Positions 1 to 49,566 of a stretch of DNA of 49,566 nucleotides are shown piece after piece. The notes under the pieces were generated by a model. It made no database searches. It saw only the letters and a program-made list of their open reading frames with translations, and was not told the DNA's origin. Each line of letters opens with the position of its first letter. The first letter of the stretch is position 1. The translations under genes and the position numbers were made by a program. The stretch comes from Candidatus Gastranaerophilales bacterium (lineage in GTDB: Bacteria > Cyanobacteriota > Vampirovibrionia > Gastranaerophilales > Gastranaerophilaceae), in assembly GCA_947589705.1 (NCBI GenBank), contig CANQCO010000003.1:1-49566 (forward strand), in the 5' to 3' direction.

Positions 1-653
1 AAGGGTCAACAGGGCCTTTTGATCAGGATGATTTAATATTTATACCCATAACAACGGCACAGAAAAAACTGTTCGGCGTAAGTTTCCCCGGAACCGTAGG
101 AATGATTGTTGTAAAAGGTGTTGACGGCGACACTTTAAATGATGTTCAAACAGATATAGAAGAACTTTTAAAAACCAGACACAATATAGGAAAAAATCAG
201 GTTAACGATTTTGAAATCAGAAATTCCGCTGAATTTCAGGAAAAAATGAAATCCACCGTTCAAACTTTTGCCATACTTTTAGCTTCAATAGCTTCCGTTT
301 CATTGCTTGTAGGCGGTATCGGTATTATGAATATAATGCTTGTATCGGTTACGGAAAGAACGAAGGAAATAGGTATAAGAATGGCAATAGGAGCGAGGGC
401 GTCGGATATTCGCTGGCAATTTTTAATAGAATCTTTTATGCTTTCTATGATAGGCGGTTTAATCGGTGTATTAACAGGTATTATAGGGGCTAAGTCAATT
501 GAATTTTTCTCTGACGGAATGAGCGTATCTATTTCTGTATTTTCAATAATTCTTTCACTCGGTTTTTCAGGGCTTGTAGGTATTGCTTTCGGCTATTATC
601 CGGCTTACAAAGCTTCACTTCTTAACCCCATTGACGCTTTAAGATATGAATAA
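1..653 (+). CDS. MacB-type ABC transporter permease (C-terminal part)
   Basis: The reading frame is open from base 3, so the gene starts outside the window and about 216 residues are visible. Residues just inside the edge (STGPFDQDD, then IPITTAQKKLFG) resemble the periplasmic core of MacB permeases. The FtsX-type membrane core follows: a hydrophobic helix, then GGIGIMNIMLVSVTERTKEI and GIRMAIGA, then two more helices, ending NPIDALRYE. Family knowledge: these dimeric permeases work with a MacA-like periplasmic adaptor and a separate or fused ATPase to export peptides, lipoproteins or drugs. The substrate cannot be told from this piece. An internal ATG at 102 is not the real start, because conserved family sequence lies upstream of it. 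Confidence 0.88.
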   Translation, partial: GSTGPFDQDDLIFIPITTAQKKLFGVSFPGTVGMIVVKGVDGDTLNDVQTDIEELLKTRHNIGKNQVNDFEIRNSAEFQEKMKSTVQTFAILLASIASVSLLVGGIGIMNIMLVSVTERTKEIGIRMAIGARASDIRWQFLIESFMLSMIGGLIGVLTGIIGAKSIEFFSDGMSVSISVFSIILSLGFSGLVGIAFGYYPAYKASLLNPIDALRYE

Positions 654-661
654 ATTTTATA

Positions 662-714
662 AAAAACTGGCATATAATCATTAATTGGGTTATAATCTTT
701 TAAAACCAGTTTTT
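662..714 (+). promoter_or_regulatory. inverted repeat and probable gmk promoter
   Basis: AAAAACTGG at 662-670 and CCAGTTTTT at 706-714 form a perfect 9-bp inverted repeat around a 35-nt AT-rich loop holding a TATAAT at 691-696. It lies between the permease stop and the gmk start. The second arm ends in a T-run, so it may act as a long-loop terminator for the permease gene. The TATAAT is a plausible -10 for the gmk operon, but no good -35 hexamer is visible. Confidence 0.35.
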
Positions 715-724
715 AAGGATTATT

Positions 725-1291
725 ATGACAGGACGTTTATTTATAATAGCAGGATGTTCGGGTGTGGGAAAAGGCACTCTTTTAAAGCTTTTTCTAGAGA
801 AGAATCCCGATATAAAACTTTCAATCTCTGCAACTACAAGAAAACCAAGAGAAGGAGAAGTTAACGGAAAAAATTACTTTTTCATATCAAAAGAAGAATT
901 TATTGCCGATGTTAATAATAATGAGTTCTTGGAATGGGCTGAATTTAGCGGAAATTATTACGGAACGAAAAAAAGTTTTGTTGAAAAGACGCTGAATAAA
1001 GGTATTGATTTAATCCTTGAAATAGAAGTTAAAGGAGCAAAGCAGGTTAAAGAGAAAATGCCTGACGCAATAGGTATATTTATTATGCCGCCTTCCGTTG
1101 AAACACTTGAAACAAGATTAAGAGGCAGACATACGGAAGATGAAGAAACTATTAAAAAACGTCTTTTGGAGGCAAAAAGAGAAATCAAAGCAGGTCAGCA
1201 CTTTGATTATAAGGTTATAAATGACGATTTGGATGAAGCATTAAACAATCTGCAAAAGATTTTTGATACTGAAAGGAACAATCTATGTTAA
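725..1291 (+). CDS. gmk: guanylate kinase
   Basis: Cytosolic enzyme that phosphorylates GMP to GDP with ATP. The P-loop GCSGVGKGT is at residues 10-18 (most family members have GPSGVGKGT, so Pro is Cys here). The GMP-binding stretch TTRKPREGEVNG follows, then the lid region RLRGRHTEDEETIKKRL. The length of 188 aa is normal for bacterial Gmk. AAGGATT precedes the ATG. The gene leads an operon-like run with coaBC, whose start overlaps its end by 7 bp. Cyanobacteria and other bacteria often keep gmk close to coaBC or rpoZ. Confidence 0.97.
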   Translation: MTGRLFIIAGCSGVGKGTLLKLFLEKNPDIKLSISATTRKPREGEVNGKNYFFISKEEFIADVNNNEFLEWAEFSGNYYGTKKSFVEKTLNKGIDLILEIEVKGAKQVKEKMPDAIGIFIMPPSVETLETRLRGRHTEDEETIKKRLLEAKREIKAGQHFDYKVINDDLDEALNNLQKIFDTERNNLC

Positions 1292-2460
1292 GCGGAAAAA
1301 CAGTTTTAATAGGTATAACGGGAGCTATTGCGGCTTATAAAACATGTGAACTTATAAGATTGTTCAAAAGAAACAATGCAAAAGTCAGGGTTGTAGTTAC
1401 ACCTAACGCAATGAACTTTGTAACAAAAACCACCCTTGAAACATTGAGCCAAACCCCTTTAAATATTGAACAATTCATCATAAATGAATATAAGCCCGAG
1501 CATATTTCTCTTGTTGATGAAGCGGATATATTTGTTATTGCTCCGATAAGCGCCAATACAATATCCAAAATAGCGAACGGAATCTGCGATAACTTATTAA
1601 CTTCAACATTCTGTGCATTTAAAAAACCCGTTATAATAGCACCTTCAATGAACATAAATATGTGGGAAAGTGCTGCAATTCAGGAAAATTTAAAAATTTT
1701 AAAGAAAAGGGATGTAAAAGTAATAGAACCCGAAGTCGGTTTTCTTGCCTGCGGGGCTCAAGGCAAGGGAAGACTGCCCGATATTAATAAGATTTTTGAG
1801 GCAGCTAAAGAAATTCTAATCCCCAAACAAATCCTAAAAGGCAAAAAAATTGTAATAACGGCAGGCGGAACAAAAGAAAATATTGATGCCGTAAGATATA
1901 TAGGCAACTACAGTTCAGGCAAAACGGGAATTGCTTTAGCCGATAATGCGCATAAACTGGGAGCCGATGTTGTTCTTATATCTACAGTTGAGGCGCAAAA
2001 ACCTTATAAAATCATTAATATAGAAAGCGCCGATGAAATGTTTAAAGCAGTAAAAAAAGAATTTAAAGATGCTGATTCTCTTATCATGGCGGCAGCAGTA
2101 AGTGATTATAAAGTTAAAAATAAATCGGACAAGAAAATTAAAAAAGATGGTAAGCCTTTAACTGTTGAACTTGTAGAAAATCCCGATATATTAGCTGAAA
2201 TTTCAAGTATAAAATCAAAAAAACAAACAGTAATAGGATTCTGTGCCGAAAGTGATAATTTAATCGAAAATGCTAAAATTAAAATTCAAAAGAAGCACTG
2301 CGACTATATTTGCGCAAATGATATTTCTAAAAAAGATATAGGTTTCTCGTCAGATTACAATGAAATATATATTATAGATAAAAAATTAAATACATTTAAA
2401 ATAGAAAAAACAGATAAACAAACCGTAGCACTTAAGATATTAGAAAGAATTTATGGCTAA
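1285..2460 (+). CDS. coaBC: bifunctional phosphopantothenoylcysteine decarboxylase / phosphopantothenate-cysteine ligase
   Basis: Catalyses two steps of coenzyme A synthesis: ligation of cysteine to 4'-phosphopantothenate (CoaB) and FMN-dependent decarboxylation (CoaC). The N-terminal flavoprotein half shows GITGAIAAYKTCELI, the active-site His in HISLVDEADIF, the APSMNINMW motif and the substrate clamp ACGAQGKGRL. The C-terminal CoaB half begins at ITAGGTKENID with RYIGNYSSGKTG and a later KKDGKPL. The length of 391 aa is typical. It overlaps gmk by 7 bp and the next gene by 8 bp, so translational coupling is likely. Confidence 0.96.
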   Translation: MLSGKTVLIGITGAIAAYKTCELIRLFKRNNAKVRVVVTPNAMNFVTKTTLETLSQTPLNIEQFIINEYKPEHISLVDEADIFVIAPISANTISKIANGICDNLLTSTFCAFKKPVIIAPSMNINMWESAAIQENLKILKKRDVKVIEPEVGFLACGAQGKGRLPDINKIFEAAKEILIPKQILKGKKIVITAGGTKENIDAVRYIGNYSSGKTGIALADNAHKLGADVVLISTVEAQKPYKIINIESADEMFKAVKKEFKDADSLIMAAAVSDYKVKNKSDKKIKKDGKPLTVELVENPDILAEISSIKSKKQTVIGFCAESDNLIENAKIKIQKKHCDYICANDISKKDIGFSSDYNEIYIIDKKLNTFKIEKTDKQTVALKILERIYG

Positions 2461-3187
2461 AATAAACAGAATAATAAAAAAGATAGAAGAATTTGCACCG
2501 ACGGATACAATGCAGAGTTGGGATAACTCAGGCTGGCAGATTAACCTCGGAAATAAAGAAACAAACAGAATTTTACTTACTCTTGACGTAACAATAAATA
2601 CGGTGAAAGAGGCAATAAAATCCAACTGTGATTTAATTATTTCACATCATCCCGTTTTTTTCAGCCCGATTAAAATAATAAATAAGCCATATATTATAGA
2701 AGCAATAAAAAATAACATACAAATATACTCGGCACACACAAATTTAGATATAGCAAAAGACGGAGTATGTGAACATCTTGCCGAAAAATGCGGTTTTAAA
2801 GACTTAGATACTGCTTTTGATTTTATTAAATATAAAAAATTCAATGAAGACAAAGACTTTAAGGAATTAATCAGTAAATTAAAAGAAATTTTCAATATAC
2901 CCAAAATAAGAGTTGTTAACAGTAAAAGAAAAACTTACAGTTCAATTGCATTTTGCTCGGGGTCGGGCGCTGAATATATACAAGATTTGGAAAAAATCGG
3001 TATTGATGTATTTATTACGGGTGATTTAAAACATCATCAGGCTATCAATACAGACTCAATTACCATTATTGATTTAGGTCATTTTCAAAGCGAAAAATTT
3101 GTTGTTGACATATTTGAAAAGATACTGAAAAAAGAAGACGTAGAGCTTATTAAAGCTGCTGAAAAACCTGCGTGGGAGTTAATATAA
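2453..3187 (+). CDS. Nif3-like dinuclear metal centre protein
   Basis: 244 aa member of the Nif3/YbgI/YqfO family, a hexameric toroid with a two-metal site and debated function (GTP cyclohydrolase I type 2 is a common label). Metal ligands are visible in LIISHHPVFF, HTNLD and the C-terminal GHFQSE. This is the short form, without the PII-like insert of YqfO. Its start overlaps coaBC by 8 bp and its stop overlaps the next start by one base. In several lineages the neighbour is a tRNA methyltransferase (TrmK), but that is not so here. Confidence 0.92.
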   Translation: MAKINRIIKKIEEFAPTDTMQSWDNSGWQINLGNKETNRILLTLDVTINTVKEAIKSNCDLIISHHPVFFSPIKIINKPYIIEAIKNNIQIYSAHTNLDIAKDGVCEHLAEKCGFKDLDTAFDFIKYKKFNEDKDFKELISKLKEIFNIPKIRVVNSKRKTYSSIAFCSGSGAEYIQDLEKIGIDVFITGDLKHHQAINTDSITIIDLGHFQSEKFVVDIFEKILKKEDVELIKAAEKPAWELI

Positions 3188-3714
3188 TGAAAAAATTATT
3201 ATTGATTATTTTAAGTTTATTTCTTATTCAAAATTTAGTTTTTGCAAAAGATGTCTTGCAGTTTAAGTTTCCTAATGAAGGCTGGCATAAAGTAGACAGC
3301 CCTGATAAAGTACAATCAAAGAAATGCTATGTTCCTTATAATCAAAGCAGCGAAAATTATACGGAAATGTTTATTTTCTCTGAGAGAGTACTACAAAATA
3401 AAGCTTTAAGTCCTATGGCAATACTTCAAAAGCAATTGGGTAAAGATAAGAATAATTATTTAGATATAATGCCCCGTTATATTAAGCAGGATATAGATGA
3501 CGCTATGGTATATTGGTGCAGCGAGAGTAAAACCACATGTGCTATAGAGCGTGCATTTCAAGGTAAAGAAGGGGTAATTCTTGTTATATATAAAAACAAA
3601 ATGCCTCATTACTCTCAAAATTTATTAACAAATCAAGTAAACATCGTAGGCAGCGTTAAGACGTACAGTCCAAACAGCAGTCAAAATACTTCTGATAATC
3701 TTATAGAATTATAA
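3187..3714 (+). CDS. small secreted protein of unknown function
   Basis: 175 aa when started at the ATG at 3187, which shares its A with the preceding TAA. The frame extends upstream, but only this start puts a clean Sec signal peptide at the N-terminus (MKKLLLIILSLFLIQNLVFA, cleavage after FAK or VFA). The mature part is hydrophilic, with no domain I recognise: scattered Cys (KKCYVPYN, YWCSESKTTCAIE) and a polar Ser/Asn-rich tail. The two Cys in WCSESKTTC could form a disulphide in the periplasm. It sits between the nif3-like gene and rsmD with almost no spacing, so it is cotranscribed with housekeeping genes. Confidence 0.8.
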   Translation: MKKLLLIILSLFLIQNLVFAKDVLQFKFPNEGWHKVDSPDKVQSKKCYVPYNQSSENYTEMFIFSERVLQNKALSPMAILQKQLGKDKNNYLDIMPRYIKQDIDDAMVYWCSESKTTCAIERAFQGKEGVILVIYKNKMPHYSQNLLTNQVNIVGSVKTYSPNSSQNTSDNLIEL

Positions 3715-3716
3715 TT

Positions 3717-4253
3717 ATGCAGATAACAGGCGGAATATATAATTCAAGAAAGATTCAAACACCTGATTTTGATAATATTAAGCCCACATTATCAAAAACC
3801 CGTCAGGGAATTTTTAACACGCTTGCTTCAATGATGGATTTTAACGGCAAAACCTTCATAGATATGTTCTCAGGAAGCGGAATAATGGGTTTAGAGGCTC
3901 TATCGAGGGGATTTAATGTTATATGTTTTGAAAAAGACAGAAAAACAGCACTTGCAATTAAGGAAAATTATAAAAATTTAAAGCTTACTCCAAATTTATA
4001 TTTTGGAGATTCACTAAAAAACATATTAAAAATAAGCACTAAGGCAGATGTAATATTTATAGACCCGCCTTATGATTCTAACCTTTATGAACAGGCACTT
4101 AATATAATCAAAAAAAATAACATATTAAATCAAGGCGGAATTATAATACTGGAACACCCTGTCGATAAATCCATAAACAATAATGGCTTTGAATTAATCA
4201 AAGCCAAAGTTTACGGTAATAAACAAATTACATATATCAGTTCATTGGAATAA
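3717..4253 (+). CDS. rsmD: 16S rRNA (guanine-966-N2)-methyltransferase
   Basis: S-adenosylmethionine-dependent methylase that modifies G966 of 16S rRNA in the small subunit. The protein starts with the family N-terminus (ITGGIYNSRKIQTP), then KPTLSKTRQGIFNTL, the SAM-binding FIDMFSGSGIMGLEALSRG and the catalytic motif IDPPYD. The length of 178 aa is typical. The start lies 2 bp after the upstream stop, so it is the last gene of the gmk operon. Its last 17 bp overlap the convergent LysM gene. Confidence 0.95.
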   Translation: MQITGGIYNSRKIQTPDFDNIKPTLSKTRQGIFNTLASMMDFNGKTFIDMFSGSGIMGLEALSRGFNVICFEKDRKTALAIKENYKNLKLTPNLYFGDSLKNILKISTKADVIFIDPPYDSNLYEQALNIIKKNNILNQGGIIILEHPVDKSINNNGFELIKAKVYGNKQITYISSLE

Positions 4254-4827
4254 TAAGTTCCTGACCGATAGAAAGTCTGTTTGCACTGGTTAAATTGTTA
4301 ACCTGCTTAATTTTTTCAATTTTTTCAGGGTCATATTTACCATAGAAGTGGTAAACAATACTACTCATAGAATCACCTGATTTAACTACATAAGTTTCAT
4401 TAGCAGGTATACTTGTTTCCTCCTGATTACTGGGCATAGAAGGAAATACTTCTACCGAAGAAGCTATTTGAGGCAATTTATTTTTTCTTGAAATTTTCTT
4501 TTCAAATTTTGGCTGACCTAAAGATGATTCTGCTGTTAAATTAGAAATATTAGAACCTAAACTTAAAATAGCGTTCATTAGGAACATGCACAAAGCACCC
4601 GCAATAAATCCTGTTAATAAATAAACACCCGGAGATTTTTCTTCTTTGGGATTAATTTTAAAATTCTGCCAAAGCATATCAAGTTCTTTTTGTTTCCCTG
4701 ATCTTTTATAGGTTTTAGGTGTATTATTATCTTCTTGAGCTTCCATATCTTTTTGATTTTTAACTTCAGATAAAAAAGCAATCTTTTCACCCGAAAGATT
4801 AGACCTATAAATTGATGAATTTCTCAT
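4237..4827 (-). CDS. membrane-anchored LysM-domain protein
   Basis: 196 aa from the ATG at 4827. This start is chosen because GGGG sits 8 nt upstream, while the extra 32 codons of the longer frame look non-coding. The order is a polar cytoplasmic N-terminus, one transmembrane helix (GVYLLTGFIAGALCMFLMNA), a linker, and a C-terminal LysM domain (YVVKSGDSMSSIVYHFYGK through RLSIGQELIIPMN). LysM binds N-acetylglucosamine polymers, so the protein probably tethers the inner membrane to peptidoglycan. It is monocistronic and convergent with rsmD, overlapping it by 17 bp. Confidence 0.85.
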   Translation of the reverse strand: MRNSSIYRSNLSGEKIAFLSEVKNQKDMEAQEDNNTPKTYKRSGKQKELDMLWQNFKINPKEEKSPGVYLLTGFIAGALCMFLMNAILSLGSNISNLTAESSLGQPKFEKKISRKNKLPQIASSVEVFPSMPSNQEETSIPANETYVVKSGDSMSSIVYHFYGKYDPEKIEKIKQVNNLTSANRLSIGQELIIPMN

Positions 4828-4921
4828 ATATATTTCCCCAATCCCTTTTTTGATAACAACATAATATTCTAAGGAAGTAACAAAGTCAAGGTTTCCAAGG
4901 CTTATATTACAATAAGGAAAC

Positions 4922-4954
4922 AAAAAACCGACCCCTAAATTAACGTGGTCAGTT
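4922..4954 (-). terminator. rho-independent terminator of the small HEAT gene
   Basis: On the minus strand AACTGACC (4954-4947) pairs with GGTCGGTT (4933-4926), 8 bp with one G-U pair, and is followed by TTTTTT. It lies directly downstream of the gene ending at 4971. On the plus strand the same arm pair has a mismatch, which supports the minus orientation. Confidence 0.7.
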
Positions 4955-4970
4955 TTCCTATTTTTTTTCT

Positions 4971-5264
4971 TTACGCAGCCAAACCTTTAATTTCAGTAAT
5001 TAAATAATTAGCAATCCATTCAAAGTCATTATTTTTTTGAGCTGCTTTTTTGAGGTAGTCGATTGAAGATTCACCGATTCTGATAAGAACCATAGCAACA
5101 ATACCTCTTGTTTTACCTTTTACAACTTGAAGCGAGTCAACCAATGATGGAACTGCTTCTTCTCCTATATTTACAAGTTCATTTTCAATCTTATTTTTTA
5201 TTGTATTATCAGCATTTTCCAACTTATTTAAATATTCATCTATAGGTAATAACACTGTATTCAT
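4971..5264 (-). CDS. small HEAT-repeat protein
   Basis: 97 aa, all helical by sequence pattern, with HEAT-like units: ELVNIGEEAVPSLVDSLQ, then KTRGIVAMVLIRIGESSIDYL, then KNNDFEWIANYLITEI. HEAT solenoids mediate protein contacts, and small ones are common in cyanobacteria and their non-photosynthetic relatives. The partner is unknown. AGAGG lies 8 nt upstream of the ATG. It is monocistronic with its own terminator. A longer HEAT-like protein is at 37047-37760, but I see no close similarity between the two. Confidence 0.75.
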   Translation of the reverse strand: MNTVLLPIDEYLNKLENADNTIKNKIENELVNIGEEAVPSLVDSLQVVKGKTRGIVAMVLIRIGESSIDYLKKAAQKNNDFEWIANYLITEIKGLAA

Positions 5265-5566
5265 ATAATGCCTCTTTATTATTTCTCAACTTTCGATTTT
5301 ATTATAAACCGAAAATTTGCTATTTCCGTTTTTTTTAATATATTCTTTATATCCAGACCAAAACTCAATAATAATAGCATTTTTTATTATATTGATTATT
5401 ACAATTATTTTTTTTAAAATAAAAAAAATAGCCTGATTATACAACTAAAATATTATACATTGGTATATTTTATCAGGTTTAAAATAAATTTAAACTTAAT
5501 ATATCCCTGAACATTTTTGGGATATATGGAAGTGTGTAAATTAAAAGTTATTACGGGGTATAGAAA
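5265..5566. other. AT-rich divergent intergenic region with an inverted repeat
   Basis: 302 bp between divergent genes, very AT-rich, with no ORF I would support. It holds a perfect 9-bp inverted repeat, ATATATCCC (5499-5507) and GGGATATAT (5519-5527), with an 11-nt loop. A looser pair CCTGAT/ATCAGG flanks a stretch with several TATA-like hexamers (about 5432-5477). The 9-bp hairpin has no T-run after it, so an operator or 5'-UTR structure for the gene at 5567 is likelier than a terminator. Confidence 0.4.
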
Positions 5567-5875
5567 ATGCTAGTTGAAAAATATATTAACGGATTAAATC
5601 AAAGAAGCCAAATTGAGTTTAAAAATATATCAAAAGATCTTATTCCCTGGCTTGAACAAACAGCATTAGAAAACAATTGTCTGGTAGATAAAAAAGAGTG
5701 GAAAAGCAAATATAACAGCTATGTTATTTATGATTACGAGCCGTTTTGCTCTGACGGATTTGAAATTAATGTTACCGTTTCTTCTCATGACATTAACTAT
5801 TTATATTTTTTAAAATTCTTATACGATAATAAAATGGATACTATTGAATATTTAAATAACTGTATAAATGATTAA
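5567..5875 (+). CDS. protein of unknown function
   Basis: 102 aa with no domain I recognise. The composition is that of a real small soluble protein: mixed helix and strand, aromatic-rich (PWLEQTALENN, YVIYDYEPFCSDG), no signal peptide and no membrane helix. A weak GGGG lies 10 nt before the ATG. It follows the inverted repeat at 5499-5527. The next gene starts 67 bp later with its own strong ribosome binding site, so the two may be separate units. Confidence 0.65.
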   Translation: MLVEKYINGLNQRSQIEFKNISKDLIPWLEQTALENNCLVDKKEWKSKYNSYVIYDYEPFCSDGFEINVTVSSHDINYLYFLKFLYDNKMDTIEYLNNCIND

Positions 5876-5942
5876 AACAAAAGTATATTGTTAAAATTTC
5901 AACATGTCACTATAATTTATTTAAAAAGGAAAGGAAAGCAAT

Positions 5943-6524
5943 ATGGAAGAAAACTGTGAACAAAAAAATAATGAATACCATTATCATCATAATTGGAAAA
6001 AGTATCTTGCAATGATGCTCGGAACATTTTTAGGCGGACTTGTTGCATTTTACTTTGTATTTGACCAAATGGCAGAAAGATATTACAGAAATCATCTTTT
6101 TATGCCTCACAATATAGACAGATTTGAAAAGAAAATGTTTAATGACATGGAAAAATCATACAGACATGAAATGAAACATTTTGATGATATATTCAAAAAA
6201 GAGCTGCCTAAAATAGATTATAGTGACCTTGCCGTTCCTTTATTTATGATGGATGCGGTTAAAATAAGAACAGAATTTGAAAATAATAATTTTAATGTAA
6301 TTGTTGATTTAAAACCTTTTCAAGGAAACATTGATAAAATTAACTATAATTTAACGGGCAGAAAACTGACTGTATTCGGTTCAAGTGAAGTTAAAGATAA
6401 AACTACACAGCAGGATATTTCTTTTTCGCAGGATTTTCTGCTTCCTTCAAATGCGGATAAAATGAAAATAAAAAAATATAAAGACGGAAAAGATTTAATA
6501 ATTTCGGTACCGTTAAAAAATTAA
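5943..6524 (+). CDS. membrane-anchored small heat-shock-like (Hsp20/alpha-crystallin fold) protein
   Basis: 193 aa. A His-rich N-terminus (EYHYHHNWKKY) precedes one transmembrane helix (LAMMLGTFLGGLVAFYFVF). A charged, Met/Phe/His-rich helical linker follows, and the last 90 residues look like an alpha-crystallin domain: KIRTEFENNNFNVIVDLKPF, the central GRKLTVFGSSEVK strand pair, FSQDFLLPSNAD and the closing GKDLIISVPL. Ordinary small heat-shock proteins are soluble oligomers, so the anchor is unusual. If the domain faces the periplasm it would be an envelope holdase. The ribosome site is AAGGAAAGG. The gene is monocistronic with a strong terminator. The fold call rests on pattern only. Confidence 0.7.
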   Translation: MEENCEQKNNEYHYHHNWKKYLAMMLGTFLGGLVAFYFVFDQMAERYYRNHLFMPHNIDRFEKKMFNDMEKSYRHEMKHFDDIFKKELPKIDYSDLAVPLFMMDAVKIRTEFENNNFNVIVDLKPFQGNIDKINYNLTGRKLTVFGSSEVKDKTTQQDISFSQDFLLPSNADKMKIKKYKDGKDLIISVPLKN

Positions 6525-6529
6525 AAAGG

Positions 6530-6558
6530 AAGGAAAGTTAAAAACTTTCCTTTTTTTT
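6530..6558 (+). terminator. rho-independent terminator
   Basis: AAGGAAAGTT (6530-6539), loop AAA, AACTTTCCTT (6543-6552), then a run of T to 6558. This is a perfect 10-bp stem directly after the gene ending at 6524. The convergent gene at 6557 ends inside the T-run, so the site may serve both strands. Confidence 0.88.
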
Positions 6559-7513
6559 ATAACTTAAGTTCTTTTATAAGTCCTTTAGCAACATCTTGAA
6601 ATGCTTTTTCATTCGGATGCTCTTTATCAAAAGAACGCCACTCATCCGATACAAGTTCATGTCCGGCTAATTTTTCCGCATCAAAGATTATAAATCCGCT
6701 GTCTTGAAGTTTTTTAATCATATAATCCGACATTAACAATCTTCTGCTATCTTTATACATAATTATTACAAATTTTGGTTTATTAAACTTTTCATCTGTT
6801 ATAGTTTTAGCTGCTTTAAATAAATTAATCATATTATCTTCACTTGAATTTTTTTTAAACTTATTTGCATATAAATAATAATAAGCTTTAGTTGTATATA
6901 AGGTATAGAAAGGAAGCAAAATTTTTGACGGTTTATTTTCAATCAACTTACCATTTCTGAATTTATACCTTATAACAATTTCATATACATGTTTATCTGA
7001 CGGTGTTACATATCCTAAATAAGGAATTGAAATTCTTTTTAAATGATCATTAATAAACATATATACAATATATTCAGGATTTTTAATGTTATTTGATTTC
7101 AGTAATTTATAAAAATCATCATCTCTTAAATCAAAAATCGAATTATTAATACTTCCTGCAGGAATACCTCTATTAACTGTAGAACGTCCGGTTTTTTCGC
7201 TTATTATATACGAAAGTGTTTGATTTTCTTCTAGTGTTGCACCATTCATATACGAACAACCAAAAAATATGATAGGTTTTTTATATGAATTACCTATTTT
7301 TATATTTCTTAAATTAACAGATTTTTTTTGATTGTATATTTTTACGGGACAATACCTAAGAGTTAAAGTAGGTTTGTTCATTTCATTTGAAGATTTATTA
7401 AAGTTGTTTAAAAAATCTTTTATATTGTTTTTAAGAAGCAAATATGATATAAATTCTAAAATTGCAAATATAATTAAACAAACAATTAAATTTATAAGTA
7501 ATATCTTTTTCAT
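6557..7513 (-). CDS. SGNH/GDSL-hydrolase-like membrane-anchored protein
   Basis: 318 aa with one N-terminal transmembrane helix or uncleaved signal anchor (MKKILLINLIVCLIIFAILE). The rest matches the SGNH hydrolase plan: block I Ser in FFGCSYMNG, block II Gly in RGIPAGSINN, block III Asn in MFINDHL, and the C-terminal Asp-x-x-His as DKEHPNE. All four catalytic-block residues are present. The GCSY-type block I is common in acetyl-esterases and O-acetyltransferase-linked proteins of envelope polysaccharides, so a cell-surface esterase is likely, with unknown substrate. The gene is monocistronic. Confidence 0.72.
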   Translation of the reverse strand: MKKILLINLIVCLIIFAILEFISYLLLKNNIKDFLNNFNKSSNEMNKPTLTLRYCPVKIYNQKKSVNLRNIKIGNSYKKPIIFFGCSYMNGATLEENQTLSYIISEKTGRSTVNRGIPAGSINNSIFDLRDDDFYKLLKSNNIKNPEYIVYMFINDHLKRISIPYLGYVTPSDKHVYEIVIRYKFRNGKLIENKPSKILLPFYTLYTTKAYYYLYANKFKKNSSEDNMINLFKAAKTITDEKFNKPKFVIIMYKDSRRLLMSDYMIKKLQDSGFIIFDAEKLAGHELVSDEWRSFDKEHPNEKAFQDVAKGLIKELKL

Positions 7514-7558
7514 AAAAAAATATTAGCATTTACAAAGATTTAAATCAAAGTTAAATAT

Positions 7559-7587
7559 AAAAAAAGAAGGGCTTTATGCCCTTCTTT
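7559..7587 (-). terminator. rho-independent terminator of pgk
   Basis: AAGAAGGGC (7565-7573) pairs perfectly with GCCCTTCTT (7579-7587) across a 5-nt loop. Read on the minus strand, the stem is followed by a run of eight T. It lies 27 bp after the pgk stop and ends the dnaN-thrB-pgk transcript. Confidence 0.88.
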
Positions 7588-7613
7588 TCGGTATTTTACA
7601 TATTGAAATTAAA

Positions 7614-8810
7614 TTATTTATCATCCAAAGCTGCAACACCGGGAAGTATTTTACCTTCGATAAATTCTAATGAAGCACCGCCACCTGTTGATACGTGAGT
7701 GAAGTCTTCCGCTTTAAAGAATTTTTTAGCAGCCGATACACTGTCGCCGCCGCCTATAACAGAGGTTGCACCGTTTTTTGTAGCGTCAACAACAGCTTGA
7801 AGAACTGCTTTTGTACCTTCAGCAAATTTAGGATTTTCAAAAGCTCCGACAGGACCGTTCATCAATATTGTTTTTGATGATTTTAAAACATCACTAAATG
7901 CTTTTCTTGATTCTAAACCTGCATCAACACCTTCAAATCCATCAGGTATTTCATTAATTTTAACGAACTTATTTTCGCCGTTACCTGAAAAATCATTAGT
8001 AACAAGAACATCTGTTGCCATAACCAGTTTAACGCCTTTTTCTTGAGCTTTCTTTTCTATTGCTCTTGCAACATCCAATTGGTCATCTTCACAAATAGAA
8101 TTACCGATTTTACCGCCGTTAGCTTTTACAAAAGTATAAGCCATACCGCCGCCTATTATCATATTGTCAACTTTATCAAGCAAATTTTCTAAAACTCCGA
8201 TTTTAGAAGAAACTTTAGCTCCCCCTACAACTGCCGTAAACGGACGAGTAGGATTATCAAGAGCCTCTGATAAACATCTTATTTCTTTTTCCATTAATAG
8301 ACCTGATACCGCAGGTTTTAAAACTCTTGCAAGTTTCGCTGTTGAAGTATGATTTCTATGTGCTGCACCAAATGCGTCATTTACATAAAAATCACCTAAT
8401 TTAGCTAATTTATTTGCAAATGTCATATCATCATCTTTTGCTTCTTCTTCTTTGTAATATCTGATATTTTCTAAAAGTGCTACTTGTCCATCTTTTAATG
8501 ATGTAAGCATTTTTTCCGCATCATCTACATCAGGTATAAACATTACTTCTTCACCAAGCAATTTAGACATATATTTTGCAACAGGTGCTAAACTAAATTC
8601 AGGATTCTTTTCGCCTTTTGGTCTGCCTAAATGTGCCATTAATATAACTTTTGCACCTTTATCTTTTAAAAATTTTAAAGTTGGCATTATTGCCTGTATT
8701 CTTGTATCATCAGATACATTTTTATTTTCATCCAAAGGAACATTAATATCTACTCTTACAAGAGCTCTCTTTCCTTTGATATCCCCCAAATCTTTAACAG
8801 ATTTTTTCAT
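7614..8810 (-). CDS. pgk: phosphoglycerate kinase
   Basis: Glycolytic enzyme transferring phosphate between 1,3-bisphosphoglycerate and ADP. Full length (398 aa). The substrate-binding N-terminal half shows VRVDINVPLDE, HLGRPKGEKNPEFSL and ENIRYYKEEE. The nucleotide half shows NGPVGAFENPKFAEGT, IGGGDSVSAAKKF and STGGGASLEFIEGK. AAGGAGAG lies 6 nt before the ATG. It is the last gene of dnaN-thrB-pgk, 13 bp after thrB, and is closed by a strong terminator. Grouping glycolysis with threonine synthesis and the sliding clamp has no obvious functional logic. Confidence 0.98.
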   Translation of the reverse strand: MKKSVKDLGDIKGKRALVRVDINVPLDENKNVSDDTRIQAIMPTLKFLKDKGAKVILMAHLGRPKGEKNPEFSLAPVAKYMSKLLGEEVMFIPDVDDAEKMLTSLKDGQVALLENIRYYKEEEAKDDDMTFANKLAKLGDFYVNDAFGAAHRNHTSTAKLARVLKPAVSGLLMEKEIRCLSEALDNPTRPFTAVVGGAKVSSKIGVLENLLDKVDNMIIGGGMAYTFVKANGGKIGNSICEDDQLDVARAIEKKAQEKGVKLVMATDVLVTNDFSGNGENKFVKINEIPDGFEGVDAGLESRKAFSDVLKSSKTILMNGPVGAFENPKFAEGTKAVLQAVVDATKNGATSVIGGGDSVSAAKKFFKAEDFTHVSTGGGASLEFIEGKILPGVAALDDK

Positions 8811-8823
8811 TTTATCTCTCCTT

Positions 8824-9750
8824 TTATATTACTATCGTACCTTGATTTTCAACATCAAATGTCCTTATATCACATTCAACATTAAAATCATCAAAAATAT
8901 TTTTTACTTCATTTTGAACCTTTTCAAATCCGTCGTTTTTAGAAATAACCAAAATAGAAGGACCTGCACCTGATATTACACAGCCTAAAATATCTTCTTT
9001 GTTTTCGAGCAGTTCATTTAACTCTTTAAAACCTTTAATAAGCTTTTCTCTATATGGCTGATGAAGCTTATCTTTTAAACATTTTTTTAATTGCTCAGAA
9101 TCCTGTTTATAAACTGCGTCAACAAGCATGGCACACTTTCTTACATTAAAAGCTGCATCTTTTACACTTATACTTTCAGGTAAAACTGACCTTGATATAG
9201 AAGTATCAAGTTCATAATCAGGAATTATAACTGTTAATTTCCATTCCTCGGGCCAATCTATCTTAGAAAAAGAAACACTTCCGTCATCTTCTATTGAAGA
9301 AATACAAAAACCGCCATAAATAGCAGGAGTAACATTATCAGGATGACCTTCAACTTCTGAAGCTATTGATAAAATTACCGCATTATCTGCTGGTTTACCC
9401 AATAACTCATTAGCTGCAACCAGTCCGCCAACTATCACAGAAGCACTTGAGCCTAATCCTCTTGCTACGGGTATATTTGTTTTTATCGTTATTTTTATAT
9501 CACTTACACTCTGACCTATAAAATTATATAAAAGTTCAATAGCTTTATAAGCTATATTATTTTCATCCTTTGGTATTGATAAAACATCATACATATTATT
9601 TTCATCAATGATATTAATTTCAATACCGCTTCCGGGCATAACTGTTTCTTCAACAGTAACTTCATTATATACAGGAAGTGCAAGTCCCAAACAATCAAAA
9701 CCGGGACCTAAATTTGCTGTTGTTGCGGGAACTTTTACGCTTACTTTCAT
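8824..9750 (-). CDS. thrB: homoserine kinase
   Basis: GHMP-family kinase making O-phosphohomoserine for threonine synthesis. The N-terminal KVPATTANLGPGFDCLGLAL is diagnostic of ThrB, the GHMP ATP loop is PVARGLGSSASVIVGG, and the third motif is CVISGAGPSILVIS. The length of 308 aa is typical. It starts 10 bp after dnaN and ends 13 bp before pgk, which indicates a shared transcript. Confidence 0.97.
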   Translation of the reverse strand: MKVSVKVPATTANLGPGFDCLGLALPVYNEVTVEETVMPGSGIEINIIDENNMYDVLSIPKDENNIAYKAIELLYNFIGQSVSDIKITIKTNIPVARGLGSSASVIVGGLVAANELLGKPADNAVILSIASEVEGHPDNVTPAIYGGFCISSIEDDGSVSFSKIDWPEEWKLTVIIPDYELDTSISRSVLPESISVKDAAFNVRKCAMLVDAVYKQDSEQLKKCLKDKLHQPYREKLIKGFKELNELLENKEDILGCVISGAGPSILVISKNDGFEKVQNEVKNIFDDFNVECDIRTFDVENQGTIVI

Positions 9751-9760
9751 ATCTAACCTT

Positions 9761-10876
9761 TTATCTTATCTGAATAGGCATTATTAAACAAATGTAATTT
9801 TCGTCGCTATCAGGCTTAAATACCGTTGCTGACAAACTTCCGTTTAATCCTACTTTTACATTCTTTGATTCCATTGTTTTTATAGAATCTAATACGTATT
9901 TATAATTAAATGCTATTGCTAATTCTTCTCCTGTATAATTACAGTCAATTACATCTTCTGAAGTACCTGAATTTGGAGTTTCCGCTTTTAGAGTTAACTT
10001 GTTATCGTTAAAACCGAATTTTACTATGCTTGTTCTGTCATTAACCATTGTTGAAACTCTGTCAAGTGCAGTAATTAATTCATCTCTTGATATAATTGAA
10101 TTATTAGCTGTTGTTTTTGGTATCAACTGTTCATAAGGAGGATATTCTCCTTCTATTAATCTTGAATTTATTGAAAAACTCATTGTCTTTAACGTTAATT
10201 TTGATTTATCAACAATTAAAATAACCTTTTCTTCGGTTATAAATGAACAAATTCTAACAAATTCATTTAAAGTTTTTGAAGGAATAACTATTTTAGCAGA
10301 TTGTTCATCTTTATTTTTTATTGCTTCAATAATTCTTGTTAATCTGTTACCGTCCGTTGCAGCCATTTCAAGTGAATTTCCTTTTATTAAACAAAATACA
10401 CCCGATATTACATTTCTGTTTTCATAATTAGCAGCTGCATAAACAGTATTTTTTATTGATTTTAATAATGGTTCAAGTTCTATTTCTATTTCCGTTCCGC
10501 CTGTAATTTCATCTTCAATCTTCGGAAATTCGGAAGCTGAAATTCCTATTATTTCAAATTTTGAATTTCCGCAAATTATATTTACAACGTTTGTATCTTC
10601 ATTTAGTGAAAATTCAACCGGTTTATCAGGAAGTTTAGCAGCAATTTCCAAAAGTTTTTTTGCAGGTAGTGTTATTTTACCTTCTTTTTTTACTGCTACA
10701 GTAGTTTTTGCTTTTATTGATATTTCTAAATCGGTTGCACTTAAATTAAGTGTGTTATTTTCAGCTTCAAATAAAACATTAGCGAGTACAGGCTGAACAT
10801 TTCCTCTTTGAGCTGTTACTTTTTCCACTATTTTTAATTTATTTAAAAGTGAATCTTTATCTATTGTAAAAAGCAT
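9761..10876 (-). CDS. dnaN: DNA polymerase III beta subunit (sliding clamp)
   Basis: 371 aa, the standard length for the three-domain clamp that forms a dimeric ring on DNA and tethers the polymerase. Recognisable stretches are LNLSATDLEISIKA in domain 1, AATDGNRLTR in domain 2, and the C-terminal VGLNGSLSATVFKPDSDENYICLIMPIQIR with the usual [LV]MP[IVM] closing motif. It is the first gene of dnaN-thrB-pgk. Upstream is the repeat-bearing, very AT-rich gap at 10877-11257. dnaA is not in the window. Confidence 0.98.
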   Translation of the reverse strand: MLFTIDKDSLLNKLKIVEKVTAQRGNVQPVLANVLFEAENNTLNLSATDLEISIKAKTTVAVKKEGKITLPAKKLLEIAAKLPDKPVEFSLNEDTNVVNIICGNSKFEIIGISASEFPKIEDEITGGTEIEIELEPLLKSIKNTVYAAANYENRNVISGVFCLIKGNSLEMAATDGNRLTRIIEAIKNKDEQSAKIVIPSKTLNEFVRICSFITEEKVILIVDKSKLTLKTMSFSINSRLIEGEYPPYEQLIPKTTANNSIISRDELITALDRVSTMVNDRTSIVKFGFNDNKLTLKAETPNSGTSEDVIDCNYTGEELAIAFNYKYVLDSIKTMESKNVKVGLNGSLSATVFKPDSDENYICLIMPIQIR

Positions 10877-11257
10877 AAAACTACCCTCAATTTATCTTTT
10901 ACACATATATTATATAAGAAAAATTTAAAAACTAAAGTTTTTATTATTTACTTAATTTATATATATATAAAATAAAAGTAATAATAAGTATTTTTATAAA
11001 CTGTATAAAACCATTTAAAGTATTTAAAATAAAAGATTTTTGACCCTGTTTAAAACTTGTAGATTATTTTTTAAAACTTGTTTATTAAATGTTCAAATAT
11101 GTAATTTTATTTTTATATAAAAAAGTTTTCTAAAATTTTTTCAAATTATAAACAATATTTGAAAAAGTTTTCTACAGGTTTTATACATTTTAAGTTTTTT
11201 TAAAGATGTAAATTTTTGATACAAAAAAAGCATGTAAACATGCTATTTTATTGTTTT
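10877..11257. other. AT-rich repeat region upstream of dnaN, candidate origin or DnaA-binding region
   Basis: 381 bp without a gene. Visible structure: TTTAAAACTTGT twice, 21 bp apart (11049-11060, 11070-11081); AAAAAGTTTTCTA twice, 42 bp apart (11120-11132, 11162-11174); and a perfect 10-bp inverted repeat TTTTTCAAAT/ATTTGAAAAA (11137-11146, 11157-11166). TTTTCTACA followed by TTTTATACA (11168 onward) is close to the TTTTCCACA form of the DnaA box. Spacings near two and four helical turns suggest an ordered protein-DNA array. It may equally be only the dnaN promoter region, since no consensus TTATCCACA is present. Confidence 0.35.
11223..11244 (-). terminator. rho-independent terminator
   Basis: AGCATGT (11229-11235) and ACATGCT (11238-11244) form a short perfect hairpin. 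On the minus strand it is followed by TTTTTT. It lies just downstream of the gene ending at 11258. Confidence 0.75.
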
Positions 11258-11557
11258 TTAGTCATGCTTAAAATCACTTGATTTTTTGTCATGTAAAAAT
11301 TTTGCAAGTTTATACTGTTCAAAACTTAAAGAAAAATTATATAAAGCATTCATTAAATTTCTTCCTGTTTCACTTTTTGCTATTATTAATGTTTTTCCAC
11401 TATTGTTTTTTGCATAATATAACTCTGTTTTTAATATAATATCAACTTTATTTAATGAAGGCGAATTAAGACGCTCTATAAGCCAATTATTTAATAAAAT
11501 AACCGAATTTTCTTCTTTATTATTTTGTAAATATTTTGAAAATTCCTTTAATATCAT
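11258..11557 (-). CDS. small protein of unknown function
   Basis: 99 aa from the ATG at 11557, which has AAGGA 10 nt upstream and lies 13 bp after the stop of the glycosyltransferase. The frame runs further upstream into that gene, but the longer N-terminus looks like antisense-type hydrophobic noise. The protein is mostly helical, ending in KLAKFLHDKKSSDFKHD, without signal or membrane helix. I recognise no family. Position suggests cotranscription with the glycosyltransferase. Confidence 0.55.
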   Translation of the reverse strand: MILKEFSKYLQNNKEENSVILLNNWLIERLNSPSLNKVDIILKTELYYAKNNSGKTLIIAKSETGRNLMNALYNFSLSFEQYKLAKFLHDKKSSDFKHD

Positions 11558-11570
11558 TAAAATAATTTCC

Positions 11571-12659
11571 TTATAATTTTTTTTCTGCAAGATTAACAAA
11601 ATCAAATGCAAACTTATCAAAAGACATATTTTTTATTGTTTTCCAAGAATTATATGACAGTTTTTTATATTCTTCATCAGAGATATTTATAATATATTCC
11701 ATAGCTTTATATAATTCCTTTGATTTATTTTTATTTGAAAAATCAATAATTATTCCGTTTTCTTTATCGGTTATTAAGTCACTGGCACCAGAGACTGATG
11801 AAACAATTACTGGAACAGAATATGACATTGCTTCCGTAACGACTAAACCAAAAGGCTCTTTTAATGATGGTACTAATAAACAATCTATTGAATTATAAAA
11901 ATTTTCCATATTCTTTTGAAGCGGCATAAATTCTATATTTTTATTTATTCTCAATAAATATAAAATTATTTTAAAAAGAATCCTTATTAAAGGATATTTA
12001 TAATATTCTTTATTTATTATTTTTACTTTAAAATTTTCGTTTTTAGAAACTAAATGACTGACTGATTTAAAAGTTACAAATACGCCCTTCTTTATTGAGC
12101 TTTTACCGACTAAGCCGAATGTAAAACATTTATTTTTATTTATTTCTTTTAATTTATATTCTCTGTAATCAACACCAGGCGGCAGTATAAAAATCTTTTC
12201 CAGCGAAATTTTATAGTTTTTTATATAATCCTGTTTTATAATATTGGAAGATACTACAATTTTATTTATCTTTTTTGAATTTTCTAATGCTGTTTTATGT
12301 CTGTTAATTCTTAATTTATATGATTTTTTGAATATAATTTCAAACATTAAATTTAAAATATTTTTATTCCACATATAAGAATGACTGTGTGAATAAGTGA
12401 TTTCAGAGGGATATTCCAAATTTGTCGATATAACTAAATCATAATTTTTTAATATGTTTTCATAATTATTATCAAAATTTTTATCTTTTATATAGATATT
12501 AACAATTTTACTTGTTTTTACATAAGAAACAGCTGTATATATGTCAACTGAATAATTTCTGTTGATAAGTTCTTTAATGATATAAGAATTAACTTTTTCA
12601 CCTCCGCCAAAGAATATATCTTCATTATATTCATTAACTATAAAAGCTGCTTTTTTCAT
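11571..12659 (-). CDS. glycosyltransferase family 4
   Basis: About 362 aa from the ATG at 12659 (a TTG 12 bp upstream is possible but less likely). GT-B fold features: an N-terminal GGGEKVNSYIIKELINRNYSVDIYT acceptor domain (first 20 of it conserved in type), FILPPGVDYREYKL at the hinge, TFGLVGKSSIKKGV opening the donor domain, and the nucleotide-sugar motif PSLKEPFGLVVTEAMSYSVP with the paired acidic E-x7-E residues. It is predicted to be a cytoplasmic or peripheral retaining transferase acting on surface polysaccharide. It is divergent from another glycosyltransferase gene 68 bp away. Confidence 0.88.
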   Translation of the reverse strand: MKKAAFIVNEYNEDIFFGGGEKVNSYIIKELINRNYSVDIYTAVSYVKTSKIVNIYIKDKNFDNNYENILKNYDLVISTNLEYPSEITYSHSHSYMWNKNILNLMFEIIFKKSYKLRINRHKTALENSKKINKIVVSSNIIKQDYIKNYKISLEKIFILPPGVDYREYKLKEINKNKCFTFGLVGKSSIKKGVFVTFKSVSHLVSKNENFKVKIINKEYYKYPLIRILFKIILYLLRINKNIEFMPLQKNMENFYNSIDCLLVPSLKEPFGLVVTEAMSYSVPVIVSSVSGASDLITDKENGIIIDFSNKNKSKELYKAMEYIINISDEEYKKLSYNSWKTIKNMSFDKFAFDFVNLAEKKL

Positions 12660-12727
12660 TTTATTTACCAACTGCTTTAATTAATGATAAAATAAATTTG
12701 ATAAATATACAACATAAAAGGTTAATT

Positions 12728-13804
12728 ATGCCCGTAAAAGTTTCAGTTATTTTAGCTGTTTATAATGTAGAAAAGTATATAAGACAAACACTTGACAGTG
12801 TCGTAAATCAAACTTTTAGAGATATTGAAATTATAATTGTAGATAATCATTCAACTGATAAAACACTTGAAATAGTTAATGAATATGCAAAAAATGATAA
12901 AAGATTTGTAATTTATAAAAACAGTGAAAATTTAAAACAGGGAATAGCAAGAAATTTCGGAGTTCAAATGGCTCGAGGTCAATATATTTTCTTTATTGAC
13001 GGTGACGATTATATGGAATTGACCTGTATTGAAAAACTTTATAATAAAATTACAGAAACACAAAGTGATATTGTTCTTTTTACCTGGAATCAGTTTGATG
13101 ACAAAACGGGTAAAATAGATAAAAACCATGTTTATGCTAAATTAAAACAAATTCCGCAAGAGTTTGATAATAAAACCTTTAATTGGCGTGATATTAAATA
13201 TTCCGTCTTTTGGCAGACAAGTGTCCCGTGGGATAAAATGTATAGAAGAAATTTTCTTGTTGAAAAAAATGTTAAATTTCCCGGCGGAATCTACTTTGAA
13301 GATAATGTTTTTGTCTATGATGCCTTATTTAAAGCGGAAAAATTAGCTATTTTAAGAGAAGATTTGATGTTCTATCGCTGCAATAGAAAAAATGCCGTTA
13401 CTAATTCCAGAAATCATATTTTCTTTGATTATTTTAAAATATTTAATTTAATTGGAGATAATCTCAAAAAAATTGATTTGTTTGACGAAATGAAATATTA
13501 CTACTGGGATTATAAAGTTATTACTCTTTACTGGTGGTTTATGAAAATAAGATTTCCTTATAAAAGAAAATTTTTTAATATGATGAAATATGATTTTAAA
13601 CATCTTGATATGAAAGAAGAAGATAAGGATTTTGTAAGAAACAGAACTCTGTTTTTAATAAACAGATTTACTAAACTCCCGTTTTTTATTTATTATCCGA
13701 TATTTTTCTTTTTTGATAAAATTTTTAGAATTGAAAAAGGTAAAAAGAATTATACGATTATCTTCTTTTCAACTTTTGAAAAATGGATTGAATATAAAAA
13801 CTAA
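12728..13804 (+). CDS. glycosyltransferase family 2
   Basis: 358 aa from the ATG at 12728, preceded by AAAAGG at 7 nt. An upstream in-frame TTG is less convincing. The GT-A domain starts KVSVILAVYNVEKYIRQTLD, has the nucleotide-binding IIVDNHSTDKT and the metal-binding FIDGDDYME (DxD-like), and later WDKMYRRNFL. The C-terminal third is basic and aromatic (YYWDYKVITLYWWFMKIRF), probably membrane-associating. Family knowledge: inverting transferases for capsule, O-antigen or lipid-linked glycans. It is divergent from the GT4 gene, with which it may share a surface-glycan role. Confidence 0.9.
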   Translation: MPVKVSVILAVYNVEKYIRQTLDSVVNQTFRDIEIIIVDNHSTDKTLEIVNEYAKNDKRFVIYKNSENLKQGIARNFGVQMARGQYIFFIDGDDYMELTCIEKLYNKITETQSDIVLFTWNQFDDKTGKIDKNHVYAKLKQIPQEFDNKTFNWRDIKYSVFWQTSVPWDKMYRRNFLVEKNVKFPGGIYFEDNVFVYDALFKAEKLAILREDLMFYRCNRKNAVTNSRNHIFFDYFKIFNLIGDNLKKIDLFDEMKYYYWDYKVITLYWWFMKIRFPYKRKFFNMMKYDFKHLDMKEEDKDFVRNRTLFLINRFTKLPFFIYYPIFFFFDKIFRIEKGKKNYTIIFFSTFEKWIEYKN

Positions 13805-13837
13805 AGAGCTGTATTTATTAAAAATACAGCTCTTTAG
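13801..13837. terminator. bidirectional terminator between convergent genes
   Basis: A perfect 16-bp stem: CTAAAGAGCTGTATTT (13801-13816), loop of 5, AAATACAGCTCTTTAG (13822-13837). On the minus strand it is followed by GTTTTTATATT. On the plus strand the tail is only weakly T-rich. It begins inside the stop codon of the glycosyltransferase and lies 14 bp from the end of the convergent EF-hand gene. Confidence 0.8.
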
Positions 13838-13851
13838 TATATTAAGTAAAG

Positions 13852-15360
13852 TTATTTAGCTAAAAGTTCTCTTTTTTCTTCTTCTTCTTTTTCATTTTCT
13901 TCATTATTGTTTAATAAACCTGTTTCATAAGTGGTTTCTTCTTCTTCTTCTTGTTTATCTTCTGAAGTTATAGATTCAAAGAAATTTTGAGCTTTTTCTT
14001 CTGCTTCTGAAATAGTTGAATTATTAATACCTTCAATTTGTTCATCGGTCAATCCTAATTGTTCATAAGCGTCATTTAATTCAGTTCTTAATTCTTTGGA
14101 TATTTCCGTGTATTGATTAAAGAAATTAACATGTCCTTGTAATTCTTCTGAGAAATCTTCAGGATTTAATTTACCATCGGATTCTAAATTTTCAGATTCT
14201 AAACTTTCAGTAGGATTGGTGAAATCATAATTTTCATTAAGCCAGTTTATATCATCGTTTGTTTGATATCCGTTTAAAGTTTCACCATTTAAATTTACAT
14301 CAAAAGTACCCAATAACTGATTATTTTCACTTCCGCTGCCTTTAGAGAAATTATTAGGACCTACACCTTGTTTAGCTTTATTATGTCTTTTAAGATCAAT
14401 AGACAAATCAGAATTTTTACCAAAAGCTTCTTCAATACTCATAGCTTGTTTTGTACCGTTAGCAGAAGTTTTGTAAACCATAACTCCGCCTTCTGATAAT
14501 TCAGTTGCATCAACTTTTCCGCTGTTATCTTTATCTAAAGAAATCATTTCATTCCAGCCGGCTCCATAGCCTAAAAATTCTGTTTCGTTTGATAAACCAT
14601 TATTTCCATCTTTATCTATAAAGAAATCATATTGATTACCTTCTGAATCTTGGAAACCTTGCGGATCACAGCATTTTGCTTCTTCTGCTCTTGCTGTTTG
14701 TTCTTCTACCAAGCCTTCAAGTTCTCCATCTATTGATTGTGCTTCAACGATTAATCCGTTTAAATCACCTAAAAGTGAATCAATTTCATTTATTTGCTCG
14801 TTTGCTTCAGTTAATTTTGCTATAGCATCCGATAAATCAGGCATGTTTGGAAGAGCAGATTTTAAATTTTCTTGTAATTCCTCTCTGCTCATACCTTCTC
14901 CACCTTCTTTATTGGCTTCAATGTACGCATTTATATTTTCGTCTAATGCTTGTTTTGCTTCTGCTTCACATTCTTCAGATAATGTTTTTTGCTCTTTTAA
15001 AGCTTCCAATATATTATTTTTTGCAGCATCAGAAAGATCTTCTATTTCTGTTTCTATCTCTTGCATTTGTTTTTCTAAATCATCTCTTTTTTCTTTTAAT
15101 TCATCAATTTTTGCTTCAATTTCTTCATCTGTTAATCCATCTAATGAAGATACTCCGGTAGAACCTGAATTAATACCCAGTTCATTTGCTAATGCTTCAT
15201 ATTCCTGAGTTAATTCTTCTGTATTCTTTTCTTCATAACCACTGGTAAAATCAATTATTTCTTCCGAATTCTTGTCATTTCCCTTTATGGGTGATGTCAT
15301 CCCTGTTTGAACACCATATAATTTTTGCAACTCTAAGTTGCTGTTAATGCCTGTAGTCAT
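13852..15360 (-). CDS. acidic coiled-coil protein with EF-hand-like loops
   Basis: 502 aa, strongly acidic, with no signal peptide or membrane helix. Residues about 45-235 are a Glu/Lys heptad-rich coiled coil. Two calcium-loop-like segments follow, DKDGNNGLSNETEF and DKDNSGKVDATEL, both matching the DxDxxG pattern of dockerin or EF-hand loops. The rest is Asn/Ser-rich and ends in a run of Glu and Lys (EEEEET, EKEEEEKRELLAK). AGAGGG lies 10 nt from the ATG. Function unknown: calcium-dependent scaffolding is inference, and whether it leaves the cell is undecided. The gene is monocistronic and ends at a bidirectional terminator. Confidence 0.78.
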   Translation of the reverse strand: MTTGINSNLELQKLYGVQTGMTSPIKGNDKNSEEIIDFTSGYEEKNTEELTQEYEALANELGINSGSTGVSSLDGLTDEEIEAKIDELKEKRDDLEKQMQEIETEIEDLSDAAKNNILEALKEQKTLSEECEAEAKQALDENINAYIEANKEGGEGMSREELQENLKSALPNMPDLSDAIAKLTEANEQINEIDSLLGDLNGLIVEAQSIDGELEGLVEEQTARAEEAKCCDPQGFQDSEGNQYDFFIDKDGNNGLSNETEFLGYGAGWNEMISLDKDNSGKVDATELSEGGVMVYKTSANGTKQAMSIEEAFGKNSDLSIDLKRHNKAKQGVGPNNFSKGSGSENNQLLGTFDVNLNGETLNGYQTNDDINWLNENYDFTNPTESLESENLESDGKLNPEDFSEELQGHVNFFNQYTEISKELRTELNDAYEQLGLTDEQIEGINNSTISEAEEKAQNFFESITSEDKQEEEEETTYETGLLNNNEENEKEEEEKRELLAK

Positions 15361-15522
15361 TATACATCCCTCTTATTTATAATTATCCTCGTATGGTTAT
15401 ATAAAGTTTTTTTTCTTTTAAATATTGACTTTTCATTATTAATAAAAAATAAATATTAACTTAAAACTCAAATATATATTAAAATTTTTTGTTTACAAAA
15501 ATTAATATTTAAAAATAAATTT

Positions 15523-16209
15523 TTATTTCTTTAGTTTTCTTAATTCATTTTTTTCCTGAACACAAATTCTATTTGATTCTATAATTTTTTGGATACTTTT
15601 GTTATAGGTAAATTTATCAAGTTGTGATGAATTTAAAAAGATTTTTGTTTCTTTTTTAAACTTTATATAACAAATGGAAATAAGCCATGCACAAGCCATT
15701 TGTGCATAGTATTTATCGGATTTAAAATTATTTAATTTATCAAATATTTTAAAGATATATTCTTCATCAACAAAATGATTTAACATCATAACCAGAGCAA
15801 ATCTTTTGGAATATTGAAAATCCGAATCAAAATAATTAATAATAAAATTCCATAATTTTTGTTTTTGGGATTTATCAAAACTGAGACTACAGCAAAAACT
15901 GTCACATATAGACCAATTATCGATTAATGGAATAAAATTTTTCATATAATAAAAGATATTTTCTTTATTATTTTTGGATATAAGTCCTATTACCATACCT
16001 TTTAGCATAGTTTCTTCCATATATTCCGATTTTGTCTTTAGAAAATTTTTATAATTGGTTTTATAAATTTCTTTAGCTAATTTTCTTAGTATAGGAAGTC
16101 TGACGCCTAAAATATTATTAATTTTCGGTAGAAGAGAAGATGAGAATTTGCGGTAATTTTCATCTTTATTTTTTATTAATTCATTTTTTATGTTAAATGT
16201 TTCTTTCAA
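15523..16209 (-). CDS. AlkD-like DNA alkylation repair protein
   Basis: 228 aa built of HEAT-like helices, matching the DNA alkylation repair (AlkC/AlkD) family: GVRLPILRKLAKEI, MLKGMVIGLIS, LIDNWSICDSFC, RFALVMMLNHFVDEEYI, YYAQMACAWLISICYIKF and KSIQKIIESNRI. AlkD is a glycosylase removing bulky or cationic alkylpurines without base flipping. The NWSICD stretch holds the conserved Trp and Asp. The start is a TTG at 16209 because no ATG is available in the conserved N-terminus, and AGGA lies 13 nt upstream. It is the last gene on this strand before an AT-rich 160-bp gap with no visible terminator. Confidence 0.88.
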   Translation of the reverse strand: MKETFNIKNELIKNKDENYRKFSSSLLPKINNILGVRLPILRKLAKEIYKTNYKNFLKTKSEYMEETMLKGMVIGLISKNNKENIFYYMKNFIPLIDNWSICDSFCCSLSFDKSQKQKLWNFIINYFDSDFQYSKRFALVMMLNHFVDEEYIFKIFDKLNNFKSDKYYAQMACAWLISICYIKFKKETKIFLNSSQLDKFTYNKSIQKIIESNRICVQEKNELRKLKK

Positions 16210-16294
16210 TTTTTATGAGATTTCCTAATAATTTAAAATTAAATAGTTTTATGTTCTGTAACCTAATACGCTTATTCCAGCCTAATATATCTAT

Positions 16295-16861
16295 TTATAA
16301 AAAATCCTTTAATTTTTTTACTTCGCCGAATTCTATACCCATTTCTTTTACTAATGGCAGATTCATTAAGACCTTATTACTCAATCTGAATATTCTCGGA
16401 AAAATCTTATAATTATTTTGTTTAACGAGGGCAAAAGAAAGATGGTTTTTTTCTTTATCATATATTTTTGAAAAATTTAAGCCTAAAGTTGAGCAGAAAG
16501 GAAAAGAGGGATTCCCTTTTGAATCTTCCGTTAAAACGCCAAATGCTCTGCATACAAAGGGTCTGTGACTATATACACTGCATTTATGGTCTGTTAAATA
16601 CGGGCAGGTGTATGAATCAGGATTTTCTTTTTTTAATTTTTCTATATTTTCATTTATTTGTTTTTTTAAATTATCATCAAGTTTATTATATTCTTCTTTA
16701 AGGTAATTAAATTCAAGCTGTGACATAGGATAATCTCCTCTTTCGCAGCATAGTGAACAACCCTTTTGGCAGCATATATATTCTTTTTGGTAATCAAATA
16801 TTTTGGCTAAATCTTCATCTAATATTTCTAAAAATTTTTCATAATTTTCAAAATTATTCAT
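16295..16861 (-). CDS. YkgJ-family cysteine-cluster protein
   Basis: 188 aa of the YkgJ (CxxCxxCC) family of putative Zn or Fe-S cluster proteins. The first motif is CCQKGCSLCCERGDYPMS, the second CPYLTDHKCSVYSHRPFVCR (PxxCRxF-like). The biochemical role is not established for the family. The ATG directly abuts the larE stop (16862), so it is translated from the lar transcript. An Fe-S or metal link to the nickel-pincer genes is inference from position only. Confidence 0.85.
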   Translation of the reverse strand: MNNFENYEKFLEILDEDLAKIFDYQKEYICCQKGCSLCCERGDYPMSQLEFNYLKEEYNKLDDNLKKQINENIEKLKKENPDSYTCPYLTDHKCSVYSHRPFVCRAFGVLTEDSKGNPSFPFCSTLGLNFSKIYDKEKNHLSFALVKQNNYKIFPRIFRLSNKVLMNLPLVKEMGIEFGEVKKLKDFL

Positions 16862-17644
16862 TTATATGTCCATACTTCCTGTTCTTATGCCTTCTATATC
16901 CAGTGTAATATATTTTATATTATCGGATTTTAAATTATTAATTATATCATCTTTTTTATCTATAAATTCTTCAAAGTAGTTTTTATCAATTTCTATTCTG
17001 GCTATATCATTGTGCAATCTGAATCTTACGGATTTAAACCCCAAATTTTTAAGATATTTTTCATTTTTTTGCACAAGTTTTATTTTATTGACATCTAAAA
17101 TTGTGTTATAAGGGAATCTTGTTGCACTGCAAGGCTCTGAGGGTTTGTTATAAAAATCCAAATCGAGTTTTTTGGCATATTCTCTTATTTCTTTTTTATT
17201 TATACCATATTTAGCGAAAGGTGATAAAATCCCAAGTTCATTCAGGGCTTTTATTCCCGGTCTCAATACATTTAAATCATCATAATTTGTGCCGTCAATT
17301 GAATATTTTAAATTGTTTTTCCGTGCATATTCTTTCAATAATGTGAAAAATTTTCTTTTACAAAAATAACATCTGTTTTTTGGGTTATTTATAATATTTT
17401 TATCTTCTAAGGGGTTTATATTTATAATTTCTTGTTTTACATTGTATTTTTTGCATAAATCAACTGTAAAATTAATTTCTTCATCGGTTATGAAAGGGGA
17501 GTTAAAAGTAACCGCTGTTAAATTTAAATCTTTTAAAAGGTACAGAAGAAGAGAAGAATCTGTTCCGCCTGAGAGAGCAAGGCATATACCTTGCTCTGAC
17601 ATTGATTCTAAGTCTTGATTAAGCTGATTAAATTTATTTTGCAT
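16862..17644 (-). CDS. larE: ATP-dependent sacrificial sulfur transferase LarE
   Basis: 260 aa. LarE inserts sulfur into the pyridinium-dicarboxylate mononucleotide precursor of the nickel-pincer nucleotide (NPN) cofactor. The PP-loop SGGTDSS is at residues 25-31 and CYFCKRKFF at about 92-100. The region holding the sulfur-donor Cys reads KPSEPCSATRFPY, with a single Cys at 172, as in the sacrificial-Cys type rather than the three-Cys Fe-S type. It overlaps the transporter gene by 11 bp and abuts the YkgJ gene. The operon order is larB, larC, transporter, larE. Confidence 0.93.
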   Translation of the reverse strand: MQNKFNQLNQDLESMSEQGICLALSGGTDSSLLLYLLKDLNLTAVTFNSPFITDEEINFTVDLCKKYNVKQEIININPLEDKNIINNPKNRCYFCKRKFFTLLKEYARKNNLKYSIDGTNYDDLNVLRPGIKALNELGILSPFAKYGINKKEIREYAKKLDLDFYNKPSEPCSATRFPYNTILDVNKIKLVQKNEKYLKNLGFKSVRFRLHNDIARIEIDKNYFEEFIDKKDDIINNLKSDNIKYITLDIEGIRTGSMDI

Positions 17645-18530
17645 TAATTTTGCCTTTTATTGTAACTAAAACAGCACTTGCAGATACAATTAAAAGTCCT
17701 AAAATATTAGCGATGAAAGGATTTATTTTAGTTAATACGGCTGTTTTTGCTTGTATAGCTTCAGAAATTGAATAAATAATTCCCTGAGTTTGGTATGTTA
17801 TCGAGTCTGATATATTTAAAAGCGCCCATTCGAGCCCGTCAGGTTTATTAGAAGCATAATTGGATATTAATCCTGCAAGTATAACGGCAAATATAGCAAA
17901 GATATAGCTTGAAGCCTTATTGAACCATTGATTTTTTGTTAGTATAACAATAAAAGATGTTAAGAAGCCTTCAACAATACCTATCAAAAGATGAATGAAC
18001 ATCATTAAGCTTAAAAAATTTGAAAGATTGCCTGTTATACTTCCTGATAAAGTAGTTTCAATAATTACTGCAATACTTCCGAGTTCTAAAGCTGCCACAG
18101 ATGATATTAAACAAGCTGAAAGTTCGTGATTTTTTTCTTTTAAAGGTTTAAATAAAAGGGGATATACAATAAAACAAGGTATAAATGCCATATTAAAAAT
18201 GTTGCAGCCGATTGCCGTTAATCCTCCGTCCGCAAAAAATAATGCCTGTACTATAAGTATTAACGACATTGATAAAAAAGCTAAAGACGGACTTAATAAT
18301 GCGCAAAGCAGTATTGTACCTATCACATGCCCGCTTGAACCTGTTGAAGGTATTGCAAAATTAATCATTTGAAGTGCAAAAACAAAGGCAGTAAGGGTTA
18401 TATATAGCGGTATATTTTTTTTATCAAAATCATTTCTTGATTTTTTAAACGCAAAAAATACTGCTGTTCCCATGGCTAAAATCATTGGGATTCCTGTAAC
18501 AGGGCAAATTATTGAATTTCCTAAATGCAT
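17634..18530 (-). CDS. CbiM/NikM-type nickel transporter S-component with fused PDGLE domain
   Basis: 298 aa, about seven to eight hydrophobic segments. It begins MHLGNS, consistent with the family's N-terminal Met-His metal site, and has a further His in PSTGSSGHVIGT (residue 68). Near residue 230 NKPDGLEWALLN marks the PDGLE (CbiN/NikN-like) domain fused at the C-terminus. This is the metal-capture part of an energy-coupling-factor transporter. Within the lar operon nickel is the likely ion. The ATPase (CbiO) and transmembrane CbiQ partners are not next to it. It overlaps larE by 11 bp and starts 11 bp after larC. Confidence 0.9.
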   Translation of the reverse strand: MHLGNSIICPVTGIPMILAMGTAVFFAFKKSRNDFDKKNIPLYITLTAFVFALQMINFAIPSTGSSGHVIGTILLCALLSPSLAFLSMSLILIVQALFFADGGLTAIGCNIFNMAFIPCFIVYPLLFKPLKEKNHELSACLISSVAALELGSIAVIIETTLSGSITGNLSNFLSLMMFIHLLIGIVEGFLTSFIVILTKNQWFNKASSYIFAIFAVILAGLISNYASNKPDGLEWALLNISDSITYQTQGIIYSISEAIQAKTAVLTKINPFIANILGLLIVSASAVLVTIKGKINAK

Positions 18531-18541
18531 AATTATCTCCT

Positions 18542-19270
18542 TTAATTAATTAATAAAGCTCTTAAAATCGGGTTTTTATATTTTCTTTTACCTGCTCCGT
18601 ACCCTATTTTTTCAATAATAATTTCATCAGGGAGTTTTTCTCCCGAAAACAGGCTCGCACAAATAGCAATACCTGTAGGTGTAATCATTTCACCTTGGTT
18701 GTCCGTTATTTTAATGGGGATTTTGTATTTTAAAGCAATCTCGCAAACGGCTGGAACAGGAACACTTAAAGTTCCGTGCTGGCATTCAACGCTTCCCTGA
18801 CCTTCGGACAGTGTGGAAAAATATACTTTATCGGGGTTTATTTCTTCATATAACACCGAAAAACTTATTATATCTACAATTGAGTCGATAGCTCCCACTT
18901 CATGAAAATGAATTTCATTAATATCTTTGGCGTGAACCTTAGCTTCCGCTTGAGCTACTATTTTAAATATCTTTTTAGCAAGATTTTTGGCATTATCACT
19001 CATTTCAGCCTTATCTATTATATTGTTAATATCATTGAGATTTCTGTGCTCGTGTATGTGATGATGATGATGAAAAGGAAGAATTACATCAAAATCACTC
19101 GCTTGAATTGAATTGATATTTACCTTAGAGATTTTATATGTAAATTCATTATAAAGTTTAAGTGAATCAAGTGCTTTTTGAAGATTTTTTATATCAACCC
19201 CTAAATCCAATAATGCAGCAACCGACATATCACCTGAAATTCCAAAATTACAATCAAAATATAAATTCAT
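18542..19270 (-). CDS. larC: short LarC (LarC1-type) of nickel-pincer cofactor synthesis
   Basis: 242 aa. LarC is the CTP-dependent cyclometallase that inserts nickel into the pincer nucleotide. The N-terminus (YFDCNFGISGDMSVAALLDL), the His-rich HHHHHIHEH (67-75), IHFHEVGAIDSIVDI and TPTGIAICA match LarC. It stops after GYGAGKRKYKNPILRALLIN, where the full protein (about 400 aa) continues into the LarC2 domain. The next gene starts 11 bp later, so LarC2 is not encoded here in any frame. The start overlaps the larB stop by one base. Confidence 0.92.
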   Translation of the reverse strand: MNLYFDCNFGISGDMSVAALLDLGVDIKNLQKALDSLKLYNEFTYKISKVNINSIQASDFDVILPFHHHHHIHEHRNLNDINNIIDKAEMSDNAKNLAKKIFKIVAQAEAKVHAKDINEIHFHEVGAIDSIVDIISFSVLYEEINPDKVYFSTLSEGQGSVECQHGTLSVPVPAVCEIALKYKIPIKITDNQGEMITPTGIAICASLFSGEKLPDEIIIEKIGYGAGKRKYKNPILRALLIN

Positions 19271-19968
19271 TATTTACCTGCTATTTTTCTGTTAATCTGA
19301 TTTGCGCTGTAACCTGCGTTAAACCCGTTATCAATATTAACAATGGTCATACCCTCTGAGCAAGAATTAAGCATTGTTAAAAGAGCGGATAATCCTTGAA
19401 AAGAACTGCCATAACCGATAGAAGTAGGAACTGCGATAACGGGAATATCAACCAAACCTGCAATAATACCAGCTAAAGCACCTTCCATGCCTGCTATTGC
19501 TATAATTACATTTGCTTTTTTAATTTTTTCAATATTATCAAAGAGCCTGTGAATCCCAGCGATTCCGATATCATAATATTTTTTAATGTTACTTCCGAAA
19601 AATTCAGCAGTATCAGCGGCTTCTTCGGCTACTTTTATATCTCCCGTTCCGCCTGTACATATTGCTATTTCGCCTACTTTCTCAATGTTATTTTGAATTA
19701 GTGTTATTACTCTGCCTTGTTCATTATATTTTATATCGGGAAATTCTTTTTTAAGTGCATTATACTGTTCAAGTGAGGCTCTAGTGCCTAAAACATTCTG
19801 ACCATTGTCTTTAAATGTTTTAAATATTTTCACAAGCTGATTATTTGTTTTGCACTCACAAAAAACAGCTTCAGAACATCCTCTTCGCTTTTGCCGTTCT
19901 ATATCAAGTTTTGCAAAATCAAGTTCAATATATTTTTTATCATTATCCATAAAGTTATTGTATCTCAT
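19270..19968 (-). CDS. larB: pyridinium-3,5-biscarboxylate mononucleotide synthase LarB
   Basis: 232 aa. LarB carboxylates and hydrolyses nicotinic acid adenine dinucleotide, the first step to the nickel-pincer cofactor. It is a PurE-like protein: ARQKRRG-type N-terminus (DIERQKRRGCSEAVFCECKT, with the Cys-rich segment), ICTGGTGDIKVAEEAA, GIAGIHRL, AIAGMEGALAGIIAGL and VPTSIGYGSSF. The ATG at 19968 has GAGAG 8 nt upstream; an ATG at 19950 is the alternative. It lies 32 bp after the unknown gene at 20001 and overlaps larC by one base. Confidence 0.95.
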   Translation of the reverse strand: MRYNNFMDNDKKYIELDFAKLDIERQKRRGCSEAVFCECKTNNQLVKIFKTFKDNGQNVLGTRASLEQYNALKKEFPDIKYNEQGRVITLIQNNIEKVGEIAICTGGTGDIKVAEEAADTAEFFGSNIKKYYDIGIAGIHRLFDNIEKIKKANVIIAIAGMEGALAGIIAGLVDIPVIAVPTSIGYGSSFQGLSALLTMLNSCSEGMTIVNIDNGFNAGYSANQINRKIAGK

Positions 19969-20000
19969 AATAACTACTCTCAGTCAAGAATTTAACTATA

Positions 20001-20453
20001 TTAATCATCCCATCTGAAAAAGTATTCTGAGCAGCCTAATCTGTGGTAAGGTCCGATTTGGTTTTTTGATATGTAATCTTTATAATTTTCATCAGTATCA
20101 ACTTGGCATCTTAGATTATATTTCGCCATAGGTTCGGTAAGAACAATTATCGTTAATTCCTTTTCCGGAGAAAATCTGATTCTGAATTCTGCATCTTGAA
20201 TCGTTTGCTCAATACAAACAATTTGAAAAGGCTCACAGTTAAAGTATTCACAGAGTAATTTTCTTAAAAACGGTTTATCTTTTTCAGGCGGAGAAAATTC
20301 AAGATTAAGGTTATCCAGTCTTGATATTTGTCCGTTGTTGTTATAAATAATTTCATTATCAAACACCTCAACAACCTTATCAGAGCATAAAATGATTCTT
20401 TTTTTAGTGATGAGGTCCACAATTTGTTTTGGACTTAGTTTTATGTTTTTCAT
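20001..20453 (-). CDS. protein of unknown function upstream of larB
   Basis: 150 aa, soluble, no signal peptide, no membrane helix, no family I recognise. Visible features are a basic N-terminus (KNIKLSPKQIVDLITKKRI), a central FLRKLLCEYFNCEPFQIVC with three Cys, and the C-terminal LGCSEYFFRWDD. AAAAGG lies 7 nt before the ATG. It is the first gene of the lar transcript (32 bp before larB) and is divergent from the XRE array, so the 115-bp gap between them may hold both promoters. A role in nickel-pincer biology is inference from position. Confidence 0.65.
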   Translation of the reverse strand: MKNIKLSPKQIVDLITKKRIILCSDKVVEVFDNEIIYNNNGQISRLDNLNLEFSPPEKDKPFLRKLLCEYFNCEPFQIVCIEQTIQDAEFRIRFSPEKELTIIVLTEPMAKYNLRCQVDTDENYKDYISKNQIGPYHRLGCSEYFFRWDD

Positions 20454-20568
20454 GTTGTTTCCTTTTATTTTTTTATATCTGTAATTACCCTATTTAATTG
20501 TTCTTTTTACTATTTATGACAAATCTGACTTGGTAGAAAATGGCAAAAAAATAAAACATTATTAATTT

Positions 20569-20781
20569 ATGAATAAAAATTACCAAAAGAAACTGGGCAA
20601 AAATATCCGAGATATACGAAAATATAAGGGCTTGTCTCAAGAAAAATTAGCTGAATTAGTTAATAAGACGAGAAATTATATCGGAATGGTTGAACGGGCA
20701 GAAATTAATGTTCCCGTGTCGGTAATATTTGATATTGCAAAAGCATTAAATATCCATCCTAAAGAACTTTTTGAATTTTAA
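20569..20781 (+). CDS. XRE-family helix-turn-helix regulator (array gene 1)
   Basis: 70 aa, essentially a bare Cro/CI-type DNA-binding domain: NIRDIRKYKGLSQEKLAELV, then the recognition helix NYIGMVERAEINVPV, then FDIAKALNIHPKELFEF. It has no partner domain. No Shine-Dalgarno is visible before the ATG (only A and T for over 20 nt), a trait shared by all five regulators of this array. It is divergent from the lar operon. Confidence 0.85.
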   Translation: MNKNYQKKLGKNIRDIRKYKGLSQEKLAELVNKTRNYIGMVERAEINVPVSVIFDIAKALNIHPKELFEF

Positions 20782-20794
20782 TTTTACCTCACTT

Positions 20795-20817
20795 TTTACC
20801 CCGAAGTTTCGGGTAAA
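20795..20817. promoter_or_regulatory. inverted repeat between array genes 1 and 2
   Basis: TTTACCC (20795-20801) and GGGTAAA (20811-20817) are perfect arms around a CGAA/TTTC core that pairs with a one-base shift. It lies 32 bp upstream of the second regulator and has no T-run after it, so a repressor operator is more likely than a terminator. Confidence 0.5.
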
Positions 20818-20848
20818 TTAAATTGATATTAGCATTATTATTATAAAA

Positions 20849-21109
20849 ATGCAAGATGATATAAAAAAATTATATTTAGCAGTTTCAAAGATAATAAATA
20901 AAGTAAAAAATGAAAAAGGTATTAAATATACCGAGCTTTGTTATGAAAATGAAATACCGATGACAACATATGATGATATAATCAATGCTAAAACAAAAGC
21001 ATCATTTTACAATATATCAAAAATAATCAAAGGTTTAGGCTTGAGTTTTGAAGAATTTGGAAAATTATTAGATAATGAACTTCCCAAAGATTTTTTAGAA
21101 AAGTTATAA
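20849..21109 (+). CDS. small HTH-like regulator (array gene 2)
   Basis: 86 aa. The helical pattern and the C-terminal GLSFEEFGKLLDNELPKDF match the two clearer XRE paralogues downstream (21244 and 22047), but the recognition-helix region (EIPMTTYDDIINAKTKASFY) has diverged from the XRE consensus. It is therefore a third, more distant member of that subfamily. The N-terminus MQD is shared with the gene at 21244. No ribosome binding site is visible. Confidence 0.7.
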   Translation: MQDDIKKLYLAVSKIINKVKNEKGIKYTELCYENEIPMTTYDDIINAKTKASFYNISKIIKGLGLSFEEFGKLLDNELPKDFLEKL

Positions 21110-21140
21110 AAATATGAATATAAAGCATAAAATTGCAAAA

Positions 21141-21174
21141 AATATATAACATATTACTTATAATGTATAACTAA
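21141..21174 (+). pseudogene. remnant of the 3' end of an XRE gene (duplication scar)
   Basis: 21141-21181 repeats 21949-21989 with 39 of 41 bases identical. In the second copy this is the last codons of the regulator gene at 21608 plus 7 bases after its stop. Here the same codons remain open (NIYNILLIMYN then stop at 21172-21174), but there is no gene in front of them. I read it as the surviving tail of a lost first copy. Confidence 0.7.
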
Positions 21175-21193
21175 TAAGCTCTTCTTATTTTTT

Positions 21194-21231
21194 GTTGGTA
21201 TATAAACCACGCTTGTTGCTAATATACCAAC
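21194..21231. promoter_or_regulatory. operator-like inverted repeat upstream of array gene 3
   Basis: GTTGGTATAT (21194-21203) and ATATACCAAC (21222-21231) are perfect 10-bp arms separated by 18 bp, ending 12 bp before the ATG at 21244. The arm centres are 28 bp apart. The position over the presumed promoter fits autoregulation by an XRE dimer or tetramer. Confidence 0.6.
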
Positions 21232-21243
21232 TAATATAAAAAA

Positions 21244-21516
21244 ATGCAAGATAATGAAAAAATTCTAAAATTTAAAAATGCAACAGGTAACGTTATAAAG
21301 AAATTAAGAAAGACAAAAACAAATTTGTCTATTAATAAACTTTCTGCTGAATATGATTTTGATAAAGGTAATATTAGTAAAATTGAAAGAGGTAAATATA
21401 ATATTCACCTTATTACTGCTTGGAAAATATCAGAAGCTATGGGAATTTCTTTTGTTGAATTTGCAAAAAATTTACAAGATGAATTAGGTAAAGATTTTAA
21501 GTTTATTGATGAATAA
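21244..21516 (+). CDS. XRE-family regulator (array gene 3)
   Basis: 90 aa. Helix-turn-helix region: SINKLSAEYDFDKGNISKIE and RGKYNIHLITAWKISEAMGI. The tail ELGKDFKFIDE is identical in the gene at 22047 (KLGKDFKFIDE), so the two are paralogues. No Shine-Dalgarno. A TATAAA-like element lies within about 12 nt of the ATG, which could mean a leaderless mRNA. A long operator-like inverted repeat precedes it. Confidence 0.85.
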   Translation: MQDNEKILKFKNATGNVIKKLRKTKTNLSINKLSAEYDFDKGNISKIERGKYNIHLITAWKISEAMGISFVEFAKNLQDELGKDFKFIDE

Positions 21517-21607
21517 AATGTTTATTTATATTATGTTTTAATATAAAAAAGTTAAATTTAAAATTAATATTATTATTTAATACATCATATTTCTAATCTT
21601 AAAAGTA

Positions 21608-21982
21608 ATGGTTAAAGTTATAAAAATATTTTATTCTTTTTTTATGTTTGAAGTAGATGAAATAAAGAAAATTTTTGGTAAAGTTGTATATGAATTGCGT
21701 ATCCAAAAAAATATGACACAGGAAGAATTGGCTGAATATCTTTCTTTATCTCCTCATACAATAACAAGAATAGAAAATGGTAAGGTTTTTGTTTCGTGTG
21801 AAGTAATTTCTAAATTATGTAATTTATTTAAAATTGAACCAAGTGTGTTATTTACTCCAAGACCACATATTTTATATGAAGAACATCAGAATTATATTTC
21901 AAAAATAAAATCTATTTTACCAAAATTTAATTCAAAAAAATTAGAAGAAATATATAACATATTACTTATAATGCGTAACTAA
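21608..21982 (+). CDS. XRE-family regulator with C-terminal extension (array gene 4)
   Basis: 124 aa from the ATG at 21608; an ATG at 21644 (MFEVDEIKKIFG) would remove a hydrophobic N-terminus not typical of the family and may be the real start. The HTH is classic: ELRIQKNMTQEELAEYLSLS, HTITRIENGKVFVS, ISKLCNLFKIEPSVLF. A 40-residue helical extension follows, ending EEIYNILLIMRN. Its last codons are duplicated upstream as a remnant at 21141-21174. No ribosome site is visible at either start. Confidence 0.85.
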   Translation: MVKVIKIFYSFFMFEVDEIKKIFGKVVYELRIQKNMTQEELAEYLSLSPHTITRIENGKVFVSCEVISKLCNLFKIEPSVLFTPRPHILYEEHQNYISKIKSILPKFNSKKLEEIYNILLIMRN

Positions 21983-21995
21983 TAAGCTCCTTTTT

Positions 21996-22015
21996 TTGTT
22001 CAATATATTGAACAA
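21996..22015. promoter_or_regulatory. 20-bp perfect palindrome, likely operator
   Basis: TTGTTCAATATATTGAACAA is a perfect 20-bp palindrome, 31 bp upstream of the ATG at 22047. It occupies the same place relative to its gene as the GTTGGTATAT repeat does upstream of the paralogue at 21244, but with a different sequence. It is the best operator candidate in the window. Confidence 0.7.
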
Positions 22016-22046
22016 TATAAATAATAATATCAACTAAAATAATTAA

Positions 22047-22322
22047 ATGCAATGTCAAAATGAAAAACTTTTACTGTTTGCTTCTGAATTGGGGAAATTA
22101 ATAAAAGAAACCAGGGAAAAGAAAACCGGTTATTCTTTAGACAATTTTGCTAATTCTTTTGGTATTAGTAAAGGTGGACTAAGCACAATAGAAAATGGAA
22201 AATCTAATTGTAAATTAGCTACGGTGTGGTTAATTTCAGAAGCAATGGGACTTAAATGTTCTGAATTAATTAAACTATTGGAAGAAAAATTAGGTAAAGA
22301 TTTTAAATTTATTGATGAATAA
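22047..22322 (+). CDS. XRE-family regulator (array gene 5)
   Basis: 91 aa, paralogue of the gene at 21244. HTH region: SLDNFANSFGISKGGLSTIE and NGKSNCKLATVWLISEAMGL, closing LEEKLGKDFKFIDE. The recognition helix differs from the paralogue (SKGGLSTIE versus DKGNISKIE), which fits the different upstream operator. No Shine-Dalgarno. The AbrB-like gene follows after 12 bp and does have one, so the pair may be cotranscribed. Confidence 0.87.
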   Translation: MQCQNEKLLLFASELGKLIKETREKKTGYSLDNFANSFGISKGGLSTIENGKSNCKLATVWLISEAMGLKCSELIKLLEEKLGKDFKFIDE

Positions 22323-22334
22323 AAAGGTTATTTT

Positions 22335-22517
22335 ATGACAGTAGAAAGAAAATTGATGCGAAACGGTAACGGCTGGGCTTTAAGCATTAATTCTACAATC
22401 TTAGCTTTCTTGGATGTAAATCCTGAAGTTGATATGGTTAAATATTCAATGGAAAATGACAAACTGATTATTACTAAAAGTGATAAAAAAATTGATAAAT
22501 CAAAATTAAAAAAATAA
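22335..22517 (+). CDS. AbrB/MazE-like swapped-hairpin DNA-binding protein
   Basis: 60 aa. The N-terminal RKLMRNGNGWALSINSTILA and LDVNPEVDMVKYSMENDKLI match the MazE/SpoVT-AbrB pattern (basic strand, GNSW-like turn, hydrophobic alternation, DGxLII). Such proteins are antitoxins or transition regulators. No MazF-like or other toxin frame is adjacent, so the gene is an orphan. AAAAAGG lies 7 nt before the ATG. The basic tail (KSDKKIDKSKLKK) may aid DNA binding. It is convergent with tatC, 9 bp apart, over an AT-rich hairpin with AATAAAAT/ATTTTATT arms. Confidence 0.75.
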   Translation: MTVERKLMRNGNGWALSINSTILAFLDVNPEVDMVKYSMENDKLIITKSDKKIDKSKLKK

Positions 22518-22526
22518 AATTGTATT

Positions 22527-23231
22527 TTATTTTATTTTAGCAAATAATAATCCGCCTTCAAACAATAAATAGGAAGGAACAGCAAGCATTAATTGGCTTA
22601 CTACATCAGGTGGTGTTAATATTCCTGCAAGTACTAATAATGCAACTACTACATAAGGTCTTTTATCCGCAACGGATGAATATGACAAAATATCTGATTT
22701 TATTAAATAAAAAGTTATAATAGGTAGCTGAAACATTAGTCCGAATGCCAAAGAAAGCCATAAACCAAGATTTATAACCTCAGATATCCTAAATACCGCT
22801 TGAATATTCTCTGACTGAAAACTTAAACCGAATTTTATTATTAAAGGCAATATCATAAATATACAAAATACAATTCCTGCCGTAAAAAGAATACTTGATA
22901 TAACTACGAGAGATTTTATAATTTTCTTTTCATTATCATAGAGAGCAGGCAGAATAAAGTTCCACAATTGTTTTGCTATATAAGGAAAACAAATTATTAC
23001 AGACATCAAAACTGCCATTTTAATTTGAATTATAAACACCTCTGCCGGTGAGAAAAAATTTAAAGTTACTTTATTTGAACCTAAAATAATTTTTATAAAT
23101 CTGCTTAATATCTTTGGAGCGAAATAAAACATAAACGGTAAAACTATTACAATTGAATACAGGCACTTAAGAAGAGTCTGTCTTAATGCTTCAAGATGAG
23201 AAATTATGCTTTCATTGTCATCATTATTCAT
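22527..23231 (-). CDS. tatC: twin-arginine translocase subunit TatC
   Basis: 234 aa, six transmembrane segments, the receptor of the Tat system for folded, cofactor-bearing proteins. Diagnostic stretches are ISHLEALRQTLLKCLYS at the N-terminus, FFSPAEVFIIQIKMA (the conserved F-x-P-x-E-x-F), IAKQLWNFILPALYDNEKK, FGLMFQLPIITFYLIK and YVVVALLVLAGILTPPD. It starts 2 bp after tatA and is the last gene of a four-gene minus-strand operon with an exported oxidoreductase and a polyferredoxin. Confidence 0.97.
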   Translation of the reverse strand: MNNDDNESIISHLEALRQTLLKCLYSIVIVLPFMFYFAPKILSRFIKIILGSNKVTLNFFSPAEVFIIQIKMAVLMSVIICFPYIAKQLWNFILPALYDNEKKIIKSLVVISSILFTAGIVFCIFMILPLIIKFGLSFQSENIQAVFRISEVINLGLWLSLAFGLMFQLPIITFYLIKSDILSYSSVADKRPYVVVALLVLAGILTPPDVVSQLMLAVPSYLLFEGGLLFAKIK

Positions 23232-23233
23232 TT

Positions 23234-23449
23234 TTATACATCATTAGGCTTATATTCTTCAGGTTTTTCCTGAGCGTCTTCAATCGCATCTTTGAGTTCG
23301 TCGGTTTCTTTTTTTATTACTTCTTTTGCCTTTTTAAATTCATAAGAAGCTTTTCCTAAAGCTCTTGCAAGTTCAGGTATTCTTTTACCTCCAAATAATA
23401 GCAGAATAACTACTAGTATTAGTGTTATTTCGGTTATACCAAGCGACAT
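23234..23449 (-). CDS. tatA: twin-arginine translocase subunit TatA
   Basis: 71 aa: one N-terminal transmembrane helix ([18 protein letters not shown]), the hinge and amphipathic helix [20 protein letters not shown], and an acidic tail. These are the features of TatA/TatE. No separate TatB is seen, as in minimal TatAC systems where TatA is bifunctional. A good ribosome site (AAAAGGAGAT) precedes the ATG. It lies 21 bp after the polyferredoxin gene and 2 bp before tatC. Confidence 0.95.
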
Positions 23450-23470
23450 TTATTATCTCCTTTTGAAATA

Positions 23471-24742
23471 TTATAATACTTTTTGTTCATTAACTGCAAA
23501 TATTTCTATGGCATTTGTATCACAAACGGTTTTGCATTTTCCGCAGCCTATACATTTAGATGAATCTATAACTGTAATATTATCTTTAGTTTGAGAAATA
23601 GCACCTTTTGGGCATACAGATACGCATTTTGCACATTTATCGCATTTTTCACTGTTAATAACCGCCATTGCTATTCTTAAATTTTGTTTTTCTTCTAATG
23701 TAAGTTTTTTAATTGCACCCGACGGACATACCTTTGAGCATTCTATGCAGTCATATTTACAATAATTTTTATCATTGTATTCAATATGAACAGCACTAAA
23801 TATTTCATCGGCTTTTTTTATAATTTTATTCGGGCATGCTTTTACGCACAGATTGCAATTTAAACATTTATTAAACAGCCTATTTTCTGAAACAGCTCCC
23901 GGAGGAAGTATGATATTTCTGATTTTTTTTGCAGCAGTTTTGCTTAAATCAACTCCTAATTTTATTGCGCCTATAAATACGGTTAATGCTGCAGCTAATG
24001 TTATTACTTTTCTTCTTTGAATGTTAAATTTAACCTCTTCTTTCGGTTTTATTCCGTATCTTATTGCTTGTTTGGGGCATTTTTCAAGGCATTTAAAACA
24101 TTTAACACATATTTCATTATCAACATTTTGTTCATCAATGTTTATACAACCTGTAGGACAGTTACTCTCGCACATAGAACATGATAAACACTCATTTTTA
24201 TCAATATAGATTTTAAATAGTGAAAATTTGGATAATAATCCCAATAAACAACCTACAGGGCAAATGTTTGAACAAAAATATCTGTTTTTGAACACTGTTA
24301 ATATAATTATGGCAATAACTGTTATTATACCCGTTAAAGATAGAGTAAAAGCGGAACCAAAATATGTATAAGGTTCAATATATCTTATAATGATTGCGCT
24401 TCCGCCTGTTAGAGTGCCAAAAACAATTGCGGCTATAAAATATTTAAACGGTAAATTTTTTCTTGTTTCTTCCCTGTTTTCCCCTCTGAAAAGTCCGATG
24501 AGTTCTTGAATTATACCCAATGGACATAATAAAGAACAATATAACCTTCCAAAAAGCAGGGTTAATAAAGTTAAAACAATAATTAAACCTAATGCAATAA
24601 TTGAAAAATCAACTATTACTCTTTGTAATAGGGGTGCTAATTGAATATCGAAAAACTTTACGGGATAAAAAATACCTGTTATACCTAAAATAGCTGCTAT
24701 TAATATTAAAACAGCCAGTGTAAAACGAATTTTATAAAACAT
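23471..24742 (-). CDS. NapH-like membrane polyferredoxin with internal twin-arginine motif
   Basis: 423 aa. Four transmembrane helices (about residues 7-25, 43-64, 101-119, 132-151) carry two NapH-type CxxxCP motifs on the inner side (69-74, 157-162). Two 4Fe-4S motifs follow (CLSCSMCESNCP, CVKCFKCLEKCP; 185-222). Then RR at 243-244 and a fifth helix (VITLAAALTVFIGAIKLG). Four more clusters close the protein (CLNCNLCVKACP, CKYDCIECSKVCP, CDKCAKCVSVCP, CIGCGKCKTVC). Family role: moves electrons between the quinone pool or cytoplasm and periplasmic redox proteins. The arginine pair before helix 5 suggests Tat export of the C-terminal clusters. It lies 6 bp after the reductase gene and just before tatAC. 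Confidence 0.9.
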   Translation of the reverse strand: MFYKIRFTLAVLILIAAILGITGIFYPVKFFDIQLAPLLQRVIVDFSIIALGLIIVLTLLTLLFGRLYCSLLCPLGIIQELIGLFRGENREETRKNLPFKYFIAAIVFGTLTGGSAIIIRYIEPYTYFGSAFTLSLTGIITVIAIIILTVFKNRYFCSNICPVGCLLGLLSKFSLFKIYIDKNECLSCSMCESNCPTGCINIDEQNVDNEICVKCFKCLEKCPKQAIRYGIKPKEEVKFNIQRRKVITLAAALTVFIGAIKLGVDLSKTAAKKIRNIILPPGAVSENRLFNKCLNCNLCVKACPNKIIKKADEIFSAVHIEYNDKNYCKYDCIECSKVCPSGAIKKLTLEEKQNLRIAMAVINSEKCDKCAKCVSVCPKGAISQTKDNITVIDSSKCIGCGKCKTVCDTNAIEIFAVNEQKVL

Positions 24743-24748
24743 TATGCC

Positions 24749-25972
24749 TCACCTTGCTTTTTCATATTCTTTTTGAACTTGGCTTAATAATTCAGGAATC
24801 GGAAGATTCTGAGGGCAATTTTTATTGCATAATCCGCATTTTATACATTTATCTGCTTTTTCACTGTCACTAAGTGTTTCATAATATAGTTTTAAATGAA
24901 ATGCACTCTTCGTAACTTTATATTGATTGTATAAAGCAAAAATAGCAGGAATATTAATACCTCTGGGGCAAACCTCCATACAGTATTTACAAGCCGTGCA
25001 ATTAATTTCGCCTTGAGATTGAATTATTTTAGCTATTTCATCCGCTACTTTAATTTCTTCAGGTGACATTGGTGTGAAATTTTCAAAAGTGGCAATGTTT
25101 TCTTTCATCTGTTTTAAATTGCTCATTCCGCTTAAAACGGTAATAACATTATTTTGGCTTGCTGCCCATCTTAAACCGAACTGAGCAGTAGTTTCATCAG
25201 GATAATTTTCTTTTAATTTTGCCATAGCCTTTTCGCTTAAATTAACCAAACCTCCACCTCTTAAAGGTTCCATAACTGTAACGGGAATATTTAAGTTTTG
25301 AACTATATTATACTGTTCATGTGCGTTTACTACATCCCAATCAAGATAATTAATCTGTAGTTGTGCAAAATCCCATTTATAGTCATCTACGACATCTTTT
25401 AAAATTTCAGGTGTGCCATGGAATGAAAATCCTAAATATTTTATCTTACCTTCCTGCTTTAATTTATCAAGCTCTTCAACCATTTTAACTTGTTTATATT
25501 GGTCAACGGTATTTTGATTTATATTATGGCACATATAAAAATCAAAATAGTCAACCTGACACTTTTTTCTTTGTTCATCAAAAATTTTTCTAACGTCACT
25601 TCTCGAATTCATTTTATAAATAGGACTTTTATCAGCTAAAATAAAGTCTTCACGAGAATATTTCTTTAATACTTTACCGATGGCAATTTCCGATAAACCG
25701 TCAACATACATATATGCGGTATCAAAATAATTGGCACCATGGTTCATAGCATATTCCGTCATTCTGTCAAGTTCAGCCATGTCAACTTTGCTGCCGTCCA
25801 TAGGCAGTCTCATACAGCCAAAACCTAATAACGGTATATCAAGATTTTTAAATTTTCTTTTTGCCACCTGACCTTGAGTTTTTATAATTTTTTTATCAGA
25901 ACAGCCTGTTGTAAGTATTGCACTTCCGCCTAAAGTTAACACGGAATTTATAATAAAATCACGGCGTTTCAT
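24749..25972 (-). CDS. Tat-exported aldo/keto reductase lipoprotein with two 4Fe-4S clusters
   Basis: 407 aa. The N-terminus MKRRDFIINSVLTLGGSAIL has the RR motif, and the lipobox LTTGC puts the lipid Cys at 24. The aldo/keto-reductase barrel follows with all four catalytic residues: Asp84 and Tyr89 (FDTAYMY), Lys115 (ILADKS) and His149 (YMCHNI). The C-terminus holds two ferredoxin motifs, CTACKYCMEVCP (325-335) and CIKCGLCNKNCP (376-386). Fe-S cofactors assemble in the cytoplasm, which explains Tat export. Electrons may come from the neighbouring polyferredoxin. GGGGG lies 5-9 nt upstream of the ATG. The substrate is unknown. Confidence 0.92.
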   Translation of the reverse strand: MKRRDFIINSVLTLGGSAILTTGCSDKKIIKTQGQVAKRKFKNLDIPLLGFGCMRLPMDGSKVDMAELDRMTEYAMNHGANYFDTAYMYVDGLSEIAIGKVLKKYSREDFILADKSPIYKMNSRSDVRKIFDEQRKKCQVDYFDFYMCHNINQNTVDQYKQVKMVEELDKLKQEGKIKYLGFSFHGTPEILKDVVDDYKWDFAQLQINYLDWDVVNAHEQYNIVQNLNIPVTVMEPLRGGGLVNLSEKAMAKLKENYPDETTAQFGLRWAASQNNVITVLSGMSNLKQMKENIATFENFTPMSPEEIKVADEIAKIIQSQGEINCTACKYCMEVCPRGINIPAIFALYNQYKVTKSAFHLKLYYETLSDSEKADKCIKCGLCNKNCPQNLPIPELLSQVQKEYEKAR

Positions 25973-26026
25973 ATATCCCCCTTTTTAATATTATTTTATT
26001 ATTTAATAGCTGCTCTAAGTCAATAT

Positions 26027-26314
26027 TTATGAAGCCAGTTCTGTAGTTATAAATTCATTTTTTATTTCATCTATAGATATTAATTCATATTTCTCATGTT
26101 CAGGATTCATAAGCACGCTATTGCATATTTTATTAATCTTATTGATAGCTGCTTCTATATTTTCAGCTTCTGTTGTTATTAAATAATATTTACCTGTTTT
26201 TATTTTTACATTTGAATCAATATTAGTGCTTTTTAAGACAGATTCTACTGCTAATCCATGTGAATCTTTAATGCCGTCTTTTAAAATAACTTTTATTTCA
26301 GCTTTGAATTTCAT
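26027..26314 (-). CDS. purS: phosphoribosylformylglycinamidine synthase subunit PurS
   Basis: 95 aa, slightly longer than usual (about 80). PurS bridges PurL and PurQ in the three-part FGAM synthase of purine synthesis. Pattern: FKAEIKVILKDGIKDSHGLAVESVLKS, INVKIKTGKYYLI-type strand (VKIKTGKYYLITTE), then INKICNSVLMNPEHEKYELI matching the family's LLxNPxxExY motif. purL and purQ are not adjacent. A 54-bp gap without an obvious terminator separates it from the reductase gene, so cotranscription is possible but metabolically unexplained. Confidence 0.85.
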   Translation of the reverse strand: MKFKAEIKVILKDGIKDSHGLAVESVLKSTNIDSNVKIKTGKYYLITTEAENIEAAINKINKICNSVLMNPEHEKYELISIDEIKNEFITTELAS

Positions 26315-26423
26315 ATTCCCCTCTTTTTTATAAACTTACTTAACAATCTTAACAATTTTTTTTGAATTTGTAAATTTCATGCCTGAAAAATACTTTATTT
26401 ACATGTGTGGGAAAGGATGTTTT

Positions 26424-27533
26424 ATGGTTAATGCAATTAATAATTTAAATAATGTGCAATATACAAGTAATAAAGCTGAAATAAAAAATCTTGTAAAATA
26501 TGTAAATAATGAAACATTACAAGATGTTCCCGATACATTTACAAGCTGTATAAAAGGTTCAGTTCCTTCTATGGGATTATTTGAAGGTATTCCTTTTATA
26601 AAATTATTAAAAAGAAATAAAAAATTAGGCAATACTTTAATAAGTGAGCCAATGAAAAATTTAGGTGTTAAAAATAAAGCTGCACTTGATACATTATTAC
26701 ATGGCGAAGGCAAATTAACTGAAAGACTTACAAAATATATTTCGTCTGCTAAAGACTCAAAAGAAATATTTAATTCTATAAAATCAGCTACAAAAGTAGA
26801 ATATAAGGAGAAATTTCCAAGTTTATTAAAAAAATTAACTAATAAAATATTTAATGATGGAACAAAAGAAGTAGCAGAATCTGCAGCAAAAGAAACAGCA
26901 GAATCAGTAGCAAAAGAAACAGCAAAAAAAGGTTTGTTATCAAAATTAGGAAATGCAATACAATCTAGCAGATTAGTTACACTAGTTAAGGATAGTAGAA
27001 TCGGTAAATTAATGAAATCTACAGGTGCAGGTTTTATGCTTGTATTTAGTGGAATTATAGAAGGCATAACAGAAGTATATCCTACATTTAAAGAATTAGG
27101 AGTTAAAAAAGGTATAAAACAACTTGGTAAATCTGCAGTTAAAGTATTAGGTGATACATTTGGATTTATTGCCGGTGAAAATTTAGGTGTTGCAGCAGGT
27201 ACTGCTATAGGTACTGCAATATGCCCCGGAATTGGTAGTGCTATTGGTGCAGCGTGCGGATTTTTAGGAGGTTTATTAGGTTCATTTGCTATGGGTAAAG
27301 TTACTAAAGCTATTACCGGTAAATCCGAAAGAGAAATTGCAAAAGAACAACAAGAAAATAATCAACTTAATAAAATTGCAAGTGATAATACAGCTATAAA
27401 TGAATTAAAAGAAGCAGCAAAACTTAAACTTCAAGAAGAATATAGTCAAACAGGTACTTTAAGTGAAGATTCAAAAATAGCACTACAAACACTTCAAAAT
27501 CTTGAGAATAATACGTTTAGTTTTTCAGTATAG
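26424..27533 (+). CDS. glycine-zipper protein of unknown function
   Basis: 369 aa from the ATG at 26424, which has AAAGGA at 8 nt; the frame is open 15 codons further up but without a site. An N-terminal Asn-rich segment (NAINNLNNVQYTSNK) precedes a Lys-rich helical region with a repeat (KEVAESAAKETAESVAKETA). The protein then has a long hydrophobic stretch of Gly at every fourth position (GENLGVAAGTAIGTAIC then GIGSAIGAACGFLGGLLGSF), a glycine zipper as in membrane-inserting or channel proteins. The C-terminus is charged. No signal peptide. A membrane-active or effector-like role is inference. The gene is monocistronic with a strong terminator. Confidence 0.72.
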   Translation: MVNAINNLNNVQYTSNKAEIKNLVKYVNNETLQDVPDTFTSCIKGSVPSMGLFEGIPFIKLLKRNKKLGNTLISEPMKNLGVKNKAALDTLLHGEGKLTERLTKYISSAKDSKEIFNSIKSATKVEYKEKFPSLLKKLTNKIFNDGTKEVAESAAKETAESVAKETAKKGLLSKLGNAIQSSRLVTLVKDSRIGKLMKSTGAGFMLVFSGIIEGITEVYPTFKELGVKKGIKQLGKSAVKVLGDTFGFIAGENLGVAAGTAIGTAICPGIGSAIGAACGFLGGLLGSFAMGKVTKAITGKSEREIAKEQQENNQLNKIASDNTAINELKEAAKLKLQEEYSQTGTLSEDSKIALQTLQNLENNTFSFSV

Positions 27534-27556
27534 AATAGTTTCTCATATAATATATA

Positions 27557-27579
27557 AACCGCCCAAAGGGCGGTTTTTC
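27557..27579 (+). terminator. rho-independent terminator
   Basis: AACCGCCC (27557-27564), loop AAA, GGGCGGTT (27568-27575), then TTT. A perfect 8-bp GC-rich stem, 24 bp after the glycine-zipper gene. Confidence 0.9.
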
Positions 27580-28122
27580 GTATGGGTCGGGTTGTTGCTC
27601 GCTCTGGTGCAGTGGCACCTTAAAAGCTTGGTTTAACTTATTTTGAACCGGCTCTGCCGGTGCCCTGCGCAAAATCCGCCTCTTGGATTTTGTTTCATTT
27701 CTGCCCTGTCATTCGCCGTGCTTCGCACCCGCTTATTTCGGGCATTCATTACTTCGAGTTTCGCTTCGCTTCACTCTACACAAAATCCGCTGTCTTGGAT
27801 TTTGCTGTTCGCACAACCCTAGCAACCTCGCTTTAAAAACCTACGGTTTTTTCTGCTCGGTCGGGTTGTTGCTCCCTCTGTTCTGGTGCAGTGGCACCTT
27901 AAAAGCTTGGTTTAACTTATTTTGAACCGGCTCTGCCGGCGCCCTGCGCAAAATCCGCAAAATAAAATGCGACTAAAAGCCGCATAAGTCAAGAAAGGAA
28001 TGGTTAGACTATTAATATGTTCTTATTATTACATATATTTGATTACTATGCAAATTTATGTATATTTGTTAATATTTTGTAATATTTCCTGCCCCAATTT
28101 ATAATTCTTTTGGAGGCGGTTT
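27580..28122. repeat. GC-rich intergenic repeat island
   Basis: 543 bp with no supportable gene, far richer in G and C up to about 27985 than everything around it. A 74-bp direct repeat occurs at 27606-27679 and 27885-27958 with one mismatch; a shorter upstream block (GGTCGGGTTGTTGCTC at 27585-27600 and 27859-27874) is also repeated, with a 5-bp insertion in copy two between the blocks. Each copy holds two hairpins, GGTGC-AGTG-GCACC and CCGGC-TCT-GCCGG (the second arm varies). CAAAATCC...GGATTTTG hairpins recur at 27670-27692 and 27781-27804. An 80-codon frame through it is chance. The last 140 bp are AT-rich and carry the ribosome site TTTTGGAGGCGG of the next gene. Confidence 0.75.
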
Positions 28123-29271
28123 ATGGAAAAAAAACTTAAATACTGGCTTGAAAAAAATCTTATCAGCCTTGAAACTTATACTAATCTTTTAAAAGATGTT
28201 AAAGAAGAAGCTGAACACAGAAAAAAAATCGGATTTATCATTACCCTTTACACTCTCGGAATTATTCTTATCGGGCTTGGCTTATTCTCATTTATTTCTG
28301 CCAATATCTGGCTTGTTCTCCTTTTACTTAAATCTGCTGCTTTAAGAATTTTTCTTGTTGTTTTATTGACATTTTCTTCTCTGTTTTTCGGATATAAATT
28401 GGCATACGAAAAACAAAATTATATAAAACTCGGAAAAGCCTTGATTTGTCTATCTTCAATTTTAATAGGCTGTTGCTATATGGTTATAGTTCAAGTTTAT
28501 AATATTAATGCTCATAGCTCTTTCTTATTGTTCTTATGGTGTTTCTCAATTTTCCCTCTTGCATATATCTTTAAAGAAAAATTTATAAACTGCCTTTCTT
28601 CCGTGCTTTTTATATTGGGATTTATAACGTATTATTTTGAACTCTCACTTGACCATACATTACTCTGGACAATATTTATGCCTGTTATACTCGGAAGTTT
28701 GTTTTATTTTACGGGCAGTGTTTCTTATATTGAAGAAAAATATAACGAATTTTCCGTATTTTATAAGCTTATCGGATTAAAAGCAATATTTATAACATTA
28801 TTAATTTTAACCTGCAGCAGTGAAAATTCATACAATATCAGCTCTATTCATTATTATCTGCCGTTATTCTTAATATTAATCGGATTTTTATTAAATTATT
28901 TTCTTTGCAAAAACAAAAATAATCTTATTATAACTGAAACCGCTTATTTTTCCGTTTTGCTTCTTGCTTTATTGTCAGTTATGCTTTTAAAATCAGTAAA
29001 TCCCCTATGCGTAATGATTGGCGCTCATATTTTTTTAATAACGATGTTTTATTATGCAATACAATTCGGATATAAATTTGAAAATGTTAAATTAATTAGC
29101 CTTATCCATTCTTTAATCGGAATTTATTTATTTACTATGTATTGCAGATTCGCTTGGAGCTTTTTAGATAAATCCTTATTCTTTTTCCTGTGCGGTGTAA
29201 TACTTATCTCAATGGGGATTTGGTTTGAAAAAAAACGAAAAGAATTATTGAAAGGTAATAATAATGAATAA
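28123..29271 (+). CDS. DUF2157 multi-pass membrane protein
   Basis: 382 aa. The N-terminal KYWLEKNLISLETYTNLLKD segment matches the cytoplasmic head of DUF2157 proteins. About ten hydrophobic helices follow (IITLYTLGIILIGLGLFSFI first, FFLCGVILISMGIWF last), ending EKKRKELLKG. Function is not established. In many genomes the gene is paired with a GDYXXLXY-domain protein, and this is so here: that gene overlaps its end by 8 bp. GGAGG lies 7 nt before the ATG. It is the first gene after the repeat island. Confidence 0.85.
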   Translation: MEKKLKYWLEKNLISLETYTNLLKDVKEEAEHRKKIGFIITLYTLGIILIGLGLFSFISANIWLVLLLLKSAALRIFLVVLLTFSSLFFGYKLAYEKQNYIKLGKALICLSSILIGCCYMVIVQVYNINAHSSFLLFLWCFSIFPLAYIFKEKFINCLSSVLFILGFITYYFELSLDHTLLWTIFMPVILGSLFYFTGSVSYIEEKYNEFSVFYKLIGLKAIFITLLILTCSSENSYNISSIHYYLPLFLILIGFLLNYFLCKNKNNLIITETAYFSVLLLALLSVMLLKSVNPLCVMIGAHIFLITMFYYAIQFGYKFENVKLISLIHSLIGIYLFTMYCRFAWSFLDKSLFFFLCGVILISMGIWFEKKRKELLKGNNNE

Positions 29272-29749
29272 AAAAGTATTTTATATTCTCTCATGCTGGC
29301 TGATAATAATTATATCAATGGTTTTATACCATATTTGTCCTTTGATAACAGGTAAAGAAGTTCTTTTAGAAATAATCCCCGTTGATCCTAGAGACTTTTT
29401 TAGAGGGGATTATGTTACTCTAAATTATGTAATATCTTCTCTGCCGGATTCTGATGTAAAATATGGCGAAAATGTTTTTGTTACTTTAAAAACAGATAAA
29501 AATAACATAGCTTATATTGATTCTGTCGAAAAAAATAAAAATGATATAAATAAAAGGCTCTATTTAAAAGGAAAAGTAAAAAATAGAACTGTTGTTTACG
29601 GTATAGAAAGCTATTTTGTTAAAGAAAAAACAGGCAGAGAAATAGAAAGAAAAATAAACTCTGACAAAAAATCTTATGCCAGAGTAAAAATAAGTCCTTT
29701 TGGTAGTGCAAAAGTTGTGGAACTATTATTAAATAAGGATTTTGAATAA
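29264..29749 (+). CDS. GDYXXLXY-domain protein
   Basis: 161 aa. One N-terminal transmembrane helix (VFYILSCWLIIIISMVLYHI), then the family hallmark VDPRDFFRGDYVTLNY (GDYVTLNY = GDYxxLxY), then a beta-rich domain with YLKGKVKNRTVVYGIESYFV and ARVKISPFGSAKV. It is predicted to be an envelope protein facing outward. Role unknown. It overlaps the DUF2157 gene by 8 bp and tyrA by one base, so the three form one transcript. Confidence 0.88.
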   Translation: MNKKVFYILSCWLIIIISMVLYHICPLITGKEVLLEIIPVDPRDFFRGDYVTLNYVISSLPDSDVKYGENVFVTLKTDKNNIAYIDSVEKNKNDINKRLYLKGKVKNRTVVYGIESYFVKEKTGREIERKINSDKKSYARVKISPFGSAKVVELLLNKDFE

Positions 29750-30558
29750 TGAAAACAGGTATTATTTCTTTAGGTTTGATAGGCGGTTCACTGTTTAAAT
29801 GTTTATCAAGGACTGAATATGATGTTTATGCGATGACACGTAATAAAGAAACTATAGAAAAAGCAAAACACTGGTGTGATAATGTTTCTTCGGATATTAG
29901 TATAATAGCTGATTGTGATGTTGTGTTTGTTGCTTCTCCAATTAATAAAACACTTGAAATACTTGATAAACTTGAAAATGTTGTCAAACCTGAATGTATA
30001 GTGCTTGATTGTGCAAGTGTTAAAGAATTTGTTATGCAAAAAAAACGACCTTATAAATTTATAGGTTCTCATCCTATGGCAGGTACGGAGTTTTCGGGGT
30101 ATGAAGCTTCGTTTAAAGAGTTATTTGAAGGTGCCAAATGGGTGCTTACACCTTCTGATAACATAAGTGATAAAGAACTTAAAACGGCCCGGAATATAAT
30201 CAAAAAAACAGGTGCCGAGCCTATAGTTGCTGACGCTAAAGAGCATGACAGAGCAGTTGCTTTAATCAGCCACATGCCGCTTTTAATTTCTCAGGCTGTT
30301 TTTAAAACCGCCTGTGATAATCCTCTTGCTCTTAAACTTGCTTCATCAGGGTTCAGGGATATGACAAGACTTTCCATGTCAAATCTTGAAATGGCTTTTG
30401 ATATGTATCATTTTAATAAAGAAAATATTGAATATTCGTTAAAAAAATTTAATGATGAAATTATTTTTTTAAAAAATACTAAAGATTTTAAAATTTATTC
30501 CGATATAAAAAACATGCGGTCGAAAATGTATTCGGATGAAGGAAAAAATATTCTTTAA
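29749..30558 (+). CDS. tyrA: prephenate dehydrogenase
   Basis: 269 aa. Oxidatively decarboxylates prephenate to 4-hydroxyphenylpyruvate (or arogenate to tyrosine). The Rossmann motif ISLGLIGGSLFKCL opens the protein. VFVASPINKTLEIL and LDCASVKEFV follow, then the substrate motif GSHPMAGTEFSGYEAS, then HDRAVALISHMPLLIS with the conserved His, then SSGFRDMTRLS. It is slightly short (no ACT domain). It overlaps the GDYXXLXY gene by one base. Nothing links tyrosine synthesis to its two membrane-protein neighbours. Confidence 0.93.
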   Translation: MKTGIISLGLIGGSLFKCLSRTEYDVYAMTRNKETIEKAKHWCDNVSSDISIIADCDVVFVASPINKTLEILDKLENVVKPECIVLDCASVKEFVMQKKRPYKFIGSHPMAGTEFSGYEASFKELFEGAKWVLTPSDNISDKELKTARNIIKKTGAEPIVADAKEHDRAVALISHMPLLISQAVFKTACDNPLALKLASSGFRDMTRLSMSNLEMAFDMYHFNKENIEYSLKKFNDEIIFLKNTKDFKIYSDIKNMRSKMYSDEGKNIL

Positions 30559-30589
30559 TTAATGTATCATCGAAATTGAATAATAAAAA

Positions 30590-30609
30590 AACCGATTTAT
30601 ACATCGGTT
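30590..30609. terminator. hairpin after tyrA
   Basis: AACCGAT (30590-30596) and ATCGGTT (30603-30609) form a perfect 7-bp stem with a 6-nt loop, 31 bp after tyrA. The strong T-run lies on the minus-strand side, and the plus side has only AACTTTACTTT, so as a plus-strand terminator it is weak. Confidence 0.5.
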
Positions 30610-30729
30610 AACTTTACTTTATATCAGAGAGAGGAATCAGAGAGAGAAAACACTTATTTCACACATTTTTTATCCTCACATGTATTAATTCCCTTTTTTT
30701 AAATTTTTTTATCGTGTACATTATACACT

Positions 30730-30746
30730 TGTAACATATTGTTACA
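30730..30746. promoter_or_regulatory. perfect palindrome TGTAACATATTGTTACA, likely operator
   Basis: Arms TGTAACA and TGTTACA around TAT. It lies about 33 bp upstream of the -10 element at 30779 and 67 bp before the first thymidylate-kinase-like gene, next to a second smaller inverted repeat GTGTA/TACAC. The size and symmetry fit a dimeric repressor or activator. Confidence 0.5.
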
Positions 30747-30753
30747 TTTCTTG

Positions 30754-30784
30754 TTGTGAACAGGGGTAAAATTTGTGCTAATAT
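30754..30784 (+). promoter_or_regulatory. promoter of the thymidylate-kinase-like pair
   Basis: An extended -10, TGCTAATAT (TAATAT at 30779-30784), with a TTGTGA 19 bp upstream at 30754-30759. The ATG at 30813 lies about 22 nt past the expected start, with GGGGATG as ribosome site. The spacer is long, so the extended -10 probably does the work. Confidence 0.45.
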
Positions 30785-30812
30785 TATTAATTAAGACGGG
30801 GATGAAGAATAA

Positions 30813-31496
30813 ATGAAAAATAAATCCAGACTTAATCAACCGCATAATCTGCCCGGTACGTTAATATGCGTTGAAGGTATAGACGGCTCAGGTAAATCAA
30901 CACAGCTTGTTATTTTGAGAGATTGGCTTAAATCTTTAAAACAGGATGTTATATTTACCGAATGGAATTCATCCGACTTAATATCTCAGACTACAAAAAT
31001 GGCAAAAAAGAAAAATCTTTTAAGCCCAAGAACCTTTTCGCTATTACATGCTGTTGATTTCGCCGATAGGCTTGAACAGGTTATTATACCTGCATTAAAG
31101 GCGGGATTTATAGTTCTTGCTGACAGATACGTTTATACTGCTTTTGCTCGTGATGTTGCAAGAGGTGTTGACCATGATTGGGTTAGAAAAGTCTACGGTT
31201 TTGCTGTTAAACCTGATTTGACCCTTTATTTTAGAGTTAGTGAAGAAGTTTCTTTAGAAAGAATTTGTTCAAATCGCTCGCCTAAATTCTATGAGGCAGG
31301 CATGGATTTAAAAATCAGCAATGACCCTTATGAAAGCTATAAAGTTTTTCAAAAAAGAGTTAATGATGAATACAAAAAAATGATTGATGAATTTGGACTA
31401 GTTGAAATTGATGCAAATGAAAGTATACACAAAAAACAGGTATATTTTAGAGAAAAAGTAAAAGAAGTACTTGCTCAAAAAGGAATAATTTTATAA
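30813..31496 (+). CDS. thymidylate-kinase-like P-loop kinase (first of tandem pair)
   Basis: 227 aa. P-loop EGIDGSGKST (21-30), a DR-Y motif in VLADRYVYTAFARDVARG, and a dTMP-kinase-like C-terminus. In true Tmk the P-loop region is followed by a REPGGT-like motif and DRY is followed by a YQ pair. Here these read TEWNSSD and TAFARD, so the substrate may not be dTMP. The stop is immediately followed by the ATG of a similar gene. It is preceded by a palindromic operator and an extended -10 promoter. Confidence 0.82.
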   Translation: MKNKSRLNQPHNLPGTLICVEGIDGSGKSTQLVILRDWLKSLKQDVIFTEWNSSDLISQTTKMAKKKNLLSPRTFSLLHAVDFADRLEQVIIPALKAGFIVLADRYVYTAFARDVARGVDHDWVRKVYGFAVKPDLTLYFRVSEEVSLERICSNRSPKFYEAGMDLKISNDPYESYKVFQKRVNDEYKKMIDEFGLVEIDANESIHKKQVYFREKVKEVLAQKGIIL

Positions 31497-32156
31497 ATGG
31501 TAAAATATAAATCAAAACATGGCTATGAAGGTTTGTTAATAGTAATAGAAGGAACGGATGGCTCAGGTAAATCCACTCAAATTGACAGATTAAAAAGGTG
31601 GATAGAAGATCAGTCATACGGTGTTATGGTCAGTGAGTGGAAAACTTCTAAATTTATCGCTGATGCAATTAATGACGCTAAAGAAAGAAATTTATTAAAT
31701 GCAACGACATTCAGCCTTCTTTATGCGGCTGATTTCGCAGATAGGTTTGAAAATATTATTCTTCCTTCACTAAAAGCCGGTTTTGTTGTTATTTTAGACC
31801 GATATATTTATACGGCTTATGCTCGTGATGTAGTTAGAGGTCATGATATTTCTTGGGTTAAAAACCTTTATGAATATGCGCCTGAACCTGATATGGTTTT
31901 TTATTTGGATGTTCCGGTTGAAATTTTGTTAAAAAGAATTATCGGTACAACAGGGCTTGATTACTGGGAATCTGGCAGAGATATCGGCTTAAGCTCCGAC
32001 TTTTACAAAAGTTTTCAAATTTATCAAGGTAAGTGTCTTGATGAATATCAAAAAATGATTAAAAAATACGGATTTATCTCTTTAGACGGTACTTTATCCG
32101 AAAAAGAAATACATAAAAAAATAATTTCTCATGTAAAAGATATTCTTGAAATTTAA
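31497..32156 (+). CDS. thymidylate-kinase-like P-loop kinase (second of tandem pair)
   Basis: 219 aa, paralogue of the preceding protein. P-loop EGTDGSGKST (18-27), SEWKTSKFIADAINDAKERN, LLYAADFADRFE and VILDRYIYTAYARDVVRGHD line up with it throughout, and the same departures from Tmk are present. The ATG starts on the base after the upstream stop, without its own ribosome site, so translation is coupled. That arrangement would give equal amounts of the two proteins and suits a heterodimer, since Tmk-fold kinases are dimers. This is inference. Confidence 0.82.
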   Translation: MVKYKSKHGYEGLLIVIEGTDGSGKSTQIDRLKRWIEDQSYGVMVSEWKTSKFIADAINDAKERNLLNATTFSLLYAADFADRFENIILPSLKAGFVVILDRYIYTAYARDVVRGHDISWVKNLYEYAPEPDMVFYLDVPVEILLKRIIGTTGLDYWESGRDIGLSSDFYKSFQIYQGKCLDEYQKMIKKYGFISLDGTLSEKEIHKKIISHVKDILEI

Positions 32157-32194
32157 ACTTTGAACAAAACTCAAAAATACATTATAATAACTGT

Positions 32195-32533
32195 ATGAAA
32201 AAGTTAAATAATTCTAATTTTGTTTTGATTAAAGATATAATTAATGATTTAAACATTAATTATAATGCCGATGCCGGACAAAAAAAAGAGGAATTATATA
32301 ATAAATGGAAAGATATAATAGGAGAAAAGATTGCTGAGTATTCGCAATTAACTGATGTATTGTCAAATGGTACGGCTGTTATTCAATGCAGTGATTCTTT
32401 TGTTGCTAATGAATTGTATTTTGAAAAAGAAAAAATACTTCATTTATTGGTAAAAGAATCTGAAAAAACGGGTATTATTATAAAAGATATAAAATTTGAT
32501 TATAAAAAATGGAAAGAACGGATTTATGAATAG
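32195..32533 (+). CDS. DciA-like (DUF721) protein
   Basis: 112 aa. The core ELYNKWKDIIGEKIAEYSQL, NGTAVIQCSDSFVANELYF and EKILHLL match the KH-like domain of DciA/DUF721. Family knowledge: DciA is the replicative helicase loader in bacteria that lack DnaC/DnaI, including most cyanobacteria and their relatives. Its last 8 bp overlap the start of the pilin-like gene, an odd partner for a replication factor. Confidence 0.75.
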   Translation: MKKLNNSNFVLIKDIINDLNINYNADAGQKKEELYNKWKDIIGEKIAEYSQLTDVLSNGTAVIQCSDSFVANELYFEKEKILHLLVKESEKTGIIIKDIKFDYKKWKERIYE

Positions 32534-34661
32534 AAAATTAAAAGGTTTTTCTCTTGCCGAGTTATTAATTTCGTTATTGATAATAAGTATAGTTCTGTCA
32601 GCTGCTATACCGACGTTAACTAAGAAATCATCAGGTTCGGAGCAGATATGGCGCTGGGGAACGGATAACAGCAGTGCTTATTTTGGTATAGGTGCACAAC
32701 AAGCTGCAATTATTGGTAATGATGTTATTCCTGAAATTAAAGATTCATTTAAAGCTTTAGATGGTAATAGTGATAATATTAAGTTTACTAATTCCGGAGA
32801 TAAACTTGTTCTTTTAAAACAATCTCCGAGCTCAAGTGAAAAATCTCATTTAATGAATTCGCATATTTCTTTTTATACTTTAACTGATAATTCTGCCAGC
32901 AAAACAAATGATTATACTTATGCCGGAAGATTATCTTTGGATAGACATAATATAGCTTTAGGTATAGGGTCTTTGCAAAGTCTTGATCCGACTGATGATT
33001 CATTTTTAGGTAATAATACTGCATTAGGTCATTTTACATTATTTAGGAATCAAAAAGGTACTTATAATACGGCTATCGGTGAATATTCACTTGCTAATAA
33101 TAAATATGCAAAACATAATACGGCTATTGGTTATAATGCCGGATTAGCTTTGGACAAAGCTTCGACTTCAGAAGACACTAATACTAATGCGGCAATGAAT
33201 ACTGTTATTGGTTCTACTGCACTTCAAACAAGTGAAAAAGGTAGAGCTAATACAGCTATTGGTTATGCTTCTTTGTATTCTCATACTAATGGAACAGGCT
33301 CTACTGCTATTGGAGCTATGTCACTTTATAATGCTTATGGTACAGGTAATACTGCTTTAGGTGCTAATTCTTGCAGAGATTTTACATCCGGAAGTTATAA
33401 TATGTGTATAGGTCTTGATGCAGGTAATTTATTTGGCGAAAATGCCGGTGTTACTACTGATTTTAGGTCACAAAATAAAATTACTGAAACTTCCGGGAAT
33501 TTATTGTTTATTGGTTCAATGCCAAATGATGGCAGTGCAAAATCTAATTATAAAATTACACCTGTTCCTTTAATATTTGGTAGAATGCAATTAGATAATG
33601 GTTTAGATAAATATTTAGGAGTTAATGTTCGTAAATTTGCTGTAAATTCGTTTAATGGTGCAAAAAATATACTAGAAGTTGATGCTTCTGCCGGAGCTGA
33701 TGGTTATACTTTGGGTAATGAATTTACAGGTACTTTATCATTAACAACCCTTCAGAATGCCGGCGGTGCTAAAAGTATTTTTAATGTTAAAAGTCTTAGT
33801 TCTGATAAAGATCAGAAAGTTTACTTAAATGCTAATAATGAAAGCAATAATTATGTACCTTTAGCTTTAAATAATGGTGCATTAAGTGTATCATACAATC
33901 CTGATTCCGGCAGTTATAATACTAATATATCATCCGGAGCTAAAAATATAGATTTATTTAATAATAGAATTTATTTTGCAGGAACTAATGCTGCCAGAAA
34001 AGCGAGAATAGACTTTCAAGCGGACGGTACTCTTATTTTTGCTTCTGCTAAAACTGATGCAATGACAGCAAGTACTTCTCTCACGATTAGCGGACCCAAT
34101 GATAGTTTTACTTTTAATGTTGCGGGAGTTAATCGTTTTCAAATTACAGGCAGCACTGTACTTGTTTCTAACCCTCTTAATATGCAGGGGTATGATATTA
34201 GTATGACAGGTCTTCCTTATAGTAAGCCTACATTAAAACAAGACTTGGTTGCTATGAGAAATGATATTATTGCGGCAAAAAGTGATATCAGAGCAAAAAA
34301 TATTATTGGTGATAATAAATACGGCTTAGATGTTATAAAATCACTGGATGTAAAAAATTATACATATAAAGATGATAAAACAAAGACAAAACATGTCGGA
34401 GTTATAGCTCAGCAGCTGCAAAAGGTTTATCCTGATGCTGTATTAAAAGGTGATGACGGGTATTTAAGGGTAAAAAGAGAAGAATTATTCTTTGCTCTCT
34501 TGAATGCCGTTAAAGAGTTATTTAATCAGTTACAGGATTTAACAGCAAAGGTTGTTGGTCTTGATAAGAGAATTAATACTCTTGAACAAGAAAATGCAAT
34601 GCTTAAAAAGCAAAATGCTGAGTTTGAAAAACGTCTTGAGCGGCTTGAAAAGAAAATGTAA
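32526..34661 (+). CDS. type IV pilin-like protein fused to a trimeric-fibre body and S74 peptidase chaperone
   Basis: 711 aa from the ATG at 32526, chosen because it places the prepilin leader at the N-terminus: MNRKLKG then FSLAELLISLLI with Glu at +5 and a hydrophobic helix. The middle is a long Asn/Gly/Thr-rich beta region with head-repeat-like units (NTAIGEYSL, NTAIGYNAG, NTVIGSTAL, NTAIGYASL, STAIGAMSL, NTALGANS). From residue 586, SDIRAKN starts a peptidase-S74 intramolecular chaperone (Ser586 and Lys591 are the expected dyad), with HVGVIAQQLQKVYPDAV after it and a C-terminal coiled coil. The final 126 residues would be cut off. It overlaps DciA by 8 bp. Confidence 0.88.
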   Translation: MNRKLKGFSLAELLISLLIISIVLSAAIPTLTKKSSGSEQIWRWGTDNSSAYFGIGAQQAAIIGNDVIPEIKDSFKALDGNSDNIKFTNSGDKLVLLKQSPSSSEKSHLMNSHISFYTLTDNSASKTNDYTYAGRLSLDRHNIALGIGSLQSLDPTDDSFLGNNTALGHFTLFRNQKGTYNTAIGEYSLANNKYAKHNTAIGYNAGLALDKASTSEDTNTNAAMNTVIGSTALQTSEKGRANTAIGYASLYSHTNGTGSTAIGAMSLYNAYGTGNTALGANSCRDFTSGSYNMCIGLDAGNLFGENAGVTTDFRSQNKITETSGNLLFIGSMPNDGSAKSNYKITPVPLIFGRMQLDNGLDKYLGVNVRKFAVNSFNGAKNILEVDASAGADGYTLGNEFTGTLSLTTLQNAGGAKSIFNVKSLSSDKDQKVYLNANNESNNYVPLALNNGALSVSYNPDSGSYNTNISSGAKNIDLFNNRIYFAGTNAARKARIDFQADGTLIFASAKTDAMTASTSLTISGPNDSFTFNVAGVNRFQITGSTVLVSNPLNMQGYDISMTGLPYSKPTLKQDLVAMRNDIIAAKSDIRAKNIIGDNKYGLDVIKSLDVKNYTYKDDKTKTKHVGVIAQQLQKVYPDAVLKGDDGYLRVKREELFFALLNAVKELFNQLQDLTAKVVGLDKRINTLEQENAMLKKQNAEFEKRLERLEKKM

Positions 34662-34668
34662 TTTTAAG

Positions 34669-34695
34669 AAACAGCCTTTATAGGCTGTTTTTTTT
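34669..34695 (+). terminator. rho-independent terminator
   Basis: AAACAGCCT (34669-34677), loop TTAT, AGGCTGTTT (34682-34690), then TTTTT. It lies 8 bp after the pilin-like gene. The next ATG (34720) comes only 24 bp later. Confidence 0.9.
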
Positions 34696-34719
34696 ATTCT
34701 TATATAGTATTATTTATTT

Positions 34720-34965
34720 ATGCGATTAGATAAATTTTTAAAAGTATCAAGACTTATTAAACGAAGAACCGTTGCCAATAAAGTTTCAGAGCAAGGTCGA
34801 ATTTATGTTAACGGTATTATTGCTAAACCTGCAAAACAGCTTAAACAAGGTGACATAATTTCTATTGTTCAGGCTGATAGTGTTGTTAAAGTGAAAATTA
34901 TTAAGCTTCCTTTGAATAATGTTTCTGTTCAAGAGGCTTCAAGTTTGTATGAAGTTATTGAGTAG
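34720..34965 (+). CDS. rqcP: S4-domain RNA-binding protein, RqcP-like
   Basis: 81 aa, a bare S4 domain: MRLDKFLKVSRLIKRRTVAN, then GRIYVNGIIAKPAKQLKQGD, then ISIVQADSVVKVKII. This is the RqcP (YabO) pattern. That protein works with RqcH in ribosome-associated quality control on stalled large subunits, and the HslR/Hsp15 family is the alternative. No Shine-Dalgarno precedes the ATG. TATAGT lies 13 nt upstream, right after a terminator, so a nearly leaderless mRNA is possible. Confidence 0.85.
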   Translation: MRLDKFLKVSRLIKRRTVANKVSEQGRIYVNGIIAKPAKQLKQGDIISIVQADSVVKVKIIKLPLNNVSVQEASSLYEVIE

Positions 34966-34992
34966 TTTTTATATTTTTTATTATTTTTTTAA

Positions 34993-35146
34993 CTATTTTT
35001 ATAATTAAAAATTCAGTCTTAGAGTTCCGTATAGATAACATCTAATTTCGGCTTGAGCAGGCTAAAGAGAGCCTGCTTCGCTGCTGCCTCAATAAGATGT
35101 TTAACTATACTCCACAATAGACTTTAATTTTGAATTATAAAAATAG
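34993..35146. repeat. 154-bp imperfect palindrome
   Basis: Arms of about 52 bp (34993-35043 and 35095-35146) pair over most of their length: both begin CTATTTTTATAATT and end AACATCT when read inward. A 51-bp centre holds a perfect GCAGGCT/AGCCTGC hairpin (35057-35063, 35070-35076) with loop AAAGAG. It lies between the RqcP-like gene and the convergent ABC exporter and has no ORF. It could be a miniature inverted-repeat element, a structured RNA or an extended bidirectional terminator. Confidence 0.65.
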
Positions 35147-35183
35147 TAAATAGAAATAGTAAACAGTAATATAAAATAGAAAA

Positions 35184-37007
35184 TTATTCCTCTGTTTCTT
35201 CATCAAGTTTGATTCTTGATAATTTTACTATTTCTTCAAAATCGCTGTGTTTTTCACTAAGTTCTTTAAAAGTGCCTATATCAACTATTTCACCGTCTTT
35301 AAGATAAATAATCCTATCACAGCTTACAAGTGTTGATAATCTGTGAGCTATTGCAATTATCGTTTTATTACCTTTTATATTATTAATAATTTCAGTCAGT
35401 TTATTTTCTATTTTTACGTCAAGATTAGAAGTAGCTTCATCTAAGATAATAATTTCAGGTTCTCTATATAATGCTCTTGCAATACCTATTCTTTGTTTTT
35501 GACCTATTGAAATACCTGTACCATCTTGTTTTAATTCAATATCAATACCGTTTTCTGTCTGTTTAAGCTGGTCATAAAGCTGAGCTGTTTTTAAAGCTTC
35601 TTCTACTTTTTCTTTGTCAATATCTTTTCTTTCGACGCCCCAGGCTACATTTAAATATATGTCACCTTCAACTGTGCATATCTTTTGAGGTACATAGCCT
35701 ACTATGTTTCTAAATTCTCTTTTGTTTTCATTTGTTAGAAGTGTATTATCAATAAATATTTCACCTTCATAATTTAATAAACCCAAAAGGCAATCAATTA
35801 AAGTACTTTTTCCCGCACCTGATAGTCCAACTATTCCTATAAATTCACCTTTTTGTATTTCAAAATTGATATTTTTCAATACTTCGGTTGATTTATTGTA
35901 TGAATAATTCATATTTTTAACCGTGATTTTATTTTGAAACGGCATTTTAATATTACTGTCTGGATTTATAGGATATTCATACTGCTTATATTCATTATAG
36001 TTATCAAATAATATTTCAATATTTTTAGAATATATATTTATATAATTAAGGTATGTTTGATTTTTATAAATTTGAGGTACTACACGGTAAATAGCAATAG
36101 CAACAACACCCATATTTATTAATATACTTGTCGGATCTTCACCATATTTGGTTAAGATACCCATACACAAAATTATCATTGTAAATATAAATATTATTTC
36201 TATAATATACTGCGGTATTAAGGGAAGTAGATTTATTTTTTCATTAAACGGTATAATTTTTTCGGAAATATTTTTATAAAAATCATAAAAATATTTCTGA
36301 CATCCGTTAATTTTTATATCTTTAATACAGCTTAAACTGTTTATAACAGATGTATAAGGACCTTGCGTTAATTTATATTTTTTATCCGCAAGCTTTAATC
36401 CCCAATTCTTAAAAACTCCGCTCTGTATTGTTCCTGCTAATGAGAAAAATATTATAGCTATTAGGGTAAAGGCAGGTAATATAAACATTAATATTGAAAA
36501 TACAAGTATTATTACCATTGAATTTGAAATGAAATTAATAATGTTAAAAATATAAAATTTCATTACATTGTCAATATTATCGGTAATTGATTTTATGATG
36601 TTAGAATCACCGCGTTTTAAATCAGCTTCATAAGGAGAATAAAGAAAAAATTTCATTAACTGTTCTTTAATGTCAAGCGCCCATTCTCCCATTATTTTAT
36701 TCTGCCAGTACTGAATACAAATGCTGTATATATTTTTTATGATAATTATACTTGCAATCAATAAACCGATAGCCAGAATCATTCCGTTTACTTCATGGAT
36801 ATGAAGACGTTGTTGAAGATAAATGGCAACAGGATTATTTACAACACGTCCGGGATTTACCATTATCATTATAAACGGAAATACAAGTACAACTGTTAAA
36901 AATTCCAATAAACTTGTCATAAATGCCATAAAGAACATATATAACAGTTTTAATTTATATCCCTTGCCAAAATAACCTAAAAACTTATAAAACTGACTGA
37001 AAAACAT
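35184..37007 (-). CDS. ABC exporter, full half-transporter (PglK-like)
   Basis: 607 aa: six transmembrane helices in the first 320 residues, then a nucleotide-binding domain. Walker A GLSGAGKST, Q-loop YVPQKICTV, signature ISIGQKQRIGIARAL, Walker B IIILDEATSNLD and H-loop AIAHRLSTL are all intact. The N-terminal FLTVVLVFPFIMIMVNP resembles PglK/WlaB-type flippases for lipid-linked oligosaccharides, so a glycolipid or polysaccharide substrate is likely. MsbA-type lipid or peptide export is the alternative. It is monocistronic or cotranscribed with the HEAT-like gene 39 bp upstream. Confidence 0.9.
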   Translation of the reverse strand: MFFSQFYKFLGYFGKGYKLKLLYMFFMAFMTSLLEFLTVVLVFPFIMIMVNPGRVVNNPVAIYLQQRLHIHEVNGMILAIGLLIASIIIIKNIYSICIQYWQNKIMGEWALDIKEQLMKFFLYSPYEADLKRGDSNIIKSITDNIDNVMKFYIFNIINFISNSMVIILVFSILMFILPAFTLIAIIFFSLAGTIQSGVFKNWGLKLADKKYKLTQGPYTSVINSLSCIKDIKINGCQKYFYDFYKNISEKIIPFNEKINLLPLIPQYIIEIIFIFTMIILCMGILTKYGEDPTSILINMGVVAIAIYRVVPQIYKNQTYLNYINIYSKNIEILFDNYNEYKQYEYPINPDSNIKMPFQNKITVKNMNYSYNKSTEVLKNINFEIQKGEFIGIVGLSGAGKSTLIDCLLGLLNYEGEIFIDNTLLTNENKREFRNIVGYVPQKICTVEGDIYLNVAWGVERKDIDKEKVEEALKTAQLYDQLKQTENGIDIELKQDGTGISIGQKQRIGIARALYREPEIIILDEATSNLDVKIENKLTEIINNIKGNKTIIAIAHRLSTLVSCDRIIYLKDGEIVDIGTFKELSEKHSDFEEIVKLSRIKLDEETEE

Positions 37008-37046
37008 ATAATTCCCTTTTTTTTTTGATTATAGCATGACAAGATT

Positions 37047-37760
37047 TTATTTAAAGTATTTACTTACATATATATTCTCATCATTTTTCAGTATATTTAT
37101 TTCTTCTTGAAATTGTTCTGACGAATCAAGATTATATATTAATTTTGCTGTTTTTTCTCTTATTGTATAATCATTTGAATTTGATGTCTTTTTTATTATA
37201 TTCATTAATTCATTTGTTAGTTTAATTTTATTATCAAGTGAAATTAAAGCTTCAAGATTCCAATAGAGGTTAAAATTTTTCTTGTTTGCTATATATGAAT
37301 GTGATTTGGTTATATCTTTTAATTCATCAAGTGTTTGATTAATTTGCGAGATAATGTTAAAGATAAGATATTCATAATTATTGATATATTTAAGGGTTTG
37401 GATTATATTTCTTGAAACGGAAGGATTAATATCTGTTATTGCTTTTGTTATTATATTTATTATTTCTTTTGTTTGAAAAAAAACTTGAAAGTTGTCATTA
37501 GAAATCAAATCTAAAATTTTAAATGAACATACCTCCCTGATTGGACCTGATTTACCCGTAAGATTTTTAACTAAGATATCAGCTTCTTCTTGGTTTTTAA
37601 CAGATTTAAGTTCAATAATACAAAGCTGTTTTTTTATATCGTTATTTAGATAAAGTTCGTTAATTATATCTTCGTGGCTAAAATCAATGCAGCATAGTTT
37701 AACAGCTTCATTTAATGTTTTTATATTATTTTCATAAATTATTTCAGAATAATTCTCCAT
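37047..37760 (-). CDS. HEAT-repeat-like protein of unknown function
   Basis: 237 aa, all helical, with HEAT-like units such as GPIREVCSFKILDLISND, INPSVSRNIIQTLKYINN and YTIREKTAKLIYNLDSSEQF. No signal peptide or catalytic motif. The first 40 residues contain a CC pair (VKLCCIDFSHEDI). Probably a scaffolding or binding protein. It lies 39 bp upstream of the ABC exporter on the same strand and is divergent from the ybaB-recR group. Confidence 0.7.
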   Translation of the reverse strand: MENYSEIIYENNIKTLNEAVKLCCIDFSHEDIINELYLNNDIKKQLCIIELKSVKNQEEADILVKNLTGKSGPIREVCSFKILDLISNDNFQVFFQTKEIINIITKAITDINPSVSRNIIQTLKYINNYEYLIFNIISQINQTLDELKDITKSHSYIANKKNFNLYWNLEALISLDNKIKLTNELMNIIKKTSNSNDYTIREKTAKLIYNLDSSEQFQEEINILKNDENIYVSKYFK

Positions 37761-37818
37761 AAAAATAAATATAGCATAATTGGAGGTTAAAAATGAACTA
37801 AAGAGGAAGTAAAGTAGT

Positions 37819-37824
37819 TATAAT
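37819..37824 (+). promoter_or_regulatory. -10 element before the 54-codon gene
   Basis: TATAAT, 36 bp before the ATG at 37860, in the 100-bp gap between divergent genes. No convincing -35 hexamer is visible, so the call is tentative. Transcription from here would cover the 54-codon gene, ybaB and recR. Confidence 0.35.
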
Positions 37825-37859
37825 AAATGAAACGGCATTAAAGTGAGAGGCTTGGAAAA

Positions 37860-38024
37860 ATGAACGAAATAGTTAATTTTGTTAAAGAAATACTAATGTT
37901 AGATACAAATGAAAAAACTCCGATAGGATTGTGCCGATTTGAATGTTCTCAAGAATCCGCACCTAAACCTGTTAAAAGAAAACATAATTCTGAGTTAAGA
38001 TTATCGGAATTAATGGACAAATAG
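37860..38024 (+). CDS. small protein, 54 aa, unknown function
   Basis: ATG at 37860 with GAGAGG 10 nt upstream, stop TAG at 38022-38024. The product begins MNEIVNFVKEILMLDTNEKT, has two Cys (GLCRFECSQ) and a basic, helix-forming tail (KRKHNSELRLSELMDK). Good ribosome site, sensible composition and position at the head of ybaB-recR argue for a real gene. I recognise no family. Confidence 0.6.
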   Translation: MNEIVNFVKEILMLDTNEKTPIGLCRFECSQESAPKPVKRKHNSELRLSELMDK

Positions 38025-38107
38025 ACTGATGAAAAATGAAATGCTTGAACATTATTATTTGTTGGAATATAATAAAACTCGATGTATAGGAGATATGGAG
38101 TTATAAA

Positions 38108-38443
38108 ATGAATTTAGCAAATATGATGAAACAGGCACAACAAGTGCAAAAGAGACTGCAAGATGCTCAAAGTGAACTTGCAAATACTGAAATTACTGCT
38201 GAATCAGGTAATGGGGCTGTTAAGGTTTCTCTTGACGGACATGGTAAATTTAAATCAATAAAACTTACAAAACAGGCTTTAAATTCTGAAACCCCTGACA
38301 GCGTTGATGATGAAACCGTAGAAATGCTTGAAGATTTAATTACAACGGCTATGAAGCAAGCAACAGCTGATGCGGCAAAAAAAATGCAGGATAAAATGAA
38401 AGGTATTGTACCTGCCGGTATTAATATTCCCGGATTATTCTAA
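38108..38443 (+). CDS. YbaB/EbfC nucleoid-associated protein
   Basis: 111 aa. A dimeric tweezer-shaped DNA-binding protein widely found next to recR. Family features: NLANMMKQAQQVQKRLQDAQ at the N-terminus, ITAESGNGAVKVSLDGHGK in the centre and VEMLEDLITTAMKQA in the last helix. It has a strong AGGAG 13-17 nt before the ATG plus GGAG nearer. Its stop shares a base with the recR start. Confidence 0.95.
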   Translation: MNLANMMKQAQQVQKRLQDAQSELANTEITAESGNGAVKVSLDGHGKFKSIKLTKQALNSETPDSVDDETVEMLEDLITTAMKQATADAAKKMQDKMKGIVPAGINIPGLF

Positions 38444-39042
38444 TGGAATATACAAAACCTCTAGCACAATTAATAGAATTTTTTCAAAAGTTTCCCGGAG
38501 TTGGTCCAAAATCAGCTCAGAGAATGGCTTTTCATTTGTTAAAAATGCCTTTGGGTGAAGTGAAAAGATTCTCTGATGTTCTTGTTGAAGCTAAAGAAAA
38601 TATTCACTATTGTAGTGTATGCTTTAATATGTCAGCTTCTAATCCTTGTGAAATATGTTCTGATTCCAGAAGAGATAAATCTGTTATTTGTGTTGTCGCT
38701 GAAACAAAAGACTTGATTGCTATTGAAAAAACACGTGAATATAAAGGGTTATATCATGTGCTTCAAGGTACGCTCTCACCTTTAGACGGTATAGGGGTTG
38801 AAGATTTAAGAATTAAAGAACTATTAACAAGAGTTGCCGATGAGGAGGTTAAGGAAATTATTCTTGCGCTTTCTCCTTCTGTTGAAGGCGAAGCTACAAG
38901 TATGTATTTGACCAAGCTTTTAAAACCGTTTAATATTAAAATATCAAGAATTGCTTTTGGTATTCCAATCGGCTCTGATTTAGAATTTGCCGATGAAATT
39001 ACTCTTGCTAAAGCAATCGAAGGAAGAAGAATTATAGACTAG
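38443..39042 (+). CDS. recR: recombination protein RecR
   Basis: 199 aa, standard length. A ring-forming DNA-binding partner of RecO/RecF in gap repair. The helix-hairpin-helix is FPGVGPKSAQRMAFHLL, the zinc finger CSVCFNMSASNPCEIC, and the Toprim domain runs VICVVAETKDLIAIEKT through ALSPSVEGEATSMYL. It starts on the last base of ybaB and is followed 12 bp later by a small gene. Confidence 0.98.
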   Translation: MEYTKPLAQLIEFFQKFPGVGPKSAQRMAFHLLKMPLGEVKRFSDVLVEAKENIHYCSVCFNMSASNPCEICSDSRRDKSVICVVAETKDLIAIEKTREYKGLYHVLQGTLSPLDGIGVEDLRIKELLTRVADEEVKEIILALSPSVEGEATSMYLTKLLKPFNIKISRIAFGIPIGSDLEFADEITLAKAIEGRRIID

Positions 39043-39054
39043 GAGATTTTTATT

Positions 39055-39231
39055 ATGACTCAAATTACTATCAGATCGGATAGAAATACTGATTATAATT
39101 TCACTTATAAAGGTGAAGATGTTACACTTCAAGCAGGCAGCGTTATTAGTATTGCTAATGGGCTTCAAGACGTTGTTCTTCCTACTTGCAAAATGAAAAT
39201 AGCTAATAATCTTATTGTTATTAAAGAATAA
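39055..39231 (+). CDS. small protein, 58 aa, unknown function
   Basis: ATG at 39055 with AGGAG 9 nt upstream (directly after the recR stop), stop TAA at 39229-39231. The product begins MTQITIRSDRNTDYNFTYKG and looks all-beta (alternating hydrophobic residues, VTLQAGSVISIAN, NNLIVIKE). Ribosome site and composition support a real gene at the end of the ybaB-recR operon. Family not recognised. It may be a small beta-barrel such as an RNA- or DNA-binding fold, but that is inference. Confidence 0.65.
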   Translation: MTQITIRSDRNTDYNFTYKGEDVTLQAGSVISIANGLQDVVLPTCKMKIANNLIVIKE

Positions 39232-39239
39232 TATATTAA

Positions 39240-40295
39240 TTAAATTCTAAAAAGTGTTACAGGGTCAAAAAACAATATATTATTAGAATTAATTTTAAGT
39301 GTAATATCTTTTTCTATTTTCATAGAAGGTGGCATAACAGCACAGATATTATTTCCGTTAGCCTGAGTATAAACTATTTGTTCGCTTCCGAGCATTTCCG
39401 AGATATCAACTTTTGCATTAAATTCAAAGTTGGCATTAATTTCATTAAGGTTTTCGGAACGAATACCCAATAAAACAGTTTTTTTGCCTGATAACTTTCT
39501 TTGTTGTTCTTCATTTAAAGTGAAAGAAGAGTTATTAACCGTAATTTTGTTGTCAATAATATCGGATTTAATAAAGTTCATGGCAGGTGAACCTAAAAAA
39601 CCGCCTACAAAAGTATTTATAGGATTATTATAAATATTGTGAGCGGTGTCGGTTTGCTGGATAATTCCTTTATCTATGACTGCAATTCTGTCACCCATTG
39701 TAAGTGCTTCTGTTTGGTCGTGAGTTACATATATAAAAGTGGTTTTAAGTCTTTCATGGAGTTTTTTAATTTCAGACCTCATTTGAACTCTCAATTTGGC
39801 ATCAAGATTAGATAAGGGTTCATCCATAAGAAAAACTTTAGGGTTTCTGACTATTGCTCTGCCGAGTGCTACTCTCTGTCTTTGCCCGCCCGATAATTGT
39901 TTTGGCTTTCTGTTTAAATATTCGGTTAAATCAAGTGATTCTGCTGCTTCTCTTACTTTTACGTCTATTTCTTTTTTATTCATTTTACGCATTTTTAAAG
40001 GAAATGCCATATTTTCATAAACGCTCATGTGCGGATACAGTGCATAATTTTGAAAAACAAATGCAATATCTCTATCTTTAGGATGTACATTATTAACGCA
40101 TTTACCGTCAATAAGTATCTCTCCCTCCGTTATATCTTCAAGTCCGGCTATCATTCTCAAAATAGTAGATTTCCCGCAGCCTGATGAACCTACTAAAACT
40201 AAAAACTCTTTATCTTCTATAGTTAAGTTGACATTATTAATAATTTTTTTCTTATCGTATATTTTTACTATATTTTTAAGTTCAACTTTAGACAT
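39240..40295 (-). CDS. ABC transporter ATP-binding protein, UgpC/MalK type
   Basis: 351 aa. Walker [11 protein letters not shown]-loop [20 protein letters not shown], signature [15 protein letters not shown], Walker [13 protein letters not shown] and H-loop VTHDQTEAL are intact. A C-terminal TOBE/OB regulatory domain follows ([21 protein letters not shown]). This class energises uptake of sugars or glycerol-phosphate, and one ATPase often serves several permeases. No permease or binding protein is adjacent. Its start overlaps the histidine-kinase-like gene by 8 bp. Confidence 0.93.
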
Positions 40296-41454
40296 TTATT
40301 TCTTCCGCCGATTTTTGTTCTATTATTGATTTATCTATAGGAATGATAAACGTAAATGAAATTTGATTTGCCGCTTCACTTGTAACCCATATCTGTCCGT
40401 TAAGTTTTGTTATATATTTCTTGGAACTTCCGAGAAGCAGGCTTTGAAGCATAAATTTCCTTGAATTTTTTTCTACCTGTATGTAAGGATCAAAAATATC
40501 TTCATTTGTATATTGAGTCGGATTTATTCCTTTTGATGTTATATCAAACACTAAAAAAGATTTTTCATTTGTGTTTGAATTTATATCAAATCCTTTAGCA
40601 AGTAAAAGTTCGGTATCAGGATTGGTAATGGTTATGTTTATTGAACCTGTTTCAACGGTATCTATAGCATTTGTAAGCATATTTGTTAATATGCTTTTTA
40701 AAACATTTTTATCTGAATAACAGTTTTGAGAAGCCAGTTCAGATGCGTTTACATTGATTTTTATATCTTTATTTCCGAGTTTTATTGAAGCTTCGTTAAG
40801 AACTACCGATAATAAAGCACTAATGTCAAAACTGTTATAATCAAATTTATATATATCTGATTCCACCAAAGACATTTCAATAAGTTTTTCAATCAATAAT
40901 AATAGGTCAGAAGAATTATCATTCATGATTTTAAGATATTTTCTCTGTTTATCGTTAATATCGCCTGATAAGCCTTCAAGCATTGCTCTTGAAAAACCTA
41001 CTATGGAATGAAGAGGGGAACGAAGATAGTTTGACATTTTTGCCAATAGTACATTTTTTGTATGGTTTAGGATTTTTTGTTCCTGTCTTTCGGCTATCAA
41101 TCTGTCTAACAATGAATGATCCTGCGTATTATCAATAATTGTTAATATATATCTCTTTCTCCTGCCTGATGATACATCCGTTATTTTTACATCGGTAATT
41201 TTTGTATTTTGTTCTTCGGATACTATTTTTAAAATTTGTTTTATTTCTTCATCCTTGTTTCTTAATATATTCTCGGAATTAGTAATAAAATAATCATTAA
41301 TATTTTTGTTTCTTAATCTTTTTGTTTCAAATAATTTAAAAGCTTTTTTATTTGCATATAAAATTCTGCCGGTTTCATCAATGACAAGAACAGCTTCAGG
41401 CAGATAAGCCAAAACATTATATTGTTTCCCCAACAGTAAAGCGAATATATTCAT
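40288..41454 (-). CDS. degenerate PAS-histidine-kinase-like protein
   Basis: 388 aa, no transmembrane segment. A PAS domain ([20 protein letters not shown]), then a dimerisation helix in which the phospho-acceptor site reads [17 protein letters not shown]: the invariant His (SHELRTPL) is Asn142. In the ATPase domain the N-box is present ([13 protein letters not shown]), but the G1 box reads ITSKGINPT instead of DTGIGI and the G2 region is [13 protein letters not shown] binding and phosphorylation are therefore doubtful. It may be a pseudokinase or allosteric partner. It overlaps the ABC ATPase gene by 8 bp. Confidence 0.85.
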
Positions 41455-41532
41455 TTAAGTTCCTTTTGATGATAACATATAAACATTCCAGAATAATTCT
41501 AGCATAATACGGCTAAAAGACACAATAAAAGA

Positions 41533-42471
41533 TTAAGATAAGTAATCTTTTAAATGTTTAATGTTATCCTTGCTTCTTAATTTTTTAAGGGCAATATTTT
41601 CAATCTGTCTGATTCTTTCTTTTGAAAATCCCATATCTTTGCCGAGTTCTTCAAGAGTTTTGGGCTTTTCACCATTTATACCGAATCTGTTAATAATAAT
41701 TTTACGTTCTTTTAATGATAATTCATTTAAGATTTTATTAATATGAATTTTGAGCATTAAATTTTGGGTATTATTTTCAGGTGAAATATAATTATCGTCC
41801 GGAATGTAATCCTCAAGAGATAAATTATCGGCAATCGGGGTATCAAGGCTCATCGGTTCAAGTTTTATTGTTTTTAAAACCATATCAATTTGCTTAACCG
41901 GCATTTTGATTTTACGTGCAATTTCTTCAACGGAGGCTTCATGCCCCAATTCATAACTCAATGAAAACATTGCTTTTTTGACAAGTCTGATTTTGTCAAT
42001 CATGTGAACAGGTATCCTGATTACTTTTGAATTATTAGCAATTGCTCTTACAATAGTCTGCCTTATCCACCATGTGGCATAGGTCGAAAATTTGAATCCT
42101 TTTGAATAATCATACCTGTTTGCTGCTTTTATTAACCCTAAAGAGCCTTCCTGCACTAAATCCATAAATAAAACTCCTTGCCCTGTATACTTTTTAGCTA
42201 TACTGACAACTAATCTTAAATTTGCCTGAATGAGTTTTTTCTTTGCTTTTGCTGCCTGAAGCTTGTTTCCTTCCAGTATTTCTCTTCCAAGTTCCTGCTC
42301 TTCCCCTTTTTTTAAAAGTTTTGTTTTTCCTATATCTTTTAAATACATCTGTAAAATGTCATCTTTAAAAACGACATTATTGAAGGATGTTATATCTTCA
42401 TCATCTTCTTTTTCGTCAAAGTTAATATAATTATTTTCAAGTTCAAAATCTTCAACATACTGAATACTCAT
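41533..42471 (-). CDS. RNA polymerase sigma-70 factor, group 1/2
   Basis: 312 aa. Region 1.2 [20 protein letters not shown], region 2 [20 protein letters not shown] with the -10 reading [16 protein letters not shown], region 3 [14 protein letters not shown], and region 4 [11 protein letters not shown] with the -35 helix [20 protein letters not shown]. The lack of region 1.1 and the short length allow a group 2 (RpoS-like) sigma as well as the primary one. Cyanobacterial relatives carry several such paralogues. It is monocistronic and divergent from the acyltransferases. Confidence 0.95.
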
Positions 42472-42544
42472 AGTAAATCCCCTCTCACTTAATTAAGGTT
42501 TTTGACGTTGAAAAAAAATATGTGTTCCAATATAATAAATAATT

Positions 42545-43189
42545 ATGACGACAAAATTTTCGACAAAAACTCCAAAAAGTTTTAATATATGGCGCAAAAC
42601 CTTTCAATATATAGCTTGTAATTGGGTAATAATAAACATGATAAAGTCCAAATATAAGGTATTAAAACCCGAAGGAGCTGAAAATATAGATAAAACAAAA
42701 AAATATATAGTAGCGAGCAATCATTGCAGTGGTTTTGACCCATTTTTTATTGCTTCGCAGTATAAATTAACAATAGCTTATATGGCAAAAAAACAATTGT
42801 TTGAAACATTTTGGTCAATGGTATTAATGGATTGGTGCGGTGCTTTTGCTGTTGACAGAGATAAAGTTGACGTGTCAACTATTAAAACTGCCCTTTCAAT
42901 AAAAAAAACAAATTGGCATTTAGGTTTATTCCCTCAAGGTACCAGGTGCCATAGCGGAAGAATGGAAAATATTACCAAAGGTTTTGCTTCTATTGCCAAA
43001 AAAATGGATACGGATATACTACCTATAGCAATTATAGTAAAAGATAATCCTGATAATCCTAACGGTAAGAAAATTATGCAGTTAAAAGCAGGCAAGCCTA
43101 TTTCTTCAAAAGGCAGTGTTGAAGAAATTGTTAATGAATGGGCTGAGTCGGTCTGTTCTATGGGCGGTTTTGAATATATACGGTCTTAA
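42545..43189 (+). CDS. PlsC-type acyltransferase (first of pair)
   Basis: 214 aa. Family motifs are the catalytic NHCSGFDPF (NHx4D) and the substrate-binding LFPQGTRCHSGRM, followed by GFASIAKKMDTDILPIAI. Such enzymes acylate lysophosphatidic acid or related lipids at the inner membrane. The N-terminus has an aromatic stretch (NIWRKTFQYIACNWVIINMI) for membrane association. No ribosome site is visible. It is followed after 21 bp by a paralogue. Confidence 0.88.
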   Translation: MTTKFSTKTPKSFNIWRKTFQYIACNWVIINMIKSKYKVLKPEGAENIDKTKKYIVASNHCSGFDPFFIASQYKLTIAYMAKKQLFETFWSMVLMDWCGAFAVDRDKVDVSTIKTALSIKKTNWHLGLFPQGTRCHSGRMENITKGFASIAKKMDTDILPIAIIVKDNPDNPNGKKIMQLKAGKPISSKGSVEEIVNEWAESVCSMGGFEYIRS

Positions 43190-43210
43190 CATCGGAGAAT
43201 AAGTTTAAGA

Positions 43211-43924
43211 ATGGGAAAAACAGAAGAAAAAAAGAAAAACTATACAAAAAGGGAAGTTACTGATTTTACCGAAGGTAAATATAAATTTCAACTGTTTGGC
43301 CGCTGGCTTGTTCCGAGAACTATTTTGCCTTTGTTTTATAAAATTGAATATATAGGCAGAGAAAATATTCCGCAGGACAGAAACTTTATTGTCGCTCCGA
43401 ATCATATTTCATATTTAGACCCTTTTGTTACGGGCGAGGCGGTAAAAAAACCTATTGCTTTTATGGGGAAAAAAGAGTTATTTGAAAATAAAACACTTGC
43501 TTTTCTTTTGGACAGACTTGCTTGTTTTGCGGTTAACAGAGAGAAATTAGAAGTATCTACCATTAAAACGGCTATAAATGTTTTTAAAACGAACCGCTGG
43601 ATGCTTGGAATCTTTCCTCAAGGCGGTATCAGAAGAAACAGAAAAATAGAAAAAATTAACAAAGGGTTTGCCGCTATTGCTAAACAAATGAAAACGGATA
43701 TTCTGCCTATCGGTATTACGGGAAGTGAAGAATATAACTGGATTCCCTTTAAAGGCAAGCTTAAAATTGCGATTGGTGAACCGATTTCTTATAATCAGGA
43801 ACTTGATGATATTATTGACGAATGGGGAAGTAAAGTCGCCGAGTTGATTGATTATACTTATGTTAAAGACATTACTGAGCCTGAGTCCAAACAAAATTTA
43901 AAAGAACATTGCAACTTATTGTAA
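43211..43924 (+). CDS. PlsC-type acyltransferase (second of pair)
   Basis: 237 aa, paralogue of the preceding protein: NHISYLDPF (NHx4D), ELFENKTLAFLLDRLACFAV, REKLEVSTIKTAINVFK and the motif IFPQGGIRRNRK. The usual FPEGTR is FPQGGIR here, so a Gly replaces Thr in the glycerol-phosphate motif, which could alter substrate choice. GGAG lies about 14 nt before the ATG. Its last 9 bp overlap the convergent cheA gene. Confidence 0.88.
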   Translation: MGKTEEKKKNYTKREVTDFTEGKYKFQLFGRWLVPRTILPLFYKIEYIGRENIPQDRNFIVAPNHISYLDPFVTGEAVKKPIAFMGKKELFENKTLAFLLDRLACFAVNREKLEVSTIKTAINVFKTNRWMLGIFPQGGIRRNRKIEKINKGFAAIAKQMKTDILPIGITGSEEYNWIPFKGKLKIAIGEPISYNQELDDIIDEWGSKVAELIDYTYVKDITEPESKQNLKEHCNLL

Positions 43925-46900
43925 TTCCTCAAGTGATTTTTTTAACTTTTGGGGACTATACTTATTTATATTTATTTTTAAATCAGGTTTTATTTCACTA
44001 TTATAATTTAACTGTTCAAAGTCTTCATATTCGGTTATAAATATAATCTTGATATTATTTAATATTTCATCTGTTTTAATATGGTTATATAAGTTTATTA
44101 AATCCTGATTATTTTTATCATAATAGCTAATGAGTATATCTATATTATTCCCCTTAATATAGTCATATAAGGATGATACATTATTAAATAAAATAATATT
44201 ATCACAGGTATCAGATATATCATTACGAATAAAATCAAGCTTATTTCCGTATATCAGAATTTTAGAATTGTTTAGTTTTTTATTTTCAGTTAACAATAAT
44301 TTATTTAAGTCAAATTGAGGAAGAAATTCTCTCATTAATGTATTTTTTATAAGTTCATAAGGATTGATAATAAGGCAGATTTCTCCTGTAGCAAGAGTAG
44401 AAAATCCGCTTATATTCTTAATCTTTAAAATCGGGGGAACAAGTTTTTTATGAAGTAGTTCCTGAGAACCTATTAATTCATCCGTTATAAATGCAGCTTT
44501 TCTGTCTTGATTTTCTATTATTAAAACAGTCAGAGTATCTTCTTTAAATATCATTTTAGGTTTTTCTCCGAGTATTTCGGATAAGAAATATAGTGGAACC
44601 GAATGTCCGTCATGAATGATACTGTTTTGATTATTATTTGTTAAAATATCGGTTGGTTTTATTTTTTCTACATATTTTATATTATTGACAGGTATAGCAT
44701 ATTTTTGATTATTAGCTGAGATAATAAAAGTATTAATTGTAGACATAGATAAAGGTATTCTGATAGTTACCCTGCAGCCTTTATTTAAAACGGAATCTAT
44801 GTATATTTCACCGTTTAAGTTATTTATTTTAGTTTTAACAACATCAAGACCTATACCTCTTCCTGAGATTTGAGAAACAAAATCTTCCGTTGTAAATCCA
44901 GGTAAAAAGAGTATTTTCATTAGCTGTTCATCTGACATTTCATCAATTTCTTCCTGAGTAAAAATACCTTTTTTTATAGCGGATTGTTTTACTTTTTCGA
45001 AATTGATTCCGTATCCGTCATCTTCTATAACTATAATAATATTATTTTCTACTTGCTTTACGGATAATTTTATAATTCCTTCTTCATTTTTTCCCTTAGC
45101 TATTCTTTCTTTAGGCGACTCGATACCATGTGAAATGGAATTGCGGATAATATGTATTAGAGGGGTTTTTATTTCTTCTATTATTTTTTTATCAACACAT
45201 GTATCACTTCCTGAAACAATAAAATTTATTTTTTTATTATTTTCTTGTGCTATATCTCTTACCATTCTCGGAAAAGAATGAAAAATTGTTGCCAAAGGCA
45301 GTAAACGCATTGATTTTACAATTGATTCCAGTTCTGCTGCCGTTTGATGAAGTTTATTATCATCATCTGATATTACATCATATATTTTTTCAAAATCTTT
45401 TTGGAATTCTGTTATTGTTCTACTGTTATCATCGAGAAAATTTTGGAATCTTTTATTAAAAATATTTGCTGATTCTTCATTGCCATATAACATTATGCCT
45501 CTTTTTTCGGCATATTTTATATAGTTTATCATTTTTTTATTTATGGAATTCCATTCTTTTAGTTTATTATTTATAATACTTAAATCAGAAAGATGTTCTC
45601 TTGATTTAATACCATTTACCAATAATTCTCCCGTTTGAGCGACCAGATTATCTAATTTTACCGTATCTATTCTCATTGTTTTTATTTCTTGAAATTCATA
45701 AGAATTAATTTTATTTCTGAGAAGTTCAATATTAGGGTCGGTACTTATATTTTGCAGTGATATATTTTCATCGGTTATTTTTACGCCTTTTAGTGCTTCC
45801 GGATTATGCATATCTTGAATAAGATTTAAACGATCTATCAAAAAATTATAGTTGTTTTGTGAGTATCCTGTTGTGTCGCTTAAAAAACAATTTTTTATAA
45901 AATATACACACTGCAGTATAACCATATAAAAGTCATTATCTGCTACAGAATCTTTTTCAATGAATATATCTAATATTCTTATTGTTTTTGATATTATTTG
46001 TTTTACTTCTTTATTTTCGGTTAATACGTTTATATCATTGAGTGTTTTTTCTGTTTGTATTAATGAATTTTTATCAAATTTAATCAGATTAAGATTTTTT
46101 AAAAGGTTATTAAATATTTCTTCAATATTAAAATTATTATTTTTTTCTCTTTTTTGTTTTTTTCTTGTTTGTTGTTGTTTGTCAATATTACTTTTAGGGT
46201 TAATTTTATCAGCGTCAGGTATTAAGTTATGTTCTTTATATAATTTGTATACTTCATTTCTTAATTTAGTGATTTTTGTTCTGCATAAATTGAGAATGTT
46301 ATTTTTATCAGAATTATTTATATCATTAATTATTTCATCAGTATATTTTTGAATATCGGAAAAATCGGTATTATTAAAGATTTCTTTTAACCTTGCCAGA
46401 TTATCTGAAATAACCAATAAAATTTCATCAATATTATTTAGGTCATCATCTTTTTCAACGACGAACATTAACTCAAGCAGAATAGCATTTATATCGGTAG
46501 CATTTTTTTTGATATATTCAAAAGAGTTGGTATTCTCTTGTTTCTCATTTTCATTAGCACTTATAGTTATAAATTTATTGAGTTTATTAATAATATTTTT
46601 TGTAATTTCATCGGTATTATCAGATTGCTCAACTGATTTATTAACTATTTCATTTAAATAGTCACAAACATCGTAAAGCACCTGAAATGAGTTTTTATCA
46701 ATCACAGAATCATTTTTTTCCCAAAAAGAGAGAATGTCTTCAATCTTATGAGCAATATCTTGAATATTGGTTAAACCAAGCATGCCTGCAGACCCTTTAA
46801 GCGAATGAGCTACCTGAAATAATTTTTTTAACGGTTCTTTATTATCCGGATTTTTTTCAAGCTGCAAAAAACCGTTGTTTAAATCCTCTATTATTTCTTC

Positions 46901-46957
46901 ACTCTCGGCTTTAAATATGTTAATTATTTCTTCAAATTCACCGGAATTGTATTGCAT
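43916..46957 (-). CDS. cheA: CheA-type chemosensory histidine kinase with C-terminal pseudo-receiver
   Basis: 1013 aa. The Hpt domain carries the phospho-His in VAHSLKGSAGMLG (His51). A 300-residue helical linker follows, then a dimerisation segment (RIDTVKLDNLVAQTGELL), an ATPase domain with HIIRNSISHGIE, EDDGYGINFE and ISGRGIGLDVVKT, then a CheW-like domain (FIISANNQKYAIPVNNIKYV). The last 115 residues look like a receiver fold (KILIYGNKLDF, ILISYYDKNN, IIFITEYED) but lack the acidic pair and the normal phospho-Asp. It lies 11 bp after the MCP gene and overlaps the acyltransferase by 9 bp. Confidence 0.95.
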   Translation of the reverse strand: MQYNSGEFEEIINIFKAESEEIIEDLNNGFLQLEKNPDNKEPLKKLFQVAHSLKGSAGMLGLTNIQDIAHKIEDILSFWEKNDSVIDKNSFQVLYDVCDYLNEIVNKSVEQSDNTDEITKNIINKLNKFITISANENEKQENTNSFEYIKKNATDINAILLELMFVVEKDDDLNNIDEILLVISDNLARLKEIFNNTDFSDIQKYTDEIINDINNSDKNNILNLCRTKITKLRNEVYKLYKEHNLIPDADKINPKSNIDKQQQTRKKQKREKNNNFNIEEIFNNLLKNLNLIKFDKNSLIQTEKTLNDINVLTENKEVKQIISKTIRILDIFIEKDSVADNDFYMVILQCVYFIKNCFLSDTTGYSQNNYNFLIDRLNLIQDMHNPEALKGVKITDENISLQNISTDPNIELLRNKINSYEFQEIKTMRIDTVKLDNLVAQTGELLVNGIKSREHLSDLSIINNKLKEWNSINKKMINYIKYAEKRGIMLYGNEESANIFNKRFQNFLDDNSRTITEFQKDFEKIYDVISDDDNKLHQTAAELESIVKSMRLLPLATIFHSFPRMVRDIAQENNKKINFIVSGSDTCVDKKIIEEIKTPLIHIIRNSISHGIESPKERIAKGKNEEGIIKLSVKQVENNIIIVIEDDGYGINFEKVKQSAIKKGIFTQEEIDEMSDEQLMKILFLPGFTTEDFVSQISGRGIGLDVVKTKINNLNGEIYIDSVLNKGCRVTIRIPLSMSTINTFIISANNQKYAIPVNNIKYVEKIKPTDILTNNNQNSIIHDGHSVPLYFLSEILGEKPKMIFKEDTLTVLIIENQDRKAAFITDELIGSQELLHKKLVPPILKIKNISGFSTLATGEICLIINPYELIKNTLMREFLPQFDLNKLLLTENKKLNNSKILIYGNKLDFIRNDISDTCDNIILFNNVSSLYDYIKGNNIDILISYYDKNNQDLINLYNHIKTDEILNNIKIIFITEYEDFEQLNYNSEIKPDLKININKYSPQKLKKSLEELQ

Positions 46958-46968
46958 ATTCAGCCTCG

Positions 46969-48006
46969 TTAGCTTGCAATATTATCTTTTATATTAGTTG
47001 ATATTTCGGAAACAGTTTTAATATTTTCTATATTATTTTCTGTTGTATTTATATAATCCGAAACAGTATTTTGCATTATACCTACAGTTTCAATAATATC
47101 TGAGGTAATGATATTTTGTTCTGATAGTGAAGCAATAATATCATTTAATTCTACGGTTAAATCTTTTATATTGTTAACAATAATATTATAATCATTACAT
47201 AAATTATTGGCATAATTGATACTGTTTTCAATTTCTTTAGCACTATCTTCTGTTGCCATAATAGTAGAAGAAGTAGTTTGTTCAATTTCTGAAATTAAAG
47301 AAGTAATTTTATTTGTAGCTTGTTTTGATTCATCGGCAAGTTTTCTTATTTCACCAGCAACAACAGCAAATCCTTTTCCGTATTCACCTGCTCGTGCAGC
47401 TTCAACGGCAGCGTTTAATGCAAGCATATTTGTCTGCTCTGATATTGTTTCAACAGCACTTACCATTGAACCGGTTTGTTTTATATGCTCCGTTAATTCG
47501 ATTATCAGTTCAGCAATCATTTGTACTTTGTGCTTTAAATTTTTCATTGACATTATATTATTATTTAAAGTTGTTATTTCTTTTTCACTTAAATTATATG
47601 TATCATTTGTTTTGCTTGTTATATTTTGAGTTTTGTCTGTTGTTTTTGAAGATATATTTTTATACAATTTTGTATTCTGTATTAAATTATTAATCATTTC
47701 ATTGTATTTGTTAGTTAAGCTTTTTTGTTTTTCGCTTAATTGAAGAACTTTTACAGAAACTTTCTGAAATTCATTTAATTCATTGTTAATAAGTTTATCT
47801 GCTGTTTTAATTAATCCGCTGTTTGATATTTGACATTGTATATAATATAAAAGCATTATAATTATAACTGAACCGGTTAATATTATTTTATTTCCGGTTA
47901 AAAATATTATAGCTATGATTAAAATTGTTGCAAATCCTAATATAACTATATCTTTTATGTTTTTCTTTATAATTTTATTAACAAGGCCGATTTCTTTCTG
48001 ACTCAT
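46969..48006 (-). CDS. methyl-accepting chemotaxis protein without a sensor domain
   Basis: 345 aa. Two adjacent transmembrane helices near the N-terminus ([16 protein letters not shown] and [16 protein letters not shown]) with only a few residues between them, so there is no periplasmic ligand domain. A long coiled coil follows with the canonical MCP hairpin tip [20 protein letters not shown] and [18 protein letters not shown]. It would signal to the CheA encoded 11 bp downstream. Input may come from the membrane, from partner proteins or from pilus tension, which is inference. Confidence 0.93.
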
Positions 48007-48098
48007 TTTTTACTCCTTTTAATTGTTAATTATAGTTTATCTTTTTGATTTTTTAATCATAGATTTATAGTATACTTATTATAAAGGTTAAAATATAA

Positions 48099-48803
48099 AT
48101 GAACAATAATAACTTATTATTACCTTTTGATAAGGAAATAAATACTGATTCATATTTGGTATTTAGTATAAAAGATCAGCAATATGCTGTAAATATTAAA
48201 AATGTTGTAGAAGTAATTCCATTAAATATTATTGAAGTGCAAAAAAATGCTCCTATGGGTGTTATTGGTATTTTTAATTATAAAGGAATTTTGATTAAAG
48301 CTGTTGATATCTGTCCTTTTATTGGTATTGTTACGGAAAATTTTAATATTGATACAAAGTTGATTGTATTAAATGTTAACGGTAATTGTTTTGCGCTTTG
48401 CGCACAGTTTATTTTAAATATTATTTCTATTGATAATAAAAATATACTTCCCGTTCCTTTTTATTCTGACAGTGCCATTATTAATAATGTTTATAAAGAT
48501 GATTTAAATTATGTAAATTTGATTGATTCTGATGTTATTAATAATCTTATTACAGTTAATAGTCAAAATGAAAATAAAATTAATTATCTTGAGTTACTTC
48601 CTAAAGATGAATCATCTTTAAAAATATTACAGGAAAGAAATCTTAATAACCAAAAACAAAATGAAAAATATTCATTTGATTTGGATATATCATCTTATAC
48701 ACGTTTTGTATTGTTTTGTGTCGCTGATTATAATTATTATATTGATTTAAAGTATGTTCGGGAGTTTACGTATTTAAAACGTCATGCTATTACCAAACTT
48801 TGA
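48099..48803 (+). CDS. CheW-like adaptor, one complete and one truncated domain
   Basis: 234 aa. The first CheW domain is complete (SYLVFSIKDQQYAVNIKNVV, VIGIFNYKGILIKAVDICPF). After a linker (KDESSLKILQERNLNNQKQN), a second one begins, FVLFCVADYNYYIDLKYVRE, but the frame ends at once with RHAITKL and a TGA. The last codons are CTT TGA, and the +1 frame is open for a further 49 codons. CheW proteins couple receptors to CheA. The gene is divergent from the MCP-cheA pair with a 92-bp gap for both promoters. AAAGG lies 11 nt from the ATG. Confidence 0.85.
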   Translation: MNNNNLLLPFDKEINTDSYLVFSIKDQQYAVNIKNVVEVIPLNIIEVQKNAPMGVIGIFNYKGILIKAVDICPFIGIVTENFNIDTKLIVLNVNGNCFALCAQFILNIISIDNKNILPVPFYSDSAIINNVYKDDLNYVNLIDSDVINNLITVNSQNENKINYLELLPKDESSLKILQERNLNNQKQNEKYSFDLDISSYTRFVLFCVADYNYYIDLKYVREFTYLKRHAITKL

Positions 48804-48951
48804 TTTATACGAAGAATTCTTAAGTAATGAAGTTCGGTTTAATGCTTTAAAAATAAAAGATGAATCTTTAGCTCAAGAAATATTAACTAATCAAAAAAAT
48901 AATGCCCTTAAAAGATATGAATACTATCAAAAGTTAAAAAATAATAAATAA
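48784..48951 (+). CDS. small 55-codon ORF overlapping the CheW-like gene in the +1 frame
   Basis: ATG at 48784, stop TAA at 48949-48951, product starting MLLPNFDLYEEFLSNEVRFN and ending KRYEYYQKLKNNK. It could be an independent small gene (no clear ribosome site), or the 3' part of the CheW-like gene read after a +1 shift at CTTTGA (48798-48803). The segment KDESLAQEILTNQKNN echoes KDESSLKILQERNLNNQK in the upstream protein, which supports a common origin. Confidence 0.5.
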   Translation: MLLPNFDLYEEFLSNEVRFNALKIKDESLAQEILTNQKNNALKRYEYYQKLKNNK

Positions 48952-48952
48952 A

Positions 48953-48978
48953 AAAAGCTACTCAAGGCGGTAGCTTTT
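48953..48978. terminator. bidirectional terminator
   Basis: AAAAGCTAC (48953-48961) pairs with GTAGCTTTT (48970-48978) across an 8-nt loop. It lies between the convergent genes ending at 48951 and 48977. A-run on one side and TTTTAT on the other suit both strands. Confidence 0.8.
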
Positions 48979-49234
48979 ATTGTTGGACTAAAATTTTACT
49001 TTTATCAATTAAGATTGATTTGGGATAAGGATTTCTTTCATCTGTTCGTCCTAATAAATAATCAATTGAAGTTTTATAAAAATCAGCTAGGATTACTAAT
49101 TTTTCCACGGGTAGCATTTGAATACCTATCTCATATTTCGAATATTGTTGTTGGGTCGTATGTAAAAGTAGGGCAATTTCTTTTTGCGTTTTTCCCCGAT
49201 CTATTCTTACTTCTTTTAATCTTCCAATGCTCAT
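48977..49234 (-). CDS. XRE-family helix-turn-helix regulator
   Basis: 85 aa from the ATG at 49234, chosen because AGGTGA lies 8 nt upstream and it begins with the normal family N-terminus (MSIGRLKEVRIDRGKTQKEI). HTH: ALLLHTTQQQYSKYEIGIQM, then LVILADFYKTSIDYLLGRTD, a Cro/CI arrangement common in phage-type repressors. It is not a close relative of the array at 20569-22322. A TTGG/CCAA operator overlaps its presumed promoter. Confidence 0.88.
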   Translation of the reverse strand: MSIGRLKEVRIDRGKTQKEIALLLHTTQQQYSKYEIGIQMLPVEKLVILADFYKTSIDYLLGRTDERNPYPKSILIDKSKILVQQ

Positions 49235-49265
49235 ATATTTGTCACCTAATAGTATTTTCGTATAA

Positions 49266-49286
49266 AATTGGAAAATTATACCAATT
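49266..49286 (-). promoter_or_regulatory. operator and -10 of the XRE gene
   Basis: AATTGG (49266-49271) and CCAATT (49281-49286) flank a minus-strand TATAAT (49280-49275). A second minus-strand TATAAT lies at 49290-49285. The dyad over the -10, 32 bp from the start codon, fits autorepression. Confidence 0.5.
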
Positions 49287-49329
49287 ATACATCTTAATTG
49301 ATGTAGCTGATTCAAGAAAATTTATTTTT

Positions 49330-49361
49330 AAAAAAAGGTGGAGCCATATTGCTATGGCTCC
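49330..49361 (-). terminator. rho-independent terminator or attenuator
   Basis: GGAGCCATA (49340-49348), loop TTGC, TATGGCTCC (49353-49361), a perfect 9-bp stem. On the minus strand it is followed by ACC and seven T. It lies upstream of the XRE gene in the same direction and downstream of a minus-strand promoter near 49436-49462, so it would end a short RNA of about 95 nt. Confidence 0.75.
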
Positions 49362-49427
49362 TAAAGAATAAAAAGGGGTTGACTAGTGTGATACTAGCAC
49401 CAATTCGCCTTCTTCAGTGAATTGGTG
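49330..49427 (-). ncRNA. possible small RNA or attenuated leader
   Basis: A minus-strand TTGACA (49462-49457) with TAGTAT or TATAAT 17-20 bp downstream predicts a start near 49427. The RNA would then hold a 9-bp stem (CACCAATTC/GAATTGGTG, 49398-49406 and 49419-49427), a 5-bp stem (CTAGT/ACTAG, 49383-49397) and the terminator at 49330-49361. There is no ORF. It could be a free small RNA or a leader controlling the XRE gene. I do not recognise an RNA family. Confidence 0.3.
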
Positions 49428-49469
49428 AGTATTATACTAATCGATTTGAATTAGTTTGTCAACATTTTT

Positions 49470-49498
49470 TTGTAACTTTTTTAAATTTTTGTTATAAT
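49470..49498 (+). promoter_or_regulatory. strong promoter facing the window edge
   Basis: TTGTAA (49470-49475), 17-bp spacer, TATAAT (49493-49498). This is the best sigma-70-type promoter I see in the window. It is divergent from the minus-strand promoter about 10-40 bp away. Its transcript would begin near 49505 and enter the hairpin at 49507-49546. Confidence 0.65.
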
Positions 49499-49506
49499 GT
49501 ATAGCA

Positions 49507-49546
49507 AGTTATGAAAGTTTTTGCACAAGCAAAAAGTTTTATAACT
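49507..49546 (+). other. 18-bp stem-loop at the expected 5' end of the edge transcript
   Basis: AGTTATGAAAGTTTTTGC (49507-49524), loop ACAA, GCAAAAAGTTTTATAACT (49529-49546): 18 pairs with one G-U and one G-G mismatch. It starts about where the promoter at 49470-49498 would begin transcription. A 15-codon frame (MKVFAQAKSFITALY, 49512-49559) runs through it. The gene it may control lies outside the window. Confidence 0.5.
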
Positions 49547-49566
49547 GCATTGTACTAAATTTCTAA

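Follow-up and report, generated by a model that had tools for sequence, protein, structure and literature searches.

Why would a fermenting gut bacterium keep, in one operon, an exported aldo/keto reductase (AKR) and the machinery to export it? PMC3787301 portrays gut Melainabacteria as fermentative, with neither electron carriers in the membrane nor terminal reductases. For such organisms, a conserved reductase on the outside with an exporter to itself would represent an electron outlet that has been overlooked. Titles and abstract openings in the literature, a survey with subscription papers mostly outside it, contain no Tat-exported AKR, no AKR-NapH pair, and no AKR with the nickel-pincer nucleotide (NPN).

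The window considered here is a stretch of 49,566 nt from Candidatus Gastranaerophilales (GCA_947589705.1, contig CANQCO010000003.1), a gut bacterium related to the cyanobacteria. Its clade I AKR locus comprises four close minus-strand genes (Table 1): AKR, polyferredoxin (PFD), tatA, and tatC, with gaps of 6, 21, and 2 bp, as an earlier note on this DNA had also read from the open reading frames. These genes probably constitute a dedicated Tat module that exports the AKR and the outer half of the PFD, forming an electron relay to external carbonyl reduction.

Table 1. Features of the AKR locus, with positions in the window.
Feature	Position	Strand	Remarks
AKR, Tat-signal lipoprotein, C-terminal 2x[4Fe-4S] domain	24749..25972	-	407 aa; ORF + PF00248
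Polyferredoxin (PFD)	23471..24742	-	423 aa; NapH-like part + internal RR + NapG-like part
tatA	23234..23449	-	71 aa; TatA_B_E, TIGR01411
tatC	22527..23231	-	234 aa; TatC, TIGR00945
HTH cassette + 60-aa AbrB-like protein (label by eye)	20569..22517	+	between tatC and larB
larB	19270..19968	-	NF033503 286.6 bits, cut-off 175
larC, LarC1 part only, without LarC2	18542..19270	-	profile matches
CbiM-type cobalt/nickel transporter component with PDGLE domain	17634..18530	-	CbiM 157.8 bits, cut-off 23.1
larE	16862..17644	-	TIGR00268 258.6 bits, cut-off 150
CxxCxxCC (YkgJ-like) protein	16295..16861	-	downstream of lar genes in several relatives too

Two exported iron-sulfur proteins

In a Pfam profile search the AKR scores 158.9 bits with PF00248 (cut-off 24), and has 4Fe-4S dicluster matches besides. 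The predicted fold is the (beta/alpha)8 barrel of the AKR superfamily, a result that concerns the barrel; the C-terminal iron-sulfur part could have other folds. With this dicluster domain the protein is presumably COG1453-like. Signal, alignment, and motifs all bear out its earlier description as an RR-signal lipoprotein with an intact tetrad and two 4Fe-4S motifs: the N-terminus reads MKRRDF and is followed by a lipobox (Cys24); residues D84, Y89, K115, and H149, which we take to be the catalytic Asp-Tyr-Lys-His tetrad, are invariant in 48 aligned relatives; and one of the two cluster motifs (328-339) reads CxxxCxxCxxxC.

The signal motif RRx[FL] is present in 23/23 clade I and 11/11 clade II sequences, and in 0/27 relatives without a signal peptide. 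Over all exported AKRs examined, an RR signal occurs in 41 of 41, versus none of the 27 others. The lipobox is detected by script in 20 of the 23 clade I sequences (21 if L164, with MSGC assigned by eye, is counted). The exported AKRs group on one branch of the tree, with moderate support (88/75). Signal-less dicluster AKRs, many of them in Firmicutes, share the barrel, the tetrad, and the eight cluster cysteines; what sets the window AKR apart from them is the RR signal.

The PFD has 4Fe-4S matches throughout its length and six cluster motifs. Its matches to NapH (38-235) and MauM/NapG (243-409) both fall below curated cut-offs. Judged by its sequence, the PFD is a NapH-NapG fusion with an internal twin-arginine, laid out like a dual Sec-Tat protein: a NapH-like part with four transmembrane segments (1-235); R243 and R244, invariant in 18 aligned PFDs; directly thereafter a fifth hydrophobic segment (246-264); and then the NapG-like part. 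The predicted structure is of middling confidence (pLDDT 70.9), with helix 242-274 at low confidence. Because the internal RR precedes the fifth hydrophobic segment, the prediction places two clusters on the cytoplasmic side and four outside. The invariance of this RR makes both redox proteins look Tat-dependent. A NapH-like membrane protein with six ferredoxin motifs had been recognized previously, and both elements hold; the NapG fusion and the internal RR had been missed.

A family of dual Sec-Tat polyferredoxins is known. PMC5449189 describes reporter tests in E. coli of the membrane part of a protein from the delta proteobacterium MLMS-1, and reporter fusions that showed Tat translocation of its outer domain. 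From that account, NapGH and the MLMS-1 NapH-NapG fusion resemble the window PFD in having a NapH-type membrane part, an RR before the fifth transmembrane segment, and four outer clusters (predicted, in the window). Unlike them, the window PFD has as neighbors an exported AKR and a tatAC pair of its own, and it belongs to a lineage reportedly without quinones or terminal reductases.

The translocase and its cargo

TatC scores 191.4 with Pfam TatC (cut-off 25.1) and 168.5 with TIGR00945 (132.7). TatA scores 59.8 with TatA_B_E (21) and 55.7 with TIGR01411 (53.9), and just 32.6 with the TatB model (56.5). Both components exceed their cut-offs, as expected of a minimal TatAC-type translocase.

The assembly (G000) contains one other tatC, on the 5,968-bp contig C99, which over 4,056 bp shares 95.0% DNA identity with the G034 locus; the PFD on this contig is merely 67% identical to that of the window. 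These identities, and an assembly contamination of 5.6%, indicate that C99 is best read as foreign. The search for additional tatC copies, proposed in the earlier note, therefore uncovers a single one on a contaminant-like contig, and the notion of two tat systems in this genome was rejected. In locus L045 the operon includes one more RR lipoprotein, so Tat does not serve strictly one pair everywhere. (Homologues of the L045 RR FMN-reductase in L284 and L163 were considered as further RR cargo and rejected: they have no signal peptide.)

Conservation and decay

AKR-PFD-tatA-tatC is a conserved module in Gastranaerophilales. Among 58 genomes, the window's own included and counted without regard to kinship, the AKR (E <= 1e-30) and the full PFD (match >300 bits; G030 has it in two pieces on separate contigs) are present in the identical 31, and TatC is found in 31/31. 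Conversely, 22 of the 58 genomes are without TatC, and none of these has an AKR or full PFD. A 386-genome phylum sample, its lists copied by hand, extends the pattern: TatC accompanies 47 of 48 full-length or nearly full-length clade I AKRs, 14/14 clade II AKRs, and 2 of 13 AKR fragments (hand-classed from coverage and stops; that of G330 lies at a contig start). Weak matches were left out of these counts, for LarC in G228 (E 2.3e-4) and for TatC in G159 and G264 (both with E about 6e-4). An AKR without signal, found at phylum level in G070, was likewise omitted. The computed counts show that AKR fragmentation accompanies TatC loss: coordinated decay. Stops also occur within some AKRs counted as full-length (G026, G266, and G228, for example), so the module is partly decaying even where scored present.

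The order AKR-PFD-tatA-tatC is kept in both clade I and clade II, which answers the comparison among relatives that had been called for, and the AKR-PFD pair extends to Elusimicrobiota and Victivallales. AKR is not followed by PFD in one of 35 loci (L153, the second AKR of G277, without PFD), where five duplicate loci (L161, L165, L172, L175, and L196) were left out and loci without AKR (e.g., L091, L093) not included. Some genomes depart from the pattern. G024 keeps tatA, tatC, larB, larC, and larE, with AKR and full PFD absent; G187, G237, and G039 have TatC without AKR; and in G021, without AKR and TatC, a NapH-half match (138.9 bits) remains. The earlier claim that tatAC is kept mainly for this pathway accords with the co-occurrence of AKR, PFD, and TatC; the genomes just named that have TatC and no AKR, and the extra cargo of L045, count against it. 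A Tat system apparently kept for two linked substrates offers a simple natural model.

A link to nickel-pincer nucleotide synthesis

Most clade I operons continue into larB-larC-(cbiM)-larE, for NPN synthesis; in the window the HTH cassette intervenes. (Sibling genome G020 carries another gene in this tatC-larB interval.) The module is usually accompanied by genes for making a nickel cofactor that in many microbes has no recognized user enzyme. About 15% of genomes have larB, larE, and larC without larA, according to PMC11796402, and for these the lar link offers the AKR and DUF362 proteins as testable candidates. The same paper reports a Duet system for expressing larB, larC, and larE in E. 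coli; for LarA, an adduct near +451 Da is reported. The module is a candidate NPN user in larBCE genomes without larA. The nickel-pincer synthesis genes (16862-19968), like the internal RR of the PFD, had been overlooked in the earlier note.

The window's LarB and LarE exceed their family cut-offs, and solved LarB and LarE structures are their best PDB matches. LarE has a CxxC-C pattern (by eye), resembling the [4Fe-4S] LarE of Thermotoga. The CbiM-type protein scores below NCBIfam equivalog cut-offs. In the window LarC, LarC1 is present (189.6, cut-off 90; the profile covers 1-234 of 375) and the LarC2 domain is absent, making complete NPN synthesis doubtful. The LarC1-only form recurs in 6/6 further LarC proteins of the order, and LarC E-values in most order genomes (3e-67 to 1e-86) match LarC1-only proteins; in the LarC of L181, from Kiritimatiellota, LarC1 and LarC2 are both present.

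No LarA (Lar_N, PF09861) turned up in the 58 genomes: three weak matches (19.2-23.5 bits, one just above the 23.3 cut-off) are DUF362 proteins by Pfam, and a hidden LarA was rejected. The window's AKR likewise has no Lar_N match in the Pfam profile search. The locus therefore shares with the LarA-LarB-LarC-LarE system its larB, larC1, and larE, all over cut-offs, along with a CbiM-type transporter, and differs in lacking LarA and LarC2 and in having a Tat-exported AKR as operon partner.

LarC occurs in 46/48 clade I AKR genomes versus 0/14 clade II in the phylum sample, a contrast between two clades, not 62 independent events. NPN is therefore no general need of this AKR type. Among six other-phylum genomes with an exported AKR, LarC is found in those of L181, L187, and L176, and not in those of L170 (an assembly of just 1.0 Mb), L171, and L188. 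A Kiritimatiellota genome without a LarA match has the order PFD-larB-larC-larE-DUF362-AKR-AKR. The Victivallales genome of L187 has one true LarA, which counts against a simple rule there that AKR replaces LarA.

Electron flow and the bound carrier

In the proposed mechanism, TatA and TatC would export two iron-sulfur proteins of their own operon, prefolded and cofactor-loaded. One is the lipoprotein AKR; the other is the PFD, of which the outer, NapG-like half would pass through Tat and the NapH half would be inserted by Sec. Low-potential electrons would most likely come from cytoplasmic ferredoxin, since these fermenters reportedly lack quinones. They would pass from the two inner PFD clusters through the four outer ones to the two AKR clusters and the active site, where the AKR would reduce a carbonyl compound outside the membrane.

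Flow in the opposite direction seems quite improbable. Here, the exported AKR would oxidize an outside alcohol or sugar, with electrons delivered to cytoplasmic ferredoxin and ultimately to hydrogen. AKR reactions are reversible, although reduction of ferredoxin by an alcohol is uphill. These fermenters reportedly do produce hydrogen via ferredoxin (PMC3787301), whereas the role described for NapGH is that of a quinol dehydrogenase in nitrate respiration, which is outward flow (PMC5449189).

For outward carbonyl reduction the hydride carrier of the AKR must presumably stay bound during export, because free NADPH is not expected outside the cell. Which carrier might this be? As modelled, the AKR barrel resembles those of normal NAD(P)H enzymes, and the loop S281-N292 is retained, including S281, Q288, and N292. 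Examination of the NADPH pocket, suggested earlier, thus gives no sign of a lost site. Since its barrel is of the ordinary AKR type, the enzyme could still use NADPH. Several positions that depart from AKRs at large are common to relatives without a signal peptide, leaving a lost NADPH site unsupported; D114 (T in clade II) is D in 9/31 other sequences as well, and so is no marker of a special cofactor. The earlier interpretation as a whole therefore survives in part: the four genes and the conserved module stand, whereas the PFD architecture and the lar link were overlooked and NADPH use is possible.

The AKR might well be exported with tightly held NADP(H), which the clusters and PFD would recharge, or with which the enzyme would work in ping-pong fashion on two substrates outside; in either case the lar genes would have another role. 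The ordinary barrel favors this arrangement, as do N292 (48/48 rows), Q288 of the presumed adenosine-phosphate loop (25/25 clade I rows, 28/31 other relatives), and a clade II entirely without LarC. There is precedent in the glucose-fructose oxidoreductase (GFOR) of Zymomonas, an NADP-containing enzyme exported by Tat with its nicotinamide cofactor; unlike the window AKR, GFOR has a Gfo/Idh/MocA fold and is not known to have iron-sulfur clusters or an electron relay. Bound NADP(H) does not account for the presence of LarC in nearly all clade I genomes, nor for same-operon lar genes where no LarA was found in the 58 genomes.

In the proposed mechanism, the clade I carrier may be NPN from the linked lar genes. 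Taken furthest, and unlikely, the clade I AKR would be the long-missing non-LarA NPN enzyme: the barrel would hold NPN or a close relative instead of a soluble nicotinamide, be loaded in the cytoplasm, be exported folded by Tat, and be re-reduced outside by the iron-sulfur wire. If so, NPN would serve net reduction, beyond hidden-redox racemization.

It is also conceivable, if rather unlikely, that a DUF362 protein is the NPN user, and that the AKR module just shares an operon or pathway step with it. No standalone DUF362 was detected in 39/51 LarC-bearing order genomes (one query at E <= 1e-20, which distant DUF362 proteins may escape), whereas an AKR, full or fragmentary, is present in 50/51. 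The copy in the window's own assembly (contig C48) matches the G026/G034 lineage at 96% identity, and is probably a contaminant. Nevertheless, DUF362 and LarA (DUF2088) both belong to Pfam clan CL0471 (PMC11770544), and four of six DUF362 proteins scanned have a sub-threshold Lar_N match. Standalone DUF362 occurs in 12/51 order genomes with LarC, one of these proteins being partial and another coming from the window's own assembly; LarC accompanies it in 12 of 12 genomes. Finally, DUF362 adjoins lar genes in G126 and G262, and DUF362 genes with an RR signal adjoin the AKRs of L181 and L187.

A conserved Tat operon

The earlier note proposed a self-contained Tat module, and this proves correct and larger than noted: the module is conserved and apparently dedicated to an exported Fe-S aldo/keto reductase (AKR). 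The four minus-strand genes lie where it placed them, spaced by 6, 21 and 2 bp, and their products match Aldo_ket_red plus a 4Fe-4S dicluster; a multi-4Fe-4S protein (the polyferredoxin, PFD); TatA; and TatC. The AKR begins MKRRDF, bearing out the claimed twin-arginine (RR) signal, and RRx[FL] occurs throughout the exported AKRs examined (23/23 in clade I, which includes the window's own; 11/11 in clade II; 7/7 in other phyla), versus 0/27 signal-peptide-free relatives. Residues D84, Y89, K115 and H149, which from general AKR knowledge we take to be the catalytic tetrad, are invariant in 48 relatives along with the eight cluster cysteines. In the window and in sibling genome G020, purS lies directly upstream of the AKR.

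The PFD had been called NapH-like with six cluster motifs. The motifs are there, two ahead of an internal twin-arginine (185-222) and four behind it (293-407), but the NapH match covers only the first half (38-235); the second matches MauM/NapG (243-409), both below curated cut-offs. Between these parts, R243 and R244 are conserved without exception across 18 sequences drawn from several phyla, with a hydrophobic segment (246-264) just beyond. PMC5449189 describes a dual Sec-Tat polyferredoxin family with this layout. The AlphaFold model is middling (pLDDT 70.9) and makes the segment after the RR a helix, mostly below 50. The operon likely encodes at least two Tat substrates, AKR and PFD: a plain reason for its tatAC.

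Distribution and decay

The window's assembly (2.09 Mb, 95% complete, 5.6% contamination), in which the window is contig C3, has as named close relatives Candidatus Gastranaerophilales, that is, gut Melainabacteria. We compared 58 genomes, our own included, counting AKRs at E <= 1e-30 and full PFD matches (that of G030, split across two contigs, counted as full). AKR and full PFD are confined to the same 31 genomes, always with TatC (31/31). TatC occurs in 36 (the extra five being G024, G037, G039, G043 and G057), and neither AKR nor full PFD was found in the 22 TatC-less genomes, of which G021 has a NapH-half match only (138.9 bits). The suggested search for other tatC copies did reveal a second in our assembly, but on a contaminant-like contig (C99). 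In G024, locus L091 retains tatA-tatC-larB-larC-larE and has lost AKR and PFD; either another Tat cargo or recent loss would account for this.

In a phylum sample of 386 genomes, uncorrected for kinship and tallied without the weak LarC of G228, the weak TatC of G159 and G264 and the signal-less AKR of G070, full-length or nearly full-length clade I AKRs occur in 48 (46 with LarC, 47 with TatC). Clade II AKRs, about 45-48% identical to the window's, occur in 14 (LarC in none, TatC in all 14). Fragments or pseudogenes were found in 13 genomes of 10 genera (LarC in 4, TatC in 2). Within the order, LarC without AKR occurs in one genome (G114) and TatC without AKR in three (G187, G237, G039). Remnant AKRs accompany partial tat and lar loss at loci such as L155, L156, L157, L158, L159 and L277. 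The module tends to decay together.

The lar link

The lar genes larB, larC and larE direct nickel-pincer-nucleotide (NPN) synthesis. In 23 of 35 clade I loci, larB comes next after tatC when just the eight genes sought are considered; in some of these, other genes intervene. AKR-PFD-tatA-tatC-larB-larC-cbiM-larE is a common full order. Of the 31 AKR-bearing genomes, 30 have LarC (the exception, G015, is 82% complete), even where the lar genes occupy another contig, which speaks for a functional rather than merely positional tie. This tie is unexplained but informative. All components belong to known families; the combination of Tat-exported Fe-S AKR, PFD, tatAC and NPN genes was not found in a literature search of titles and abstract openings.

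Window LarB and LarE exceed curated cut-offs, as does LarC for the LarC1 model. No LarC2 domain was matched in it or in six of six further LarC proteins scanned from the order, nor did the LarC search of relatives' genomes find a separate LarC2. A solved full-length LarC spans both halves of Kiritimatiellota LarC; window LarC (242 aa) fits the first part only. Because LarC here is LarC1 only, with no separate LarC2 match, nickel insertion in the order may, judging from sequence, differ from the described CTP-dependent route. By eye, LarE has the CxxC-C pattern, that of [4Fe-4S]-type LarE according to PMC9283937.

A plus-strand helix-turn-helix cassette separates tatC from larB in the window; G020 has a different gene there and no cassette. 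One cassette protein matches a G005 protein (L041) with 100% identity across 91 aa, although identity between the window and G005 is only 84% for the AKR and 68% for tatC, which suggests recent transfer. A ~345-aa family is frequent at this site in other loci; a Pfam scan of one member (L042) gave no match.

Coordinates of the operon, its neighbours and candidate carriers
Feature	Source	Position	Remark
AKR-PFD-tatA-tatC	window	22527-25972	minus strand
larB-larE	window	16862-19968	2.6 kb past tatC
larC	window	18542-19270	
Helix-turn-helix cassette	window	20569-22517	plus strand
Cassette protein	window	22047-22322	
purS	window	26027-26314	54 bp from AKR
~345-aa family	L034	9167-10210	with homologues
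~345-aa family	L042	4216-5247	
Flavodoxin/FMN-reductase-like	L045	14273-15010	RR
Flavodoxin/FMN-reductase-like	L181	635-1228	RR
Flavodoxin/FMN-reductase-like	L187	3129-3773	RR
Flavodoxin/FMN-reductase-like	L110	2392-2994	other signal/anchor
Flavodoxin/FMN-reductase-like	L091	5332-5910	other signal/anchor
Flavodoxin/FMN-reductase-like	L282	9270-9842	other signal/anchor
Flavodoxin/FMN-reductase-like	L275	14635-15213	other signal/anchor
Flavodoxin/FMN-reductase-like	L148	9771-10364	other signal/anchor

Candidate NPN users

A PF09861 search for LarA, the known NPN enzyme, detected both positive controls (T. maritima and M. acetivorans) and gave just three weak matches in the 58 genomes (19.2-23.5 bits, one barely above cut-off). 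These and three weak matches from other phyla are all DUF362 by Pfam, and their reading as LarA was rejected. PMC11796402 reports larB, larE and larC without larA in ~15% of analysed genomes, many cyanobacteria among them, and infers that unknown NPN-binding proteins exist. An NPN step in the AKR mechanism is a minority hypothesis, and a rather improbable one. It is also doubtful that a DUF362 protein, rather than the AKR, uses NPN: LarA and DUF362 fall in one Pfam clan, CL0471 (PMC11770544), all 12 genomes of the order with a standalone ~290-aa DUF362 (one partial, one our own) have LarC, and DUF362 adjoins lar genes in G126 and G262; however, 39 of 51 LarC genomes yielded no standalone form at E <= 1e-20, and our assembly's copy appears foreign. 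A second, longer form (450-505-aa frames) occurs in 14 genomes, three with LarC.

A single contig scan, among the best 80 of 588 relatives, yielded RR-signal AKRs in Elusimicrobiota (L170, tatA-tatC-AKR-PFD; L171, AKR-PFD; L176, AKR alone), in Victivallales (L187), at L188 (PFD-AKR-AKR) and in Kiritimatiellota (L181). L181 reads PFD-larB-larC(full)-larE-DUF362(RR)-AKR-AKR, and upstream of this lies an RR flavodoxin; a LarC but no LarA match was obtained in the genome of L181. Exported AKRs cluster with moderate support (88/75), and the Kiritimatiellota AKRs fall outside the branch shared by clades I and II, implying for the lar link either an early origin or two separate ones. A true LarA in the L187 genome weighs against the link, as does the lack of any LarC match in the genomes of L170, L171 and L188.

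Proposed electron path

Electrons would pass from cytoplasmic ferredoxin, the presumed donor, through PFD to the AKR, which is predicted to lie outside the membrane and would there reduce a carbonyl compound. Quinol is an unlikely donor if these bacteria are quinone-free, as PMC3787301 reports.

Flavodoxin/FMN-reductase-like proteins with RR signals, or with other N-terminal signals or anchors judged by eye, lie in or near AKR/lar loci and may be additional exported electron carriers. L284 and L163 homologues of the L045 FMN-reductase were rejected as RR cargo for want of a signal peptide. At L037, L039 and L042, the strand opposite the AKR operon carries, close by, genes that by eye resemble 2-oxoacid:ferredoxin oxidoreductase, together with a small ferredoxin; they are a possible ferredoxin source.
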